In this document: one piece after another, positions 1-64,000 of the stretch | Numbering within the stretch: the first letter of the stretch is position 1 | Layout of the letters: each line of letters begins with the position of its first letter | Source of the DNA: Kangiella marina | GTDB lineage: Bacteria > Pseudomonadota > Gammaproteobacteria > Enterobacterales > Kangiellaceae | Length of the DNA: 64,000 nucleotides | NCBI RefSeq assembly: GCF_039541235.1 | Contig: NZ_BAABFV010000001.1 | Location: 1,240,001-1,304,000, forward strand | Direction: 5' to 3' | Translations under genes and position numbers: made by a program | The notes under the pieces: generated by a model | Database searches by the model: none | Told to the model about the DNA's origin: nothing | The model's input: the letters and a program-made list of their open reading frames with translations, nothing else

Positions 1-1756
1 GATCATTTTGTAACTCAACTCGGTGCGTGACAAGACTCTCGCCATCACTTGCCTCCAGTCCATTTTGATGCAAATGCTGGATAATATTCAATAGTGCATC
101 TTTTTCCGCGATCACTTTTACGTCAGGGACATCTCCTGTCCACTTCAGTCGCTCGGCATTCTTTTGAAAACTGTCCACAATCCAGGTTAAATCGCAAACC
201 TTGCGCAGGTCCGTAGTGGAACGGCCCCGCTTGAGTTGCGTTAACATCTTGTTCAGACGATTGGTCGCACTGGTTACGGTTTCAAAAGTATCATCAATAA
301 ATTCTTGATTGTCCCGATAGCGCTCAGCGTTATGAGTGATCAACTCCAGTTGTGCGGTTACGTTTTTTATATCATGAACCACGAAGGCCGAAAGACGGTT
401 GAAAGCATCGAAGTGTTGTTGCTCATAGATTTGTGTGGTCGCCTCAAACATGGCTAAATAACTGGCCATCTGTAACCCAGCTGCTTTCAACAGATCATGA
501 TCTTCCCAGTTTAAGATAGGCTTACTATAACTCGACGCCAAGCCGACGATACCGATCAACTCATCATTGCGTCGTAGCGGGATAAAGATACGATGGTTTC
601 TGAATAACGTATCCGCTAGATCAATCTCAAGCCCACGATACATATCGGCATTCTTTTGATACTCCTGAATATCAATGACCCAGTTAGTTTTATCAATAAA
701 ATCGCTGAGTGATCGTGGTAGCTGGTAGCTCATGTCCTCTGAGAGCGGCGACTCCCAGTGATCAACAAAACCAAAACTGTCGTTACGCAAACTCCATAGC
801 TTTCCTGCCGGACTGCCGATAATATTGCCAATCGCTTTAATCGACAGCTGGTAATAATTTCCAGTAACATTGGCTTCATCCAGCGCTCGGTTAAATCGTA
901 TCCAGCTTTCGCGGTAATCGTATTTATAGGCGGAGAATAGTTTGCGGTATAAGATCTTTAGCTGGCCAAAGAAACGTTTGTTATAGGCCAAAACCATAAA
1001 GCCAATACCCGCCGTCAGTAAGAAGGCGAGCGCTAATTCGGCGTTATGGGTTGCTCTTTCAATTAGGATATAGCCAACCACCGCAATCCAGCAGTAAATC
1101 GCAAAAATATTCAACCCGCTCTCAGGGCGATACCTTGGCAACACCTCATTCAGCTGAAAGCGGCTATGCTCAATCCCTTGCAGGTGGATAATACTAAAGC
1201 TGATGGCCAGCGAGGTAACGATAGAGCGTGAGATATCCAAAACTTCTGGAGTGCGCGATTGATCGAGCATCAGCAATAGCATGCACATCAAGTCCCAAAC
1301 CAGAATAAAGCCGATTGCTCCGGCTAATGTAGCGATTTCTCGTCGGTAAGTTTCGGCGAACTGATTGCCAGCGATCTCAACCAAGTGCAGCAGAAGGAGC
1401 AAAATCAGTCCTGCAAAACCCGGGTTGATTAATGCCCCAACGGCGTCTAAATCTTGGAATTGGGCAAACAGCCACACCGCCAGTACCACGCAGACAGCCA
1501 AATTAACCCAGTGGCTTGGACGAGCGAACTTCCACATGAAGAGTGCTAAGGTGCAGAAAAAACCGAAAAGGCGAATCCACTCTAACAACCAGAATGGCAA
1601 ATTGTAGACATCTTCGAGTAACTTTGCGCCACCCCAGATTGCCATTGTCAGCGCAACCACAGATAGCGGCCAAAACAAAGCAATACGCCGCCAGCGCATT
1701 ATTGTTAACACTAAAAGATAAATAGCCAGAATAATACTGGCGATGAAACCTGCCAT
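1..1756 (-). CDS. PrsK-like membrane sensor histidine kinase (C-terminus cut by window edge)
   Basis: Reading from the ATG at 1756 gives a protein that opens with a run of hydrophobic segments (about residues 1-260, several transmembrane helices). A GAF-like cytoplasmic region follows, and then the phosphoacceptor motif FVVHDIKN near position 375 of the window. The HDxKN H-box followed by a conserved NAERYRDN-type stretch is characteristic of PrsK, the kinase partnered with the regulator PrsR in exosortase/PEP-CTERM exopolysaccharide systems. The ATPase domain would lie largely beyond base 1, so the gene is truncated only by the window. No strong ribosome-binding site precedes the ATG. The next minus-strand gene upstream encodes an acyl carrier protein, another gene type often found in such loci. 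Assignment to PrsK is by motif and architecture; another multi-TM GAF kinase is possible. Confidence 0.75.
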   Translation of the reverse strand, partial: MAGFIASIILAIYLLVLTIMRWRRIALFWPLSVVALTMAIWGGAKLLEDVYNLPFWLLEWIRLFGFFCTLALFMWKFARPSHWVNLAVCVVLAVWLFAQFQDLDAVGALINPGFAGLILLLLLHLVEIAGNQFAETYRREIATLAGAIGFILVWDLMCMLLLMLDQSRTPEVLDISRSIVTSLAISFSIIHLQGIEHSRFQLNEVLPRYRPESGLNIFAIYCWIAVVGYILIERATHNAELALAFLLTAGIGFMVLAYNKRFFGQLKILYRKLFSAYKYDYRESWIRFNRALDEANVTGNYYQLSIKAIGNIIGSPAGKLWSLRNDSFGFVDHWESPLSEDMSYQLPRSLSDFIDKTNWVIDIQEYQKNADMYRGLEIDLADTLFRNHRIFIPLRRNDELIGIVGLASSYSKPILNWEDHDLLKAAGLQMASYLAMFEATTQIYEQQHFDAFNRLSAFVVHDIKNVTAQLELITHNAERYRDNQEFIDDTFETVTSATNRLNKMLTQLKRGRSTTDLRKVCDLTWIVDSFQKNAERLKWTGDVPDVKVIAEKDALLNIIQHLHQNGLEASDGESLVTHRVELQND

Positions 1757-1869
1757 GGTATTTTATTCGTTTGAATGAATCTTTGTTATAAAAGAATTGC
1801 GCCTAAAGATCCACTCTTTAAGCCTTAAAAATCAATAATATAGTATTTATTTAGAAGTGCCAGAAATGG

Positions 1870-2133
1870 CTAAATTGCAGTAGCAGCTTGCTGTATCTCA
1901 ACGAACTCAGTCAACGACTGTACCGACTCAAACACCTCACCGGATAATTCATCGTCAGGAATCTCAATTCCAAAGTCTTCCTCAATCTGCATTAAAATTG
2001 AGACGATTGCCATGGAGTCGAATTCCGGCAGATTACCAATAAGTTGAGTATCTGCAGATAATTCATCAGCAGAAAGCGACAAGGTATCGCTTAACAACTC
2101 AATCATTTTATTGATATTGACTTCGTATGCCAT
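1870..2133 (-). CDS. Stand-alone acyl carrier protein
   Basis: A small acidic protein of 87 residues when started at the ATG at 2133. That start is preceded by GAGGAG nine bases upstream, so I prefer it to a start 21 bases further out. The motif EFDSMA supplies the serine that would carry the 4'-phosphopantetheine arm. The helix around IEEDFGIEIPDDEL is typical of ACPs. It is not the fatty-acid synthesis acpP, which sits in a fab operon and has a DSLD motif. A specialised ACP beside a PrsK-like kinase fits the ACP/acyl-ligase pair often found in exosortase-associated loci, but the rest of such a locus is outside the window. Its substrate is unknown. Confidence 0.85.
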   Translation of the reverse strand: MAYEVNINKMIELLSDTLSLSADELSADTQLIGNLPEFDSMAIVSILMQIEEDFGIEIPDDELSGEVFESVQSLTEFVEIQQAATAI

Positions 2134-2364
2134 ACGGCAACTCTCCTCAAGCAAGCCTCAAGCAAGGCCTAAATAACGTGAATCACAGCCTTTAGAGGCT
2201 AATTGGCGGCAAATTGTAGCAAAAACAACCCTCGCAAACACCTTTTTTGTCATTCAAATGCAATAATTTACAGAAACCCTTTCTATCGCTTTTTTGTTTT
2301 GCTTAAATGAACTGATTAGACCATTTACCACAGTAACCAAGAAGGAACGCATTCGCGAATTGCC

Positions 2365-3597
2365 ATGCCAGTTAACACCTCTTTCAACAAACACGATTTA
2401 AAAGTTCTCCTTTTAGAGGGGGTTCATCCTGTTGCTGAAGATATCTTCCGTCGCGACGGTTATGAGAATGTGACCTACCATAAAACGGCACTTTCCGAGT
2501 CAGAATTACTGCAAACGATTGGTGATTACCACTTTGTTGGTATTCGCTCTCGCAGCCAACTGAGTGAGCAGGTGCTTTCAGCCGCCAATAAATTAGTCGC
2601 TGTTGGCTGTTTTTGTATTGGCACCAACCAAGTTAACCTCGATGCTGCTCAGCTCAAAGGCATTCCGGTTTTCAACGCCCCTTACTCAAACACCCGCAGT
2701 GTCGCCGAACTGGTGTTAGGCGAGATGATTATGTTATTGCGTGGCATTCCTGCTAAAAATGCCGCCGCTCATCGTGGAGAATGGCAAAAAACAGCGACGC
2801 TTTCCAATGAAGCCCGCGGTAAGTCTTTAGGCATTATCGGCTATGGCCATATTGGTACCCAACTCGGTATTTTGGCCGAAGGTATCGGTATGAAAGTACG
2901 CTTTTTTGATATTGAGAACAAGTTAACGCTGGGTAACGCCGAGCAAGTTACAGAGCTTAACGATCTATTAGCCACTTCAGATGTTATTAGTCTGCATGTC
3001 CCTGAAACGCCTGAAACTAAAGGTATGATGGGGGTTAAACAGATTGCACAAATGAAAACCAACAGCATTTTAATCAATGCCTCACGAGGCACGGTGGTTG
3101 ATATCGATGCACTCGCTCAAGCGCTCGAAGAAAAACGTCTTGCCGGAGCAGCAATCGACGTATTCCCGACAGAACCTAAGTCAAATAACGAAGAGTTCCA
3201 ATCGCCTTTACGTCAATTTGATAACGTGATTTTAACGCCGCATATTGGTGGCAGCACCCAAGAAGCACAAGAAAATATTGCGATTGAAGTTGCCGATAAG
3301 ATGATCAAGTACAGTAACAACGGCTCAACCATGTCAGCAGTGAACTTCCCCCAAGTGTCGCTTCCGGAGCATGATAACCGTCACCGAATCCTGCATATTC
3401 ACCACAATCGACCTGGCGTCCTGACCCAGATCAACCACATCTTGTCTGACAATAACGTCAATATTTCAGGACAATACCTGCAAACGCAAGGGGAGCTTGG
3501 CTATGTGGTCACTGATATAGAAGATGGGTCGAGCGAAACTGCACTCGAAAAAATGCGCCAAATTGAAGGCACTATTCGAGCCAGAATTTTGTATTAA
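2365..3597 (+). CDS. serA: D-3-phosphoglycerate dehydrogenase
   Basis: Catalyses NAD-dependent oxidation of 3-phosphoglycerate to phosphohydroxypyruvate, the first step of serine synthesis. The 410-residue length matches the E. coli-type enzyme. Visible features: a Rossmann motif GIIGYGHIGTQLG near residue 155, the substrate and catalytic loop NASRGTVVD near 240, the catalytic histidine in LTPHIGG near 290, and a C-terminal ACT regulatory domain (about 335-410) beginning RHRILHIHHNRPGVL. The ACT domain binds serine for feedback inhibition in the E. coli enzyme. The gene is monocistronic and reads away from the ACP gene; an inverted repeat lies just after its stop. Confidence 0.97.
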   Translation: MPVNTSFNKHDLKVLLLEGVHPVAEDIFRRDGYENVTYHKTALSESELLQTIGDYHFVGIRSRSQLSEQVLSAANKLVAVGCFCIGTNQVNLDAAQLKGIPVFNAPYSNTRSVAELVLGEMIMLLRGIPAKNAAAHRGEWQKTATLSNEARGKSLGIIGYGHIGTQLGILAEGIGMKVRFFDIENKLTLGNAEQVTELNDLLATSDVISLHVPETPETKGMMGVKQIAQMKTNSILINASRGTVVDIDALAQALEEKRLAGAAIDVFPTEPKSNNEEFQSPLRQFDNVILTPHIGGSTQEAQENIAIEVADKMIKYSNNGSTMSAVNFPQVSLPEHDNRHRILHIHHNRPGVLTQINHILSDNNVNISGQYLQTQGELGYVVTDIEDGSSETALEKMRQIEGTIRARILY

Positions 3598-3608
3598 TAT
3601 TTTATACT

Positions 3609-3634
3609 GTCATTCCCGCGAAGGCGGGAATGAC
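3609..3634. repeat. dRS3-like inverted repeat
   Basis: A 26-base near-perfect palindrome 12 bases after the serA stop. Its core has the form ATTCCC-N8-GGGAAT, the pattern of the Neisseria dRS3 repeat, similar copies of which occur in other proteobacteria. There is no T-run beside it on the plus strand, so it is not a canonical terminator, though it could protect the serA 3' end. Confidence 0.7.
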
Positions 3635-3675
3635 GAAAAATTATAGATTATTTATAAGGGGCTATGCCACTACAG

Positions 3676-4188
3676 CTAACTTACCTTGGTACTTCTCAGC
3701 TTATAAATTAAGCCGACTAACCCTTTATTTCCTAACAATAACCATAGCCCTACAGCAAATTCAATAATCATCGGTATTAAGAAAAAAGCAGTGATATTAA
3801 CCCCCTGACCAAACATGGGCATGAATATTACAGTTAATAAACCAATTATAGAACTGGCGACAAAATACAGTCCGATTATTGAAACCAGAGGCATTATGAA
3901 GCTTTCAGCCGTTGGATATACATCTTCCTTAGGTAGGCCCGATATCTTATTTAGTAGTAATGTTGGAAAAAACCAAAGAATGATTATTAATAAAACCTTG
4001 GCAAGGAAGGGTAGTAATACGGAATAGTCGACAACCAGCTTCTTCTCTAAAGGGTTATCATTATAGCCTCCGAACTCAAGCATAGGTACATCTCGCACTA
4101 AGAGTTTACCTATATCATCAATAGAAGTAACCAACAAAATTAGAGCCGTCACTCTAAGCGCTACAATTAAAATTGCTTTTTGATTCAT
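3676..4188 (-). CDS. Hypothetical four-helix membrane protein
   Basis: A 170-residue protein that I do not recognise. Four hydrophobic stretches are visible: about residues 5-22, 55-78, 100-122 and 128-152. An amphipathic loop of about 30 residues follows the first helix, which suggests an inner-membrane protein with a periplasmic loop. It lies downstream of the fba terminator on the same strand, so it probably has its own promoter. Nothing in it indicates a substrate or catalytic site. Confidence 0.6.
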   Translation of the reverse strand: MNQKAILIVALRVTALILLVTSIDDIGKLLVRDVPMLEFGGYNDNPLEKKLVVDYSVLLPFLAKVLLIIILWFFPTLLLNKISGLPKEDVYPTAESFIMPLVSIIGLYFVASSIIGLLTVIFMPMFGQGVNITAFFLIPMIIEFAVGLWLLLGNKGLVGLIYKLRSTKVS

Positions 4189-4214
4189 TATTATTCCCTT
4201 CGGCTGTTCTAGTT

Positions 4215-4243
4215 ACAAAAAAGGCCAGCAAGTTGCTGGCCTT
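4215..4243 (-). terminator. Rho-independent terminator of fba
   Basis: An 11-bp perfect stem (4221-4231 with 4233-4243) followed on the minus strand by a run of six T, 20 bases after the fba stop codon. Confidence 0.9.
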
Positions 4244-4262
4244 GGTAAGATAGCAGAAGTGA

Positions 4263-5327
4263 TTACTTCACGCGAGGATCAAGTTTGCCTGCTTTATAGT
4301 CCGCAGCCATTTGCTCCATGTTAATCGGCTTAATTTTAGCCGCATTACCCGCTGTGCCGAACGATTCATAACGCGCTTTACAAATCGCTTGCATCGCGTC
4401 TTGTGCAGCTTTGTTATATTTACGAGGATCAAATTCTTTCGGGTTGTGCTTCAAGAATTTACGTACCGCACCTGTTGCTGCTAAACGTAAATCTGTATCG
4501 ATGTTCACTTTACGTACGCCGTGCTTAATACCTTCTTGAATTTCTTCAACTGGCACGCCGTAAGTTTCGCCCAAGTCACCGCCGTACTCGTTGATCACTT
4601 TCAACCAGTCTTGCGGTACTGACGAAGAACCGTGCATCACTAAGTGCGTGTCAGGGATACGCTCGTGAATTTCTTTGATGCGCTTAATCGAAAGCACGTC
4701 GCCTGTTGGTGGACGCGTAAACTTGTAAGCACCGTGAGACGTACCGATGGCGATTGCTAATGCGTCAACGCCCGTATCTTTTACGAACTGCGCCGCTTCT
4801 TCTGGATCCGTTAACAACTGATCCATGCTCAACTTGCCTTCCGCGCCAGAGCCATCTTCTTCGCCAGCCATACCGGTTTCTAATGACCCAAGGCAGCCTA
4901 ACTCACCTTCAACCGACACACCGCACGCATGCGCCATATCAACCGCTAACTTAGTCACTCGTGCGTTGTACTCATAGCTTGCTGGCGTTTTCATGTCTTC
5001 TTCAAGTGAGCCATCCATCATCACTGATGAGAAGCCTAATTGAATCGACTGCTGGCAAATCGCTGGTGACGCACCGTGGTCTTGGTGCATACACACTGGG
5101 ATATGCGGGAACTCTTCTGTCGCCGCCAAAATTAAGTGGCGAAGGAAGTTTGAACCTGCGTACTTGCGAGCGCCCGCTGACGCTTGAACGATAACAGGAC
5201 TATCAGTTTCATCCGCAGCCTGCATCACAGCACGCATTTGCTCAAGGTTATTCACGTTAAATGCCGGAATACCGTAATCATTTTCTGCTGCATGATCCAG
5301 TAATTGGCGTAATGTAATTAATGCCAT
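4263..5327 (-). CDS. fba: Class II fructose-1,6-bisphosphate aldolase
   Basis: Zinc-dependent cleavage of fructose-1,6-bisphosphate to dihydroxyacetone phosphate and glyceraldehyde-3-phosphate, or the reverse in gluconeogenesis. At 354 residues it matches the Calvin-cycle-subtype class II family. Visible motifs: the metal-binding CMHQDHGAS near residue 80, an acidic [12 protein letters not shown] segment around 140, VMHGSSS near 235 and the phosphate-binding KVNIDTD near 275. It is the last gene of a minus-strand series tkt-gapA-pgk-fba, 75 bases after pgk, and ends in a strong terminator, so cotranscription with pgk is likely. Confidence 0.97.
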
Positions 5328-5402
5328 CTTGTTATCCTCTTAAACTTTGTAACTGTTTAATATTTAAATGCTTCACGCTCTGTCAGTCAGCTATTTAAAT
5401 AG

Positions 5403-6578
5403 CTACTTCGCACGCTCTTCTAAAATCGCTACTGCCGGTAACTCTTTACCTTCCAAAAACTCTAAGAAAGCACCGCCACCGGTTGAAATGTACGACACTT
5501 TGTCATTGATGCCGTATTTATCAACCGCCGCTAACGTATCGCCACCACCGGCAATTGAAAAGGCGTCGCTTTGTGCAATCGCTTTAGAAATCGCTTCGGT
5601 ACCAGCACCAAATTGATCAAACTCAAAAACACCCACTGGACCATTCCACACAATGGTTTTAGCGTCTTTCAATACTTCGGCTAGATGCTGTGCTGACTTT
5701 GGACCGATGTCAAAAATCATATCGTCTTCTGCTACATCATCCACAGACTTTGTTTCAGCTGCCGCATCTTCCGAAAACTCTTTACCGGTAACGACGTCCA
5801 CAGGCACCGGAATTTCACCGCCTTTGGCCTGCGCCTGTTCAATCAATCGCTTCGCTTCAGGGATTAAGTCTGCTTCGCACAGTGACTTACCTACTGGCTT
5901 ATCCGTCGCAGCAATAAAGGTATTGGCGATACCGCCGCCAACGATCAACTGGTCGACAACTGTGGAAAGCGATTCAAGAACCGTTAGCTTAGTCGACACT
6001 TTCGAACCGCCAACAATCGCCACCATCGGGCGCGCTGGATTATCCAAAGCTTTACCTAATGCTTCCAACTCGCCAGCCAATAAGGGGCCAGCGCACGCCA
6101 CTGGTGCAAATTTAGCGACACCATGGGTCGACGCTTGAGCACGGTGCGCGGTACCAAATGCATCGTTAACAAACACATCGCAAAGACTTGCATACATCTT
6201 TGACAAACGTTCATCATTGGCTTTTTCACCAACGTTACAACGGACGTTTTCAAAAACAACCACTTCGCCTTGCTCAACGTCTACCCCTTCAAGGTACTCA
6301 CTGACCAAGCGTACTGGTGCGTCCAGTGAATCATTTAAGTAATCAGCGATTAAAGCCATCGAATCTTTTTCCGTTAATACGCCTTCTGTCGGACGACCAC
6401 GGTGCGACATCACCATCACCTGCGCGCCTTTCTCCAGCGCTAACTTGATCGTCGGTAACGATGCTTGGATTCGAACATCACTGCTAATTTTGCCATCTTT
6501 AACTGGAACATTCAGATCTTCACGAATCAGTACGCGCTTACCGTTTAGATCCAAATCTGACATTCTCAAAACGTTCAT
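5403..6578 (-). CDS. pgk: Phosphoglycerate kinase
   Basis: Transfers the acyl phosphate of 1,3-bisphosphoglycerate to ADP. The 391-residue protein has the N-domain substrate motif [12 protein letters not shown] near residue 18, SHRGRP near 60, the hinge and nucleotide region [10 protein letters not shown] near 190, [11 protein letters not shown] near 320 and the C-terminal [14 protein letters not shown]. It follows gapA on the same strand, with a 246-base gap containing a hairpin and a palindromic repeat, so expression may be partly separate from gapA. Confidence 0.97.
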
Positions 6579-6636
6579 GTTTTAGAACCTTTATTCATTA
6601 TTTCAAACGTAACTTTAAAGATACCTTTAAAGTACA

Positions 6637-6662
6637 AAAAGACTTTCCGCAAAAAGTCTTTT
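6637..6662 (-). terminator. Hairpin between gapA and pgk, possible weak terminator
   Basis: A perfect 10-bp inverted repeat (6637-6646 with 6653-6662). On the minus strand it runs into TTTTTG. The stem is A/T-rich, so it may only partly stop transcription between gapA and pgk. Confidence 0.4.
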
Positions 6663-6705
6663 GTTTTAATCAAGCGTCGCCTTACTCTCATAGCACTTAA
6701 AAACT

Positions 6706-6833
6706 AGTGTTTAAGAGATAGTTACTTGGAAGACGAGGCTTGGCTGATTTTTGAATGCGTAGCGTATATAAGTACGTGAGCATCGAGAAAATCAGCCGTA
6801 ACGAAGTATTACGAGTAACTAGCCTTAAACACT
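6706..6833. repeat. Palindromic MITE-like repeat overlapping the gapA stop
   Basis: The outer arms 6706-6726 and 6814-6833 are inverted copies differing by a few bases. An inner perfect 10-bp pair (6742-6751 with 6788-6797) and a short central pair complete a cruciform-like element of about 128 bases. The right arm enters gapA and supplies its last four codons and stop. The form resembles short palindromic repeats dispersed in gammaproteobacterial genomes. I see no other copy in this window. Confidence 0.65.
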
Positions 6834-7826
6834 CATCATTTTGATAGCGACGTCTAACATACGATTACTAAAACCCCACTCATTATCATACCAAGTAACC
6901 ACTTTAACCAAGTTACCGTCCATCACACGAGTTTGGCCTGCGTCAAACGTAGAAGACGCTGGAGTATGATTAAAGTCGATAGAAACCAAAGGCTCATCGT
7001 TGTAATCAAGCACGTGACCGTCTGCTGCTTTCTTAACGATTTCGTTAATTTCTTCAGCCGTCGTATCACGGCCTGCAGTAAAGGTTAAGTCTACGCACGA
7101 TACATTGATCGTTGGTACACGCATGGCGAAACCGTCCATCTTGCCATTCAATTCTGGAAGCACTAAACCTACTGCTTTAGCAGCACCTGTTTTCGTTGGG
7201 ATGATGCTTTGTGCAGCTGCACGTGCACGACGCAAATCAGAGTGTTGGTTATCGATCAATTTCTGGTCGTTGGTGTAAGCGTGAATCGTGTTCACCAAAC
7301 CTGATTTGATACCGACTGTGTCGTTTAATACTTTCGCTAGTGGTGCTAGACAGTTTGTTGTACAAGATGCATTTGAAACAACTTTGTGCTCTGGCTTTAA
7401 GATGTCATCGTTAACGCCGAACACTACCGTTGCGTCTACGTCTGCTGCGCCAGGTGCAGAAATTAGAACTTTCTTTGCACCACCTTTGAAGTGTTTTGAT
7501 GCACCTGCTTGGTCTTTGAAGACACCAGTACATTCGAATACCACGTCAACATCTTGATCACCCCAAGGGATTAGCTCAGGGTTACGCTCGGCGTACAACT
7601 TAATTTTGTCGCCATTAACGATTAGGTGCTCACCATCCGTCGAAACGTCAGCATTAAAACGACCGTGAGTCGTATCATACTTTGTTAAGTGCTTGGTTGT
7701 TTCTGCTGGGTGCGATGAGTTGATCGCCACAACTTCGATGCGGTCACGGTAACCGTGCTCATAAATTGCGCGTAACGCTGTACGACCAATACGACCATAA
7801 CCATTAATTGCTACTTTAACTGTCAT
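6825..7826 (-). CDS. gapA: Glyceraldehyde-3-phosphate dehydrogenase, type I
   Basis: NAD-dependent oxidation and phosphorylation of glyceraldehyde-3-phosphate. From the ATG at 7826 (GGAG six bases upstream) the protein has 333 residues. An in-frame start 12 bases earlier is less well placed. Visible: the Rossmann motif INGYGRIGR at the N-terminus, the catalytic cysteine in [13 protein letters not shown] near 150, and the phosphate site [20 protein letters not shown] near 210. The last codons and stop lie inside the arm of a palindromic repeat, so the C-terminus may have been altered by that insertion. The gene sits between tkt and pgk. Confidence 0.97.
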
Positions 7827-7936
7827 TTGATTCTCCAAATCTTTTCAGTTTAGGGCTTATGTTGTAACCATGCTAAGCAAGTCAGCTCCACGCTTATGGC
7901 TTTCGCTCACCGTGGGTGCTTCCCTACTGTTTATGA

Positions 7937-9973
7937 TTAATCGAGTAAGCCACCTTCGTCTAACATGTCTTCAGCCACAGCTAATACGTTCTCCACTGTA
8001 AAACCGAAATGCTCAAATAAATCACCAGCTGGCGCTGACTCGCCGAAGCTTGTCATGCCAATAATTTGACCTTCAAGGCCAACATACTTGTACCAATAGT
8101 CCGCCATCGCCGCTTCAATCGCAATACGTGCTGGAACATCGGCAGGGAGTACGCTTTCTTTATAACTCGCGTCTTGGGCGTCAAAGGTGTCTGTTGACGG
8201 CATCGAAACCACGCGAACTTGCTTGCCTTTCGCCGTTAATGTTGCAGCGACCTCTACCGCAAGACCGACTTCGGAGCCTGTGGCGATCAAGATCAGTTCA
8301 GGCTTTTCCGCGCTATCAACTAAAACATAAGCACCCTTAGCAACATCGGCTAATTGCTGCGCATCACGCTCTTGATGCGGTAGACCTTGGCGGCTTAAGC
8401 TTAGCGCTGTCGGACCATCACGACGCTCAATGGCTGCTTTCCACGCCACAGCAGTTTCAACCGCATCGCAAGGACGCCATACTGAACAGTTTGGTGTGGT
8501 GCGTAAATTCGCTAATTGCTCAATCGGTTGGTGCGTCGGACCGTCTTCGCCTAGACCAATGGAGTCATGAGTAAAGACATAAATCGCTTGCTGCTTCATT
8601 AACGCCGCCATGCGAACCGCATTTCTCGCGTATTCCATGAAGATCAGGAAAGTACCGCCATACGGCATTAATCCACCATGCAAGGCCATACCATTCATGA
8701 TGGCACACATACCAAACTCACGAACACCGTAGTAAAGGTAGTTACCGCTAGCGTCTTTGGCTGTGATGCCTTTTGACTGTTCATTGATGGTCAGGTTAGA
8801 ACCTGCTAAATCCGCAGAACCACCTAACATTTCAGGCAATAAAGGCGCATAAGCGTTTAACGCCATCTGTGATGCCTTACGGCTGGCAACGGTTTGGCCT
8901 TCTTGTTGTAGCTGCTTGATATACTTATCCGCTTCTTCTGCAAAGTTGTCTGGCAAACGCTTATCCAAACGACGCTTTAACTCAGCGGCTAATTCGGGAT
9001 GTGCTTCTGTGTAAGCAACAAACTTCTGATCCCAGTCGCTTTCTAACTGCTGACCGGCATCGCGCTTATTCCATGCACTGGCTATATCTGCTGGGATCTC
9101 GAAAGAAGCATGTGGCCAGTTCAGTTCTTTACGGGCCAACTCAATTTCATCGTCGCCAAGCGGCGCGCCGTGGCATGATTCTTTACCTTGTTTATTTGGC
9201 GAGCCAAAACCAATCACTGTTTTACAGCAAATTAGGGTCGGGCGGCTGTCATCCGCACGCGCTTCTTCAATCGCTTTTTTGACCGCTTCAGGGTTATGAC
9301 CGTCAACGTCGGCAATCACTTGCCAGCCATACGACTCAAAACGTTTCGGTGTATCATCAGAGAACCAGCCGTCGACCTCACCATCAATCGAAATACCGTT
9401 GTCGTCCCAGAAGGCAATCAGCTTACCCAGGCCCAAAGTCCCCGCCAGCGAGCACACTTCATGGGAAATACCTTCCATCATGCAACCATCACCCATGAAC
9501 GTGTAGGTATAATGGTCAACAATGTCATGGCCTGGGCGGTTAAACTGAGCCGCTAATGTTTTCTCAGCAATGGCAAAACCCACCGCATTGGCGATGCCCT
9601 GACCCAGCGGTCCTGTGGTGGTTTCAACGCCGGGCGTGTAACCGTATTCAGGGTGACCAGGAGTCTTCGAGTGCAACTGTCTGAAATTCTTAATGTCTTC
9701 AATGCTGACGTCGTAACCCGTAAGGTGGAGCAAAGAGTAGACCAGCATTGAGCCATGGCCATTAGACATCACAAAGCGGTCACGATTTACCCAGTCTGGG
9801 TTGCTTGGATTGTGGTTTAAAAAATCGCTCCAAAGAACTTGAGCGATATCCGCCATCCCCATTGGGGCGCCAGGGTGACCTGACTTGGCTTTTTGAACGG
9901 CATCCATACTGAGTGCGCGGATGGCATTGGCTAATTGAAAACGACTCGGCGTGTCATTACCAGAAGTGGGCAT
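7937..9973 (-). CDS. tkt: Transketolase
   Basis: Thiamine-diphosphate enzyme moving two-carbon ketol units in the pentose phosphate pathway. The 678-residue length is normal. Motifs: the phosphate/ThDP motif [12 protein letters not shown] near residue 155, substrate histidines near the N-terminus (SGHPGAPMG near 30) and in [17 protein letters not shown] near 470, and SRQGLP near 525. It heads the minus-strand series tkt-gapA-pgk-fba, an arrangement found in many proteobacteria, with 110 bases to gapA. Transcription probably starts in the 9974-10126 interval. Confidence 0.97.
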
Positions 9974-10126
9974 CGAATCTCCTAATAGATGTGAGTAAGG
10001 CCAGCAATTTTTAGGGCGCTTATTGTCTCAAACCGTGCTCAGCCAATCAAATAAATTGGGCGTTTTTTGCTCAAATTAACGATCTTTTGCAGCGGTTTAG
10101 TACCGAAAGTGACTTTTACGCCCGAT

Positions 10127-13100
10127 CTAACCTTCTTCTTCCTCTCGTAGCTCTTCGAGAATACTGAACAAGCTGCATTCAGGATCGGTCAGCATGGCCT
10201 CTATTTCCCACGGCGGTACCGGCTTACTAAAGATGAAGCCTTGGATTTCTTCGCAGTCCATCGCGCGCAGAGCTTCCACTTGCAACACGGTTTCCACTCC
10301 CTCGGCAACCACCTTGATATCGAGGTTATGGGCCAGAGTCACAATCGATGCCACTAATTTCTGATCACGTTCAGAATCTTCTAAGTCCCACACGAAAGAG
10401 CGGTCAATTTTTAGGGTATCAATAGGGAAGTCCTTGAGATTGCCGAGCGACGAATAGCCCACACCAAAGTCATCAAGCGCCAAACTGATCCCCATTTCTC
10501 GTAGCGTTCTCATTTGCTCAATCGAGTGCGCCAAGTCCTGCATAACCATGCCCTCAGTAATTTCGAACTCAAGCGCTGAAGCATCGATTTTAGCAATGTG
10601 TAGCGCCGTCTTCACCGTTTCCCACAAATTTTCATGATAGAACTGCACCGCGGAAAGATTGACCGCAATCTTACCGTCATAAATACCCCGATTTTTCCAG
10701 TCACGTATTTGAAGGCATGTCTTCTCAATGACTTTCTGACTGATCGGAATAATGAAGCCTGCTTCTTCAGCAAGCGAAATAAACTCGGTTGGCATCACCA
10801 GGCCGCGGTTTGGATTACGCCAGCGAATAAGCGCTTCCATACTGGTGATTTTACCAGTCTGAAGGCTTACTTTGGGTTGATAGAAGACCACAAACTCATC
10901 TTTTTCAATGGCTTGGCGCAACTCACTTTCAAGGTTAATCCGGAGTTGTGCCTGTTCATTCATTTGGCGCGTATAGAATTGATAGGTATTTTTACCCTTC
11001 TTCTTAGCGTAATACATCGCCATATCCGCATTTTTTAACAACTCTTCTGCTGTCTCACCGTTTTCTGGGTGCATCACAATACCAATACTGGGCGACACCA
11101 CTACTTCTGCGCTGGATAAAGGCAGAGGCTTGGAGAGTTGATCTAAGATTTCTTGAGCGTATTTTGCAGGCTGGCTCCAAGTATCGACATTACTCAATAC
11201 GATGGTAAATTCATCACCACCCAATCGTGCCACAATACCATCATTATCACGCGTAATATCCAGCAGTGCCTTTGCTACCGAGGTTAGTAACTCATCACCA
11301 ACCCCGTGCCCTAAGGAGTCATTGATTCGCTTAAAGTTATCCAGATCAATGAATAACAGCGCGTGCTGATCGGACTCGCCCGATAAGGCCAGCAATTCCT
11401 CAAAACGTTGTTTAAAGCTATTGCGGTTACGCAACCCGGTTAGCTGATCGACAGTAGCCAATCGACGTAATTCTTTCTCCGCTTTTTTACGGAACGTAAT
11501 ATCTGAGAATACGCCAACATAGTTGATAATATTGCCATCACCATCACGCACCACGTCAATGTTAATTTCAATCGGATAAATCTGGCCATTCTTCCGTGTT
11601 GCTTCTAACTCACCACTCCAACTCCCTTCAGAAACCAATACCTCTTTCAGCTCATCAATAAAATTATCCGGTGCGTTTACAATAGTCGATTCTCGGATAG
11701 GACGGCCAATAACCTCCTCCGACTCAAAGCCTGTAATTTTGGTGTATGCTTTATTGATGGCGATGTAATTATAATCTTCATCCAGAATCCAGACCGCGTC
11801 TGAAATATTATCGAATGACTTAACCACCATACTCAACTGCTGCTCTGTATCCTTTAAGTCACTGATATTTTTGAGCGTTCCCGCCATCCGTAACGGCTTT
11901 TTATCATCATCTCGGGCGACCACTTTGCCGCGGTCTAAAACCCAAATCCACCCACCTCGCTCGTTGCTGATACGATAAGTGGTTTCAAAGTGCATCGATT
12001 TACCCGCTAAATGCGCATTAAGTGATTGCTTCACATACGGCAGGTCATTCGGGTGAATATTAGAATTCGCCATCGAGTAACCACTTCGAATACCATCACG
12101 CGGGAAATCAAACGGCCATTCATTGGACAGGTGTAACGCTCCTGTATTGACCTGCCAGTCCCACAACTCATCACCACTTCCCCACAACGACAGCTTCAAG
12201 CGCTCTTCACTTTCTGCAAGCTGCATAGCTGCAAACTGCCTCTCACGCATTCTTGACCAGATCAGGTAAGAGAAAGCCAAAATAATTAAGCCCAGCAAGA
12301 ATCCGTAAATGGTGTAAGCAAAGGGTGATAACCAGGATAAGGTTTGAACCTCAACATCAATTCCCGCCGGCTCTTCACTCCAAACACCATCCTTATTAGC
12401 AGCATAGACTTTAAAGCGGTAGGAGCCCGGCTTCAGATTGGTATAAGTGACACGGCGACTTTGGGCGTCGGTCTCGGTCCAGTCATTGTCATACCCTTCT
12501 AATTTATAGCGAAAGCGGTTACTCCAAGGGTCTGTGTAGTTAAACCCTGAGAAATCGAAGCTTACGGCTGTATCTTGTGGATAAATTCTTACTTCTTCAG
12601 CGATATTGGCGGGTTTGCTTAATCTCGGACGATTTTCTTCGCCAACCACAATCGAATTGTTGTTCACTAAGATATCGGTAATAACGGGCTTTGGCGGTTT
12701 TTCATCCTCAGTGTACGACGATGGATTAAAATAGATGACGCCATTCATCCCGCCAAAATAAAGGTTATTCTGACGGTCTCTCGTTGTGGCGCCAGTATTA
12801 AATTCGATGATTGGCTGATCTTCCGTCACTGAAAACTGTGACATGCTGAAATCCGAAGCATCAATACGGTAAAGTCCACCACCCGTTCCAGCCCACACCG
12901 TTCCCGATTCATCTTGTAGCAATGAATAAATGGTTTCATGCAGATTACTCACCGCATTATTCAAAATAGTATGCTGCTGGCTAATGAGGTCAACCACAAC
13001 TAAACCGTTACCGAAAGTTCCTACCCACAGTCTTGAGTTCTGATCCATGGCTAAGCTTAATATAGCATCTTGGGCCTGCGGGGGGAGGTTGGTAAATAAG

Positions 13101-14680
13101 TTGTCTAACGAAATGAAGCTTTCATCACTCTTACTAAAACGATAGACCCCACTATCAGAGCCAATCCACAAGTAATCTTCATTGTCATCACTTAATAAAA
13201 CATTGACTCGATTATCACGATGATAGTCGATATCCACTAGTCGGTATTTTTGAACGGAATTATCACTCGCTAAACGCCACAGGCCTTTTCCCGTACCGAG
13301 CCATAAATACCGCCCATCATAATGTGCCGTTGTGAAGTAATCCTGAGCCCCTATCGCTTGGTAGATTAATTCAAATGATAACTTTAGCTCGTCAAACTTC
13401 CACACCGACTGTTCCGCAATCAACCAATGCCTTCCAGCACCAATTTCAATCAGTTTATTGATACTCTTGCCTTCCAGCTCAGGCGGTAGCTCAACGTCCA
13501 TAGACTCCACCCCATTAGGCGTTCGCCCTAGAACGGTCAAGCCACTAACACTGCCACCGACCAGTAAATGATCGTAACTCGTTGCCAGCAAAGAGTAGGT
13601 AATGGCCTCTTTTAGTGAGCCTTGTTCTCTTGGGTTATGATCGAGGAAAACAAAGTTAATGGCATTGGGGTTAATTTTATTCAGGTACGATGAAGAGCCG
13701 ATCCACATGATGTCGCTGCTATCTTGAAATAGCACATTAATTTTGTTGCTGCCCACGGCACCTTCTTTGCCGTAAGTATGGTGCTCAACAATCTTACCTT
13801 CAGCTAAAGTAAATAAACCTTGCTGTAAGGTACCCGCCCATAATCGTTGCTCTTTATCAAAATAAAGACTGTTTAACTGAACCTGCTCATTTTCAAAGCC
13901 CAGCTCCGTCAACTTGACGCGAGAAAAGTTTAAATCATCGGGGTCAAACTCGACCAATCGCTCTTGGTTCGACAGTAACCACAGCTTACTTTCTGGTGTT
14001 TCTACCATGGAATCAACCAAACCCAATGACAACATCTCTGGGTTTTCAATAACCATGAAGTGATTCATGGTCGGCAAATACCTGGCTAAGTCACCTCGCG
14101 TCGTCACCAACCAAACTCGCTGCTGACTGTCGACCATGATGTCCCTAACTTCAGATAAGGTTGCCGGAATCCGACGATTTTTCATCACTGGTACAGTGCG
14201 GAATCCTTTGATCTTAGGATCATAATAAGACGGCCCGCTGTAGGTACCCACCCAAACGCCGCCCTGATTATCTACCGCTAAGCTAGACACAAAGTTATCA
14301 GCGATTGAAAACGGTTCCTGTGCGTTATGGTAAAAGTTAATAATTTTTGCTGAGTCTTGCTGAAATAAGGCGAGTCCGTTTTGAGTGGCAATCCATAAGT
14401 CACCATTCGAGTCCAGTGCCAAGTCTTTTATTCGAGTGCTCGGCAGCTGACTATTTTGCTTATTATAGATTTTTACACTATAGCCATCGAACCGATTCAA
14501 GCCATCTTGGGTCCCGATCCACAAGAATCCATACTGGTCTTCAACGATCGAAGTAACCGTGCTTTGTGAGAGTTCACCTTCGAGCAGGGCGGCGGCTGAC
14601 TGAGCGCGCACGAAAATGCTGCTTGTCAATAACCAGCATCCTAGGAGCAAAGTCAGTAAGGCCAAGATTTTTTTGGGCAT
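10127..14680 (-). CDS. Periplasmic beta-propeller sensor with PAS-PAS-GGDEF-EAL output
   Basis: A 1517-residue c-di-GMP signalling protein. A signal segment (about 1-27) is followed by many regulator-propeller repeats (about 40-640, recurring WIGT/WVGT-type motifs), a Y_Y_Y domain (about 705-765), one transmembrane helix (about 787-807), two PAS domains (about 820-1070), GGDEF (about 1075-1235) and EAL (about 1250-1505). The GGDEF motif ARLGGDEF is intact, so cyclase activity is possible. The EAL domain keeps EALIRW, DDFGVGYSS and EGVET, so phosphodiesterase activity is also possible. The periplasmic part resembles that of hybrid two-component sensors for polysaccharide breakdown, but the output here is c-di-GMP turnover. 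The ligand is unknown. It reads alone, divergent from elbB. Confidence 0.9.
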   Translation of the reverse strand: MPKKILALLTLLLGCWLLTSSIFVRAQSAAALLEGELSQSTVTSIVEDQYGFLWIGTQDGLNRFDGYSVKIYNKQNSQLPSTRIKDLALDSNGDLWIATQNGLALFQQDSAKIINFYHNAQEPFSIADNFVSSLAVDNQGGVWVGTYSGPSYYDPKIKGFRTVPVMKNRRIPATLSEVRDIMVDSQQRVWLVTTRGDLARYLPTMNHFMVIENPEMLSLGLVDSMVETPESKLWLLSNQERLVEFDPDDLNFSRVKLTELGFENEQVQLNSLYFDKEQRLWAGTLQQGLFTLAEGKIVEHHTYGKEGAVGSNKINVLFQDSSDIMWIGSSSYLNKINPNAINFVFLDHNPREQGSLKEAITYSLLATSYDHLLVGGSVSGLTVLGRTPNGVESMDVELPPELEGKSINKLIEIGAGRHWLIAEQSVWKFDELKLSFELIYQAIGAQDYFTTAHYDGRYLWLGTGKGLWRLASDNSVQKYRLVDIDYHRDNRVNVLLSDDNEDYLWIGSDSGVYRFSKSDESFISLDNLFTNLPPQAQDAILSLAMDQNSRLWVGTFGNGLVVVDLISQQHTILNNAVSNLHETIYSLLQDESGTVWAGTGGGLYRIDASDFSMSQFSVTEDQPIIEFNTGATTRDRQNNLYFGGMNGVIYFNPSSYTEDEKPPKPVITDILVNNNSIVVGEENRPRLSKPANIAEEVRIYPQDTAVSFDFSGFNYTDPWSNRFRYKLEGYDNDWTETDAQSRRVTYTNLKPGSYRFKVYAANKDGVWSEEPAGIDVEVQTLSWLSPFAYTIYGFLLGLIILAFSYLIWSRMRERQFAAMQLAESEERLKLSLWGSGDELWDWQVNTGALHLSNEWPFDFPRDGIRSGYSMANSNIHPNDLPYVKQSLNAHLAGKSMHFETTYRISNERGGWIWVLDRGKVVARDDDKKPLRMAGTLKNISDLKDTEQQLSMVVKSFDNISDAVWILDEDYNYIAINKAYTKITGFESEEVIGRPIRESTIVNAPDNFIDELKEVLVSEGSWSGELEATRKNGQIYPIEINIDVVRDGDGNIINYVGVFSDITFRKKAEKELRRLATVDQLTGLRNRNSFKQRFEELLALSGESDQHALLFIDLDNFKRINDSLGHGVGDELLTSVAKALLDITRDNDGIVARLGGDEFTIVLSNVDTWSQPAKYAQEILDQLSKPLPLSSAEVVVSPSIGIVMHPENGETAEELLKNADMAMYYAKKKGKNTYQFYTRQMNEQAQLRINLESELRQAIEKDEFVVFYQPKVSLQTGKITSMEALIRWRNPNRGLVMPTEFISLAEEAGFIIPISQKVIEKTCLQIRDWKNRGIYDGKIAVNLSAVQFYHENLWETVKTALHIAKIDASALEFEITEGMVMQDLAHSIEQMRTLREMGISLALDDFGVGYSSLGNLKDFPIDTLKIDRSFVWDLEDSERDQKLVASIVTLAHNLDIKVVAEGVETVLQVEALRAMDCEEIQGFIFSKPVPPWEIEAMLTDPECSLFSILEELREEEEG

Positions 14681-14822
14681 TAATTTCCTATGTAGGCAGA
14701 CACTACCTTTATATAAGTCCTTAGTTTCAACTAAATAACTTTAAAAATCAAAACTCTGTACTTTAATTTCTTATGTTTTATATATTATCATCAAAGATAA
14801 CATTCATGATATGGAGTTATCC

Positions 14823-15479
14823 ATGAAGAAGATTGCAGTAGTTTTGTCAGGTTCAGGCGTTTTCGATGGCGCAGAAATCCATGAAAGTGTCTTAACATTA
14901 TTAGCACTCGAACGGCATCAATTTGAGTATCAATGCTTTGCACCGAATAGTGAACAAATGCACGTGATCAATCACTTAACTGGCGATGTCGCAGAAGGCG
15001 AGTCACGCAATGTTTTAGTAGAATCAGCTCGAATAGCTCGCGGTAACATTAAGGATCTTGCCGAAGCTAAAGCTGATGATTTCGATGCAGCAATTTTACC
15101 CGGTGGTTTTGGCGCAGCGAAAAACTTATCCAATTTTGCTGTCAAAGGCAGCGACTGCACCGTGAACCCCGATCTTGTCACTTTCATCAAAGGTTTTGCT
15201 CAGGCTAAAAAGCCCGTGGGTTTTATGTGCATTTCGCCAGCTATGCTACCCCATATTTATGGCCAAGGAACCAAACTGACAATCGGCAATGATGCGGACA
15301 CTGCCGATGCGATTGAAGCCATGGGCGGTGTTCACCAAGCGTGTCCTGTTGAAGATATTGTGGTCGACGAAGACAAAAACTTAGTCACGACGCCAGCCTA
15401 TATGCTTGCCTCAAGCGTTTCTGAGGCCGCAAAAGGCATCGATAAATTAGTTGATAAGATCGCCCAAATGCTCACCTAA
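14823..15479 (+). CDS. elbB: ElbB-like DJ-1/PfpI-superfamily glyoxalase
   Basis: The protein of 218 residues starts at the ATG at 14823, with GGAG six bases upstream; an in-frame start 12 bases earlier lacks a site. The N-terminus MKKIAVVLSGSGVFDGAEIH and the nucleophile region KPVGFMCISPAMLP are diagnostic of ElbB (isoprenoid biosynthesis protein with amidotransferase-like domain), shown in E. coli to have glyoxalase activity. Its stop overlaps by four bases the stop of the convergent DUF255 gene. Confidence 0.93.
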   Translation: MKKIAVVLSGSGVFDGAEIHESVLTLLALERHQFEYQCFAPNSEQMHVINHLTGDVAEGESRNVLVESARIARGNIKDLAEAKADDFDAAILPGGFGAAKNLSNFAVKGSDCTVNPDLVTFIKGFAQAKKPVGFMCISPAMLPHIYGQGTKLTIGNDADTADAIEAMGGVHQACPVEDIVVDEDKNLVTTPAYMLASSVSEAAKGIDKLVDKIAQMLT

Positions 15480-17542
15480 ACTTGTTTCTCGACGAAACGT
15501 TTTAGCGCTTCAAAATCATTCAGTGCGGGAAAACACTGACGCTCCCGGCAACAATAAGCGGCCATGCCGTCGGTTGCTGGGAACTTACTTTCCAGGGAGA
15601 CATCATTGACACCATGCTCCACCCCGAAAACCCAACACCCTGGTTTTAATCCGGTGGACAAATATTCTTGCCAGGAGGGTAGTTCGAAAGATTCACCGCG
15701 TATGACCCATAACTCTAACCCTTGACTCCAAACCTCAAGCAAGCGGATCACTGACGGGTATTGTAATGGCGCTTGCTTTGCTTCTACGCTTGCTTGCTTA
15801 AGACTCTTTTCTACAAAGGTCAACCACTCGGTATTGTTAGTCATCTCTGCCACCACCCAAAGCGCTTCTAGCGCCTGTGCCGAACTGCTTGGCATCGCAT
15901 CATCACTCCAGCTTTTGTGGCGAGTAATAACCACTTCCTGCTCGCTGGCGGTAAAGTAAAATCCCCCCTGCTGCTGATCAGCAAACTGTTCCCACAATGA
16001 TTGGCAAAGCAGCATCAACCACTGCCAATGCTGCTGATCAAACCGATCGCTTAAGCGTAACAACAAAGCTTTTGCTAAATAGCCATAGTCATCTAAAAAT
16101 CCATCTTGATAAGCCTGACCATCTTTAAAGCAAGCCGTGAGTTTTGAATCTCGCCAGACTTTTTCATGCAAGAAGTTCAGACACTCATTCACTCGCTCCT
16201 CACTGACGGCTTTACTGCCCGCCTTCTTCGCCAACAGGAGTCCTTGTAAGGTCAGCGCATTCCAGCTGGTAATGACCTTGTCATCTCTAAAAGGCAGCTC
16301 TCTTTTATCGCGCACCATTTTCAATTGCTGCCGAGCGGACTCCATCAAAATCGGCGCCTGCTTCTGATGAATATCTAAAACGTCAGCAATCTCTCGCCAT
16401 GGTTTTCGAGTCACCAAATGCCACTCGCCCTCAAAGTTTGCGGCTTCATCCAACCCATAATATGCCTTAGCAAATCGTTGTTCCTGTTCGTCTAAAAACT
16501 CCATTTCTTTTGCATCCCAACAGTAGTAAGCACCTTCTCGGCTTCGCCCCTCAGCATCTAAACTGTCAGCATCTAACGCCGAATAGTAACCTCCTTCTGG
16601 CGACAGCATTTGCTCTTGTAACCAACCAATAGTTAAATCTACCGACTGCATTAAATCGCCATCGGCAAAATAATGTCCGGCTTCTGATAACAGGCTAAGC
16701 AACTGGCCATTGTCATACAGCATTTTCTCAAAATGCGGAATCTCCCAGCGCTCATCGACACAGTAACGAAAGAAGCCTCCTGCTAAGTGATCGAATAGGC
16801 CATAACGACTAAAGCCGTCGAGGGATCGTCTCACCACCTGCTCTAACTGTTCCGCGGTTACAGCGATAAGCTCTTTTGATTGGGTTAAGTGTAGGGCCGC
16901 ATGCCACACTGCTGGCTGTGGAAACTTTGGCGCACCTTCCATCCCACCATAACGACTGTCGTGTCGCTCGATAATACTCTCAGCTAACTCGCGAGCAAGC
17001 GAGTCCACCTCGCCTTTTTCCTCGGCGCCTCCGCTGGCAACGGTTTTCAACGCGTCTGATAAACGACCATTTTGTTCCGTAATTTCGTCTCTTCGCTGCT
17101 TAAACACGGTGCTGATATTGGTCAACAGCTCAGTAAATGCTGGCAGCCCATAACGCGGTTGTTTTGGAAAGTAGGTACCGCTGAAAAATGGTACTAGCGT
17201 TTTTGGATCTAACACAGCGGTCAGCGGCCAGCCACCCGCCTGACGATTTAATAACTGATGTGCCAATTGGTAAGTTTTATCGAGATCTGGACGCTCTTCA
17301 CGGTCAAGTTTGATATTAATAAACAAATCATTCATTACCGCCGCAATTTCGTCATCCTCAAATGACTCATGAGCCATTACATGACACCAATGACAAGAAG
17401 AGTATCCAACGGATAGTAGGATTGGCTTATCCAGCTGTTTCGCCATCGCCAACACCTCATCACTCCACTGTTGCCAATGAACGGGATTATCTTTGTGTTG
17501 CTGTAAGTAGGGACTACTCGCTTCGCTCAAAGTATTGCGCAT
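15476..17542 (-). CDS. Thioredoxin-domain protein of the DUF255/YyaL (SSP411) family
   Basis: A 688-residue protein. The N-terminal 160 residues are a thioredoxin-like DUF255 domain with the motif SYSSCHWCHVMAHESF, giving a C-x-x-C pair. The rest is an alpha/alpha-barrel-like region resembling the six-hairpin glycosidase and N-acylglucosamine 2-epimerase fold. The human homologue is spermatogenesis-associated protein 20. The biochemical role is not established. No signal peptide is visible, so it is probably cytoplasmic. It is convergent with elbB and divergent from the DUF599 gene. Confidence 0.9.
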   Translation of the reverse strand: MRNTLSEASSPYLQQHKDNPVHWQQWSDEVLAMAKQLDKPILLSVGYSSCHWCHVMAHESFEDDEIAAVMNDLFINIKLDREERPDLDKTYQLAHQLLNRQAGGWPLTAVLDPKTLVPFFSGTYFPKQPRYGLPAFTELLTNISTVFKQRRDEITEQNGRLSDALKTVASGGAEEKGEVDSLARELAESIIERHDSRYGGMEGAPKFPQPAVWHAALHLTQSKELIAVTAEQLEQVVRRSLDGFSRYGLFDHLAGGFFRYCVDERWEIPHFEKMLYDNGQLLSLLSEAGHYFADGDLMQSVDLTIGWLQEQMLSPEGGYYSALDADSLDAEGRSREGAYYCWDAKEMEFLDEQEQRFAKAYYGLDEAANFEGEWHLVTRKPWREIADVLDIHQKQAPILMESARQQLKMVRDKRELPFRDDKVITSWNALTLQGLLLAKKAGSKAVSEERVNECLNFLHEKVWRDSKLTACFKDGQAYQDGFLDDYGYLAKALLLRLSDRFDQQHWQWLMLLCQSLWEQFADQQQGGFYFTASEQEVVITRHKSWSDDAMPSSSAQALEALWVVAEMTNNTEWLTFVEKSLKQASVEAKQAPLQYPSVIRLLEVWSQGLELWVIRGESFELPSWQEYLSTGLKPGCWVFGVEHGVNDVSLESKFPATDGMAAYCCRERQCFPALNDFEALKRFVEKQV

Positions 17543-17616
17543 ACTTTTCCTTATTACCTTGATAACTAAGATTTGCTTGTATTAGATCATAAAGCATGGC
17601 ACTTTTACCCTAATCA

Positions 17617-18366
17617 ATGCAACCGCAAAACGACACAACACTTATGACTTTTTCTTTCATGCCACCCCTCGATTGGTTCGCGCTTGGCTGGTTTTTAGTG
17701 TGCTGGATAGGGTACACCTATTTTGCTCGCATCAAGCAAAGAAACACCTCGACCATTGCCAATCAGCTAGAAGCCAACCGTGTCGAATGGCTCGAGCGGA
17801 TGATTCAACGTGAAGTGCGTATGGCGGATGTGAGCGGGCTCGGAATCTTACAGCGTAATGTGACTTTTTTTGCATCAACCACGATTTTTATCATCGCCGG
17901 TCTTTTGACAGTACTCGGCTCTACCGATAAAGCGATCCCGCTGCTTGAAGCTTTGCCTTGGATTGAAATTGATTCCCGCGCCACTTGGGAACTGAAAATC
18001 TTAATATTAGTAGTGACCTTTGCCTATGCTTTCTTTAAATTCACATGGTCTATGCGTCAATATAACTTCGCCATTGTGCTTTTTGGCTCGGCGCCAGATG
18101 CTGAAGACCCAGCCGAAGATAGAGACATTTTCATTAAACACACCAACTGGTTACTCAGCCGCGCCTCGAATTCCTTTAATTACGGTTTAAGAGCTTACAC
18201 CTTCGCTTTGGCGACCTTGGGTTGGTTCTTTAATCCGATTGTTTTTATGGTTGCAGCAACCATCGTTGTCGGTGTTTTATATCGTCGTGAGTTTCGCTCA
18301 GCGACCTTGGCCGCGCTGTATAACGCCAGTCACCACAGTAATGAAAAAATATTAAGTGGTGACTAG
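17617..18366 (+). CDS. DUF599 membrane protein
   Basis: A 249-residue inner-membrane protein. The segment LDWFALGWFLVCWIGYTYFA near the N-terminus and the spacing of four hydrophobic helices (about 18-35, 82-102, 125-145 and 195-225) match DUF599. Function is unknown. The start is uncertain: the ATG at 17617 and the in-frame ATG at 17644 both lack a good ribosome-binding site, and the conserved region begins only after the second. Confidence 0.8.
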   Translation: MQPQNDTTLMTFSFMPPLDWFALGWFLVCWIGYTYFARIKQRNTSTIANQLEANRVEWLERMIQREVRMADVSGLGILQRNVTFFASTTIFIIAGLLTVLGSTDKAIPLLEALPWIEIDSRATWELKILILVVTFAYAFFKFTWSMRQYNFAIVLFGSAPDAEDPAEDRDIFIKHTNWLLSRASNSFNYGLRAYTFALATLGWFFNPIVFMVAATIVVGVLYRREFRSATLAALYNASHHSNEKILSGD

Positions 18367-18375
18367 AGTCAGCCT

Positions 18376-18957
18376 TTAGAGCGATTTCAAGAAGTTAAGA
18401 ACTTCACGGAATTTTTTAATGGTCATGGTGCTACGCGCATCTGTTGCATATTGACCTTTCACCACCACCGTTGGCGCATATTGGATCTTATAGTTTTTAG
18501 CCAAGGCTTCCGCTTGGCTAATGCGATTATAGAGCCGTCGATCTTCTAATAATTCTGCGACTTGTTCCTTGTCATATCCCAGCTCAAAGATTGCCTCAAA
18601 CAATGCTTTTTGATCTGTCGGATCAAGTTCACCCTCATCAATTTGTTGCTTTATCTTAAGAAGTGCTTCTGCCTCACCGTCCAACATCTGGATAACATAG
18701 AAAACCTTAGCTGCCGGTCGCCAGTTTTGACGCGCAATTAGAGGCACCACTTCAAAGCCTTCCAAATCTTGACTTAACTCGGCCTCGATTTTTCGACAAG
18801 AATCACAACCGAGCCATGTGAAAAACAAGTTATCATCTGTTGCGACGGGTATGCCTTCAGGCTGAGCTATCTCCCAGTACTCTTTACCTTCTGTGAATTC
18901 CGCAGTAACGGTGTAGGACATCAATGCCAATCCTAAAGCTATCAGAAGTTTACGCAT
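18376..18957 (-). CDS. DsbA-family periplasmic thiol oxidoreductase with CDSC active site
   Basis: A 193-residue protein with a signal peptide ending near TAEF (about residue 20). A thioredoxin-fold active site WLGCDSC lies at about residues 48-54, and YAPTVVVKG near 165 supplies the cis-proline loop. Position beside cytochrome c4 and engB matches the place of dsbA in many gammaproteobacteria. The dipeptide between the cysteines is DS rather than the PH of classical DsbA, which should alter the redox potential. I therefore call the family but not the exact function. Confidence 0.8.
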   Translation of the reverse strand: MRKLLIALGLALMSYTVTAEFTEGKEYWEIAQPEGIPVATDDNLFFTWLGCDSCRKIEAELSQDLEGFEVVPLIARQNWRPAAKVFYVIQMLDGEAEALLKIKQQIDEGELDPTDQKALFEAIFELGYDKEQVAELLEDRRLYNRISQAEALAKNYKIQYAPTVVVKGQYATDARSTMTIKKFREVLNFLKSL

Positions 18958-19005
18958 GTACTCACCTTTATCTTCAAACTCTCAAAAAAACTCTTTGCGC
19001 CAGTA

Positions 19006-19034
19006 ACAAAAAAGGCGACTAATGAGTCGCCTTT
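19006..19034 (-). terminator. Rho-independent terminator of cytochrome c4
   Basis: A perfect 10-bp stem (19011-19020 with 19025-19034) with a four-base loop and six T following on the minus strand, 33 bases after the cytochrome stop. It separates that gene from the downstream dsbA-like gene. Confidence 0.9.
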
Positions 19035-19066
19035 TTACCTTGAATCTTGCGTTAGATGCAAGTCAA

Positions 19067-19690
19067 TTAGTGTAAACCCAACATAAAGTGAGCTACCGCT
19101 TCAATCTGCTGATCTGACATACGAATAGCAATATCACGCATCACCGCATTAGCATCATTAGCACGCTCACCGTGTGAGAACGCTTTTAATTGCTTAATCA
19201 CATACTCAGGGTGTTGACCAGAAACAACCGGGTAGCCCGCTAGGTTAAGGCCTTGACCGGTAGCACCGTGACAGGCGGTACAAGCCGGAACTTTACGCTC
19301 AGCGTCGCCTTGGAAATAGATTTTCTTGCCCAACTCCAAGAATTCTTTCTTCACTGCGCCCATTTGGACTTCTTGCGATGCAAAGTAAGCTGATAAATCG
19401 GCAATGTCTTGCTCGCTAAGGTTCTTAACCATCGGCGCCATTGAGGCGTCATAACGTCCTTGGCTTTGATCGATACTACCAGCTTGGAAGTCTTTGATTT
19501 GCTTCTCAAGATACTGCTCACTTTGACCTGCTAACTTAGGCCACATTGGATTACCACTGTTACCGTCTTTACCGTGGCAAGCGGCACAGCTAGAAGCCAA
19601 TTCCGCACCCTTAGTAACATCACCCTCTAGGGCTGTCGTTGGTGTACTCCACGCTACAAAAACAAAAGCAAAAATAGCTAACTTTCTCAT
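19067..19690 (-). CDS. Cytochrome c4, dihaem periplasmic electron carrier
   Basis: 207 residues: a signal peptide ending near TTALEG (about 20), then two homologous c-type domains. Haem attachment motifs are CAACHG (about residue 35) and CTACHG (about 137). Methionine ligands are likely in SMAPMV and AVMRDIAIRMS. Cytochrome c4 passes electrons to terminal oxidases. Divergent from engB, as in other gammaproteobacteria. Confidence 0.94.
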   Translation of the reverse strand: MRKLAIFAFVFVAWSTPTTALEGDVTKGAELASSCAACHGKDGNSGNPMWPKLAGQSEQYLEKQIKDFQAGSIDQSQGRYDASMAPMVKNLSEQDIADLSAYFASQEVQMGAVKKEFLELGKKIYFQGDAERKVPACTACHGATGQGLNLAGYPVVSGQHPEYVIKQLKAFSHGERANDANAVMRDIAIRMSDQQIEAVAHFMLGLH

Positions 19691-19822
19691 CAGGTTACCT
19701 ACTAAAATATAAAAACTATCTGCGGCTTCATGGCCGCTGACAAAATAAAATCGAAAAGCTCGGTGAATTATAGGGAACTAACCGTTAAAATGCCAATATC
19801 CTAAGACAAAAAATCGATATTT

Positions 19823-20440
19823 ATGCATTATCAAAAGGCCAAATACTTGCTTGGAGCGGCCAAAATTAGCCAACTTCCGGCTGATGAAGGGATCGAAGTC
19901 GCTTTTGCTGGGCGATCGAATGCAGGTAAATCCAGCGCCCTTAATGCGCTTACGCAACAGAAAAGCCTCGCCCGCACCAGTAAAACCCCTGGCCGCACTC
20001 AACTCATCAACGTTTTTACGCTTGAAGAGGATGCTCGTTTAATCGATTTACCCGGATACGGTTACGCCAAGGTCCCGGAAGCGACCAAGCTCTTGTGGCA
20101 GGAAGAACTCTCTCGCTACCTACAAGAACGCCAGTGTTTGCGTGGTCTCGTTCTGCTGATGGATATTCGTCACTTCCTCAAAGACACCGATCAACAAATT
20201 CTTAAATGGGCGTATGACGTCGGACTGCCCGTGCACTGCCTACTCAGCAAAGCCGACAAACTGAAACAAGGCGCCAAAGCAAAAGCCTTGCTGCAATGTA
20301 AAAAGCAACTTAATGAGCTGCACCCCGAGGCCAGCGTACAAGCCTTCTCATCCACCAAGAAAGATGGCTTAAGCCAACTTTTCGCAAAGCTTGATGCATG
20401 GTACGCTCGCCCTGAACAGTCTTTGCAAGATAAGGATTAA
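19823..20440 (+). CDS. engB: Ribosome biogenesis GTPase EngB (YihA/YsxC)
   Basis: 205 residues with the G1 motif GRSNAGKSS (about 31-39), G2 threonine in TPGRTQL, G3 DLPGYGYAKV (about 74) and G4 SKADKL (about 140). EngB acts late in assembly of the 50S ribosomal subunit. A TPR-protein gene follows after five bases, probably in the same transcript. Confidence 0.96.
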   Translation: MHYQKAKYLLGAAKISQLPADEGIEVAFAGRSNAGKSSALNALTQQKSLARTSKTPGRTQLINVFTLEEDARLIDLPGYGYAKVPEATKLLWQEELSRYLQERQCLRGLVLLMDIRHFLKDTDQQILKWAYDVGLPVHCLLSKADKLKQGAKAKALLQCKKQLNELHPEASVQAFSSTKKDGLSQLFAKLDAWYARPEQSLQDKD

Positions 20441-20445
20441 CCATC

Positions 20446-21312
20446 ATGCTAAAGTCACTACTTAAAACCACACTCTCAGTATTGCTTCTCTTCGTCAGTG
20501 CAGCGACTTTTGCCGCAGAAAATCAAGACAAAAAAGCTACCCAACCCGAGAAGACCAGTAGTTACCAACCGTTAATCGAACGCTATATCCTCGATGAATT
20601 AAAAGCGGTCCGTCAGGATCAGCAAACACTCAGAGCTGAAATGGAGGAAAAAGTTGCGCATGCGCGACTGGATGCTTCTGACAGAGCCATTCGATATACC
20701 TCCGATACGCTCAACAACATGTTCATCATTATCACCACGGCAGCATCAATTTTAGTCTTGATGGGCTGGCGCTCGATGCGCGATGTTCGCAGCAAACTTA
20801 ACGAAGTAGTAGAAACTAAAATTAATGAACTAACCAGTGAGTACGAAGATCGTCTACACGAACTCGAAGGTAAACTGCGCAAACGTTCGCAAGAAATCAT
20901 CGATGCTCAAGAAGATATCTCACGCTCCAATGAAGTCCACTCGATTTGGATGCGCGCCGGACTGGAAAGCAACCTGCATCAAAAGATTAAACTGTATGAT
21001 GAAATCATGGCCATTAAGCCAGAAGACATCGAAGCCTTAATTTACAAAGCAGACGCCGCTTTTGAACTGGGTGATTACGAGTGGGCATTCAGCCTTTCCA
21101 ACCAAGCGATTGAACAAGACGCAGATTATGGTCTAGCTTATTGGCAGCGTGCTTGTGCTAATGCGGCTAATGGTGCTACCCAAGAAGCCATCAACGATAT
21201 CAAAATTGCCATAACCAAAGCACCTAAATTAGTCGACGAATTGGAACGAGAAGCGGCCTTCGAAGACTTACACAAACTCGAAGAATTCGAAGCTCTCAAA
21301 CCCAAAGCGTAA
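20446..21312 (+). CDS. Membrane-anchored coiled-coil TPR protein
   Basis: A 288-residue protein with a signal peptide (to about residue 23, ATFAAE), a short extracytoplasmic part, a transmembrane helix about 88-106 (FIIITTAASILVLMGW), a charged coiled coil about 110-165 and tetratricopeptide-like repeats about 180-265. It starts five bases after engB and ends in a strong terminator. TPRs suggest protein binding; no enzymatic motif is visible and I cannot name a function. Confidence 0.8.
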   Translation: MLKSLLKTTLSVLLLFVSAATFAAENQDKKATQPEKTSSYQPLIERYILDELKAVRQDQQTLRAEMEEKVAHARLDASDRAIRYTSDTLNNMFIIITTAASILVLMGWRSMRDVRSKLNEVVETKINELTSEYEDRLHELEGKLRKRSQEIIDAQEDISRSNEVHSIWMRAGLESNLHQKIKLYDEIMAIKPEDIEALIYKADAAFELGDYEWAFSLSNQAIEQDADYGLAYWQRACANAANGATQEAINDIKIAITKAPKLVDELEREAAFEDLHKLEEFEALKPKA

Positions 21313-21325
21313 TAACTTTCCCAAC

Positions 21326-21353
21326 AAAAAAGCCAGCAAACGCTGGCTTTTTT
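21326..21353 (+). terminator. Terminator of the engB-TPR operon
   Basis: Stem 21332-21337 with 21342-21347, extended by A/T pairs, ending in six T on the plus strand 13 bases after the TPR gene stop. Confidence 0.9.
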
Positions 21354-21442
21354 GTATTCTAGGAACAATCACTTTTTCTACTGCCCCCTTCTCTTTCGCT
21401 ATACTCTAGTCTTACTTATAGAGAATCATAAATTTTAGGCAT

Positions 21443-21597
21443 AAAAAAAGGGGTGGCCTGAGGGAACATAGGAACCACCCCAAATACGCAATTCAGCTTG
21501 GGGAAACCGAATTGCAAAGTCCCGCTGTAAGGAGGGAGTCGCGGGGAGCACTTCATTGTGCTCATTAAGATAGACCCACGTTTAGGGCGTTTGTTTC
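21443..21597 (-). ncRNA. Candidate small RNA in the polA-engB (Spot 42/ErsA) position
   Basis: On the minus strand four stem-loops follow each other: 21558-21563 with 21546-21551; 21541-21545 with 21521-21525; 21509-21515 with 21488-21494; and a terminator stem 21475-21481 with 21450-21456 followed by seven T (21449-21443). Loops two, three and four each expose a UCCC-type C-rich motif, and loop two contains CCUCCUUA, identical to the 16S rRNA anti-Shine-Dalgarno end. No reading frame fits. Downstream of polA and convergent with engB is where E. coli has spf (Spot 42) and Pseudomonas has ErsA. The 5' end near 21597 is inferred from a promoter at 21604-21632. It could instead be a structured polA 3' UTR. 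Confidence 0.7.
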
Positions 21598-21603
21598 AAG
21601 AGT

Positions 21604-21632
21604 TTTGTAAGGTTGTGTAAAGAAAATTTCAA
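21604..21632 (-). promoter_or_regulatory. Putative sigma-70 promoter of the small RNA
   Basis: TTGAAA (21632-21627) and TACAAA (21609-21604) are separated by 17 bases on the minus strand. A TCACA half-site lies just upstream of the -35, but no matching left half makes a full CRP site. Confidence 0.45.
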
Positions 21633-21666
21633 AGTGTGACATTAACCGACGATCGCAGCAAAAACC

Positions 21667-21701
21667 TGCGCTATATCACACGTTAAGTGATAAATGGCGC
21701 A
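21667..21701 (-). other. Imperfect hairpin after the polA stop
   Basis: TGCGC with GCGCA (21667-21671, 21697-21701) encloses TATCAC with GTGATA (21674-21679, 21687-21692). There is no T-run, so it is more likely a 3'-end stabiliser than a terminator. Confidence 0.4.
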
Positions 21702-21728
21702 AGTTTATGCCTTTGGATTTGCCGGTAT

Positions 21729-24458
21729 TTAGTGTGCTTCATCCCAGTTATCGCCGACATCGACCTCGGCGATTAAAGGCACCGATAGTTCCGCCACGCC
21801 CTCCATCAACTCTGGAATCTTTTTCTTCGCTAAATCGAGGTATTGCTCTTCAACTTCAAAGACCAATTCATCATGAACTTGCATGATCATTGTAATTCCC
21901 GGCTGGTCTTTTAACCATTTATCGACCTCAATCATCGCTAACTTAATGATATCGGCGGCACTGCCCTGCATCGGCGCGTTGATCGCGGTTCGTTCCGCCG
22001 CTTTGCGACGCATGCCATTTTTCGAATGAATTTCTGGAAGATACAAGCGGCGACCATACAACGTTTCTACATACCCTTTATCAGCAGCTTTTTCCCGCGT
22101 GTTGTCCATATAAGCTTCTACGCCCGGGTACCTGGCAAAATAGGTGTTTATGTAATCTTGTGCCGTATTGCGATCGGCGTCAATCTGCTTGGCTAAGCCA
22201 AACGCTGACATGCCATAAATCAGTCCAAAATTAATTGCCTTTGCATCGCGACGCTGATTAGCACTCACATCGTCCAACGCCACATCGAAGACTTCAGCCG
22301 CCGTCGCAGCATGCACGTCCACCCCTTCTTCGAAGGCTTTTAATAAGCCTTTATCCTGCGACAAATGCGCCATAATGCGTAATTCGATTTGTGAGTAATC
22401 CGCAGCCAAGACTTTGCAGCCTTCTGAGGCAATAAAGGCTGTACGAATACTTCGCCCTTCTGGCGATTTGATCGGAATATTCTGCAAGTTTGGTTCGGTT
22501 GAAGATAAACGCCCGGTGGCGGCTATCGCTTGGTGATACGACGTATGCACGCGCTTGGTTTCTGGGTTGATCATCCTCGGCAGTTTATCGGTGTAAGTTG
22601 ATTTCAGCTTACTTAAACCACGGTGTTCCAAAATCAGCTTGGGTAATGGGTAGTCTAAGGCAAGTTCCTGCAAGACTTCTTCAGCCGTAGAAGGTTGTCC
22701 TTTGGGTGTTTTTTTAATGATCGGCAACTCTAGCTCTTCAAATAAAATAGCTTGCAACTGCTTTGGCGAACTGAGGTTAAATTCTTTGCCCGCCAAATCA
22801 AAAGCCTCGGACTCCAATTCTTTTAGGCGCTGCTCAAATTGGCGACTTTTTTCCAACAACAATGTGCCATTAACTAAAACACCATTGCGCTCTACTTTCG
22901 ATAAAATTCTTAAAAGCGGCATCTCAATATGCTGGAAAACTTGAGCCGGCCCTTCTTCTTTTTTTAAGTCGCCCCAGATTTTTTGGTGAAGCTTCATGGT
23001 GATATCAGCATCTTCGGCGGCATAAGGGGCTGCTTTCTCTAGCTCAATCTGATCAAACGTTAGCTGATTCTTGCCCTTACCGGCAATTTCCTCAAACTTT
23101 ATCGTCGCATGGTTGAGGTATTTCAGTGACAATGAGTCCATGTCGTGGCGGCTTGCGACCGAGTTCAGACAGTAAGACTCAAGCATGGTGTCAAACTCAA
23201 TACCACCTAGCGTGATGTCATAACGAGCCAAGACGCTCATATCGTATTTTAAATTCTGCCCAACTTTTTTGATGTCCTCGCTTTCCAACAAAGACTTCAT
23301 TTGCTTTAAAACATCATCCCGATCCAGTTGCTTCGGCGCGCCCATGTAACTGTGTGCCACTGGTAAATAAGCCGCTTCACCATTATCCAGCGCAAACGAC
23401 ATGCCGACTAAATCCGCCTCCATGTAGTTCAAGCTTGTTGTCTCAGTATCAAAGGCGAATAATTCAGCCTGCTGCAACTTCTCTATCCACGCATCCAGCG
23501 CATCCTGACTTAAAATGGTCTCGTACTTGCTGCGATCGATGGCAGACTCTTCGGCTTCGTCCTCACCTTCAGCAACCTCTTCCCCACCTTCTTTTAAGAC
23601 TTCCGTTAACCAGCGACGAAACTCCATCTTGCCGTATAAATCCTTTAATTCGGCTAACTCCGGCTCTTTTAAGGTTAACTCTTTAGGTTCAAACTCGAGT
23701 TCACAATCCAGCTTAATAGTTGCCAACTCATAAGACAGTGGCAACTGCTCTAAAGCTTCCCGCAGATACTCGCCAATCTTACCGCCCACTTTATCAGCGT
23801 TTTCCATCACACCCTGCAGCGAACCATACTCATTCAGCCACTTTACCGCCGTCTTTGGGCCGCATTTATTAACGCCTGGAATGTTGTCGACCTTATCCCC
23901 AACCAACGCCAAATAATCAATGATCTGGTCCGGCTTAACGCCAAACTTCTCGATCACACGATCATAGTCCGTGATCGGGTTGTTCTTATCCATGGTGTTA
24001 ATCAAGGTGACGTTGTCGCTGACCAGCTGCGCCATATCCTTATCGCCCGTTGAAATCACCGTTTCACGCCCTTCGGCGCAGGCTTGTTTGGCCAAAGTTC
24101 CAATGACATCATCAGCTTCGACGCCATCGACCACCAACAGGGGCAAGCCCATGGCTTTGACAATCTGATGAATAGGTTCGATTTGTTGACGCAGGTCTTC
24201 CGGCATTGGCGGTCGGTTCGCTTTGTAATCTGCGTATAAATCATTACGGAAGGTTTTGCCTTTAGCATCAAACACCACCGCCATGTGACTTGGCTGATAT
24301 TCATTAATCAGGCTTTTCAGCATGTTAATCACGCCAAATACTGCGCCCGTCATCATGCCCTCAGAGTTCGTCATGCGCTGTAATTGGGGCACATGATACG
24401 CACGAAATAGATAAGAAGAGCCATCGACTAAGATGAAAGGACTGTGTTTTTCTGACAT
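21729..24458 (-). CDS. polA: DNA polymerase I
   Basis: 909 residues with all three PolA domains. The 5' nuclease spans about 1-300 ([21 protein letters not shown]). The 3'-5' exonuclease spans about 320-510 and keeps the catalytic FDTETTSLN. The polymerase spans about 530-909 with motif [16 protein letters not shown], the O-helix [15 protein letters not shown] and motif [11 protein letters not shown]. Functions in Okazaki fragment processing and repair. Start at 24458 gives the usual N-terminus. Confidence 0.97.
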
Positions 24459-24570
24459 GACATTTAAGGGTTTCTGGAATTGGTTTAAGTGTAACGCAAC
24501 TTCTTCAACGTTCCTACTCTATGTGTTGATTGTTATCAAACCGCTTATCTTTCCCGATGACTGCACGCAT

Positions 24571-24599
24571 AAAAAAAGCCCAGCAACAGCCGGGCTTTT
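24571..24599 (-). terminator. Terminator of the secreted-protein operon
   Basis: Stem 24574-24581 with 24592-24599, ten-base loop, seven T following on the minus strand. It lies 70 bases after the GlyGly-CTERM protein gene and before polA. Confidence 0.85.
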
Positions 24600-24668
24600 C
24601 CTATTTCTACATTACTTAATGATCACATCAATAATCAAACATTGTGTGTGCTTTTCGGTTAGGAAGTC

Positions 24669-26204
24669 CTAGAGTCTTCTACGACCTAAACTAAAGAGCA
24701 CCAATAGTAATAGTGCCATTAGCCCCAAACTACCCCCCCCACTATTATCTACAGCATCTAGAAAGTCTGGTGTACCGTCTCCATCTGAGTCTGGGCAAGG
24801 GGAACCATTAGGACACTCCTTTTTGTCACTAATTCCATCGTTATCAGAGTCTGGGTCAACATCATTAGAAAGACCATCTCCATCTGCATCATAGCTACCT
24901 TCTTCAGAATCTATAATGCCGTCATTGTCATCATCAGTATCCGCAGCATCTCCAATACCATCACCATCTGTATCGGTTGCTTCTGTAGGGTCTAATGGGA
25001 AAAGATCAACTTCATCCTTAATACCATCGCCATCATCATCGTCATCCACACCATTGTCACAAAGACCATCAGAATCTGTGTCTGTTGGAACAGAAGTAGG
25101 GTCTAGTGGATCGCTTCCGCAAGTATTTTCGTCAATATCTGAATATGTATCATCGTCATCATCTAAATTAACAATCAAATCAATTGCGACGTTAATACTG
25201 TCTATTTCATTGTTCATATCTGCTACTTGCTGTCGTAAAGCTGCTAATGTCTCGACTTCTGCAGATACCACAGAGTAATTATTAATCTTTTCTAAATTAA
25301 TCAGATCAGAGTCATTAATAGCTTCTGCAAGATTTACTACCCGACGCAATAGTGCTGCTTTACCAACGGTCACCGTTTCAACTTCAATTCCACTTCCGCT
25401 ACCCAAAGATACAGCCCCATTTAATTGAGCGCTCGCATCTGAAACGCCTAAAAACAATGCACTCTCTACTTGATAGTCTACCGACTGCTGACAAGTCCAA
25501 GTACAAACATAAGGAAAAGGAGTGCTAAAGTCGCAGTTGCTAGCTGAGTCTATGAGTTGTGCTGTAATATAGGGGTCACCGACTTCAAGAGTTCCTATAG
25601 GGTCTGGTGGGGAATTGCTGGTACCAGGAATTGAGCAATCATACTCTGGCACTGGACCGTCAATAGCTTGAACGACCCTATCGAAGTCTTTCTCAACAGA
25701 CTTGATTTGAACGTTAAAGTAAGACGGTCCACCATTGGCACTAGAGTTTGCTTCAATATTCCAACTTTGGCCAAATGTATTGCCAAAAGCAGTATTCACA
25801 AACCTAACTCTCAAGTTATTTTCTTTTAATTTAAGGGCATCTCCATTAAAATTTTCGCCATTGTTACAATCCTGCCCTACGCACATATTCGCTGTTGCGT
25901 TAGCACAATCATATTCCTGAGAGGGCTCTCCGGTAACAGGGTCATTAACCACGGGGCCTTTAGGTGTAACATTTATCGCAGTGTCACCTGCAGGTATAGT
26001 CCCTAAATCACTAACATCAAAATAACCTGAATTTCCAGGTGTTGGAGACATGTTTATTGGTAGTAACACTCCTGCTGTGCAGTCATATGCAGGTGCAGTA
26101 CCATCGCTGAGTCCCGTTAAAATCAAGTCGTCATTATAAATGACATCTGCATATGTAGTTTGGACAAAACTCCACACCAGTACTATCAATAGTAGTTTTT
26201 TCAT
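24669..26204 (-). CDS. Secreted calcium-binding-repeat protein with GlyGly-CTERM sorting signal
   Basis: 511 residues from the ATG at 26204; the outer in-frame start is a GTG and would lengthen the signal peptide, so I reject it. The order is: signal peptide (about 1-20); a cysteine-containing beta-rich region; a trimeric-head-like segment with a coiled coil around residues 300-340; then aspartate-rich type-3-thrombospondin-like repeats ([15 protein letters not shown] and similar) of about 130 residues. It ends in GGGSLG, a hydrophobic stretch and GRRRL. That C-terminus is the GlyGly-CTERM signal, normally cleaved by rhombosortase after type II secretion, so a surface location is expected. 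It is the second gene of an operon with a paralogous shorter protein 37 bases upstream. Confidence 0.85.
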
Positions 26205-26241
26205 AGTTTGCTTCACTTATAGTTAAATTGAATTCAATTGC

Positions 26242-26853
26242 TTATTGCAAAGCATTTAAACGGGTGATCACCTCATCTAACCGTTGATTCAATAAAACCA
26301 TTTCAGCTTGCAAATCTGAAATTTCTGCGTTTACCGCCGCGACATCTGTAGCTGCAGTCGCCGCCGCATTAGCCTCAAAGGAATTAAACTGGCTTAGAGT
26401 TACTGCATCTGTGTTATTTACCGCATCAGCAACATAGGCGATCCTACGCTCGCTTCCAGAGCTACCAACAGAAACAGCACCAGTAACAATCTCTGAGCCT
26501 GCACCTAAAGCAACCCCACCATTGAGCCCACTTTCAATTTGCATGACTCTCACACTGCTGGTTTCATCCTGAATGTAAAACACACTGTTCACATTCATTC
26601 CAGCACTTATACCCATTAACCAGTCTTGGGTAGGAAAAGATGCTGAGGTGCTTGTATCTTGAAATCGAATTTGTGGCGTATCCGATTTTATTTTTAAAGT
26701 ATCAAAATCAAAAAACTCATCGTTTATACACGGAGTTCCAACACATGCGGAGCCATTAATGATGACATCATCAAGTATTACTTCATCTGCCGTCGCAAAA
26801 GTAGAAACTGACAGAAAACAAGCTGCCAGTGAAAGTTTAATCCTAAAATCCAT
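26242..26853 (-). CDS. Secreted coiled-coil protein, shorter paralogue of the next gene
   Basis: 203 residues with a signal peptide ending near FATADE (about 22). The middle shares with its neighbour the pattern LK(I/L)K...(I/V)RF(Q/V)(D/N)T, followed later by a glycine-rich segment with ALGAGSEI and SVGSSGSERRI (compare the neighbour's [11 protein letters not shown] and [12 protein letters not shown]). These resemble head/neck segments of trimeric autotransporter or tail-fibre-like proteins. The last 40 residues are a heptad coiled coil suited to trimerisation. It lacks the calcium repeats and the sorting signal. First gene of the pair, with a palindromic operator upstream. Confidence 0.75.
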   Translation of the reverse strand: MDFRIKLSLAACFLSVSTFATADEVILDDVIINGSACVGTPCINDEFFDFDTLKIKSDTPQIRFQDTSTSASFPTQDWLMGISAGMNVNSVFYIQDETSSVRVMQIESGLNGGVALGAGSEIVTGAVSVGSSGSERRIAYVADAVNNTDAVTLSQFNSFEANAAATAATDVAAVNAEISDLQAEMVLLNQRLDEVITRLNALQ

Positions 26854-26886
26854 GTTATTTCCCCTTTAAACAATTGATGTTCATAC

Positions 26887-26935
26887 AGGTATCACGTTGA
26901 TACCTCTGTATTGTTTTACTTTTAATACCTGTCAA
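26887..26935 (-). promoter_or_regulatory. Palindromic operator and overlapping promoter element
   Basis: AGGTATCA-CGT-TGATACCT is a perfect 8-3-8 palindrome at 26887-26905. A third half-site ATACCTGT (26925-26932) overlaps a TTGACA hexamer (26935-26930, minus strand). The -10 seventeen bases on is weak (AATACA). The palindrome would then cover the transcription start, as expected for a repressor site. Confidence 0.5.
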
Positions 26936-27031
26936 TTTGATAAACCAGACACCACAGAAACCAGAACTGGTTCACATAATTACTTATATAACGATTCGCC
27001 TCATAAATCCACAAATCTCACGCTCAAGCAT

Positions 27032-27061
27032 AAAAAAGCCCAGCTAGTGCTGGGCTTTTTT
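27032..27061 (-). terminator. Terminator of the serine hydrolase gene
   Basis: A perfect 13-bp stem (27032-27044 with 27049-27061) with a four-base loop and terminal A/T runs, able to work in both directions. It lies 17 bases after the hydrolase stop. Confidence 0.9.
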
Positions 27062-27077
27062 AGGTATTCTTGCCCCC

Positions 27078-28763
27078 TCACTTCATCAAGATATGAGGCA
27101 CTCCACGCTGAGTAATAGTCAGTTGCCCGTTCTCTACATCAAACTCAATCACGATATCTGCAAGTTTAAAGGCAAATTTCTTTTTACTAATTGGGGTTAG
27201 AGGAAAAGCCGATTGACCCGTTGCTTGCGCATACAAGCTTTCTCCTTTGAGCATGACCTCAATATCCAAGGGGAAATCATCACTTTGATACAACCCAACA
27301 TACTGCTGTAAGGTCTCCACTGGCACTACAAGTGTCTCTACACTCTGCCCGCCCTCATCATCGACTTTGATGAAAATATCAGCGCGACCGCCTTGCTTGA
27401 TCTCAAACTGTGCATTCTCACGATCAAACCGGATTTCGATCCCAGCTTTGGCGAACTCAAATGTATTTTCATCTAATGCCGTCAATGGGAAGCCGCCCTG
27501 ACCCGTTGCTTGCCCATAAAGCGTATTGCCGACCACACTGATGGTAATATCCAGAGGGTGCGTTTCACTTTTATAATCCCCGGCGAGTGGAAGCATCACC
27601 GATTGTTTCAATTCTACTGCTTGGCCAAACTCAGGTACCACGACATCCTGACCAAAATAGGCATCTAACATGGTTTCGTATAACTGGCGAATGTCATAGT
27701 TCATGCCGTTAGTCAGTACAACCACGGTAATATCTTTTTCAGGGTAATAGGCTAGGTGCGAAATAAATGACTCAATACCACCATTATGCCAATACCCTTG
27801 CAGTTTCTTGTCGCCTAACTGGTAAGTCGTGCTGAAAATACCACTACCGAATCCATTACTAAGCGCAATCATTTGCTCTAGACTTGCCTGCTGAATAAGT
27901 TTTCCTTGAAACAAACCTCGAATAAAGGTCTTTAAATCCTCGGCAGTTGAAACTAGTGCCCCCGCTGAATAGGCTACGGACATGTCCCACTGCGGCGTTT
28001 CTTCCCATTGCTCGCCACTCCACCCGTATGAGAAAACTTCGTCGTTCTCCGAATTAATGGCTTGCCCCAGTAAAGTATTCTCCATCCCTAACGGCTGATA
28101 AACTCGCTCTTTCAACAGTTTTTCAAAGGGCTTGCCTGTCACTTTCTCAGCGATGTAACCTAGCAGCAAGTAGTTACTATTGCTGTATGCTGCTTTCTCG
28201 CCAGGCTCAAAATTCGGTTCAAAGCTTTCAATCTTTTTGATCAAAAATTCCTTTTCTTGCGGCGAGCGGTGATAGCTCAAAAACGCTGGTTCATCGGTGT
28301 AATTGTAAAGGCCCGAGTGGTGATTAAGCATCTGCTTGATGGTGATCTTATCCGCATTCGCAATGTTGGGAAAATAAGTCTCCAAAGTCGTTTCCAATGA
28401 CAAATCACCAGCTTCCACAAGCTGATAGATCAGCGCTGCGGTGAAGGTCTTAGTAATTGAACCGATTTTGTACTTAAGCTCCTTCTCCACCAGCTGGGTT
28501 GTTTCGCCCTGCGGTACCAAGGTTGACTGATACACTTGTTTATCCCCTTTATAGAGGGCTACCGTCGCTATCAAACGGTTACCCTCAGCTAACGCCATAA
28601 AGTAGGGATCAAGTTTGCTAGCCACTTCTTCGCTTGAAGCAGCCTTTACGGGAGACTCGTCAGCCGCCACTGAATATGCACTAAAGTAGCTGGTAAAACC
28701 CAGGACAAATAGCGCGACAGTTTGCGTTAGTCGCTTAGGTAGATTCATGGTTAAACGTCTCAT
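27078..28763 (-). CDS. Secreted beta-lactamase-family serine hydrolase with two C-terminal repeats
   Basis: 561 residues; the ATG at 28763 has AAGGA seven bases upstream. A signal peptide runs to about residue 32. The class C beta-lactamase/esterase fold (about 45-370) shows the nucleophile SITK near residue 102 and the YSN tyrosine motif near 193. The C-terminus carries two tandem beta-rich repeats of about 75 residues each (about 400-475 and 485-560), both containing an ATGQ(G/S)xFPLT motif, like the DUF3471-type extension of such hydrolases. Substrate is unknown: a peptidase or esterase is as likely as a beta-lactamase. Confidence 0.88.
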   Translation of the reverse strand: MRRLTMNLPKRLTQTVALFVLGFTSYFSAYSVAADESPVKAASSEEVASKLDPYFMALAEGNRLIATVALYKGDKQVYQSTLVPQGETTQLVEKELKYKIGSITKTFTAALIYQLVEAGDLSLETTLETYFPNIANADKITIKQMLNHHSGLYNYTDEPAFLSYHRSPQEKEFLIKKIESFEPNFEPGEKAAYSNSNYLLLGYIAEKVTGKPFEKLLKERVYQPLGMENTLLGQAINSENDEVFSYGWSGEQWEETPQWDMSVAYSAGALVSTAEDLKTFIRGLFQGKLIQQASLEQMIALSNGFGSGIFSTTYQLGDKKLQGYWHNGGIESFISHLAYYPEKDITVVVLTNGMNYDIRQLYETMLDAYFGQDVVVPEFGQAVELKQSVMLPLAGDYKSETHPLDITISVVGNTLYGQATGQGGFPLTALDENTFEFAKAGIEIRFDRENAQFEIKQGGRADIFIKVDDEGGQSVETLVVPVETLQQYVGLYQSDDFPLDIEVMLKGESLYAQATGQSAFPLTPISKKKFAFKLADIVIEFDVENGQLTITQRGVPHILMK

Positions 28764-29212
28764 TGAAGATTCCTTTTTCTAAAATTTTCTAAACTGCTCT
28801 TGAGTCAGTTTCGGCTTGCGCTTTTAGTTGACTGTTTAGCAAGATACCTTGATTTAACGAAGAAGGCATAAAATTATTCCAAAAATATTCATCTCTGGTC
28901 GTATCTTCTCTAACACATTGGATCTTTAGCATAATTTCCAGTATCTTTGCTTTTCTGTGTTTGATTATTTTTTCCACAAGGGCAGACTTTCTGTGGATAA
29001 CTTTGTGAAAAAGTTTTGTTAAAGATTATAAATACAGTAAAAATTATACAATCATTGCTTTGGGGAGTAATGAGAGACTTATTAAACCTTATTTATCAAT
29101 AAGTTATAAAGCCAAGTAAATGCGCTACATTAAGTCACAGCGAGTTCACACTATAACTTCGCTGTGGATAACTTATGGATGATCACTTAAGCACCATCAA
29201 AAAGAGATATAA
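28764..29212. other. AT-rich intergenic region with DnaA-box-like sites
   Basis: A 449-base gap between divergent genes. It contains two perfect TGTGGATAA sequences in the same orientation (28992-29000 and 29163-29171) and a one-mismatch site in the other orientation (28970-28978), within A/T-rich DNA. The promoters of the hydrolase and the TRAP genes must also lie here. No convincing gene is present. Confidence 0.5.
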
Positions 29213-29779
29213 ATGCTTAAACCTGTGACACTGAAACTTACCGCTTTTTTGGATGCCATCACTGAGTGGATCGGTCGGACTATTTCATGGCTGACACTGT
29301 TTATGGTGTTAACCGTTGTGCTCGTTCTGATGCTGAGAAACTGGTTTGATCTGAGTGCAATTGCCCTTCAAGAGTCGGTGACTTACATGCATGCTTCGGT
29401 ATTTATGCTTGGGGCTGCTTTCGCTTTAAAACATAATGATCACGTTCGAGTGGATGTGTTTTATCAAAACTTTTCCGCTCGTAAGAAAGCTTTCGTCAAT
29501 ATAGCCGGCTTTCTCTTTTTATTGTTACCGGTCTGTTTGTTCATTTTTATCTACTGCAAGGATTACGTGCTATTCAGCTGGGCCTTGAGCGAAGGCTCAA
29601 ACCAGCCGGGCGGCATACCTTTGATGTACCTCCTAAAGACTTTGTTGCTCGCTATGCCCATCCTATTGATCATCCAAGGGTTCGCTGACAGCCTCAAGTG
29701 CGTCAGCTTCTTATTCGGATGGAGCGATAGCCCAGACTTCATTGAGTCAGCCAATGATGGGGAGCACAGCCATGTTTGA
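29213..29779 (+). CDS. TRAP transporter small permease (DctQ type)
   Basis: 188 residues with four hydrophobic helices (about 22-42, 55-75, 95-118 and 140-160), the size and topology of the small membrane subunit of tripartite ATP-independent periplasmic transporters. It overlaps the large permease gene by eight bases, implying translational coupling. No solute-binding protein gene is adjacent; one lies at 54483-55586. Confidence 0.9.
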   Translation: MLKPVTLKLTAFLDAITEWIGRTISWLTLFMVLTVVLVLMLRNWFDLSAIALQESVTYMHASVFMLGAAFALKHNDHVRVDVFYQNFSARKKAFVNIAGFLFLLLPVCLFIFIYCKDYVLFSWALSEGSNQPGGIPLMYLLKTLLLAMPILLIIQGFADSLKCVSFLFGWSDSPDFIESANDGEHSHV

Positions 29780-31142
29780 GTTAATGCCACTGTTACTCTT
29801 CTTAGCCGTTTGTGCTGTTCTTTTGTGGGGGTATCCAGTTGCCTTTTCTCTCGCAGGCACTTCCTTAATATTTGTTGCTATCGGTGCCATGACGGGAATG
29901 TTAGAGCCTGTTCAACTCAACTTTATGGCTGGGCGTTTGTTTAAGATTATGGATCGCAGCACTCTGATTGCGGTACCACTCTTTATTTTCATGGGCTTAA
30001 TGCTAGAGCGCACCAAGATTGCCGAAGATTTACTGGAGTCAATGGCGACACTTTTCGGCAAACTCCGAGGCGGCATGGGTTTCGCGGTCACTATCGTCGG
30101 CATGCTACTGGCTGCCAGCACCGGTATTGTTGGTGCAACGGTGGTCACTATGGGCTTATTATCCTTACCAGCAATGCTCAAGCGTGGTTACAAGCCTGAA
30201 CTCGCCACCGGTGTTATTTGCGCCTCAGGAACCCTCGGTCAAATTATTCCACCGTCCATCGTGTTGGTCTTGCTCGGCGATGTTCTAGCTAACGCCATGA
30301 CCGAAGCGAAAAGCCAAGGTTTGCAAACCGAGCAGGTCGCGTCGATTGGCGATCTCTTTATGGGCGCTGTGATTCCGGGCATGCTACTGGTCGTCGGCTA
30401 TATGATCTATATCGCTTTTGTCGCTTGGCGCCGCCCAACTCACGCGCCAGCTATGGAGATCGATGAATCAGAACTTAAACAGGCCATGTTGCGCGCCTTG
30501 AAAAGCCTATCCTTACCGCTGATCTTAATTGTCGCCGTTTTGGGTTCAATTCTTTATGGCATCGCCACGCCTACAGAAGCCGCGGCCATTGGTGCTTTCG
30601 GCGCGATTCTTCTCGCTTTGATGCGTAATCAACTGACTCTAAAACGCTTGCGAGACGTGATGCAGTCTACCGTCAAGACTACCAGCATGGTGTTCCTGAT
30701 TTTGATTGGTGCCTCCATTTTCTCTTTGGTATTTCGTATGTATGGTGGCGATGAGATGATACGCCACTTCTTTACCGAGTTGCCCGGTGGCTTATTTACC
30801 GCACTATTGATTGTGATGATCGTGATGTTCTTGCTCGGATTCATTCTCGACTTTATCGAAATCACTTTTGTCGTGGTGCCGATCATTGGGCCGGTTTTAC
30901 TCATGATGGGTGCCGATCCGATTTGGCTCGGTGTCTTAATCGCCATCAACCTGCAAACCTCTTTCTTAACGCCACCTTTTGGTTTTGCCTTATTTTATCT
31001 TCGAGGCGTGGCGCCAAAGCAAATACGAACCGCACAGATATACAGGGGGGTGATTCCTTTCATCGGGATTCAAGCGATTGTGTTAGGCATGATAGCTTTT
31101 TGGCCACAGCTTTCGACGTGGCTTCCGGCTTACGTCAACTGA
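29772..31142 (+). CDS. TRAP transporter large permease (DctM type)
   Basis: 456 residues from the ATG at 29772, preceded by GGGGAG; the in-frame start 30 bases earlier lies deep in the dctQ-like gene. About twelve hydrophobic helices, with family motifs such as PLFIFMGLMLERTKIAEDLL, ASGTLGQIIPPSIVLVLLGD and NLQTSFLTPPFGFALFYLRG. Couples sodium gradients to uptake of organic acids bound by a periplasmic partner. The substrate cannot be read from the sequence. Confidence 0.93.
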   Translation: MFELMPLLLFLAVCAVLLWGYPVAFSLAGTSLIFVAIGAMTGMLEPVQLNFMAGRLFKIMDRSTLIAVPLFIFMGLMLERTKIAEDLLESMATLFGKLRGGMGFAVTIVGMLLAASTGIVGATVVTMGLLSLPAMLKRGYKPELATGVICASGTLGQIIPPSIVLVLLGDVLANAMTEAKSQGLQTEQVASIGDLFMGAVIPGMLLVVGYMIYIAFVAWRRPTHAPAMEIDESELKQAMLRALKSLSLPLILIVAVLGSILYGIATPTEAAAIGAFGAILLALMRNQLTLKRLRDVMQSTVKTTSMVFLILIGASIFSLVFRMYGGDEMIRHFFTELPGGLFTALLIVMIVMFLLGFILDFIEITFVVVPIIGPVLLMMGADPIWLGVLIAINLQTSFLTPPFGFALFYLRGVAPKQIRTAQIYRGVIPFIGIQAIVLGMIAFWPQLSTWLPAYVN

Positions 31143-31158
31143 TGCAGGACTCAACCTC

Positions 31159-31944
31159 ATGACGACAAATCCAATCGGAGTATTTGATTCAGGTGTTGGC
31201 GGCCTCTCGGTTTACCAAGCAATCCGTAAACACCTGCCCAATGAGAATATCGTTTACTTTGCAGACTCGGCCTACGCCCCATACGGGAAATTGCCCAAAG
31301 AGAACTTGCATAAACGCTGCCAATATATTGCCGAGTTCTTTTTGAAACACAATGCCAAAGCAATGGTTATTGCCTGCAATACCGCAACGGCACTCATGGC
31401 TGACTGGTTACGCGCTGAATACGAGCTGCCCATTATTGCCATCGAGCCTGCCATAAAACCTGCTGCCGCACTGACCCGAAGTGGGCACATCGGGGTTTTT
31501 GCGACTGAAAACACCCTTAACAGCACACGCTACCAACGGCTCGTTGCCCAATACGCACGTGATGTCTCAATACACCAAGTGGCATGTCATGGTTTTGTTG
31601 AACAAGTTGAAGCCGGGGAGCTCGACACCCCCAAGACTCTAGCGCTAATTGAGTCGTACTTACGCCCTCTGCTCAACTATAAAGTTGATACTCTGGTCCT
31701 TGGCTGTACGCACTACCCCTTCCTGGGAAAGAGCATCAAAAAACTCGCGAACTCGGCCCCTTTGAAGCTTCTAGACACCGCCGATGCCGTATCATTACAA
31801 CTGACTCGTGTACTCGCTACTCATGACTTATTCAATAATGAAGCCCACGAGAACGATCAGTTTTTCACTAGCGCGGACGCCAAAACTGCCCAGGCAGTAT
31901 TTTCTAAGTTATTGGGAACCAACACAAAAGTTCTAAAAGCTTAA
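31159..31944 (+). CDS. murI: Glutamate racemase
   Basis: 261 residues. Makes D-glutamate for peptidoglycan. Both catalytic cysteines are seen, in IACNTATA (about 73) and VLGCTHYPFL (about 183), along with the N-terminal GVFDSGVGGLSV. It starts 16 bases after the TRAP permease gene on the same strand, so it may be cotranscribed with it. Confidence 0.96.
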   Translation: MTTNPIGVFDSGVGGLSVYQAIRKHLPNENIVYFADSAYAPYGKLPKENLHKRCQYIAEFFLKHNAKAMVIACNTATALMADWLRAEYELPIIAIEPAIKPAAALTRSGHIGVFATENTLNSTRYQRLVAQYARDVSIHQVACHGFVEQVEAGELDTPKTLALIESYLRPLLNYKVDTLVLGCTHYPFLGKSIKKLANSAPLKLLDTADAVSLQLTRVLATHDLFNNEAHENDQFFTSADAKTAQAVFSKLLGTNTKVLKA

Positions 31945-31968
31945 CGGCTGTTGGTCCAGCCTCGGAAA

Positions 31969-31994
31969 ACATATCAGATATTTTCAAGATATGT
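31969..31994. other. Short inverted repeat between murI and the T6SS adaptor gene
   Basis: ACATATC (31969-31975) with GATATGT (31988-31994), no T-run. Possibly a regulator site for the effector operon that begins at 32097. Confidence 0.3.
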
Positions 31995-32096
31995 GATATT
32001 GTTCACAGTCTACAACAATCAACACTTCTTTAATTAACAGCGCTTACAGCTATCGATAAAATACGCAGGTTGAAACCAGCATGATAGAGGGAAATC

Positions 32097-33431
32097 TTGC
32101 GCCAAGAATATACATGGATCAGTCGCTGCTTAGTCAAACAATCCGACATCAACGGCATTACCCATCGCTACACCATCCAAATTGCCTGTAACGCTAACGA
32201 TGACGTTGATCTTCATCGTCGACTCCGTGATCTTGCCGCTAACCAGGATTTTGTCATTGAAGCGATTGAATACAGTCGGTTGATCCAAGATCATTTAGAC
32301 AAGCTGGATTATTATGATCATGAAAGCATCCAGCTCGCTTCCCAGTCAGCGCAACACGGTTATGCGCTGGGCCAGCTTACTGCCACAAATGACACCTCAA
32401 GCGGTATCAATCATGATCACCCCTCGTTGCTCAACATCGACGAATACCCGGTTACGCATAAGAAAGACCCGACCAAACCCTCATGGCAACAGCCGTGGAT
32501 CGATCCCGCTGTAAAAAAAGTTATCTTTGATCACTCCCTCAATGCTCAACTGAAAACGTATCTCCTAATCGACGCCACCAGCCGCAATGCCATCACTTCG
32601 ACGTTTGATCTTGGTGAATATGATGATCTTCCAATCCAGTCGCTATATTCGGGAGCCTTAGCTCAAGAGCTAAAACAGCAAGCGCCTTACCTGCTTGATG
32701 TCACCCTTAACGCTCAACAACTTAGCAACAATGAAGACGTTCCTAGATTTCATCGCGATTTTTTTAGCAAACATTGGGGGCAACATACCGGGATATTTTT
32801 TCATAGCTCCGAGCCCATGGATAAGCTGGCGCGACATCTCAAAAAATTCATCAAAATTCGAAATAACGAAGGTCAATGGTTCTACTTTCGTTTCTTCGAT
32901 CCAAGAACCATGAATCATTATTTACAATCCATTCAGCGCTGGCCACAACGTATCGCTAAATGGTACGGCGCACAACAGGGTACAGAGCTGATCAAAGCCA
33001 TTCTTTGCGAAGATCAATCAGGTAGCTTACTCAAGCGTTACCAACTTATCCCTGATCATACGCTCAACCACGGCGGACAAATCGAGCTAACGGAAACTGA
33101 GTTTCAGTTTTTTCAAGATTACCGCTGGCAACACAACAAACAATTAATCGAGACAGAATTAAAAAACGATTTTCCACTAGAAACTCAACAAATGAGTCAT
33201 CAACAATTCAGCCTCTGGTGTGACGAAGGAAAGCATAAGGGTTACACCACACCCCGAGCACTGTATGACTATTGCTACTCAGCATTGATGGCTCAAACTC
33301 ACAACTTTGATCTCTCTGAAATCGAGCACTACTTATCAGAACAAACTACAAGCCACCTAGAGAAATCCAAACTACTGTACCAGAGCACAAAAGACGCCGT
33401 GGAGCGTTATACATCAGGAAGCACCCGTTAA
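32097..33431 (+). CDS. DUF4123 T6SS effector adaptor/chaperone
   Basis: 444 residues. The region from about residue 150 (TYLLIDATSRNAI) through KHWGQHTGIFFHSS to RNNEGQWFYFRFFDPRTMNHYL (about 275) is a DUF4123 domain. DUF4123 proteins load effectors onto VgrG spikes. The start is a TTG at 32097 with GAGGG five bases upstream; the nearby ATG at 32081 is in another frame. The effector gene starts nine bases after its stop, which fits adaptor-effector pairing. No vgrG precedes it here, which is unusual. The N-terminal 140 residues are outside the recognised domain. Confidence 0.85.
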   Translation: MRQEYTWISRCLVKQSDINGITHRYTIQIACNANDDVDLHRRLRDLAANQDFVIEAIEYSRLIQDHLDKLDYYDHESIQLASQSAQHGYALGQLTATNDTSSGINHDHPSLLNIDEYPVTHKKDPTKPSWQQPWIDPAVKKVIFDHSLNAQLKTYLLIDATSRNAITSTFDLGEYDDLPIQSLYSGALAQELKQQAPYLLDVTLNAQQLSNNEDVPRFHRDFFSKHWGQHTGIFFHSSEPMDKLARHLKKFIKIRNNEGQWFYFRFFDPRTMNHYLQSIQRWPQRIAKWYGAQQGTELIKAILCEDQSGSLLKRYQLIPDHTLNHGGQIELTETEFQFFQDYRWQHNKQLIETELKNDFPLETQQMSHQQFSLWCDEGKHKGYTTPRALYDYCYSALMAQTHNFDLSEIEHYLSEQTTSHLEKSKLLYQSTKDAVERYTSGSTR

Positions 33432-33440
33432 GGAACAACT

Positions 33441-36284
33441 ATGCCACGCGAAAACTTATCATCAACACAATCAACCAACGACCCAGTCGCCCCATGCGAT
33501 CAGAATATCATTCCAATTTTTCCAGTGAGGTTTGCTTTTAAACCCGAAGTTTTAATGGAAGTTGCTAATGAATTTCGTAAAACAGGTGCTGAAGATGATA
33601 TGCACAATGAAAATGACTATTGTCTTCGACGTATTAGACAAGGTTTCGTCTATATTTACGTTCCTAACACGGTTGACGACCTGGAGTCTTGCTCGGATTG
33701 CTCCAAAGGACATTGGCTCGTATTTCGTTATCACACCAGCTCTGAAGATCAAAACTCGTGTGAAATCCGTAATGACACTGAAACTCAAGGAAGCGGTCAA
33801 TACACCTTCCAAATGTACAAATGGACAGATGGACACGCTGCAGGAAAGTGGGAACTCGATAGCTCAAGAATCTACCCCTATGCTTTTGTTCCAGAAGCCA
33901 CAACACAAATTGAAATTGGCTATAGCGAGTTTCGCTGGCCATCATACTTCTTTGAAGAAGCCGTACGAAACCCTTCCTTCCGAGAAAATATTTTGACACC
34001 TGTAGATCTTAGCGCAGAACAAACCAAGTTTTCCGCACCAATGCGCGATCTTGATCAACATGTTGAAGAATTTAAACCAACGCTTATCGATAAAATATCA
34101 GACTATCTAATATCACAAACTGGTATTGCCCCTGAAGATAAAAAAACTGTCGCTTTTTGTGAACATAGCCAAACAAAAGGGCGTATCGTCTCACTTCATG
34201 ATCCAATGGGACGCATTCTTGACATTAACTCTTTAGCAAAAGTCATTAGTAATACACAGATGAAGTTTGCTTCTGATTATCAATACCCATTAACTATCGC
34301 TCAACTCATCGCTAATGTTAAAGATTCCATTGACGAAAGTTGGAACAGTATCAAAGGATGGTTTAGCGATCACCCGATTGATTCTGACACATGGAATAAC
34401 TTTGTTGACGCTAATGAAAGAATGACCACCATGCAAGAAAACTTGGTCAAACTTCATCGAAATACTCTTTCCCATGATTTAAGTTATTCAATAAAACACC
34501 AAAAGACCCAGGCCTTAGAAAACGGTTTTGGTATTAGTGATAAGAGTGACACCGAAATTATCACCTACGTTACCAAGTTAATGGCCCAGGTATCCCTTAA
34601 TTTGAATAGTTCCAAAGAAGGTTCAAACTATATTCTTGAAACTGTCAATGGAGAAGCCAATCCTGATATAGCAAATATTTACAATTTATTGCTAAGCAAG
34701 TGGCACACTATGGCAGCCACAATCCATAAAGGGATTGATACTGGGATGAACGCATCCCTGAGAGCATTAGAGGCGTTTGACTACCTCTTAGAAACAACAG
34801 GTACCGAGCTTTCCCGCTCAATGATACAGTTTAATAACACTGTTATCAGGGACGCCACTCTCTCTACTTTTAAGTTTACCGACTTAAATCATAAACCTGT
34901 TTCATTAGAAAATGTCACAGAAATATTTAGCGGCCAAACGCCTAGCCTCAATCCAAACTCTGGTACTGTTCAAACGAATCAAATTGAAGTTTTCGCGGAT
35001 GGACAAAGAATCACTACAGCCAACGCCTCCGCCCAAGAGGTGCATGTACTCCACCTTCAAACCGATGCTGAGATCACCCCTGCTGCAGGATTCCAGAATA
35101 AAGCTCTTATACAAGAAAAGTTTCGATTAGCTGGCGCTGGTATAGCTTTCTTTCTAAACTCTGCCACGATTGCCGATTTACACCATCAAAAAAACAATCC
35201 ATCCAAAGCGAAGACAAATTTTGGCCGGATTGCAGATAACTTCTGGGCTAATATTACTATTGCATACACTTCAGCGGTGACAGATACATACCAAGCAGGA
35301 AGAGCCATCTCGCAAGGGGGTTATGCCCAATCTTCAGCAAGAGCCTTAGGTCAGAAACTTTTTCAATCATTATCAAACAATGCCTTGTTCAAAGCTCAAT
35401 CGACAGTAATCCCAAGATTCTCCCAAAAAGCTATTGCAGTAGCAGACTTTAGCTCCAAATGGCTAGGGCGTCTAGCAGGTGCTGCCGGTGTATTCTTGAG
35501 TCTGCTCCAAACAGCAGAAGGTATTAAAACTAGGAACTACTCTAAAGCTTGGGGTAATAGTCTGATCGCGCTAGGTTCGGCTCTCTTCTTATACACTGGA
35601 TTAACAGGTTACGGAGCCATAGCTGGGGTCGCCCTTATTCTATCCGGTATTGCAATTGAGTATTTCGGCGGATTAAACGACATTGAAGACTGGGCGAAAC
35701 ACAGCTTTTGGGGGTCTTCTGATGAATACTGGGGAGAAGAACGAGTTAAACGAATATCAGACCAAATATTCGAGTCCCGCTCATTCCAGTCAAAAAACGA
35801 TCCAAAATCTCAAGTTATTCAGGAAGCCTATAAAAAAGAGCTAGAACAGTATCAAAATCTTTTTGATAAATTTATGGTTTTAAAGCCTGAAAGTTCTCAA
35901 CCGACTACTTTCCAACTCCACTTACCAAATCTTGATCCGACAAAAGGAACCTCTGTATTAGAAGTCGATATAGAAATTGAATACTGGCTCGACTCCTCAT
36001 ACATCTTCGACGACAATATCACCCTCAGCAGGTTTAACTATGAACTTAATTACCAAGAAAAAAAAGCAATAATAGATTTTAGCAAGTTCCTTCCCGAAGG
36101 CCCTGGTTACATCAAAGAAATCATTATCAATGCCGAATACCAACAACAAGGACAGTCATCCATGGAAATTGATGATCATCCTCTGTATGAATACAAAGAA
36201 CCAACAAAAATCATCAGAGACAAATATGATATACAACGCGACGTGCCAAGCAAAATTGTACACATGCCTCAGTGGAGAATATAA
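33441..36284 (+). CDS. VasX-like T6SS membrane-active effector
   Basis: 947 residues, ATG preceded by AAGGA. The N-terminal 200 residues have the VasX/BTH_I2691-type pattern: a cysteine start followed by IIPIFPVRFAFKPE, then CLRRIRQGFVYIYVP, then a tyrosine-rich segment with RIYPYAFVPEA. A long helical middle follows. Hydrophobic, glycine/alanine-rich segments at about 560-577 and 672-745 could insert in membranes, like the colicin-type part of VasX. The C-terminal 170 residues are soluble and beta-rich. Upstream is a DUF4123 adaptor; downstream the first probable immunity gene overlaps its stop by one base. The prediction is a pore-forming toxin acting on the target cell inner membrane. Confidence 0.82.
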   Translation: MPRENLSSTQSTNDPVAPCDQNIIPIFPVRFAFKPEVLMEVANEFRKTGAEDDMHNENDYCLRRIRQGFVYIYVPNTVDDLESCSDCSKGHWLVFRYHTSSEDQNSCEIRNDTETQGSGQYTFQMYKWTDGHAAGKWELDSSRIYPYAFVPEATTQIEIGYSEFRWPSYFFEEAVRNPSFRENILTPVDLSAEQTKFSAPMRDLDQHVEEFKPTLIDKISDYLISQTGIAPEDKKTVAFCEHSQTKGRIVSLHDPMGRILDINSLAKVISNTQMKFASDYQYPLTIAQLIANVKDSIDESWNSIKGWFSDHPIDSDTWNNFVDANERMTTMQENLVKLHRNTLSHDLSYSIKHQKTQALENGFGISDKSDTEIITYVTKLMAQVSLNLNSSKEGSNYILETVNGEANPDIANIYNLLLSKWHTMAATIHKGIDTGMNASLRALEAFDYLLETTGTELSRSMIQFNNTVIRDATLSTFKFTDLNHKPVSLENVTEIFSGQTPSLNPNSGTVQTNQIEVFADGQRITTANASAQEVHVLHLQTDAEITPAAGFQNKALIQEKFRLAGAGIAFFLNSATIADLHHQKNNPSKAKTNFGRIADNFWANITIAYTSAVTDTYQAGRAISQGGYAQSSARALGQKLFQSLSNNALFKAQSTVIPRFSQKAIAVADFSSKWLGRLAGAAGVFLSLLQTAEGIKTRNYSKAWGNSLIALGSALFLYTGLTGYGAIAGVALILSGIAIEYFGGLNDIEDWAKHSFWGSSDEYWGEERVKRISDQIFESRSFQSKNDPKSQVIQEAYKKELEQYQNLFDKFMVLKPESSQPTTFQLHLPNLDPTKGTSVLEVDIEIEYWLDSSYIFDDNITLSRFNYELNYQEKKAIIDFSKFLPEGPGYIKEIIINAEYQQQGQSSMEIDDHPLYEYKEPTKIIRDKYDIQRDVPSKIVHMPQWRI

Positions 36285-37057
36285 TGTCAAATAAAGTTAA
36301 TGACTTGAAGCGCTGCCTTATACCCCGCGCAAGATCGGTCGATATTAAATCTTTTAAAATATTATTTTTTCGATCGAATCATATTTTAATGGGGTTAGTG
36401 GTACTAGCTGCACTTTCATACAGCTATTTCTCGGATCCTGAATTTAAAGAATATATCAAAGAAACAATTAACTATGAAGATTCTATAAAGTCTACTTATC
36501 AATTTTACAAAGAGGCCATTGACGCAAGAGGAGGTACATACCAAGAATTTTATACCGAACAATTTCCTAATTACTATGATGAATTTATAGCTATTTTTTT
36601 GTTGTTTTTTATACTTATTATACCTTGGCTCCTCTACCTTTTCTGGCCACAGCGATGCCCTGTCAGAGTTGATAAAGAGCGTAACCTTATTTACACATGG
36701 AGTTGGGGCAAACTATATGCGTCTCGTTTTGATAACCTTAATCCTAAGAAACAAGAAACTGCCCACTTTCTCGAAGTCAGAGGTGGCTGGGGACCATTAG
36801 TTATTTCACTCTACCCCGCTGGCTCAAGTAAAGCGAAGCGTGTATCTATCGGTTCCTACATTCCTAAGTTTAATTATCAGAATCATCAACTCTTGGGCTT
36901 TATCAAAAACTATCTCAATGGCTTTACTGCTATTCCCAGTGATTTTAAACCCGAACGAGGTCTCCTTGAAAAAACATTGGTTAAAGACAGAGGATTTCCT
37001 GAAGAGGAAAAGCTCAACAAAGCCATTAATGAATGGTTAGAAAAAGAATCGAGTTAA
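36284..37057 (+). CDS. Probable immunity protein to the VasX-like effector, copy 1
   Basis: 257 residues from the ATG at 36284, with GGAG six bases upstream and a one-base overlap with the effector stop, so the two are translationally coupled. Topology by charge: a basic cytoplasmic N-terminus of about 30 residues, a helix (about 32-50), an acidic loop of about 55 residues predicted periplasmic, a second helix (about 102-122) ending PWLLYLFWP, and a cytoplasmic domain of about 130 residues. It is a paralogue of the next gene. The immunity role is inferred from gene position and membrane topology; the cytoplasmic domain may belong to one of the DUF families found beside such effectors. Confidence 0.7.
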   Translation: MSNKVNDLKRCLIPRARSVDIKSFKILFFRSNHILMGLVVLAALSYSYFSDPEFKEYIKETINYEDSIKSTYQFYKEAIDARGGTYQEFYTEQFPNYYDEFIAIFLLFFILIIPWLLYLFWPQRCPVRVDKERNLIYTWSWGKLYASRFDNLNPKKQETAHFLEVRGGWGPLVISLYPAGSSKAKRVSIGSYIPKFNYQNHQLLGFIKNYLNGFTAIPSDFKPERGLLEKTLVKDRGFPEEEKLNKAINEWLEKESS

Positions 37058-37064
37058 CAATCTT

Positions 37065-37853
37065 ATGATAAGTAAGACCAATGAATTAGAGCGCTGCCTT
37101 ATACCCCGGGGAAAGTCAGTCGATGTTAAATCTTTTAAAATATTATTTTTCCGCTCTAATCATATTCTTCTTGGGCTTACCATTCTATCAGTTCTATTAT
37201 ATTTAGTTTTATTCGACCAAGAATTCTACTCTTTTTTATATGACTCCATAAACTATAAAGAGCAGCTTTATTCTCAATTTCTTGAGCATAAAAAAAATAT
37301 GATATCTTTATATGGTGAAGGTAGCTTTAACACGACTTTCCAGCAATTCCTTAATGAAATGAAAGATACATATATTAATGACTTAATTACCTTGTTAATA
37401 ATGTCCTTCGTCATTATCTTGCCTTGGCTTCTCTACCTTTTCTGGCCACAACAATGCCCTGTCAGAGTTGATAAAGAGCGCAACCTTATTTATACATGGA
37501 GTTGGGGCAAGCTCTATGCTGCTCGCTTTGATGATCTCAATCCTAAGAAACAAGAAACTGCTCACTTTCTCGAAGTCAGAGGTGGCTGGGGACCATTAGT
37601 TATTTCACTCTATCCTGCTGGTTTGAACAAAGCCAAACGAGTATCAATCGGTTCCTACATTCCTAAATTTAATTACCAGAACCATCAACTCTTGGGCTTT
37701 ATCAAAAACTATCTCAATGGCTTTACTACTATGCCCAGTGATTTTAAACCCGAAAGAGGGTTCCTTGAGAAAACATTGGTCAAAGACAGAAGCTTTCCTC
37801 AAGAGCAGAAACTTAATAAAGCTATTGATGAATGGTTAGAGCATAAGACCTAA
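37065..37853 (+). CDS. Probable immunity protein, copy 2 (tandem paralogue)
   Basis: 262 residues, starting seven bases after copy 1. The first 30 residues (ERCLIPRGKSVDVKSFKILF) and the whole region from PWLLYLFWPQ to the C-terminus are almost identical to copy 1, including long stretches of identical DNA. The predicted periplasmic loop between the two helices (about 50-110) is clearly different in sequence and a little longer. This is the pattern expected if the loop recognises a toxin and duplication has allowed a second specificity. Function is inferred. Confidence 0.7.
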   Translation: MISKTNELERCLIPRGKSVDVKSFKILFFRSNHILLGLTILSVLLYLVLFDQEFYSFLYDSINYKEQLYSQFLEHKKNMISLYGEGSFNTTFQQFLNEMKDTYINDLITLLIMSFVIILPWLLYLFWPQQCPVRVDKERNLIYTWSWGKLYAARFDDLNPKKQETAHFLEVRGGWGPLVISLYPAGLNKAKRVSIGSYIPKFNYQNHQLLGFIKNYLNGFTTMPSDFKPERGFLEKTLVKDRSFPQEQKLNKAIDEWLEHKT

Positions 37854-37880
37854 TATTATTTATTAATTTGATTATTTAGC

Positions 37881-38687
37881 ATGAAAAACTATAACCACAA
37901 TTTATTAACTGACTTAGAATTAAAATATGTTAGGCGTGTCTCTCGTTTTCAGATGTGTTTTATCCCAACTGTATTTTGGTGTGGAATATATTTGATCATG
38001 TTTTCTATATTTCCAGCCCTTTGGGTGTCAATAGGAATGTCTGTTAGTTTATTTATAATTGGCGCAGCAGTTTTAGGAGTTTGCTTCCTTTGGGGTAGGC
38101 CTCACCACTGTGTAATCTATCCAGAAGTTAAGATTTTTGATAGCTATTTTGACACTTATTCAACTGGACTAGGACGTTATAGAAACGTTTATATGACATA
38201 TGGACATGAATTTATAAAGTGTCATGTAGGGTTTAAGCCAATTTTCTTCGGATTTATGAAAAATGGAAACCCCAATAAAGCACCAAGGCATAAGGAGAGC
38301 TTTGAAGCCCGATTTGCTGTTCTTGAGTATAGGACCGGAGACTTTATCAAGAAATTCCACATATTGCTTAACGTTGAAGACTTGTTCTGTATTAAGTGTT
38401 TCTATAGAAGCTATCCTTTGGTTAAGCTTTTGATCCCCAGCATAATCTGGGTTATTCAAATTGCATATTCCGGTTTAGTATTCATATTGCCATCAATAAT
38501 AATTGCTGCCATCTCTTTATCACTCTTAGACGACTTCGACTTAGCTATTGGAATAAGCTCAATTATTGGAATAATAGTGACATTAGGTATAAGAGAGTTC
38601 CTGCCTGAGGCTTTTGATAGGCTCTTGATCCGTATACCGACTCCAATCGATAATAAAGTGAAATGCAGAAAAAATCACTTTCAATAA
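37881..38687 (+). CDS. Hypothetical multi-helix membrane protein at the end of the effector operon
   Basis: 268 residues with two N-terminal helices (about 24-75), a cytoplasmic-type middle of about 110 residues rich in aromatics, and two more helices (about 190-245). The junction FLWGRPHHCVIYPEVKIFDS recalls the FWPQ-C-PVRVDKERNLIYT junction of the two proteins upstream, so it may be a distant relative with similar design. It is A/T-rich and no clear ribosome-binding site precedes the ATG. Possibly a third immunity-like protein; I cannot name it. Confidence 0.6.
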   Translation: MKNYNHNLLTDLELKYVRRVSRFQMCFIPTVFWCGIYLIMFSIFPALWVSIGMSVSLFIIGAAVLGVCFLWGRPHHCVIYPEVKIFDSYFDTYSTGLGRYRNVYMTYGHEFIKCHVGFKPIFFGFMKNGNPNKAPRHKESFEARFAVLEYRTGDFIKKFHILLNVEDLFCIKCFYRSYPLVKLLIPSIIWVIQIAYSGLVFILPSIIIAAISLSLLDDFDLAIGISSIIGIIVTLGIREFLPEAFDRLLIRIPTPIDNKVKCRKNHFQ

Positions 38688-38690
38688 TGT

Positions 38691-38921
38691 TTATTCACAA
38701 CTTCTATTGTCCCTACAGACATACTCTCCCTTAATATAGTCATATCTATAATTTTCATGTAATTTTTCCTCTTTTCTTTTTTCTAATTCTTTACTGTATA
38801 AAGTGAACGCAAAATATAAATAGATACAACCTATAGCTATGGGAACAAAAATATTAATTCTAAGTTTAATATTCTTTATAGACTTTTCTATTTTCAGTTT
38901 TTCTAACTGCTCTTTATTCAT
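38691..38921 (-). CDS. Small hypothetical single-helix membrane protein
   Basis: 76 residues: a lysine/glutamate-rich start, a helix about 27-44 (IFVPIAIGCIYLYFAFTLYS), a charged coiled coil and a tail with two cysteines. It begins just beyond the tssC terminator and ends three bases from the convergent membrane-protein gene. It has no visible ribosome-binding site and A/T-rich composition, so it may be spurious. Confidence 0.4.
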   Translation of the reverse strand: MNKEQLEKLKIEKSIKNIKLRINIFVPIAIGCIYLYFAFTLYSKELEKRKEEKLHENYRYDYIKGEYVCRDNRSCE

Positions 38922-38926
38922 ATAGC

Positions 38927-38952
38927 AAAAAAGGCTGCCAAAGCAGCCTTTT
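38927..38952 (-). terminator. Terminator of the T6SS operon after tssC
   Basis: A perfect 10-bp stem (38929-38938 with 38943-38952), four-base loop and six T on the minus strand, 15 bases after the tssC stop. Confidence 0.9.
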
Positions 38953-38966
38953 CTCCGTACAACTCA

Positions 38967-40460
38967 TTATTTATTTTCTGGGATCTTAGCGACTAATCGT
39001 AGAGACGTAGAAAGTTCTTCAAGCTGTAGCCATGGTTTTAGCCATGCTTTAGCGTGATAGGCACCTGGATTACCCGGTACTTCTTCAACTTCCACTTTCG
39101 CTTCTGCTAATGGATAACGGGCACGAGACTCTTGGCCCGCATCTTCATCAGCGTTGACATAGTTCAAGATCCAACGATTTAACCACGCTTCACAATCTTC
39201 TGGCTCCATGAATGAACCAATCTTATCTCGCGCCATTACTTTTAGATAATGGGCAAAACGTGATGTAGCCATGATATATGGGAGGCGTGAAGAAATTTCT
39301 GCGTTAGCATTCGCTTCTGGACGATCGTATTTCTTTGGTCTTTGGGTTGTATTCGAACCAAAGAATACTGCGTAGTCCGTATTCTTGTAGTGACATAGTG
39401 GCAAGAAGCCTAACTTACTTAGCTCTGCTTCGCGACGATCGGTGATACCTACTTCTGTCGGACATTGCATGTCTAAGTCGCCATCATCGCTTAAGAAGTT
39501 GTGCATCGGCAATGAGTCAACTTTACCACCACCCTCGGCGCCACGAATCGCGGTACACCAACCGTACTCCGTAAACGCTTGGGTTAATTTTGAACCCAGA
39601 ACGTACGAAGCATTCATCCAGCAGTAATCGCTATTTTCTGCATTCTGCGCAATTTTTGTTTCAGGATCGACATTAAGCTCTTCATACGCAAACTCCTCAA
39701 TTGGGCGAGTCGCTTCACCATAAGGTAAACGCGCTAAAACTCGTGGCGCGGTCAAAGTCACAAAGCGTGAATCTTCTGAGTCACGGAAACCACGCCAGCG
39801 GGCATACTCTAGTGAATCGAATACTTTTTCTAAGTCACGAGGTTTAGACAATTCAGTCCAATCGTTAAAACCAAACAGCTCAGGAGACGATGCCGAGATA
39901 AACGGTGCGAACGCTGCCGCTGATGCATTAGACACTAACTCTAAAGTCTCAATATCTTCAGGATGATTCGTGAACTCATAATCACCAATTAATGCGCCAT
40001 AAGGTTCACCACCAGCAGTACCAAATTCATTTTCATAAATTTTCTTAAATAATTGGCTTTGATCAAATTCAACAGCCTTGCTTAAATCCTTGAATAATTC
40101 ACGCTTACTAATATTCAATATTTTTAATTTCATTGATACCGAAGTATCAGTGTTCTGTACCAAATACTGTAATCCTCGCCATGAACCTTCCAGTTTTTGG
40201 AACTTTTCATGTCGCATAATTTGTGACAGTTGGGTCGACAGGGCTTCATCAATCACTTTTATTGCTTCGCGGAAAGTTACAGTCAGATTTTTATTCCATG
40301 TCACTGTACCCTTCATCGCTTCTTGCGTTAAGGTTCTCAGCAACTCTTCGGCACGGCTAGATTCAGTTTGTTTTGTTGCTGCAATGGCCTGACCTAAAAG
40401 CCCTTCCGCTTCTTCAACAGCAACTTCTTGATTTTCTTCTAGTTTAGTATCAGACATCAT
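38967..40460 (-). CDS. tssC: T6SS contractile sheath large subunit TssC
   Basis: 497 residues, the usual TssC (VipB/EvpB/ImpD) length. Recognisable stretches include [12 protein letters not shown] near residue 90, [17 protein letters not shown] near 230, and a C-terminal [21 protein letters not shown] typical of the family. Pairs with TssB to form the sheath whose contraction drives injection. The start overlaps the tssB stop (TAATG), so the pair is translationally coupled. Last gene of the operon. Confidence 0.97.
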
Positions 40461-40972
40461 TACTCTCCTTTGTCACCGCCAGCGGCCTCAAGTGCCTTCG
40501 CCAGCTCATCCAAATCGTCAGTATTTTTGAGAACTTTCTCCATAATTCCTTCAAGCTCTTCAGAACGATCGATTTTAGTCATTAAGTCACGCAGCTGATT
40601 TCGTGTATCCATCAGTTTCTTTAGCGGTTCGACCTGCTCTACAATCGCTGCAGGCTCAAAATCATCCATCGAATTAAACTCAAGATTAACCGCCATTTCT
40701 GAGCCATCATTTTCAAGTGTATTGTCCACTTTCAAGTTCAAGCCTGGCGACATATTACGCATGACTTCATTGATGTTGTCTTTATCAATTTGAATAAATC
40801 GTCTATCTTTTAATGGCTTTAAAGGCTTTGTTGAGTCGCCCGTAAAGTCACCCATAACGCCAACAACAAAAGGTAATTCCTTTTCCAGTACGGCACCATC
40901 AGTCTCAACATCATAAGTAATATGAACCCGTGGTTTACGCACCCTTTTCAATCTATCGTGAATACTAGCCAT
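40460..40972 (-). CDS. tssB: T6SS contractile sheath small subunit TssB
   Basis: 170 residues. N-terminal [19 protein letters not shown], then [15 protein letters not shown] near residue 35 and [21 protein letters not shown] near 60 are standard TssB (VipA/ImpB) signatures. Sheath partner of TssC, sharing the stop/start overlap with it. Confidence 0.97.
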
Positions 40973-41006
40973 TTCTTATTTCCTCCATAGCCTGTTTAAT
41001 GAAATT

Positions 41007-42101
41007 CTATTCTTCCGCTTCCGTTGGAATCCCTGATAACTTAAAGTAGTTCTCTCGAGCATCGTTATCTGGGATCAGTTTTTGTAACAATTCTGGTAAA
41101 GGCAGTTGGCTCCACTGCACCGTTTGATTAATCATGTAAGATACTGGCGAATGCGGTTCTGTCTTTCTAAAAAACATCGCAATTTCTTCCAGCCTTTTCA
41201 GCGCCTGCTGTCTGTCGGCAACCGCTTTCTGACTATTTGATTGAGTTTCAGGAGTAGGATTCTCACCTTCAGCTTCTAGTGAAGCTTGCTCAATCTCGTC
41301 TTTTTGAGCCAACTTATCCTTAGCTAAATGATTTAATGCGTCGTGACATTCTTGTAAGGCATTTTTGATATTGGATGTCGGTTGAGGCAGCTCTTCCGTG
41401 ACAGCGTCTAATACTTCCGTAAATTTCGCATAAGTTTCCTTCGCTGAGATGAGAGCCTGCTCAAGTGCTTGATAAAACCTTCCATTGGTCGCATTAACGG
41501 AACCAATCACTTGATCCAAGGTTGCGCCTCCAGACTCCAGTCGTTTTTGTCGCTTGTCTGGATCGGAAATTTGCTCTATTTGCAGCGATTGCTCGTACTG
41601 CCAAACCACATAGTTATTATCTTGAGCAGCGTTAGTCATTGGAATTGACTTGATCGGCATGATCAACGATCCCGCGCCATCGTAACCATTTAAACCACTA
41701 ATGGGGGATACTCGCGTCATTACTCCATCTTCATCAGCCTCTGGGTATAAACCTTGCTCCCAGTATCGAGTTATTAGCTCTGACGCTAACTCATAACCTT
41801 TATTCAACCCCTCGATACCTTGCAAGCGCGTTAATGCTTCGATTAACCATGCCGTAACTTCCAGATCTTTTGTTTTGGTTTTTAACGCTTCTGTCGCTAA
41901 CTCGGCCAGCTGCTCCCAGCCATCTGCGATATCATCAAAGTTATCGGGGTCAATCAGCGCTTGCCTTTCTTCTTTACGAGCGCTATTGCGGTAATCCCTT
42001 AGCTTGTAGTAAATCGATTCCACGCTAGCATCTAAGCGTAAATCTTCACCACAAGGATGCTCTTCAGATATGGGCTGTATTAACTCTTCGACTTCAAACA
42101 T
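41007..42101 (-). CDS. tssA: T6SS protein TssA (ImpA N-terminal domain)
   Basis: 364 residues. The ImpA-type N-terminal domain is recognised by PISEEHPCGEDLRLD near residue 9, a tryptophan-rich ALTRLQGIEGLNKGYEL segment and the conserved YWEQGLYPEADEDG near 113. The C-terminal third is helical and ends in a conserved-looking TEPHSPVSYMINQTVQWSQL segment. TssA caps or primes the growing tail and sheath. This is a short-class TssA. Sits between the regulatory genes and tssBC. Confidence 0.93.
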   Translation of the reverse strand: MFEVEELIQPISEEHPCGEDLRLDASVESIYYKLRDYRNSARKEERQALIDPDNFDDIADGWEQLAELATEALKTKTKDLEVTAWLIEALTRLQGIEGLNKGYELASELITRYWEQGLYPEADEDGVMTRVSPISGLNGYDGAGSLIMPIKSIPMTNAAQDNNYVVWQYEQSLQIEQISDPDKRQKRLESGGATLDQVIGSVNATNGRFYQALEQALISAKETYAKFTEVLDAVTEELPQPTSNIKNALQECHDALNHLAKDKLAQKDEIEQASLEAEGENPTPETQSNSQKAVADRQQALKRLEEIAMFFRKTEPHSPVSYMINQTVQWSQLPLPELLQKLIPDNDARENYFKLSGIPTEAEE

Positions 42102-42110
42102 TTTAAACTC

Positions 42111-42905
42111 CTACACCATATCGCTTGTTTTTAAGGATTGTGCTGGGATGGTGTAATCATCTTTTTCATCATCCATATCCACTTTGACCGATATTGCAGT
42201 AATATTGTCTTTCGCCCCTCGAATAAGCGCGGAATGTATCAACGCCTTATTAATATCGACCACGTTCTCTGTAGTGAAGAATTGCTGTATCTCACCGTCA
42301 GTTAACTCTTTATTTAAACCGTCACTACATAACAGAAAGATATCTCCAGAATTGAGGTCTCCATCCAGTCGATCAATATTCAAGTCTTGAGCGGCACCGA
42401 TGGCTCGTGTAATCACATTAGCCAAAGGGTGTGCCTCCGCTTCATCTTGTGGCAATGCTCCTGAATCAACCAGTTCATTGACATGACTGTGATCTCTGGT
42501 TACCTGATCAAGCTTTCCTGAGTTATACAAATACGCTCGACTATCACCCGCCCATAAAATGGTGTATTTATTGTCAAAACACACGAGGACAACGACTGTC
42601 GAGCCGACCATGGACTTTTTGCCAAAACGTGAGAATGCCATCTGACGCAGTTTCTGGTTGGTGATACTGAGAGTATCAACAATTTTCTGGATAAAGGCTT
42701 CGTTCGAACCTGTTCTTTCTAGTACTGACAGCGCATCAACAACCATTGTGCTTGCGATATCACCCGCGCTATGTCCACCCATACCATCAGCGACAACCCA
42801 AAGCCCCAACTCAGGTCGTTCAATATAATTATCTTCATTCACTTCTCGCACTGTCCCCACGTGCGAAGTACCACTTGATATCCATGAGTAATCACTTTGC
42901 TGCAA
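42111..42905 (-). CDS. pppA: T6SS-associated PP2C-type Ser/Thr phosphatase PppA
   Basis: A PP2C phosphatase with the metal-binding motifs VNEDNY, WVVADGMGGHSAGD and LLCSDGLNKELTD, and a late aspartate in RGAKDNIT. In known threonine-phosphorylation pathways PppA reverses Fha phosphorylation by PpkA. The start is uncertain: the TTG at 42905 is seven residues before the conserved domain and overlaps tagF by only 14 bases, while in-frame ATGs at 42965 and 42977 would overlap tagF more. I prefer the TTG. Confidence 0.88.
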   Translation of the reverse strand: MQQSDYSWISSGTSHVGTVREVNEDNYIERPELGLWVVADGMGGHSAGDIASTMVVDALSVLERTGSNEAFIQKIVDTLSITNQKLRQMAFSRFGKKSMVGSTVVVLVCFDNKYTILWAGDSRAYLYNSGKLDQVTRDHSHVNELVDSGALPQDEAEAHPLANVITRAIGAAQDLNIDRLDGDLNSGDIFLLCSDGLNKELTDGEIQQFFTTENVVDINKALIHSALIRGAKDNITAISVKVDMDDEKDDYTIPAQSLKTSDMV

Positions 42906-43659
42906 AAGATTCTTCCTCTTCTTTGTTTGTATTATCGTGCCAGCCCCAGTGCGCCCAATCTCCATCGAGCATCGCACTGAATCCTTCAGCAGGCGGCAAA
43001 CCGCAACAGTATATTAATGATGGCTTGACTGACTTTGATCCTTCTGTCCACCAAATACCTTTACAATGTCTCTCTTCATCACCTTCAAACCAGTAACTCG
43101 AAAAACTTTCTCGTTGTTGCCAAAGGTAATTCATAACATCCTTCTCTATGACTCTTTCACTAGCATCTAACCGGTTCAATATTTCAGATACCGGAGGCCT
43201 TTCTTCAAACAGTGGAAAACCAGCTTGATTCAAAGCGTCAAAAAAACTTGAGCTTTCACCAGCACCATCAAGTGTGCTTACTGCAAGCTCTTCAAGCTCT
43301 TCAAAGCTCTTGCAATGAAGGTCTTCACCACTGAGTTTTCCTTCCTTGAATACTTCAAGCATAAATAATGGATAGTAGCGCCCAACTTTATCGATACTCG
43401 GCATCATAAAGCCTACAATATCGGTATCCATTGCTTCATGCTTAATAATGAATCGCCAAATTGGGCTGGTCAGATAATGTTTTAACCAACTCTCTCCAAT
43501 TTGCTTCTGACTAATATTGATTGCACTCTGTAGCCAGCTATCAAAGTATTCCTGCACTGAATACTCCAAGTTTCTTGAGACAAAATCACCCTTCGCCCGG
43601 ATCTTACCGAAACAAGCGATCTTCCCTGTCGTCTGCTGCTCTACAAGTTGCTCGGACAA
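42892..43659 (-). CDS. tagF: T6SS accessory protein TagF (ImpM)
   Basis: 255 residues. FGKIRAKGDFVSRNL near residue 18, LTSPIWRFIIKHEAMD near 65, and VGFMMPSIDKVGRYYPL near 82 are standard ImpM/TagF motifs. TagF restrains T6SS assembly, acting with or parallel to the phosphorylation pathway. It overlaps tssM by 19 bases and the phosphatase gene by at least 14. Confidence 0.95.
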   Translation of the reverse strand: MSEQLVEQQTTGKIACFGKIRAKGDFVSRNLEYSVQEYFDSWLQSAINISQKQIGESWLKHYLTSPIWRFIIKHEAMDTDIVGFMMPSIDKVGRYYPLFMLEVFKEGKLSGEDLHCKSFEELEELAVSTLDGAGESSSFFDALNQAGFPLFEERPPVSEILNRLDASERVIEKDVMNYLWQQRESFSSYWFEGDEERHCKGIWWTEGSKSVKPSLIYCCGLPPAEGFSAMLDGDWAHWGWHDNTNKEEEESFAAK

Positions 43660-46600
43660 CGGAATCCCTCCAACACCGATTTATAAAACGGGTTTTTCAC
43701 ACTGTTGGCCTGCAATTCCAAGATGGCGCTGTAGTCACCTTCTTTAAACTCAACAAAAAATTTGTCGTAAGAAACTGACTCACGAACATCACCCTTATCA
43801 AGCAATCGGAACAAACTCCAGAAACCCTTGCCTTGAATGACTTCATTTTTAAAGCCACTTGCTGGCGTAAAAGTCACCGTCGCTAACCCACTGCTATCAG
43901 GACCCGGCCAGCGCATCGAATACTGTCGAGCCGGCCCATGACGATAGGACAGAACCTGCCCTTCCATTTCTAGGAAAAACTGCTTCACATTAACGCTTAA
44001 ACTGGTTGGCTTTAGGGAGAACTTGATATTTGGTTGCTCGCTTCCTTTTGCAAAGAAAGTTTCTCGGATTTTCTTAGCTCGCTCAAACTGACGAAGAGAG
44101 TTTCGACTAATTCCAATATCGCGGTGCAGCTTCCAAGGACTGGTCGAAGTATCGACAAACACTTTTAGATGTTGATTGAAGAAGCTATCCATTTTCCCGT
44201 AATAGCCGAAAAAGCGACTAAAGTCATCTAATGTAATCTCTTGGGCACTTGACTTATCGACGGGGTAGCGGCCTTCAATAGCGCGACGACATTCCGGCAA
44301 TAACTCACTGCGCCATGTGTTATTAAGATAACTATAAGTGCCACTCGTGGTTAACGTTTTGCCGCTTTCTTCAATTTTTGTTAACCACTTATTCATCGGC
44401 TTCGGCGTTGATCGCGACTGCATTCCGATGTTGTTGATGACGGTCGCAGCTTCAGGGCTACTGGTAGCTTTATACGTTTTTTCTGCTTTGTTATTGGCAT
44501 TGCTGATCGATTCTAAAAAGGATTTAAGATCTTTCATGGAATCTAGCGTCGTATCCAGTCTTGCTGGCTCATCACTGTCTTTTCCAACGAAATCCACAAT
44601 ATCAACAAAAGCCCGATCCACTACTTTCTCAGGGTTTTCCTCTTGAGAATAAGCATCCATGTTTTTTGGCATCATTCTATTCATTCTAGCGACACGATTA
44701 CCGACTTTCGTTTGGCGCAATCCTTCTGGCGTATTATTAGCCATTTTAGCCATATCGTTAACGCCACCACCTTCTTCTTTCGATAACATGACATTATCTC
44801 TCACTGCACTAAAAATTCTTTTAATGGGTGAGTTCACGCCCGTTAAATCTTCTAGCATCAAAGCACCTTGCGCCGGTGTCGAAAACTCTTGGATTTCGAT
44901 ATCATTGATCAGGTTACGCCATTTATAGATATAATCCTGAAAGTACTTGTTTTGTACCTCTAGTCTTAGTTTCGTGATTTGCCTATTATCCAAAGTCTCG
45001 ATCTGCTGGTCTGGTAATACCCACGACTCTTCCGCTAACAACTTCGTAATTTTCTCGCTTTCCGATTTAAATACCCCATGATAACCAGCATAGGTAAAGA
45101 GCCCCGGAATACCTTCCTCTAAACTCTTGCCACTTTTGCGATAAAAGTATTGCTGCATATTAAGAGGAATATTATTACTCAGCTGGAAACTCGGCATCGC
45201 ATCGCGGTACTCTTCTTTTAAACGCGCATAAGCTCGATCAACTAAAGACACATCATTTAATTTTCCTTGCGCATAGTTGACCAATTTAATGTCGCGCTTC
45301 GGAAATGGAATCTTCAATTCTAGATAGGATGATAAGTGCTGTTGCATATCCTCTCGAAATTGATTGTTTAGTTCACCGCCATGCTCTCGTTTTAGAAACA
45401 GCCCAAAAAAGTTTTTAATATCCTGATGGCTCATATGTTCTGTTTCATAGAACATCAAATACAGACGTAACATCTCATAAAGGTAATCTGTATTGTCTTC
45501 AGCATTCGCTAACTCGCCCTCAATACTGCTTTGTAAATAAGGCCCGAAAAAATTCTTTAATGCCTTTTGATAGGCTTCTCGTGCCTGACTGCCGAACTTG
45601 CTGCCTTGGTATAAGCCAAAACGCATACTCACGGGCGCTTCTTTTTCAGGAGCATAGCCTTCTGGGAATTGTCGCAATACGTTTAAACCATCATTCAACT
45701 CAAGAATATTTGAATCAGTTTCTAAGCCTCCCTCAGTCACCGTATCGTACTGCTCGACTAATTGATCAGTGTGCTCAATTAAGTTTTGATTGTTATAGTA
45801 ACTATTTATCCATAAATAACTGGCGAGAACAGACACTAAAACACAAGCCGCGTAACCGATATAACGAAACAGCTGCTGCCGACGTTCATACCTTATATTG
45901 GTCCCAACTAACTCAGACTCTCTAAATATCAAATCGGTAAAGACTTTCTTTATAAAATAGCCTTTACCTGTATTGTCACCATTTTTATGAGCTTTTAATT
46001 TAAACCCAAAGTTCTTTGATAAATTACTCGAAATACGATCGATCGGCGATCCTTCTTGAGTCGCACTCACTAAATATATACCGCGCAAGACAAAAGGTTC
46101 TTCATACCGGTTTTGCAAAAATACTTCTTTTAGAAAATCATCGATGCCCTTTTGCGCCATCCGTAACTGTCTAGGGAAATTAAAAATCGCTGCTTTTCGT
46201 TCAGCATCTCGCTCCTGCTGTAACCGTTTTAAGACCCGAGCCTCAACATCCTTGATTAATTCAACAAAGTAACGGTTGAAGTTTCCGATCGCTCCTTTTT
46301 CATGATCGTTATTATCAATGTCAAACGTAAAACCAAAAACTTGCTCACGCTCTTCTTTATTTAAGTCATCAAATGTTTCTTCAAATCCAGCCAATAGATC
46401 CGCTTTGGTCAGCATCACATAAACCGGAACATTGACACCTAAGTGGACTTTCAGTTCTTGTATTCGTTGTCGAATTGCTTGTGCATGATCATTTCGCTCC
46501 GTCTGTGTTTGACCCGCAATTTCAGCCAAACTAATCGCCAAGATAGCGCCGTTTACCGGACGCATCGGGCGAGTATCTTTCAACAGATTTAAAAAACCAT

Positions 46601-47213
46601 GCCACGCTCGACTGTCTACTTCCTCATAACTATCTTGTGTTGTATAACGGCCCGCTGTATCCAACAGTACCGCATCGTTGGTAAACCACCAGTCACAATT
46701 TCGTGTTCCACCAACACCTTTCACGGGTTCTCCACCCATGGAGTCTTTTAGCGGCAATCGGACGCCTGAATTCATGATCGTTGTGGTTTTCCCAACACCC
46801 GGTGGCCCTATCATCACAAACCATGGCAGCTGATAAATATTTTTGCCGTTTAACTTATTCTTTTCTAAGACCGATAGCGCCTGCTTCATTCGATCTTGTA
46901 AGACATCGACTTCCTCTTTTGAGAGCTTTTCATGTTCATCGTCTTCCAGCGGCTGCTCGACCATGCTCTCGACCAATTTCTTATTGTTTTTATTGGCTTT
47001 CGACTTTTGGAAAAAATTGTACAACGCCCATATCATTGCCATTACAAATAAAGTAGCTAATCGCGCAACGTCACTCTCCAATGGCTTAACGTCAGCAATT
47101 GAAATTAATGGACCGCCAAACCAAATTAGGGCTACCACTGCTGCGATTACCAATACTGCAACGACCCATTTATTGGTAAAAAATGCTTTTAGTGCTTTCA
47201 AAATCTTTCTCAT
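43641..47213 (-). CDS. tssM: T6SS inner-membrane protein TssM (IcmF)
   Basis: 1190 residues. Two N-terminal helices (about 15-65) are followed by a cytoplasmic NTPase-like domain with Walker A GPPGVGKTT near residue 138 and a Walker B-like LLDTAGRY near 185. A third helix lies at about 450-470 and a large periplasmic domain makes up the rest, with a TssM C-terminal beta domain near the end. Forms the trans-envelope channel with TssL and TssJ. The Walker A is intact, which is not true of all TssM proteins. Confidence 0.96.
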   Translation of the reverse strand: MRKILKALKAFFTNKWVVAVLVIAAVVALIWFGGPLISIADVKPLESDVARLATLFVMAMIWALYNFFQKSKANKNNKKLVESMVEQPLEDDEHEKLSKEEVDVLQDRMKQALSVLEKNKLNGKNIYQLPWFVMIGPPGVGKTTTIMNSGVRLPLKDSMGGEPVKGVGGTRNCDWWFTNDAVLLDTAGRYTTQDSYEEVDSRAWHGFLNLLKDTRPMRPVNGAILAISLAEIAGQTQTERNDHAQAIRQRIQELKVHLGVNVPVYVMLTKADLLAGFEETFDDLNKEEREQVFGFTFDIDNNDHEKGAIGNFNRYFVELIKDVEARVLKRLQQERDAERKAAIFNFPRQLRMAQKGIDDFLKEVFLQNRYEEPFVLRGIYLVSATQEGSPIDRISSNLSKNFGFKLKAHKNGDNTGKGYFIKKVFTDLIFRESELVGTNIRYERRQQLFRYIGYAACVLVSVLASYLWINSYYNNQNLIEHTDQLVEQYDTVTEGGLETDSNILELNDGLNVLRQFPEGYAPEKEAPVSMRFGLYQGSKFGSQAREAYQKALKNFFGPYLQSSIEGELANAEDNTDYLYEMLRLYLMFYETEHMSHQDIKNFFGLFLKREHGGELNNQFREDMQQHLSSYLELKIPFPKRDIKLVNYAQGKLNDVSLVDRAYARLKEEYRDAMPSFQLSNNIPLNMQQYFYRKSGKSLEEGIPGLFTYAGYHGVFKSESEKITKLLAEESWVLPDQQIETLDNRQITKLRLEVQNKYFQDYIYKWRNLINDIEIQEFSTPAQGALMLEDLTGVNSPIKRIFSAVRDNVMLSKEEGGGVNDMAKMANNTPEGLRQTKVGNRVARMNRMMPKNMDAYSQEENPEKVVDRAFVDIVDFVGKDSDEPARLDTTLDSMKDLKSFLESISNANNKAEKTYKATSSPEAATVINNIGMQSRSTPKPMNKWLTKIEESGKTLTTSGTYSYLNNTWRSELLPECRRAIEGRYPVDKSSAQEITLDDFSRFFGYYGKMDSFFNQHLKVFVDTSTSPWKLHRDIGISRNSLRQFERAKKIRETFFAKGSEQPNIKFSLKPTSLSVNVKQFFLEMEGQVLSYRHGPARQYSMRWPGPDSSGLATVTFTPASGFKNEVIQGKGFWSLFRLLDKGDVRESVSYDKFFVEFKEGDYSAILELQANSVKNPFYKSVLEGFRCPSNL

Positions 47214-47227
47214 GACATCCGTTTCCT

Positions 47228-48583
47228 TTACTCGCCTACTGTCTGCGCAGTATTCGCTTCAATTTGCTGGTAATGATTGCGTTGTTCCATAGATACCATG
47301 ATTTCTACACGGCGATTCTTCGCGCGGTTACTTTCCGAATCATTGGGAAACATCGGCTCGGCATCGCCTCGTCCTTCTGCCGTTATTCGTGTAGCCAGAC
47401 GATCATTACCACTTAAATACCGTACCACTGAGTTTGCTCTAGCTAATGACAACTCCCAGTTTGAGTGATAGCGTGCGGTAAAGATCTTTTGGTCATCACT
47501 GTGCCCAATCACTTCAATGCTCCCTGGTACAGTGGTCAATACTTGCCCGACTTTTTCCAGCAACGGCATATACGACTCGTTTAAGCTGGCGCTAGCAGAA
47601 TCAAACATCTGACCGTTTAAAATGACGATGCTGACACGGTCAACCTTTTCCACAACTATCAATTTATTTAACTCAATTTCAGTCGACAATAACTGCCGTA
47701 ATTGCTTGGCATAATCGACATACATCTGACTGTTTTCGGATTCAATCTGAGTTTCAGGTATTAACGTCGCAAATCTTTTATACACAGGGTCCGCTTGTTC
47801 ACTCAGTTGGTAACTGAGCGTCATATACAACCCAAGCAAAACAGCAGACAGTACTAACCCCACCATCCATACGGGTATGTTTTTACTGCTATTGATAATC
47901 TCAGGTACGTTCGATCGCCAACGCGGGGACATCTCTCGATTTAACTCACCCTTTAGTCTTGCTAATTCTCGATATAATCGATCTTTGTATTCGTCCAACT
48001 GCTTATAACCGTTCGGATCGACCCTAAATTTTCCCTCAAAGCCTAACTGCAAACACACATACATAAACTCCAGTAAGTTTTTATGCTTTGCCGGGTTTGC
48101 CAGTCGCGACTCTAATATTGCGAAAAACTGTTCACCACCCCAGGTTTGCTTGTAAAAAATGCTGAGCAAGCTTTTCGTGCTCCACATACTGTTGGTTCCC
48201 CAAGGCGTATTGAGCACCGTCTCATCAATGACCGTACATAAACAATATCGAGCGTCGGCGATATCATCCATATCTACATCCGCTTTGCGCAGTTGGTTTT
48301 CAAAATCCCGCATATGGTTAAGGCATTGCTTATGTAGCAAGTCCACATTATTCACCACTGGCGTGTTGCGAAGTTCGACCGCTAAAGCAATTAAGGTAGT
48401 CGCCGCGTCCAGGATTGCATTGGTACCAATACCGGACACCGAGAAGGTTGCCCCTAAACTTGTCTTATTTAACTCAGGTACGATGGTTTCATCTTCAGCG
48501 GTAGGCTTGGTCACCGCTCTTTGTATACCACCAGGTCTGGGTATAACGATTGTCTTATCTGAGTCATCAAATGTTTGTGTCAT
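47228..48583 (-). CDS. tssL: T6SS inner-membrane protein TssL with OmpA-like peptidoglycan-binding domain
   Basis: 451 residues. A cytoplasmic DotU domain (about 50-220; FAILESRL, FMYVCLQLGFEGKF) is followed by one helix (about 238-258) and a periplasmic OmpA-like domain (about 315-440; IEVIGHSDD, SLARANSVVRYL, NRAKNRRVEIMV). This is the extended TssL class that anchors itself to peptidoglycan, so no separate TagL is needed. Lies 14 bases upstream of tssM. Confidence 0.96.
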   Translation of the reverse strand: MTQTFDDSDKTIVIPRPGGIQRAVTKPTAEDETIVPELNKTSLGATFSVSGIGTNAILDAATTLIALAVELRNTPVVNNVDLLHKQCLNHMRDFENQLRKADVDMDDIADARYCLCTVIDETVLNTPWGTNSMWSTKSLLSIFYKQTWGGEQFFAILESRLANPAKHKNLLEFMYVCLQLGFEGKFRVDPNGYKQLDEYKDRLYRELARLKGELNREMSPRWRSNVPEIINSSKNIPVWMVGLVLSAVLLGLYMTLSYQLSEQADPVYKRFATLIPETQIESENSQMYVDYAKQLRQLLSTEIELNKLIVVEKVDRVSIVILNGQMFDSASASLNESYMPLLEKVGQVLTTVPGSIEVIGHSDDQKIFTARYHSNWELSLARANSVVRYLSGNDRLATRITAEGRGDAEPMFPNDSESNRAKNRRVEIMVSMEQRNHYQQIEANTAQTVGE

Positions 48584-48598
48584 GCTATATCCTTATTC

Positions 48599-49939
48599 CT
48601 ATTTCCTTACTGCCCAGAACTCTAATTCCAATTCTGGAAACTCTCCTGACACATGAAAGGCAATACCACCAGACGCGCCCAAGTGTTGCCAATGTGGACT
48701 GCTTCCATCCAGTTGAAAGTAAACATACTCACGCTTAATCGGAATCTCGCGCGGCGCTACTGGCAAACTGGTTAAACTGATTCCCGGTAATTGGTTATTG
48801 ACCAAACTTCGTATGTTCTCAACCGTTCCGATTTTGGTTTGTTTAGGGAACTGGTTACGCAAATCATCTATTGGCAGGTCTGCTTTTACTGCTAATACAA
48901 ATACTGCCTGCTCAAATAATTTTTTATCGTGGACCGTCGCGACTTTGATCCCATAACGCCGTTCTTCTATCGTAATGGGGCTTGCAGCCTCTTCTATCAC
49001 TGCGCTGAGGTAGTCCTTAAGCACACTATCAATAATCTTATAACTTTGGCTCAGGTCATCGTGCCGGTACATGACGGTGCTATTTCCACGACGACTCGCC
49101 GCGTAATAAGTCGCTAACTCACCCTCAAACTGAACCAATAAACGGTACATTATTTCGGGATGCACCAATGGCAATGACAAATAATGCTTAAACAAGCCTT
49201 CATATCGATTAAATAGTTGCAGTAACAAGAAGTTTTGAATGGTGTTAGACCCTCCCTGACTCACATTTACCACACGCTCGGATAGCGTCGTTGCCCTCAC
49301 CGATAATGTTGAAATTAATTGTTTTACAGCCGATAACAGATGGTTGTTCGCTTTGATATCCAACAAAGGAGGAATAAAAGTTTCGTCTAAGATCAAAGAA
49401 CCGTTGCTAGTGCTTTCTTTAATCTTGGCGATAGGTAACCGAACGTTGCCGTCATCTTTAGTTTGCTCACCTTCTAGAACCAGTTTCACATTAAGGCTTG
49501 CTAGCTCCAGCGATTCTGCGGATCGATCACCTTCGTTGTAATCCATCAACTCAATATCAAAGCGGTTGTAGCGAAAACTCTCCTGACTATCCAACCGCTT
49601 ATTGACCAAGGCTTTATTGTTTTGAAGGCTCGGTACTGCCAAAAATACACGCTTCCCTGCGAGTTGTTTTTCCTCACTCAAATCCAACACCGCCGGCACC
49701 GGATCATTTTGCGGTAAATTAAAAACTGTACCGTCTGCAAAAATACCTCTTGCTTCTGACAATGAGACTTGTCCCATGAGCAAAGCATCGGGCTCAATCA
49801 CTAAACGACGAAACCCCCATTGAAACGGATTAGTCACAGCGACACGTTGGTTCAGTGTGTTTTCAAAGAATCGTTCTTGCTGCTGAAAATGGTGTGGTGA
49901 TAAAAATATCCCTTCAGCCCATACTACCCTGTTATCCAT
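48599..49939 (-). CDS. tssK: T6SS baseplate adaptor TssK
   Basis: 446 residues from the ATG at 49939, preceded by AGGTGA; a TTG directly before it is an unlikely start. N-terminal VVWAEGIFLSPHHFQQQERF is the hallmark of TssK (ImpJ/VasE). TssK links the baseplate to the TssJLM membrane complex. It is the only baseplate-associated gene in the window; tssE, tssF and tssG are absent. Confidence 0.96.
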   Translation of the reverse strand: MDNRVVWAEGIFLSPHHFQQQERFFENTLNQRVAVTNPFQWGFRRLVIEPDALLMGQVSLSEARGIFADGTVFNLPQNDPVPAVLDLSEEKQLAGKRVFLAVPSLQNNKALVNKRLDSQESFRYNRFDIELMDYNEGDRSAESLELASLNVKLVLEGEQTKDDGNVRLPIAKIKESTSNGSLILDETFIPPLLDIKANNHLLSAVKQLISTLSVRATTLSERVVNVSQGGSNTIQNFLLLQLFNRYEGLFKHYLSLPLVHPEIMYRLLVQFEGELATYYAASRRGNSTVMYRHDDLSQSYKIIDSVLKDYLSAVIEEAASPITIEERRYGIKVATVHDKKLFEQAVFVLAVKADLPIDDLRNQFPKQTKIGTVENIRSLVNNQLPGISLTSLPVAPREIPIKREYVYFQLDGSSPHWQHLGASGGIAFHVSGEFPELELEFWAVRK

Positions 49940-49948
49940 CAATCACCT

Positions 49949-50419
49949 TTATAGTTCTTCCGCTGCAACATCGATAGTGACACCCTTTAATGTGAAGACC
50001 ACCTTGTGTTCCTCACCCGGTATCACCTTGGCGACTGCTCGCCATTTTGCAATTTCTATATCTCGAAAAGCAGCTACAATACCGATATAGTTGGTTTGTG
50101 GATCGGTCACTAATCCTTGGTGAATCTCATGTCCCGGGTTCAACTGATATTCTTTCTGCGTCACAATGGCTTTAGCCAAGTCTTTATCAGTCGCATCATA
50201 AATCGAGAAAAAGTCCTTTGTTTCAAAAGCCAATTTATCATTCAGTTGATACACTTTGATGACTAACGGTGACGCTCTGCCCGATGGGTCAGGATTAACC
50301 TGCTTGTCGACCATAATATCCAACTGTACATCTGCACCATCATCACCACCAAAGAACGAGCAACTTGCAATCATAAGCGATGCTCCGATGATCCAAATAC
50401 TTCTTAATAGTTGTTTCAT
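49949..50419 (-). CDS. tssJ: T6SS outer-membrane lipoprotein TssJ
   Basis: 156 residues from the ATG at 50419 (GAGGAAAC just upstream); the longer in-frame start lies in front of that site. The signal peptide ends in a lipobox LMIASC, followed by a transthyretin-like domain with conserved NPDPSGRASPLVIKVYQL. Anchors the TssJLM complex in the outer membrane. Confidence 0.94.
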   Translation of the reverse strand: MKQLLRSIWIIGASLMIASCSFFGGDDGADVQLDIMVDKQVNPDPSGRASPLVIKVYQLNDKLAFETKDFFSIYDATDKDLAKAIVTQKEYQLNPGHEIHQGLVTDPQTNYIGIVAAFRDIEIAKWRAVAKVIPGEEHKVVFTLKGVTIDVAAEEL

Positions 50420-50449
50420 TGTTTCCTCTATTACTATTTTTTTCATAAA

Positions 50450-51889
50450 TTAATTGGCGCCTAACTTCTTCAACTGGGCCTCATAAGCCGCAGCAAAATC
50501 TTCTGAAAACGTTTTATCCGAGCCTTGTCCCACTTCTTCTTGTACTTCCTTATGCAATGCCGCAAAGACATCCCATAACTTTGCTTTTTTGGTTGCTGGT
50601 AAAACTTTATGCAACGCCGATTCGCTTTGATTCGCTCGTGTGATTTCACTTGGATCCAAGGTATCCAGCACCCCTTGTAATGCACCCTGTGTGCCCGCCA
50701 TGAGTGCTAACTCGTGGGTACTCATGTCTTTAAAGCAACTTTCTATCGCTTGGAACCAAGGCAAAAACCCAGGTACTTGACGTAAAAAGAGGTTTCGCAT
50801 GGCCTCATCAACGTTGATGGAGAATTTCAAAGGGTTGTTTTCTTGGGTTCTGATGGTCGTCTGCATGACGCGGAATTCACTCTTCATGTCTGAGCGAGCG
50901 CGCAATATGTCGAGCATTCCCTGTAACGAGAAACGCAAAGCCCCGCCCATGGCTTCGAACAATGCGGGGGATATTTCCCGCGGCAAATCATCTTCCCGTA
51001 ACCCTGCTGCATTTAAAAACGCCGTCAGATACGCTTTGGCCTGCTCACTACCGATACTGTCAAAACTGGCTGCAGCATTTGGCGGCGGATGCTGTGGCGT
51101 TTGCTGTGAATGTGATCTTGCCCCATAGGCATCAGGCTGTTGTTGTGTTGCAACCACTGACTCTGCGGATGCTCCCTGAGTTGCCGATTGAACTGGGGCG
51201 GTCGGCGCCGCTACTCTGGTTTGTTCAGGCGAACTCGCTTCTGTCACTGCCTGCTTTGTTGTGTCAGCAGTATTGTGCTGTTGCACCGCTGAAGGCACTG
51301 ATTGCTGATCCTCCATCGGCGTATTGAGTTCAGAGTTTGCTCCCGCTTGCGCATCCCAGTCTTCCGGAATTTGTGCCATCGGTGGGGTAAAATTTTCTGC
51401 ATAAGGATCCTGACTTAATGTCTCAGCATGGCTTGGCTGCGCTTGCTGCGAGTCTACCGTTGTCTGAGCAGCAAAGTCGGGAGCTGCCGCAGCCGGGCGT
51501 ACCGGCGGTGGTGTATGCAAGTGTTGTGCTTGCCGCGATGGTTGGAGGTCTATCTCGTTGCTTTTTGCTTCAACTACCACTTCGATTTCATAGTCACCAA
51601 GCTGCAAATAGTCACCATCCGATAATTCCTGGCTATTTCCCTTACCCAAAGGTTGTACGGCACGATTTACGAATAAACCGTTTGTCGAATTATCGGTAAT
51701 GTAAAACTGACCTGCTTGATGACTTACATAAGCATGGACACTGGAGATCACTTTATCTGGATCTGGCAATAACCAATCCGATTTAGCCGAACGCCCAATG
51801 CTGGCGCCTTGTTCAGTAAATGTTTGCTCAACCACCTGGCCCGGTGTTAAACGATGATAGCTAGTGACCTTTAACTTCAGAATGCTCAT
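50450..51889 (-). CDS. tagH: T6SS FHA-domain protein TagH (Fha)
   Basis: 479 residues. N-terminal FHA domain (about 22-95) with the phosphothreonine-binding GRSAKSDWLLPDPD and later NGLFVN; a proline/glutamine-rich linker (about 110-285); and a C-terminal TagH domain (about 290-475; FDSIGSEQAKAYLTAFLNAA). In characterised systems Fha is phosphorylated by PpkA to switch on assembly. First gene of the minus-strand T6SS operon, divergent from the kinase gene. Confidence 0.94.
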   Translation of the reverse strand: MSILKLKVTSYHRLTPGQVVEQTFTEQGASIGRSAKSDWLLPDPDKVISSVHAYVSHQAGQFYITDNSTNGLFVNRAVQPLGKGNSQELSDGDYLQLGDYEIEVVVEAKSNEIDLQPSRQAQHLHTPPPVRPAAAAPDFAAQTTVDSQQAQPSHAETLSQDPYAENFTPPMAQIPEDWDAQAGANSELNTPMEDQQSVPSAVQQHNTADTTKQAVTEASSPEQTRVAAPTAPVQSATQGASAESVVATQQQPDAYGARSHSQQTPQHPPPNAAASFDSIGSEQAKAYLTAFLNAAGLREDDLPREISPALFEAMGGALRFSLQGMLDILRARSDMKSEFRVMQTTIRTQENNPLKFSINVDEAMRNLFLRQVPGFLPWFQAIESCFKDMSTHELALMAGTQGALQGVLDTLDPSEITRANQSESALHKVLPATKKAKLWDVFAALHKEVQEEVGQGSDKTFSEDFAAAYEAQLKKLGAN

Positions 51890-51984
51890 CCAGAATATCC
51901 CTAATATCTATAAAATATCTTGTATATTTATTGTCCGTTATGGATAAATTTTTATCTAATTAGTCCACATTTTTTAAATTTATT

Positions 51985-52014
51985 TTAAAACTCGCCCGTT
52001 ACACTGGCTATAAT
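51985..52014 (+). promoter_or_regulatory. Putative promoter of the kinase gene
   Basis: A perfect TATAAT (52009-52014) with TTAAAA 18 bases upstream (51985-51990) on the plus strand, in the 343-base divergent region between tagH and the kinase. This implies a leader of about 210 bases. Promoter elements for tagH on the other strand are not obvious. Confidence 0.45.
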
Positions 52015-52232
52015 GCCCGCAAAAAAGCCCCTTGAGATGATTTATTTAAGGCACTTTATGGCTAAAATCCATTTCAAGGCACAGATAATAATATTATGCA
52101 AATAATAATCAAGAGCCTATTTCAAATATTGTGAACATATATTCAAGATAAACAAGTAATTGATGATTTTTTTTACTTCATGTAGATTATTGGTCCAATT
52201 TGGAAGTCGCTGATCGAAAGTTTGAGGATAAA

Positions 52233-54428
52233 ATGACTGATCAACACCGTAACAAGGAAGAGCAGGCAACATCAGGAAGTACCGAGGAATGTGTCAACGA
52301 ACGTGGCCAGCAACACGATCAACCGACAAGCCCTATGGAGCAGACTGACCAGGATAACCAGCTCAAGGAAAGCAGCCAACATAGCGCCGAGGAACCGTCG
52401 CACAAAGTCACAGCAACTCAACACATCAAGGCTCCACAGCCCGCTTCTGATGACGATGATGATAAAACCATTGTGCAGACTGTAAGTAACCGCTCACAAA
52501 CAACCCCCATAAACCACGCCAAAATCAGCATCGGCGATACCTTGTCCGAGCGTTACAAGTTGGTGGAAAGCTTAGGCGCTGGCGGCATGAGTGAAGTCTA
52601 TAAGGCTAAGGACTTGTATGCTGAAAATGCGGGCGATAAAACCCCATTTGTCGCCGTAAAAGTTCTTAGTAACGAATTCGCTGATCATCCTGATGCCGTT
52701 ACTATTATGCAGCGTGAGGCAAAGAAGACACGTGAGCTATCCCACCCTAACATCGTTCAAGTCTTTGATTTCATTTTCGAAAAGGATTTGTGTTACATCG
52801 TTATGGAGTTACTTGAAGGTGAGTCCTTGGATAACTTAATTAAGCGCAGTCGACCCAATGGTCTACCTAAAGCTGGTGTCATGAAAGTTGTTCATCAGAT
52901 CAGTTCTGCCTTAAGCTTTGCCCACAAAAACGGTGTCCTTCACAGCGATCTTAAGCCCAGTAATATTTTTATAACACACAAACAAGACGTTAAAATTTTT
53001 GATTTCGGTGTGGCTCGCGCCTTAAAGCAACAAATTGATGAATACGCCGTTCAGACTCATAGCGATGAACCCGAGTTTGATGTCGGCGGCTTCACACCCG
53101 CTTACGCTAGTCCTAATATGCTTTCCAACCAACCTATCGATGTTAGAGACGATGTGTATGGACTGGCCTGCATTACTTATGAAATGCTGACCAGTAAACA
53201 TCCTTATGATCGCTCCCCTGCAGATAAAGCCTTAGCAAAAGCACTGAAACCTGCTAAATGCAAGAAACTCAATCCGTTTGCCTGGACTGGTCTTAAAAAG
53301 GGGCTAGCTTTAAAACATAACGAGCGTGTTGCCACCGTCGATCTGTTTTACCAAGGCTTAAGTAAACAACATGGCAAACCGATCCTTTTGGCGGCAAGTG
53401 TCTTAGCGTTAAGTTTTGTTGCCTATAAAATCTGGAGCACAGATCAAACCCGACTCCACCAACTACAGTCTGAGCTTACGGCGCTTCAAAATGAACAGTC
53501 GAAACTTGATGCCATTCTTAACACCGAGAGCCATCAGATTGATACCGCATTGAGCAATTTAAGCACTTTGACCGATAACCATAAATCGAGTGCGCTCAAC
53601 CAATTGCGCCAACCCATTTATCATCACTTTACTGCTAAAGCCACTGAGGCTTTAAAAAATAGTAATGGTAAGTACCCTAATTATCCGGCAGCGCTCGCGG
53701 TATTGACACAAGCTGAAGGCTATTTAACGGACTCACAGCAGTTACATGATTATAAGGCCCAGGTTTTATCCAATCGTAACCAGTTACTAAGCAGTATTGA
53801 ACTTAAATTCAATAACTTACTTGAACTACAAGATTACGCGGTTAAACAAAATGGTGGTGATATTTATAGTTTGCAGGAAGAAATGAAACAAATTGCACCT
53901 AAATATCAACCCGACATCAGCCCACAAGCGCAAGAGCTTTTCTTAAGCTCCCTGCAACAGGCGATGGATACTAATAATTTTGTCGAGCTACAGCAATACC
54001 AGCACGTCGGCGATAAGATTTTCGCACACAACGACCATTTCCAAACGCTTAAATCCGAAAGCCTACAATACCTTTCGGCTGCGGATAAACTCGGAACATA
54101 TCAAAAAGATATTGCCGAGAACCCAGAATTGGCCTTCCCTTATGATGCGGCAGCCATCTTTTACAATAAAACCTTCCACAGTTTTGAGCAGCAGATTTCT
54201 GAAGCTGAATCGGTCCAAGCTCTTGATAACATTGCACAAGAAATGCAGCCCTTATCGCAGTCTCTACCACCTGACTTCGAACTCTTGGCCGACACACAAA
54301 CGGCTCTTGGAAATGCTTACATTAAGCTGGCGGATACCTTAAACGGTCGAGGGCGTTATCGACAGGGCGCGAGAACCTTAAAGAAAGGACGAGAAATTTT
54401 GGATGGCATCGCTAAAGACCAAAGTTAG
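52233..54428 (+). CDS. PpkA-like transmembrane Ser/Thr protein kinase of the T6SS
   Basis: 731 residues from the ATG at 52233 (GAGGATAAA upstream); a TTG 33 bases earlier is unlikely. An acidic, glutamine-rich N-terminal region of about 100 residues precedes the kinase domain (about 108-375), which has the glycine loop LGAGGMSEVY, VAVKVL lysine, catalytic HSDLKPSN, DFG (KIFDFGVA) and RDDVYGLA. One helix (about 385-401) leads to a periplasmic coiled-coil, TPR-like domain of about 330 residues. The catalytic loop is HSD instead of HRD. It probably phosphorylates TagH, opposed by PppA. Terminated at 54440-54469. Confidence 0.88.
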   Translation: MTDQHRNKEEQATSGSTEECVNERGQQHDQPTSPMEQTDQDNQLKESSQHSAEEPSHKVTATQHIKAPQPASDDDDDKTIVQTVSNRSQTTPINHAKISIGDTLSERYKLVESLGAGGMSEVYKAKDLYAENAGDKTPFVAVKVLSNEFADHPDAVTIMQREAKKTRELSHPNIVQVFDFIFEKDLCYIVMELLEGESLDNLIKRSRPNGLPKAGVMKVVHQISSALSFAHKNGVLHSDLKPSNIFITHKQDVKIFDFGVARALKQQIDEYAVQTHSDEPEFDVGGFTPAYASPNMLSNQPIDVRDDVYGLACITYEMLTSKHPYDRSPADKALAKALKPAKCKKLNPFAWTGLKKGLALKHNERVATVDLFYQGLSKQHGKPILLAASVLALSFVAYKIWSTDQTRLHQLQSELTALQNEQSKLDAILNTESHQIDTALSNLSTLTDNHKSSALNQLRQPIYHHFTAKATEALKNSNGKYPNYPAALAVLTQAEGYLTDSQQLHDYKAQVLSNRNQLLSSIELKFNNLLELQDYAVKQNGGDIYSLQEEMKQIAPKYQPDISPQAQELFLSSLQQAMDTNNFVELQQYQHVGDKIFAHNDHFQTLKSESLQYLSAADKLGTYQKDIAENPELAFPYDAAAIFYNKTFHSFEQQISEAESVQALDNIAQEMQPLSQSLPPDFELLADTQTALGNAYIKLADTLNGRGRYRQGARTLKKGREILDGIAKDQS

Positions 54429-54439
54429 GCTCTACAATC

Positions 54440-54469
54440 AGGAGTGACGAACTTCAGTCACTCCTTTTT
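54440..54469 (+). terminator. Terminator of the kinase gene
   Basis: A 9-bp stem (54440-54448 with 54457-54465) followed by T on the plus strand, 12 bases after the stop. Confidence 0.85.
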
Positions 54470-54482
54470 CCTCCCACTGGAA

Positions 54483-55586
54483 CTATTGACGTGCTTGATA
54501 ATAACTTTGTTCGGAAACGCGGTGCCACTCTTTGGCTTGTTCCTTGAACTCGGTAAATGATTTCAAAATTCTTTGGTCAAGCTCAGTTTCCGCCTGCTCG
54601 CTAAGCATGCCTTCTGAAATAGCTTCAAGCTCCTGTAATACCTCTTTGGGTAATTCTCGTAGCTCCACACCATGTTTATTGATCAACGTTTGCAACGCCT
54701 GATTATTTTTCGCGGTAAAATCAGCCAGTAAATCCGCATTGGCAGTTCGGCATGCCATGGTAACGATTTGCTGCAGGTCTTTCGGCAGAGCTTCATAGGC
54801 TTTTTTGTTGATCAAAGCTTCAAGCGTCGTCCCTGGCTCGTGCCAACCCGGGTAATAATAATAACGCGCTGCTTTAAATAATCCGAAGGCCAAGTCGTTA
54901 TAGGGACCCACCCATTCAGCGGCATCAATCGCCCCAGTTTCGAGCGAGGTAAACACTTCACTTCCAGGCATCAAAACCGGAATGCCTCCTGCGCGTCGCC
55001 ACACTTCCCCACCGAGACCTGGGATCCGCATTTTCATCCCTTTCACGTCGTCTAACGAATTAATTTCTTTATTAAACCAACCCGCCATTTGAACACCAGT
55101 ATTACCGCATGGCTCAGGGATCAAACCCAAAGGTTCATACAGTTCTCGCCACAACTCAAGTCCACCGCCATGCAATAGCCAGCCATTCATTTCCTGTGCG
55201 TTTAGGCCAAACGGCACAGCGGCAAAAAATGGCGTCATTGGCAATTTTCCTTTCCAGTAATACGACGCACCATGACCTATTTGCGCTGCACCACTAGCCA
55301 CCGATTCAAACACCTGCAACGCTGGCACCAATTCACCAGAGCCATAGACTTTGACTTCCATCCGTCCGCCGCTTAGCTGGTTGATTAATTTGGCGAGATA
55401 CTCTGCTCCTTCTCCTAAACCCGCAAAGTTTTTCGGCCAAGTGGTGATCATTGTCCACTTAATGACTTCACCATCCCACTTCTCGACAGGCGCTGTCTGC
55501 TCTTGTTTCTCGCCACCTGTGCAAGCACTCAGCCCCGCAACCGCGGCACCAGCCCCTAAAGCCCCAATAAATTTTCTTCTTTTCAT
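54483..55586 (-). CDS. TRAP transporter solute-binding protein (DctP type)
   Basis: 367 residues from the ATG at 55586. The N-terminus KRRKFIGALGAGAAVAGLSAC has a twin-arginine-like motif and a lipobox, so export through Tat and lipid anchoring are both possible. The mature part has the DctP pattern: an early WPKNFAGLGEGAEYLAK, KVYGSGELVPALQVFE, the carboxylate-binding arginine region DVKGMKMRIPGLGGEV near 195 and PGSEVFTSLETGAIDAAEW. An earlier in-frame start (55646) would put 20 residues before the signal and is disfavoured. No permease gene adjoins it; the only TRAP permeases in view are at 29.2-31.1 kb. Confidence 0.93.
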   Translation of the reverse strand: MKRRKFIGALGAGAAVAGLSACTGGEKQEQTAPVEKWDGEVIKWTMITTWPKNFAGLGEGAEYLAKLINQLSGGRMEVKVYGSGELVPALQVFESVASGAAQIGHGASYYWKGKLPMTPFFAAVPFGLNAQEMNGWLLHGGGLELWRELYEPLGLIPEPCGNTGVQMAGWFNKEINSLDDVKGMKMRIPGLGGEVWRRAGGIPVLMPGSEVFTSLETGAIDAAEWVGPYNDLAFGLFKAARYYYYPGWHEPGTTLEALINKKAYEALPKDLQQIVTMACRTANADLLADFTAKNNQALQTLINKHGVELRELPKEVLQELEAISEGMLSEQAETELDQRILKSFTEFKEQAKEWHRVSEQSYYQARQ

Positions 55587-55706
55587 GATTAACCTACGTT
55601 GAATTTTCCCGAAAACACAAGTTTTTTGGGCGATTTCTGGCATCAATGTACCGACTATACTAAGCTATGGCAACTTTGATTAAAAAAAGACCATGCGGGG
55701 GCATTG

Positions 55707-56441
55707 ATGTCGAGTTTTATTAATATTTACGAGCAAGCGCTCGATCCTGAATTCTGTAACAAATGTATTGAGAAGTTTGAAAAAAGTTCTCACAAACGTC
55801 AAGGTGAAACCGGCCATGGCGTTGATAAAATCAAAAAAAATAGTACCGATATCACGATTACTCAGTTTCCCGATGAGTGGCAAGAAGAAATGCAGCATAT
55901 TCAAAATGTTGTTCTTCGCGGCATGATTCATTACGTTCGCCAATATCCGTTCTTATTAGCCGGTGCGGTATCTCTAATGTTCCAAAACCAAGAAGGCGAG
56001 ATGGAACAGCTGAGCTATGTGGATGTTGAGAAGATGGACGATCAAAGCCTTGCTCAGTTTATTCAGGCAGTTTACCGCTTAGGGCCAGTCAACGCACAAA
56101 AATACGATAAAGGCGAAGGGGGTTACTTTCACTGGCACTCAGAACATTATCCTCACCCTAATGATCCAAATCAGGACTCACTGCACCGTACGTTGTTGTG
56201 GATGTTCTATCTCAACGATGTTGAAGAAGGCGGAGAAACCGAGTTCTTCTACCAGCAGGTTAAAAGCAAACCCAAGCAAGGCTCTTTAGTCATTGCACCC
56301 GCCGGTTTTACCCATACCCATCGAGGCATGAAGCCGGTGTCAGGCGATAAGTATATTTTGACCAGCTGGGTGCAATATCAGCGCGCAGGTGACATGTACG
56401 GTCAAAACGCTGATAACAATAATAACCAGACTCAATCTTAA
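55707..56441 (+). CDS. 2-oxoglutarate/Fe(II)-dependent oxygenase (prolyl-4-hydroxylase-like)
   Basis: 244 residues from the ATG at 55707, preceded by a G-rich site. The double-stranded beta-helix half shows the iron ligands in YFHWHSEHYPH (H-x-E, about residue 143), a substrate loop HRTLLWMFYLNDVEEGGETEF and the distal histidine and 2OG arginine in GFTHTHRGMKP (about 210). Glutamate in place of the usual aspartate is tolerated in some members. Substrate unknown. Divergent from the DctP gene. Confidence 0.85.
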   Translation: MSSFINIYEQALDPEFCNKCIEKFEKSSHKRQGETGHGVDKIKKNSTDITITQFPDEWQEEMQHIQNVVLRGMIHYVRQYPFLLAGAVSLMFQNQEGEMEQLSYVDVEKMDDQSLAQFIQAVYRLGPVNAQKYDKGEGGYFHWHSEHYPHPNDPNQDSLHRTLLWMFYLNDVEEGGETEFFYQQVKSKPKQGSLVIAPAGFTHTHRGMKPVSGDKYILTSWVQYQRAGDMYGQNADNNNNQTQS

Positions 56442-56491
56442 GCGACGCTTCAGTACAATGAGTCTTCAATAAAATGAGTCTCCAATAAAAA

Positions 56492-56511
56492 GCCCCGCGA
56501 AAACGCGGGGC
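56492..56511. terminator. G/C-rich hairpin, likely bidirectional terminator
   Basis: A perfect 8-bp stem (56492-56499 with 56504-56511) with an AAAA loop, enclosed by a looser pair (56461-56467 with 56513-56519). The T-run is on the minus-strand side. It lies 50 bases after the oxygenase gene. Confidence 0.6.
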
Positions 56512-56693
56512 CGAAGACTTTAACACTAAGGGGTAGTATTGGTGTTAAAGTAAAACACTTGTGATGGTTATAAGATAACTTTTATATCCATTATTGTCCC
56601 ACACCCCTTTATTTTTGAGTCAAATCTGCATTTATTCTGTGATCTCGTTCACCTTTTTCCGCCCATTTCGCGCTTTTGTTATCCTTTAAAAAT

Positions 56694-56720
56694 AAAAAAA
56701 GGCCGCCGAAGCGACCTTTT
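56694..56720 (-). terminator. UUCG-loop terminator of the first subtilase gene
   Basis: On the minus strand the stem (56711-56720 with 56697-56706) is perfect if one U-G pair is allowed, with a UUCG loop and seven T. The same 27-base unit recurs at 59986-60012. Confidence 0.88.
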
Positions 56721-56735
56721 CATCATTCTGATCCG

Positions 56736-57869
56736 TTACAGGTGAATGATTGGGTCTGGGTTACCGTCTTGGTCATTACCCGCAGTACCGTCTGTGCTTG
56801 GATTACCGTTTTTCAACATAATCACAGCACAGGCTGCTGGCGATGCCATAGAAGTACCTGACATGGTTGTTGTGCCACCACCTTTACGCAGAGACAGAAT
56901 GCTTACGCCTGGCGCTGCATAGTCCACTGGTGGGTTACCATAGTTAGACCATGAAGGCATGTTGTCGTTTGAATCTGTCGCAGAGATTGTGTAAACACGG
57001 TTGCCGTTGGCACGTGCTGGCGAGTGATTGCTCGCGTGATCACCATCGTTACCGGCTGCTAGTACGAAGTAAGCACCAGAACTTTGAGCCGCCGCTTTAA
57101 CCGCGTCATCAAGCTCTTGGCTTACTGGACCACCTAGGCTCATGTTAGCGCAGTCGCCAGCAGATGCATTAGCCGCAACGTGGTCAACACCCGCGATGAC
57201 GCCTGAGTATGAACCAGAACCGCGAGAGTCTAGTACTTTAACAGGAACAACGGTTGCGCCCGCAGCAATACCAACCACATCTTGAGTGTTGTCGATTGCA
57301 GCAATCGTACCCGCTACGTGAGTACCGTGACCGTTACCGTCGTCGGTATCGGCGTCTTTACCTTTAGTGAAGGCGGTAAAGCCACGACTGGTGTCTACAT
57401 TAAGATCGCCATGATCCGTGTCGATACCGGTATCAAGTACCCATGCTGTATAACCAGCGCCACTTTGAGCGCCACCAACACGAGTCACACTCCAAGGCGT
57501 TGTTTGGCTGCCACCGCCGCCACCGCCGCCTGGCTTACCTTTGAAGCTGACGCTGACAACGCCATCAGGAGACATACGCTTAACGTTCATGTTACCGCCG
57601 AATGCTTTTTCAGCAGCGTGACAAGGAGCGTTTACCGTGAAGCCTTTGATTGAATTAGTATAAACGTGACGAACCGATGATTGAGCGCGTTGAGCCATTC
57701 CTTTTGCTAAACCTTTTACTTCATCACCGTTCAAGCTATCCTGCAACGTGATGATGCAACGATTCTGAACATTTAACTCATCACTTGATGAATACGTTGG
57801 TTCCACAGCTAAAGATTGTGTCGATACAATTGCCATGCCTACGGCACTAGCGATTACTGTTTTTTTCAT
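56736..57869 (-). CDS. Secreted S8 subtilisin-like protease, compact form
   Basis: 377 residues: signal peptide (to about 22), an I9-like inhibitor propeptide (about 33-105), a glycine spacer, then the proteinase-K-like catalytic domain. Catalytic residues are in AWVLDTGID (D), GHGTHVAGT (H), LAAGNDG (oxyanion N) and SGTSMASP (S). It ends about 35 residues after the serine motif, with no PA or PPC domain, unlike the two neighbours. Secretion by Sec and then type II is likely. Confidence 0.93.
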   Translation of the reverse strand: MKKTVIASAVGMAIVSTQSLAVEPTYSSSDELNVQNRCIITLQDSLNGDEVKGLAKGMAQRAQSSVRHVYTNSIKGFTVNAPCHAAEKAFGGNMNVKRMSPDGVVSVSFKGKPGGGGGGGSQTTPWSVTRVGGAQSGAGYTAWVLDTGIDTDHGDLNVDTSRGFTAFTKGKDADTDDGNGHGTHVAGTIAAIDNTQDVVGIAAGATVVPVKVLDSRGSGSYSGVIAGVDHVAANASAGDCANMSLGGPVSQELDDAVKAAAQSSGAYFVLAAGNDGDHASNHSPARANGNRVYTISATDSNDNMPSWSNYGNPPVDYAAPGVSILSLRKGGGTTTMSGTSMASPAACAVIMLKNGNPSTDGTAGNDQDGNPDPIIHL

Positions 57870-57901
57870 TTGGATATTACCCCATTTGGTTTTTTAGAAT
57901 T

Positions 57902-57947
57902 TGGATTTCGCCTGCTATTTTCAGCGTGTTTTTTATAACGAAATCCA
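57902..57947 (-). promoter_or_regulatory. 5' leader hairpin of the compact subtilase gene
   Basis: TGGATTTCG (57902-57910) pairs with CGAAATCCA (57939-57947), placing a 9-bp stem near the 5' end of the transcript from the promoter at 57960-57988. There is no T-run after it, so it is more likely a stability element than an attenuator. Confidence 0.45.
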
Positions 57948-57959
57948 CACGACTCAAAC

Positions 57960-57988
57960 TTTATAACAACTGGCTATTTTACGATCAA
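57960..57988 (-). promoter_or_regulatory. Sigma-70 promoter of the compact subtilase gene
   Basis: TTGATC (57988-57983) and TATAAA (57965-57960) separated by 17 bases on the minus strand, about 90 bases before the ATG. Confidence 0.6.
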
Positions 57989-58041
57989 GTATTATTTTTA
58001 ATTATGCTAACTGGTTGAACCAATTATATTTTTTCATCAAT

Positions 58042-58069
58042 AAAAAAGGCAGGGATAACCCTGCCTTTT
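58042..58069 (-). terminator. Terminator of the second subtilase gene
   Basis: A perfect 11-bp stem (58044-58054 with 58059-58069), four-base loop, six T on the minus strand, 29 bases after the stop. Confidence 0.92.
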
Positions 58070-58097
58070 GTGTAAGCTTTAACTGTTTAAGCAGTTA

Positions 58098-59729
58098 TTA
58101 GCCACATTTTTTAGGACCACCACGACATGGTTCTGGCTCTGGGTCACCGCCGCCGCTGCCGCCGCCGTCAACTGCACCAGTACAACCGTTCGCAGTTAAG
58201 TAGTCGCTCGCAAGTTTCGCTTTAACGATACCGTAACCGAAGTAGTCGTCACGTCCTGCTGCACCTTGGTCTTCAGCCGTCGCTTTCATCGCAGTACGAA
58301 CTTCCGTACCTGAACAGCTAGGATGATTTGACCATACTAACGCTGCAACACCTGCCGCCGCTGGAGTCGCCATAGACGTTCCGCTCATGTAGCCGTAGTC
58401 GCTCGCGCCTGAGTTGATGCTTGCATTAGCAGAACCAACGATTGCCGCACGATCTTCAAACGCTGTGCCCACTGCTGGGATACTTGTCGTAACACCAGTA
58501 ATGTCCATGTTGATAACGCCTTCGCCAGCAACATTGTTAATCACAACAGCACCGATACCACCTGAGTTACCACAGTTGTTGATTTTGTCTGCGAAAGAGA
58601 TGTTACCACGGTCAATCACACAGACTTTACCGCTAGCGCCTGCGTCAGTTGCTTCAGCTGTACCCATGAAATAAGTTGCACCAGATACTGCGCCTGTGTT
58701 GTCAGTTGCCGCTGCTGCTACACCAACACCGTCAACAGTCAAACTTGCAATTGTCGCGCCGCCTGCTGGGTAAGTCGATAGTGTGTTAACACCACCCGCT
58801 GTTACTTCTACGCCATAACCGTCATGCGTTTCAGTTGTCGCGTTCTTACCACGACCAGAAGTCATTGTGTTTGATGGGAATTGCGAGAAGTCTGCAATGT
58901 TGTTGTTGCCGTCGTTAGCACCAATCATCATCACTGATTTGTAGCCTGCTGGGTATGAACGAACGCTGTTGCCGTCGTTACCCGCTGCTGCCAATACTAG
59001 ACCACCGTTAGCAGTGAACGTATCGAACGCTGATTCTTCAACGCTGTTCGCTCCGCCGCCACCTAATGACATAGTAATGATGTTTGCGCCAGCTTGAGTA
59101 CAAAGGTTAGCAGCTTGTGCTAGATCCGATGAATAACCCCAACCTGCAGCGTTGAATACTTTAATGATGTGCATTGGAACGCCAGGAGCCATACCAACAA
59201 CACCGATACCGTTGTCAGCTGCGCCGACTGTACCAGCTACGTGAGTACCGTGTGGGCCACCGTCACGGAACCAGTCGCCTGTTCCTGAGTCGTTGTCACC
59301 GGTGATAACAGACCAATCGAAATCGTTGTTCTTGCCACCAGTCTCACCTTGAGCGCCCGCGATACCAGAATCGATAACACAAACTTTTTGACCGCCCTGA
59401 AGCACTAACTGATCCGCTTGTGATTGGTACACAGCATAAGGAGTTAATTGCTGAGCAGTTGGGTCACCTGCGTCATCATTGTAGATAGCCATTGGGAAAC
59501 GCTTCAGATCTTTTTCCATCTTTTTGAAGCCTTTCTGACCACGGATAGAGCTTTTCCCCTTCTCATCTAAATCTACGGCAAACCAGTTTTTGCCTTGAGC
59601 CAATACTTTTTGGCCTTTTTTCAATCCTTGACCATTATCACTATGCGTTACGATTACACGCTCTGCGTGTGCCGCTGTGCCAAGCGCTAAGATAGTCGCT
59701 GCACAAGCCATTTTAATTTTAAAATTCAT
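58098..59729 (-). CDS. Secreted S8 subtilisin-like protease with inserted PA domain
   Basis: 543 residues with a signal peptide (to about 22) and a propeptide-like region (to about 105). The catalytic domain has VCVIDSG (D), GGPHGTHVAGT (H), LAAAGNDG (N) and MSGTSMATP (S). A protease-associated (PA) domain with GKVCVIDRGNISFADK is inserted between the oxyanion N and the serine (about 330-430). The C-terminus is a short glycine/proline tail with two cysteines instead of a sorting signal. Its upstream region closely matches that of the third subtilase gene. Confidence 0.93.
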   Translation of the reverse strand: MNFKIKMACAATILALGTAAHAERVIVTHSDNGQGLKKGQKVLAQGKNWFAVDLDEKGKSSIRGQKGFKKMEKDLKRFPMAIYNDDAGDPTAQQLTPYAVYQSQADQLVLQGGQKVCVIDSGIAGAQGETGGKNNDFDWSVITGDNDSGTGDWFRDGGPHGTHVAGTVGAADNGIGVVGMAPGVPMHIIKVFNAAGWGYSSDLAQAANLCTQAGANIITMSLGGGGANSVEESAFDTFTANGGLVLAAAGNDGNSVRSYPAGYKSVMMIGANDGNNNIADFSQFPSNTMTSGRGKNATTETHDGYGVEVTAGGVNTLSTYPAGGATIASLTVDGVGVAAAATDNTGAVSGATYFMGTAEATDAGASGKVCVIDRGNISFADKINNCGNSGGIGAVVINNVAGEGVINMDITGVTTSIPAVGTAFEDRAAIVGSANASINSGASDYGYMSGTSMATPAAAGVAALVWSNHPSCSGTEVRTAMKATAEDQGAAGRDDYFGYGIVKAKLASDYLTANGCTGAVDGGGSGGGDPEPEPCRGGPKKCG

Positions 59730-59772
59730 CTCTACCCCTTTGGTATCACTTTAAACAGTATTTCTTTAAACA

Positions 59773-59829
59773 ATAAAAAAGCTCCATCACTATGGGGTGA
59801 GGTTTTAACTGTCCATAGTCGATGAAGCT
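59773..59829 (-). promoter_or_regulatory. Terminator-like leader hairpin of the PA-subtilase gene (candidate attenuator)
   Basis: The outer stem 59821-59829 with 59780-59788 and the inner stem 59813-59819 with 59789-59795 give 16 pairs with one bulged base and a 17-base loop, then six T. It begins within about five bases of the expected transcription start and ends 44 bases before the ATG, so it would be at the very 5' end of the mRNA. Confidence 0.7.
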
Positions 59830-59838
59830 CGTGAATGG

Positions 59839-59868
59839 ATTAAACCAGTTTAGTTAATCTAATGTCAA
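59839..59868 (-). promoter_or_regulatory. Sigma-70 promoter of the PA-subtilase gene
   Basis: TTGACA (59868-59863) and TTTAAT (59844-59839) separated by 18 bases on the minus strand. Spacing and -10 match the promoter at 62472-62501. Confidence 0.65.
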
Positions 59869-59907
59869 ACAGTATTTTTTCTAATGCTTTAATTTTCGTC
59901 AGATTGA

Positions 59908-59921
59908 TACAAAGCGTTACA
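59908..59921. promoter_or_regulatory. RstA-like regulator box, copy B
   Basis: TACAAAGCGTTACA matches 10 of the 12 fixed positions of the published RstA consensus TACATNTNGTTACA. It sits 39 bases upstream of the -35, inside about 35 bases conserved with copy A. Confidence 0.5.
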
Positions 59922-59985
59922 AAGCATATGTATCTAAGATGCGAGATAAAGCGGTAAGCTATTGTTTTTGTTGGTTTTACCCCAC

Positions 59986-60012
59986 AAAAAAAGGCCGCCG
60001 AAGCGACCTTTT
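59986..60012 (-). terminator. UUCG-loop terminator of the third subtilase gene
   Basis: The same 27-base hairpin unit as at 56694-56720, here 25 bases after the stop, with seven T on the minus strand. Confidence 0.9.
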
Positions 60013-60036
60013 TTAGATGCTAATCAAGAGGTCTGA

Positions 60037-62337
60037 TTAGTTTGAGCTACCCGTTAATGTTACTCCTGAGTAAGCACGGTAGCCACGTAACATGATGTGG
60101 TAAGTGCCTGCTTGAGCATTTAACGTACAGGTCTCATTGTTACCGTTTCTGTACGGACGGCAATCATAAGTACTTGTTGTTGGCTGGCTGCCATAACGAA
60201 CGTATAAGTCAGCATCACCAGAACCGCCAGAGATTGAAACACTTACTGAGCTGCGGCCTGCTGGTACTTCTAATGTGAAGTACTGACTGCTGCCCTGAGC
60301 ACCCGACAAGTTAGACTGGTTAATTGTGTCATTTACTGGCTCACTACCAGCGTCAGTGTAATCTCCAACTAATGTTGTATCAGCATATGAGCTGTAACCA
60401 CGGATCATAACGTGATAGGTGCCTGCTTGTGGAGAAGCGAACGAACAGTTCTCAGAGTTACCACTCTTATAAGGGCGGCAATCGTAAGTACTAGTCGTTG
60501 GCTCTGAACCAAAGCGTACATACATGTCAGCATCACCAGAACCACCTGCCATGTCGAACGATAGGTCAGTTGCGCCTGCTGGTACTTCTAGTGTGTAGAA
60601 CACTTCAGAACCTTGTGCACCGCTAATACCCGTAACCGTTACACCTTTAGTTAACTCGTTACCACTTGGTGGTGGAGGTGGGTTACCGCCGCCACAGACT
60701 GAATCAAGCTCAGCAATCGCTGCTTGTGTCTGGACTAAACCATAACCAGTACGGTCATCACGTCCCGCTACATCAAGGTCAATCGCTGTATCTTTAAGTG
60801 CTTGGCGAACTTGAGCCGCTGTACAGGTTGGATGGTGGCTCCATGCTAGTGCCGCAACACCTGCAACGTGTGGCGTCGCCATTGACGTACCGTTGTAGTA
60901 AGACCAATCCTGACCACCTTCTTTCGCCATAGTCACGTTTTGACCCGCTTTGTTCGCAAGCTCTAGACCTGTCGCACGATCCACAGAGACCACTGGCGTC
61001 GTGCCAATTTTGCTGTTGAAGTCAATAAGGAAAGGATGCTGCAAACCTGGACGGTCAGCATTACTGTAAACCACAACACCTTCAGCGCCTGCGTCCATAC
61101 ACGCATCGACACCACGGTATTCAGGATAGTTATTTTCCGTAGAGCTTGTGTTGTCGCCTTGGTTTTCACCACGCTCAACTAGACAAACTTTACCGGTCAT
61201 GCTTGGGCAGTTATAAGTCGTGCCTGAAGTCGTACAAACCCCTAGCGTGCCTGACGCAGAACCAACGTTAGCAGCGTTGTCGAAGCTTAGGCTGCTGTTG
61301 TAGAAGTTTTGTGGCACAACACCGTTTGCAAAATAATCAACACCGCCAACTTCTAGTTGACCTAGGAAGCCGTCACCGATACCAACCGTCGAAAGAATTG
61401 CTTCACCCGGACCGGCTACTTCAACTTGGTTCGTGAACTGCGAGAAATTCGCGTGCTTGTTGCCAGAATCAACCGCTGCAACCGATACTACGGCATCATA
61501 CGACGCTGGGTAGGAGTGGCTAGAATCACCATCGTTACCTGCTGCTGCGATATTCAATACGCCATTATCAAAATGGTTTTGGAATGCGTTACGCTCTGTC
61601 GTAGAAGAACCCGCACCACCTAAACTCATGTTAACCACGTTAGCACCGCTGTTCACACACTCGTCAACCGCAGAGATTAACGACGATGAGTAACCCCAAC
61701 CTGATTCGTTAAAGACTTTGATCACGTGGATATTAACGTTAGCATTTGGCATCACACCAACAACACCAGAGTTGTTCGTTACTGCTGCAATCGTACCCGC
61801 TACGTGAGTACCGTGCGATCCGCCTGGCTCGAACCAGTTACCGGTACCAGAATCGTTAGTACCTGAATGGTTGTTGCTTGATAAATCTGAGTTGTTGATA
61901 TCGTAACCAGAGTCAATGATACACACTGTACGGTTACCGGCGTTGCTGTCAGAGACAACATCCGCTTGGACACGAGAAATACCCCATGGCTCTACTTCAG
62001 TCGTATCAAGATTTGTCGCGTACAACTTACGCTTAAAATCCGGTTCCACATATTCAACATTAGGATTGTTTCGAAGTGCTTCTAGTGCATTTGCAGAAAC
62101 TTCGATAGCGAACGCATTGTGTTGCTTTAGGCTCACTTTCATCTGGCCGCCAGCTTTCATAGCCATTGCTTTGGCTTGCTTGCCGTGACCAGGTTTGAAT
62201 TTGACGATAACGCGCTGATTTTCTTTATCAGCCGTAGGCGCTGCGATTGTGGTCTTACCCATTGCGCCTGAGGCATGAGCACTAACGCCCATGGCTAACA
62301 TTGTGGCTGTGCAAGCCAATTTTAATTTAAAACTCAT
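60037..62337 (-). CDS. Secreted S8 subtilisin-like protease with PA and two PPC domains
   Basis: 766 residues from the ATG at 62337 (SFKLKLACTATMLAMGVSAH signal peptide, close to that of the second subtilase). An in-frame start 132 bases upstream would translate the leader hairpin and is rejected. Then follow an I9 propeptide (about 40-115, RVIVKFKPG), the catalytic domain with VCIIDSGYD, GGSHGTHVAGT, IAAAGNDG and YNGTSMATP, a PA domain, and two pre-peptidase C-terminal domains (about 600-765), each with a GGSGDAD(M/L)YVR(F/Y)GS motif. PPC domains are often removed after secretion. Confidence 0.94.
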   Translation of the reverse strand: MSFKLKLACTATMLAMGVSAHASGAMGKTTIAAPTADKENQRVIVKFKPGHGKQAKAMAMKAGGQMKVSLKQHNAFAIEVSANALEALRNNPNVEYVEPDFKRKLYATNLDTTEVEPWGISRVQADVVSDSNAGNRTVCIIDSGYDINNSDLSSNNHSGTNDSGTGNWFEPGGSHGTHVAGTIAAVTNNSGVVGVMPNANVNIHVIKVFNESGWGYSSSLISAVDECVNSGANVVNMSLGGAGSSTTERNAFQNHFDNGVLNIAAAGNDGDSSHSYPASYDAVVSVAAVDSGNKHANFSQFTNQVEVAGPGEAILSTVGIGDGFLGQLEVGGVDYFANGVVPQNFYNSSLSFDNAANVGSASGTLGVCTTSGTTYNCPSMTGKVCLVERGENQGDNTSSTENNYPEYRGVDACMDAGAEGVVVYSNADRPGLQHPFLIDFNSKIGTTPVVSVDRATGLELANKAGQNVTMAKEGGQDWSYYNGTSMATPHVAGVAALAWSHHPTCTAAQVRQALKDTAIDLDVAGRDDRTGYGLVQTQAAIAELDSVCGGGNPPPPPSGNELTKGVTVTGISGAQGSEVFYTLEVPAGATDLSFDMAGGSGDADMYVRFGSEPTTSTYDCRPYKSGNSENCSFASPQAGTYHVMIRGYSSYADTTLVGDYTDAGSEPVNDTINQSNLSGAQGSSQYFTLEVPAGRSSVSVSISGGSGDADLYVRYGSQPTTSTYDCRPYRNGNNETCTLNAQAGTYHIMLRGYRAYSGVTLTGSSN

Positions 62338-62406
62338 TAAACCTACCCCTATAAGTATGTGTCTTAATGTAGTGGGATTTTCTTCATAAAGTTTTTCTTT
62401 ATAAAC

Positions 62407-62464
62407 AAAAAAGCCTTGTTTTTCCCAGAGAGAGTACTTTGACTCTTCCCTAGTCAACAAGGCT
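62407..62464 (-). promoter_or_regulatory. Terminator-like leader hairpin of the PPC-subtilase gene (candidate attenuator)
   Basis: A 9-bp stem (62456-62464 with 62412-62420) closes a 35-base loop and is followed by six T. It begins about where transcription from 62472-62501 should start. The 5' arm and following bases (AGCCTTGTTGACTAGGG) resemble those of the other leader (AGCTTCATCGACTATGG). It could also act as the uvrD terminator. Confidence 0.65.
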
Positions 62465-62471
62465 GGCACTG

Positions 62472-62501
62472 ATTAAAGCAGTTAATGAATCCACAGATCA
62501 A
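62472..62501 (-). promoter_or_regulatory. Sigma-70 promoter of the PPC-subtilase gene
   Basis: TTGATC (62501-62496) and TTTAAT (62477-62472) separated by 18 bases on the minus strand. Confidence 0.6.
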
Positions 62502-62530
62502 GGATAAGTTTTTATATTTTACAAATTTGC

Positions 62531-62544
62531 TACCAAGCGTTACA
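62531..62544. promoter_or_regulatory. RstA-like regulator box, copy A
   Basis: TACCAAGCGTTACA matches 9 of 12 fixed positions of the RstA consensus. It lies 29 bases upstream of the -35, ten bases closer than in copy B. Confidence 0.45.
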
Positions 62545-62585
62545 AGACAAATATACCTCAGATTATCTCATTATAAATCAATTAC

Positions 62586-64000
62586 TTATGAAGAAGGCTC
62601 TAATTTAGCATATGCTAACATTAGTTTTTTTAACCCATCTTTTTCAAAATTCACCTGCACAGAAGCCTGCGGCCCCTCTCCCTCATAATTAATAATGATG
62701 CCCTTCCCGAATTTAGGGTGCTGGACCAATTGACCCAAGTGAAATCCTTCAGGCCCTTTGCGCTTAATCGGTGATTGCTTTTGAAAAACAGGACGTTGTA
62801 CTTGAGTATTCAAGCGAACCTCCGTCATCAACTCAGCAGGGATTTCATTAATAAAGCGCGATACCGAAGGATAAGTCTCGCGACCCCACATTCGACGCTT
62901 TTCAGCATACGTCAGATATAGCTGCTTCATCGCACGCGTAACACCAACGTAGGCCAAACGCCGTTCTTCTTCCAGGCCGCCCGGTTCATCCAACGACATC
63001 TGGTGCGGGAACAGCTTTTCCTCCATGCCAGCAATAAAGACCAACGGAAACTCTAAGCCTTTGGCCGAGTGTAAGGTCATCATCTGTACCGACTCTTGAT
63101 ATTCATCCGCTTGGGTATCACCTGCCTCCAGCGAAGCATGCGCGATAAACGCCATTAATGGCGTCATGTCCGGCGTTTCCTCGGGAATCATTTCATCCGG
63201 ATCAAACTCACGAGTTGCGTTGACCAGTTCCTGCAAGTTTTCCTTTCGCGCCTGCGCCTTTTCGCCCTTCTCTTTACTGACTTTGTCCATCAGACCCGAG
63301 TGCTCGATCACCACCTCGGTCTGTTCCCACAAGTCGACTTCCTGCGTGCTCGAATCCAGCTCGTTAATGAGGTGCAGAAAACCTGCCATGGCGGTGCGTG
63401 CCCGTGGTGGCAACAATTGATCGACCACCATTTTATTGGCCGCCTGCCATAAAGAGGATTCATCCTCACGAGCTTGTGCACGAATTAAGTCGACCGACTT
63501 TTCGCCCAAACCTCGGGCTGGCGTGTTAACCACTCGTTCGAATGATGCATCATCATCACGGTTCGTCATTAAGCGTAAATAGGCCATGGTATCTTTAATT
63601 TCCGCACGCTCGAAAAATCGTAAGCCGCCATAAATACGGTAAGGAATATTTCGGTTGAGCATCGCATCTTCTAGGATCCGCGATTGCGCATTACTGCGAT
63701 ACAGGATCGCAATATCGTTATAACTATTCCCCTGCTCTACCCAATCATCAATTCGAGCGGCGATAAAGCGCGCTTCTTCTTGTTCATTAAAAGCTGAGTA
63801 AACGGTAATGGGTTCGCCCTCATTGCCCTCAGTCCATAAACTTTTTCCCATGCGGTCGCTGTTATAGGAAATAACCGCATTCGCGGCTTTCAAAATAGTA
63901 CTGGTCGAACGGTAGTTTTGCTCAAGACGTGAAATTTTGCAGTCCGGGAAATCATTCTCAAATTGCTGAATGTTTTCAATTTTGGCGCCACGCCAGCCAT
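62586..64000 (-). CDS. uvrD: DNA helicase II UvrD (N-terminus cut by window edge)
   Basis: The minus-strand frame runs open to base 64000, so the start lies outside. The visible 471 residues begin near WRGAKIENIQQFEND and include the SF1 motifs EQNYRSTSTIL (motif IV region), MTLHSAKGLEFPLVFIAGME (V) and RRLAYVGVTRAMKQLYLTYA (VI). The C-terminal tail HPKFGKGIIINYEG...AYAKLEP is typical of UvrD, not Rep. Acts in nucleotide excision and mismatch repair. Confidence 0.96.
   Translation of the reverse strand, partial: GWRGAKIENIQQFENDFPDCKISRLEQNYRSTSTILKAANAVISYNSDRMGKSLWTEGNEGEPITVYSAFNEQEEARFIAARIDDWVEQGNSYNDIAILYRSNAQSRILEDAMLNRNIPYRIYGGLRFFERAEIKDTMAYLRLMTNRDDDASFERVVNTPARGLGEKSVDLIRAQAREDESSLWQAANKMVVDQLLPPRARTAMAGFLHLINELDSSTQEVDLWEQTEVVIEHSGLMDKVSKEKGEKAQARKENLQELVNATREFDPDEMIPEETPDMTPLMAFIAHASLEAGDTQADEYQESVQMMTLHSAKGLEFPLVFIAGMEEKLFPHQMSLDEPGGLEEERRLAYVGVTRAMKQLYLTYAEKRRMWGRETYPSVSRFINEIPAELMTEVRLNTQVQRPVFQKQSPIKRKGPEGFHLGQLVQHPKFGKGIIINYEGEGPQASVQVNFEKDGLKKLMLAYAKLEPSS

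Follow-up and report, generated by a model that had tools for sequence, protein, structure and literature searches.

A probable small RNA gene with C-rich loops downstream of polA in Kangiella marina and its likely relatives in Gammaproteobacteria

Results

The 64,000-nt stretch of the Kangiella marina genome analysed here (the window) carries polA on the minus strand (21729..24458, identified from its ORF and homologues) and, on the plus strand, an ORF that we take from its sequence to be engB (yihA; 19823..20440), homologues of which adjoin the RNA described below in other genomes. Downstream of polA and on the same strand lies a candidate small RNA gene of approximately 124 nt (21443..21566), the 5' start of which was estimated from a promoter pattern. 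A reading of the DNA made from the letters alone (the sequence-only reading) had assigned this RNA to the polA-engB position. The polA side of that assignment is correct, but engB is not directly adjacent, since a 288-aa ORF without a Pfam match (20446-21312) separates it from the small RNA. Just 3' of the polA stop codon, a minus-strand hairpin followed by a run of 5 T (21660..21710) is probably the polA terminator and would separate polA from the small RNA. Folding of 21655-21710 gives -25.1 kcal/mol (z -5.49), a value reached by 0 of 200 shuffled sequences.

Four consecutive stem-loops are present on the minus strand, the last being a hairpin followed by seven U, in agreement with the sequence-only reading. 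Folding and alignment define SL1 (21546..21563; loop AAUGAA) and SL3 (21488..21515; an apical CCCC inside UUUCCCCAAG), both with covarying stems, and SL2 (21521..21545; loop GACUCCCUCCUUACA) was obtained by folding. The terminator, obtained by folding, occupies 21443..21481, with a hairpin at 21481-21450 that has a C-rich loop and is followed by seven T at 21449-21443. The complete 124 nt (21566-21443) fold at -48.2 kcal/mol, whereas shuffled sequences average -30.1 (z -5.28), and 0 of 200 shuffles equal the observed value; together with the covariation described below, this led us to reject a chance structure. A simple promoter and terminator scan detected neither element at the small RNA, but its loop limit of 8 excludes the longer terminator loop.

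C-rich motifs occur, as had been claimed, in three of the loops, namely those of SL2 (CUCCCUCC), SL3 (UUUCCCC) and the terminator (UUCCCUC); the AAUGAA loop of SL1 has none. Within the SL2 loop, the anti-Shine-Dalgarno octamer CCUCCUUA (21535-21528) is indeed identical to the 3' end of the 16S rRNA of Kangiella marina itself, which reads GGATCACCTCCTTA. For every base of CUCCCUCCUUA in this loop the computed unpaired probability is at least 0.99, so that the SL2 loop is predicted to be wholly open. In SL3, the four C are computed to be unpaired and their flanks partly so.

To follow the RNA beyond this species, copies were sought partly by DNA match and partly downstream of polA. Of the 20 genus genomes examined, 19 yielded a copy of the RNA and one (G002, 55% complete) did not, and the RNA also occurs in three further genera of Kangiellaceae (G020, G021 and G023). 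The genus and family alignment holds 20 copies, 19 of them distinct, comprising 17 genus rows together with L015, L017 and L131, with the identical L011 and L029 left out. In this alignment 95.7% of the cells pair, and 12 of the 22 pairs show changes on both sides. The covariation score is 0.433 compared to 0.232 for shuffled alignments (0 of 500 reach the observed value) and at most 0.077 for slid ones. No column of the SL2 stem (10/10) or of its loop (columns 32-43, 12/12) varies among the 17 genus rows; in SL3, 6 of the 8 loop columns are invariant as opposed to only 3 of 10 in each arm. The invariance of the SL2 stem means that the genus alignment neither supports nor refutes that stem. 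The segment CUCCCUCCUU of the SL2 loop is identical in 17 of 17 genus rows, and the final A of the eight-base identity with 16S rRNA is found only in L001-L004 and L007. The sequence-only reading had staked its proposal on conserved loop motifs and covarying stems; the loops proved nearly invariant, the SL1 and SL3 stems covary, and relatives with the RNA at this locus have retained the C-rich loops. On this point the proposal stands.

With a first model (R1), 10 of 99 loci yielded a total of 11 matches at E<=1; L017 had supplied a training row. Across the order, R1 matched 18 of 197 genomes, and 14 of these 18 are Kangiellaceae. From 28 R1 matches we built the covariance model R2, which goes back to the Kangiella RNA and finds a match in 86 of the 369 Gammaproteobacteria genomes sampled; at least G000 and G216 (the latter with the contig of L093) belong to both the training set and the class sample. 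A renewed R2 search of 93 loci, which include L147-L150 from the order search and from training and exclude the G547 and G452 places, yielded 98 matches, 95 of them distinct. All 22 pairs, including all five of SL2, change on both sides, 92.8% of the cells pair (68.2% when shuffled), and the score is 0.676 compared to 0.225 shuffled and at most 0.123 slid, in an alignment that was fitted to the model and hence is biased towards the structure. CCTCC is found in SL2 of 87 of these 98 copies and CCCCA in SL3 of 86, while CCTCCTT is present in only 2. The exact anti-Shine-Dalgarno heptamer is thus a Kangiella feature and the CCUCC core is general, and exact mimicry of 16S rRNA was rejected as the essence of the family.

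Of the 95 distinct R2 places, 74 lie beside polA and/or engB (both genes in 40, polA only in 13, engB only in 21); neither gene is present at 21, where some of the stretches end at contig ends. polA is on the strand of the RNA in 51 cases versus 2, and engB on the opposite strand in 59 versus 2. R2 contains no synteny or promoter information, and these counts, like the promoter counts given below, are therefore features outside the model. At some places, two to four RNA copies stand head to tail within approximately 1 kb, resembling sibling sRNAs (L123 at 1291-1372 and 1525-1596; L178, L194, L212 and L225; G377 contig 33, G468 contig 3 and G484 contig 8).

To place the RNA among named families, we compared it with Rfam. 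No family reaches its cut-off in the window. With the RNA alone as query, the entire anti-hemB model (RF02837) aligns to 21547-21443 at 21.9 bits and E 0.0021, below the gathering cut-off of 49.5, and this row is absent when 341 bases around the small RNA are given. The anti-hemB model has one match in the Kangiella marina genome (E 0.00126, from a search that does not give its position), and no match at E<=1 at L017 and L131, which belong to the same family as Kangiella. L147-L150 match anti-hemB below the cut-off at 28-33 bits, L147 also matching sX13 (E 0.032), and at 5 of 20 R2 loci (L156-L175) the anti-hemB cut-off is reached. A further 18 R2 loci, chosen from L156-L184 without those 5 and six others, gave matches at the place of the RNA itself to anti-hemB (16), ar14 (4), sX13 (3) and ErsA (1), all below cut-off. 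Across the class, anti-hemB exceeds its cut-off in 20 of 369 genomes, and among its 10 best matches, 8 have polA and/or engB beside them. At E<=0.01 the model matches 203 of 369 genomes, a figure that was discarded as a count because 4 of 14 control genomes also match, none over the cut-off. The ErsA model has 25 matches in the class, one of them over the cut-off; of the remaining 24, 10 coincide with R2 matches and a further four with anti-hemB matches. The sX13 model gave 18 rows below cut-off, two of which overlap R2 places.

Direct matches between the Kangiella RNA and the other named families were not obtained. ErsA (RF01719) gives no row at E<=10 for the small RNA and none at E<=0.01 for its genome, sX13 (RF02232) gives no row for either, and R2 does not match the true ErsA locus L068 at E<=3. 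The comparison with ErsA that the sequence-only reading had drawn is right in kind, since intermediate sequences are recognised at common places by the models of ErsA, anti-hemB and sX13, but there is no direct ErsA match. Its statement that the RNA does not look like Spot 42 is borne out, as the Spot 42 covariance model (RF00021) does not match the small RNA, and an identity with Spot 42 was rejected. Several weak rows were taken as chance, both in the 341-base search (P14, E 0.54; BTnc231, 8.8; AniS, 9.9) and with the RNA alone (Clostridiales-2 on the other strand, 0.16; AniS, 3.9; Atu_C4, 7; mir-7939, 9.2; 6C, 9.6). Downstream of polA in Pseudidiomarina (L103, 2202-2283), a suhB/mmgR match of 41.4 against a cut-off of 41 is perhaps another C-rich RNA of the polA locus.

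Could the likeness to ErsA, anti-hemB and sX13 be convergent, with separate RNAs at one locus sharing C-rich loops and the models meeting through composition? The cross-matches are mostly below cut-off, the alphaproteobacterial ar14 matches 4 of the 18 loci, and the control-genome matches of anti-hemB at E<=0.01 (4/14) likewise show that kinship is not needed for C-rich models to coincide. Against this, the matches overlap at the same polA-side places, as for the 10 of 24 below-cut-off ErsA matches that coincide with R2, SL2 of ErsA and of Kangiella are alike by eye, and the intermediates have a common stem order and spacing. The common locus in particular argues for kinship; we regard convergence as fairly unlikely, while descent of ErsA, anti-hemB, sX13 and the Kangiella RNA from one family is, judging from these comparisons, likely.

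Upstream of SL1 we observed a pattern of the sigma-E type on the minus strand (21573..21597), consisting of GAAAC (21597-21593), 17 nt and GTC (21575-21573), which ends 9 nt before SL1. In Kangiella the pattern is GAAAC or GCAAC, 17-18 nt and GTC. Every one of the 20 distinct rows scanned (those of the genus and L015) has AAC-N17/18-GTC, and visual inspection places it in L017 and L131 too. Class-wide, GAAC-N17/18-GTC lies within approximately 70 nt upstream at 47 of the 95 distinct R2 places (shuffled mean 0.67, maximum 3), with a spacing of 17 in 42 cases and 18 in 5; GTC stands 9 nt before SL1 at 24 of these 47, as in Kangiella marina. The related GAACT-N16/17-GTC was found in 14 of 100 polA-downstream stretches outside the family (shuffled mean 0.43, maximum 3), which had been chosen irrespective of the presence of an RNA. 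Among loci of the named families, GAAC..[GC]TC occurs in 6 of 7 anti-hemB loci inspected and GAACTT..GTC at the ErsA loci L068 and L327, and no pattern is present at the true sX13 loci (0/3).

RpoE is encoded in Kangiella marina (a match over the curated cut-off). In the same genome (L151), GGAACTT..GTCTG precedes rpoE at approximately 1253-1280, and GAACTT..GTCAA, after 2070, precedes the next gene, which by eye is rseA-like; these are probably sigma-E's own promoters. Our -35 and -10 assignment for the small RNA presumes the general sigma-E consensus, together with these two patterns. The Kangiella -35 element (GAAAC/GCAAC) differs from the GAACTT before rpoE, and this counts against the sigma-E reading. 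A further element, the TCTTTACACAACCTTACA box (CTTTACA followed by CTTACA or CTGACA as a direct repeat; 21606..21623, minus strand), lies just upstream of the promoter pattern, is conserved in most Kangiella rows and may be a response-regulator site.

These features allow for the same RNA and family being transcribed by another holoenzyme in Kangiella, such as sigma-70 assisted by a response regulator bound to the TTTAC..TTAC box, in which case the AAC and GTC columns would be inherited without forming a working sigma-E promoter. The atypical -35, the conserved box and the Xanthomonadaceae sX13 loci without the pattern would all fit this. The retention of AAC-N17/18-GTC throughout the genus and family rows, a distance to SL1 equal to that of GAAC-N17/18-GTC in 24 other places, and the empty sigma-70 scan of the locus all speak against it, however, and we judge it unlikely. 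The small RNA is probably under sigma-E control, as far as the conserved pattern allows one to judge.

As regards possible targets, repression by sX13 is reported to depend on its C-rich loops as well as on G-rich motifs in the mRNA (PMC3771888) and to be independent of Hfq (same report). For ErsA, the reports on amrZ disagree as regards Hfq (PMC5819304, PMC8575079). The Kangiella marina genome encodes Hfq. The complement of loop 2 before a start codon (AAGGAGGGA-N2-10-ATG) gave 21 matches in 13 of 20 genomes, as compared to 5 for the reversed control. They mostly precede differing or very short ORFs, although ORFs of 216 aa and 260 aa recur in two genomes each; the two matches in Kangiella marina both precede short ORFs (31 and 18 aa). 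For the complement of loop 3 (CTTGGGGA-N2-12-ATG), 160 matches versus 98 reversed were counted across the 20 genomes, with some sites counted twice, and in Kangiella marina itself there is no excess (5 versus 9 in the control). In five close species (L299-L303), the loop-3 pattern recurs before one ORF with a lipoprotein-like start, by eye a substrate-binding protein. These five also share a pattern upstream of an ORF resembling, by eye, an arsenite transporter (only L304 was translated). Both recurrences could be explained by short divergence. Within the window, the ORF at 26242-26853 (203 aa) has GGGGAAA before its start and pairs with loop 3 at -13.5 kcal/mol, the best of 45 mechanically found starts (RNAduplex, run without a control). 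This ORF has a signal-like start and a YadA-stalk match below cut-off. Overall, neither the pattern searches nor RNAduplex on the ORF starts of the window gave a convincing target in the Kangiella marina genome.

No gene-specific target stood out, and the SL2 loop, fully unpaired, reproduces seven to eight bases of the 16S 3' end exactly, the heptamer being invariant in the genus rows. Both observations would suit a global decoy, in which loop 2 vies with the 16S 3' end for strong Shine-Dalgarno sequences and has no particular targets. We nevertheless consider this very unlikely: CCTCCTT is found in only 2 of 98 class-wide copies, loop 3 is equally conserved yet is not an anti-Shine-Dalgarno sequence, and the target search is weak, so that its silence says little.

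Hardly credible is that the RNA is no independent gene but the 3' end of the polA mRNA, retained as a terminator or stability structure: the shared strand and the purely sequence-based nature of the evidence speak for it, whereas a hairpin with a T run intervenes, a promoter pattern lies upstream, the loops are better conserved than the stems, and in L017 and L045 an extra gene separates polA from the RNA. Read-through from polA as a 3' UTR, which the sequence-only reading had named as an outcome that would count against it, is likewise disfavoured by the strong hairpin and T run in between and by the conserved promoter-like element.

Discussion

Our data are best explained by a discrete, trans-acting sRNA gene of approximately 124 nt that is probably the Kangiella member of a family with C-rich loops, found downstream of polA in many Gammaproteobacteria, with anti-hemB, ErsA and sX13 as likely relatives; it would be driven by sigma-E, with loops that pair with G-rich ribosome-binding sites. 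We hold this explanation with reasonable though not high confidence. The sequences themselves show the stem-loops, the C-rich loops that stay invariant while their stems covary, and the common locus; transcription and repression are what we infer from them.

The RNA would act as follows. Under envelope stress, sigma-E polymerase would transcribe the gene, and the transcript would end at the small RNA's own terminator. By analogy with sX13, loop 2 (CUCCCUCCUU) and loop 3 (CCCCAAG) could then pair with G-rich ribosome-binding sites, which would keep the 30S subunit from binding and so repress the mRNA. The targets would likely be envelope or secreted proteins. The sequence-only reading had suggested a role in carbon metabolism or surface traits; we found no support for the former, and the latter fits better, as the sigma-E-type promoter points to envelope stress.

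A wider reading is that ErsA, anti-hemB, sX13 and the Kangiella RNA are one ancient polA-engB sRNA of Gammaproteobacteria, mostly sigma-E driven, that brakes translation in envelope stress via G-rich ribosome-binding sites. In Kangiella, drift would then have turned the loop into an exact 16S 3'-end copy that may rival the ribosome in binding Shine-Dalgarno sequences. We offer this as a tentative possibility that falls somewhat short of a conclusion. The target count in the Kangiella marina genome and the anti-hemB result at L017 and L131 lowered our confidence both in this reading and in the explanation given above. A limited search, confined to the open-access literature, found no paper that unifies ErsA-, anti-hemB- and sX13-type RNAs.

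The small RNA appears to be a real, conserved and divergent relative of known RNAs of Pseudomonas, Burkholderia and Xanthomonas that has so far been unlisted. The anti-Shine-Dalgarno octamer is less surprising than the fact that the Kangiella RNA seems to mark one extreme of a polA-locus family which spans the class and is split across databases. If confirmed, RNAs that were named and studied apart would become one comparable system, with one rule, a C-rich loop against a G-rich ribosome-binding site under envelope stress, that could be tested in many species.

Among the known systems, Spot 42 occupies the same locus (L069, Xenorhabdus) but differs in sequence. sX13 resembles the Kangiella RNA in its stem-loops (three in sX13) with apical C-rich loops and in having polA as a neighbour at 3 of 3 true loci, and differs in that its model does not match the Kangiella RNA and its loci lack the promoter pattern. 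ErsA (Pseudomon-1) shares the polA-engB locus, the position downstream of polA on the same strand and the C-rich loops. Its own promoter pattern is GAACTT..GTC, and it is reported to depend on sigma-22 (PMC7565897). It is described as having three stem-loops, with a U-rich domain between SL1 and SL2 (PMC8575079) that sets it apart from the Kangiella RNA. For anti-hemB (Burkholderia RNA 7), a transcript listed as expressed in Burkholderia (table in PMC5688073), the Rfam model does not cover SL1 but spans SL2, SL3 and the terminator, and the C-rich loops are alike.
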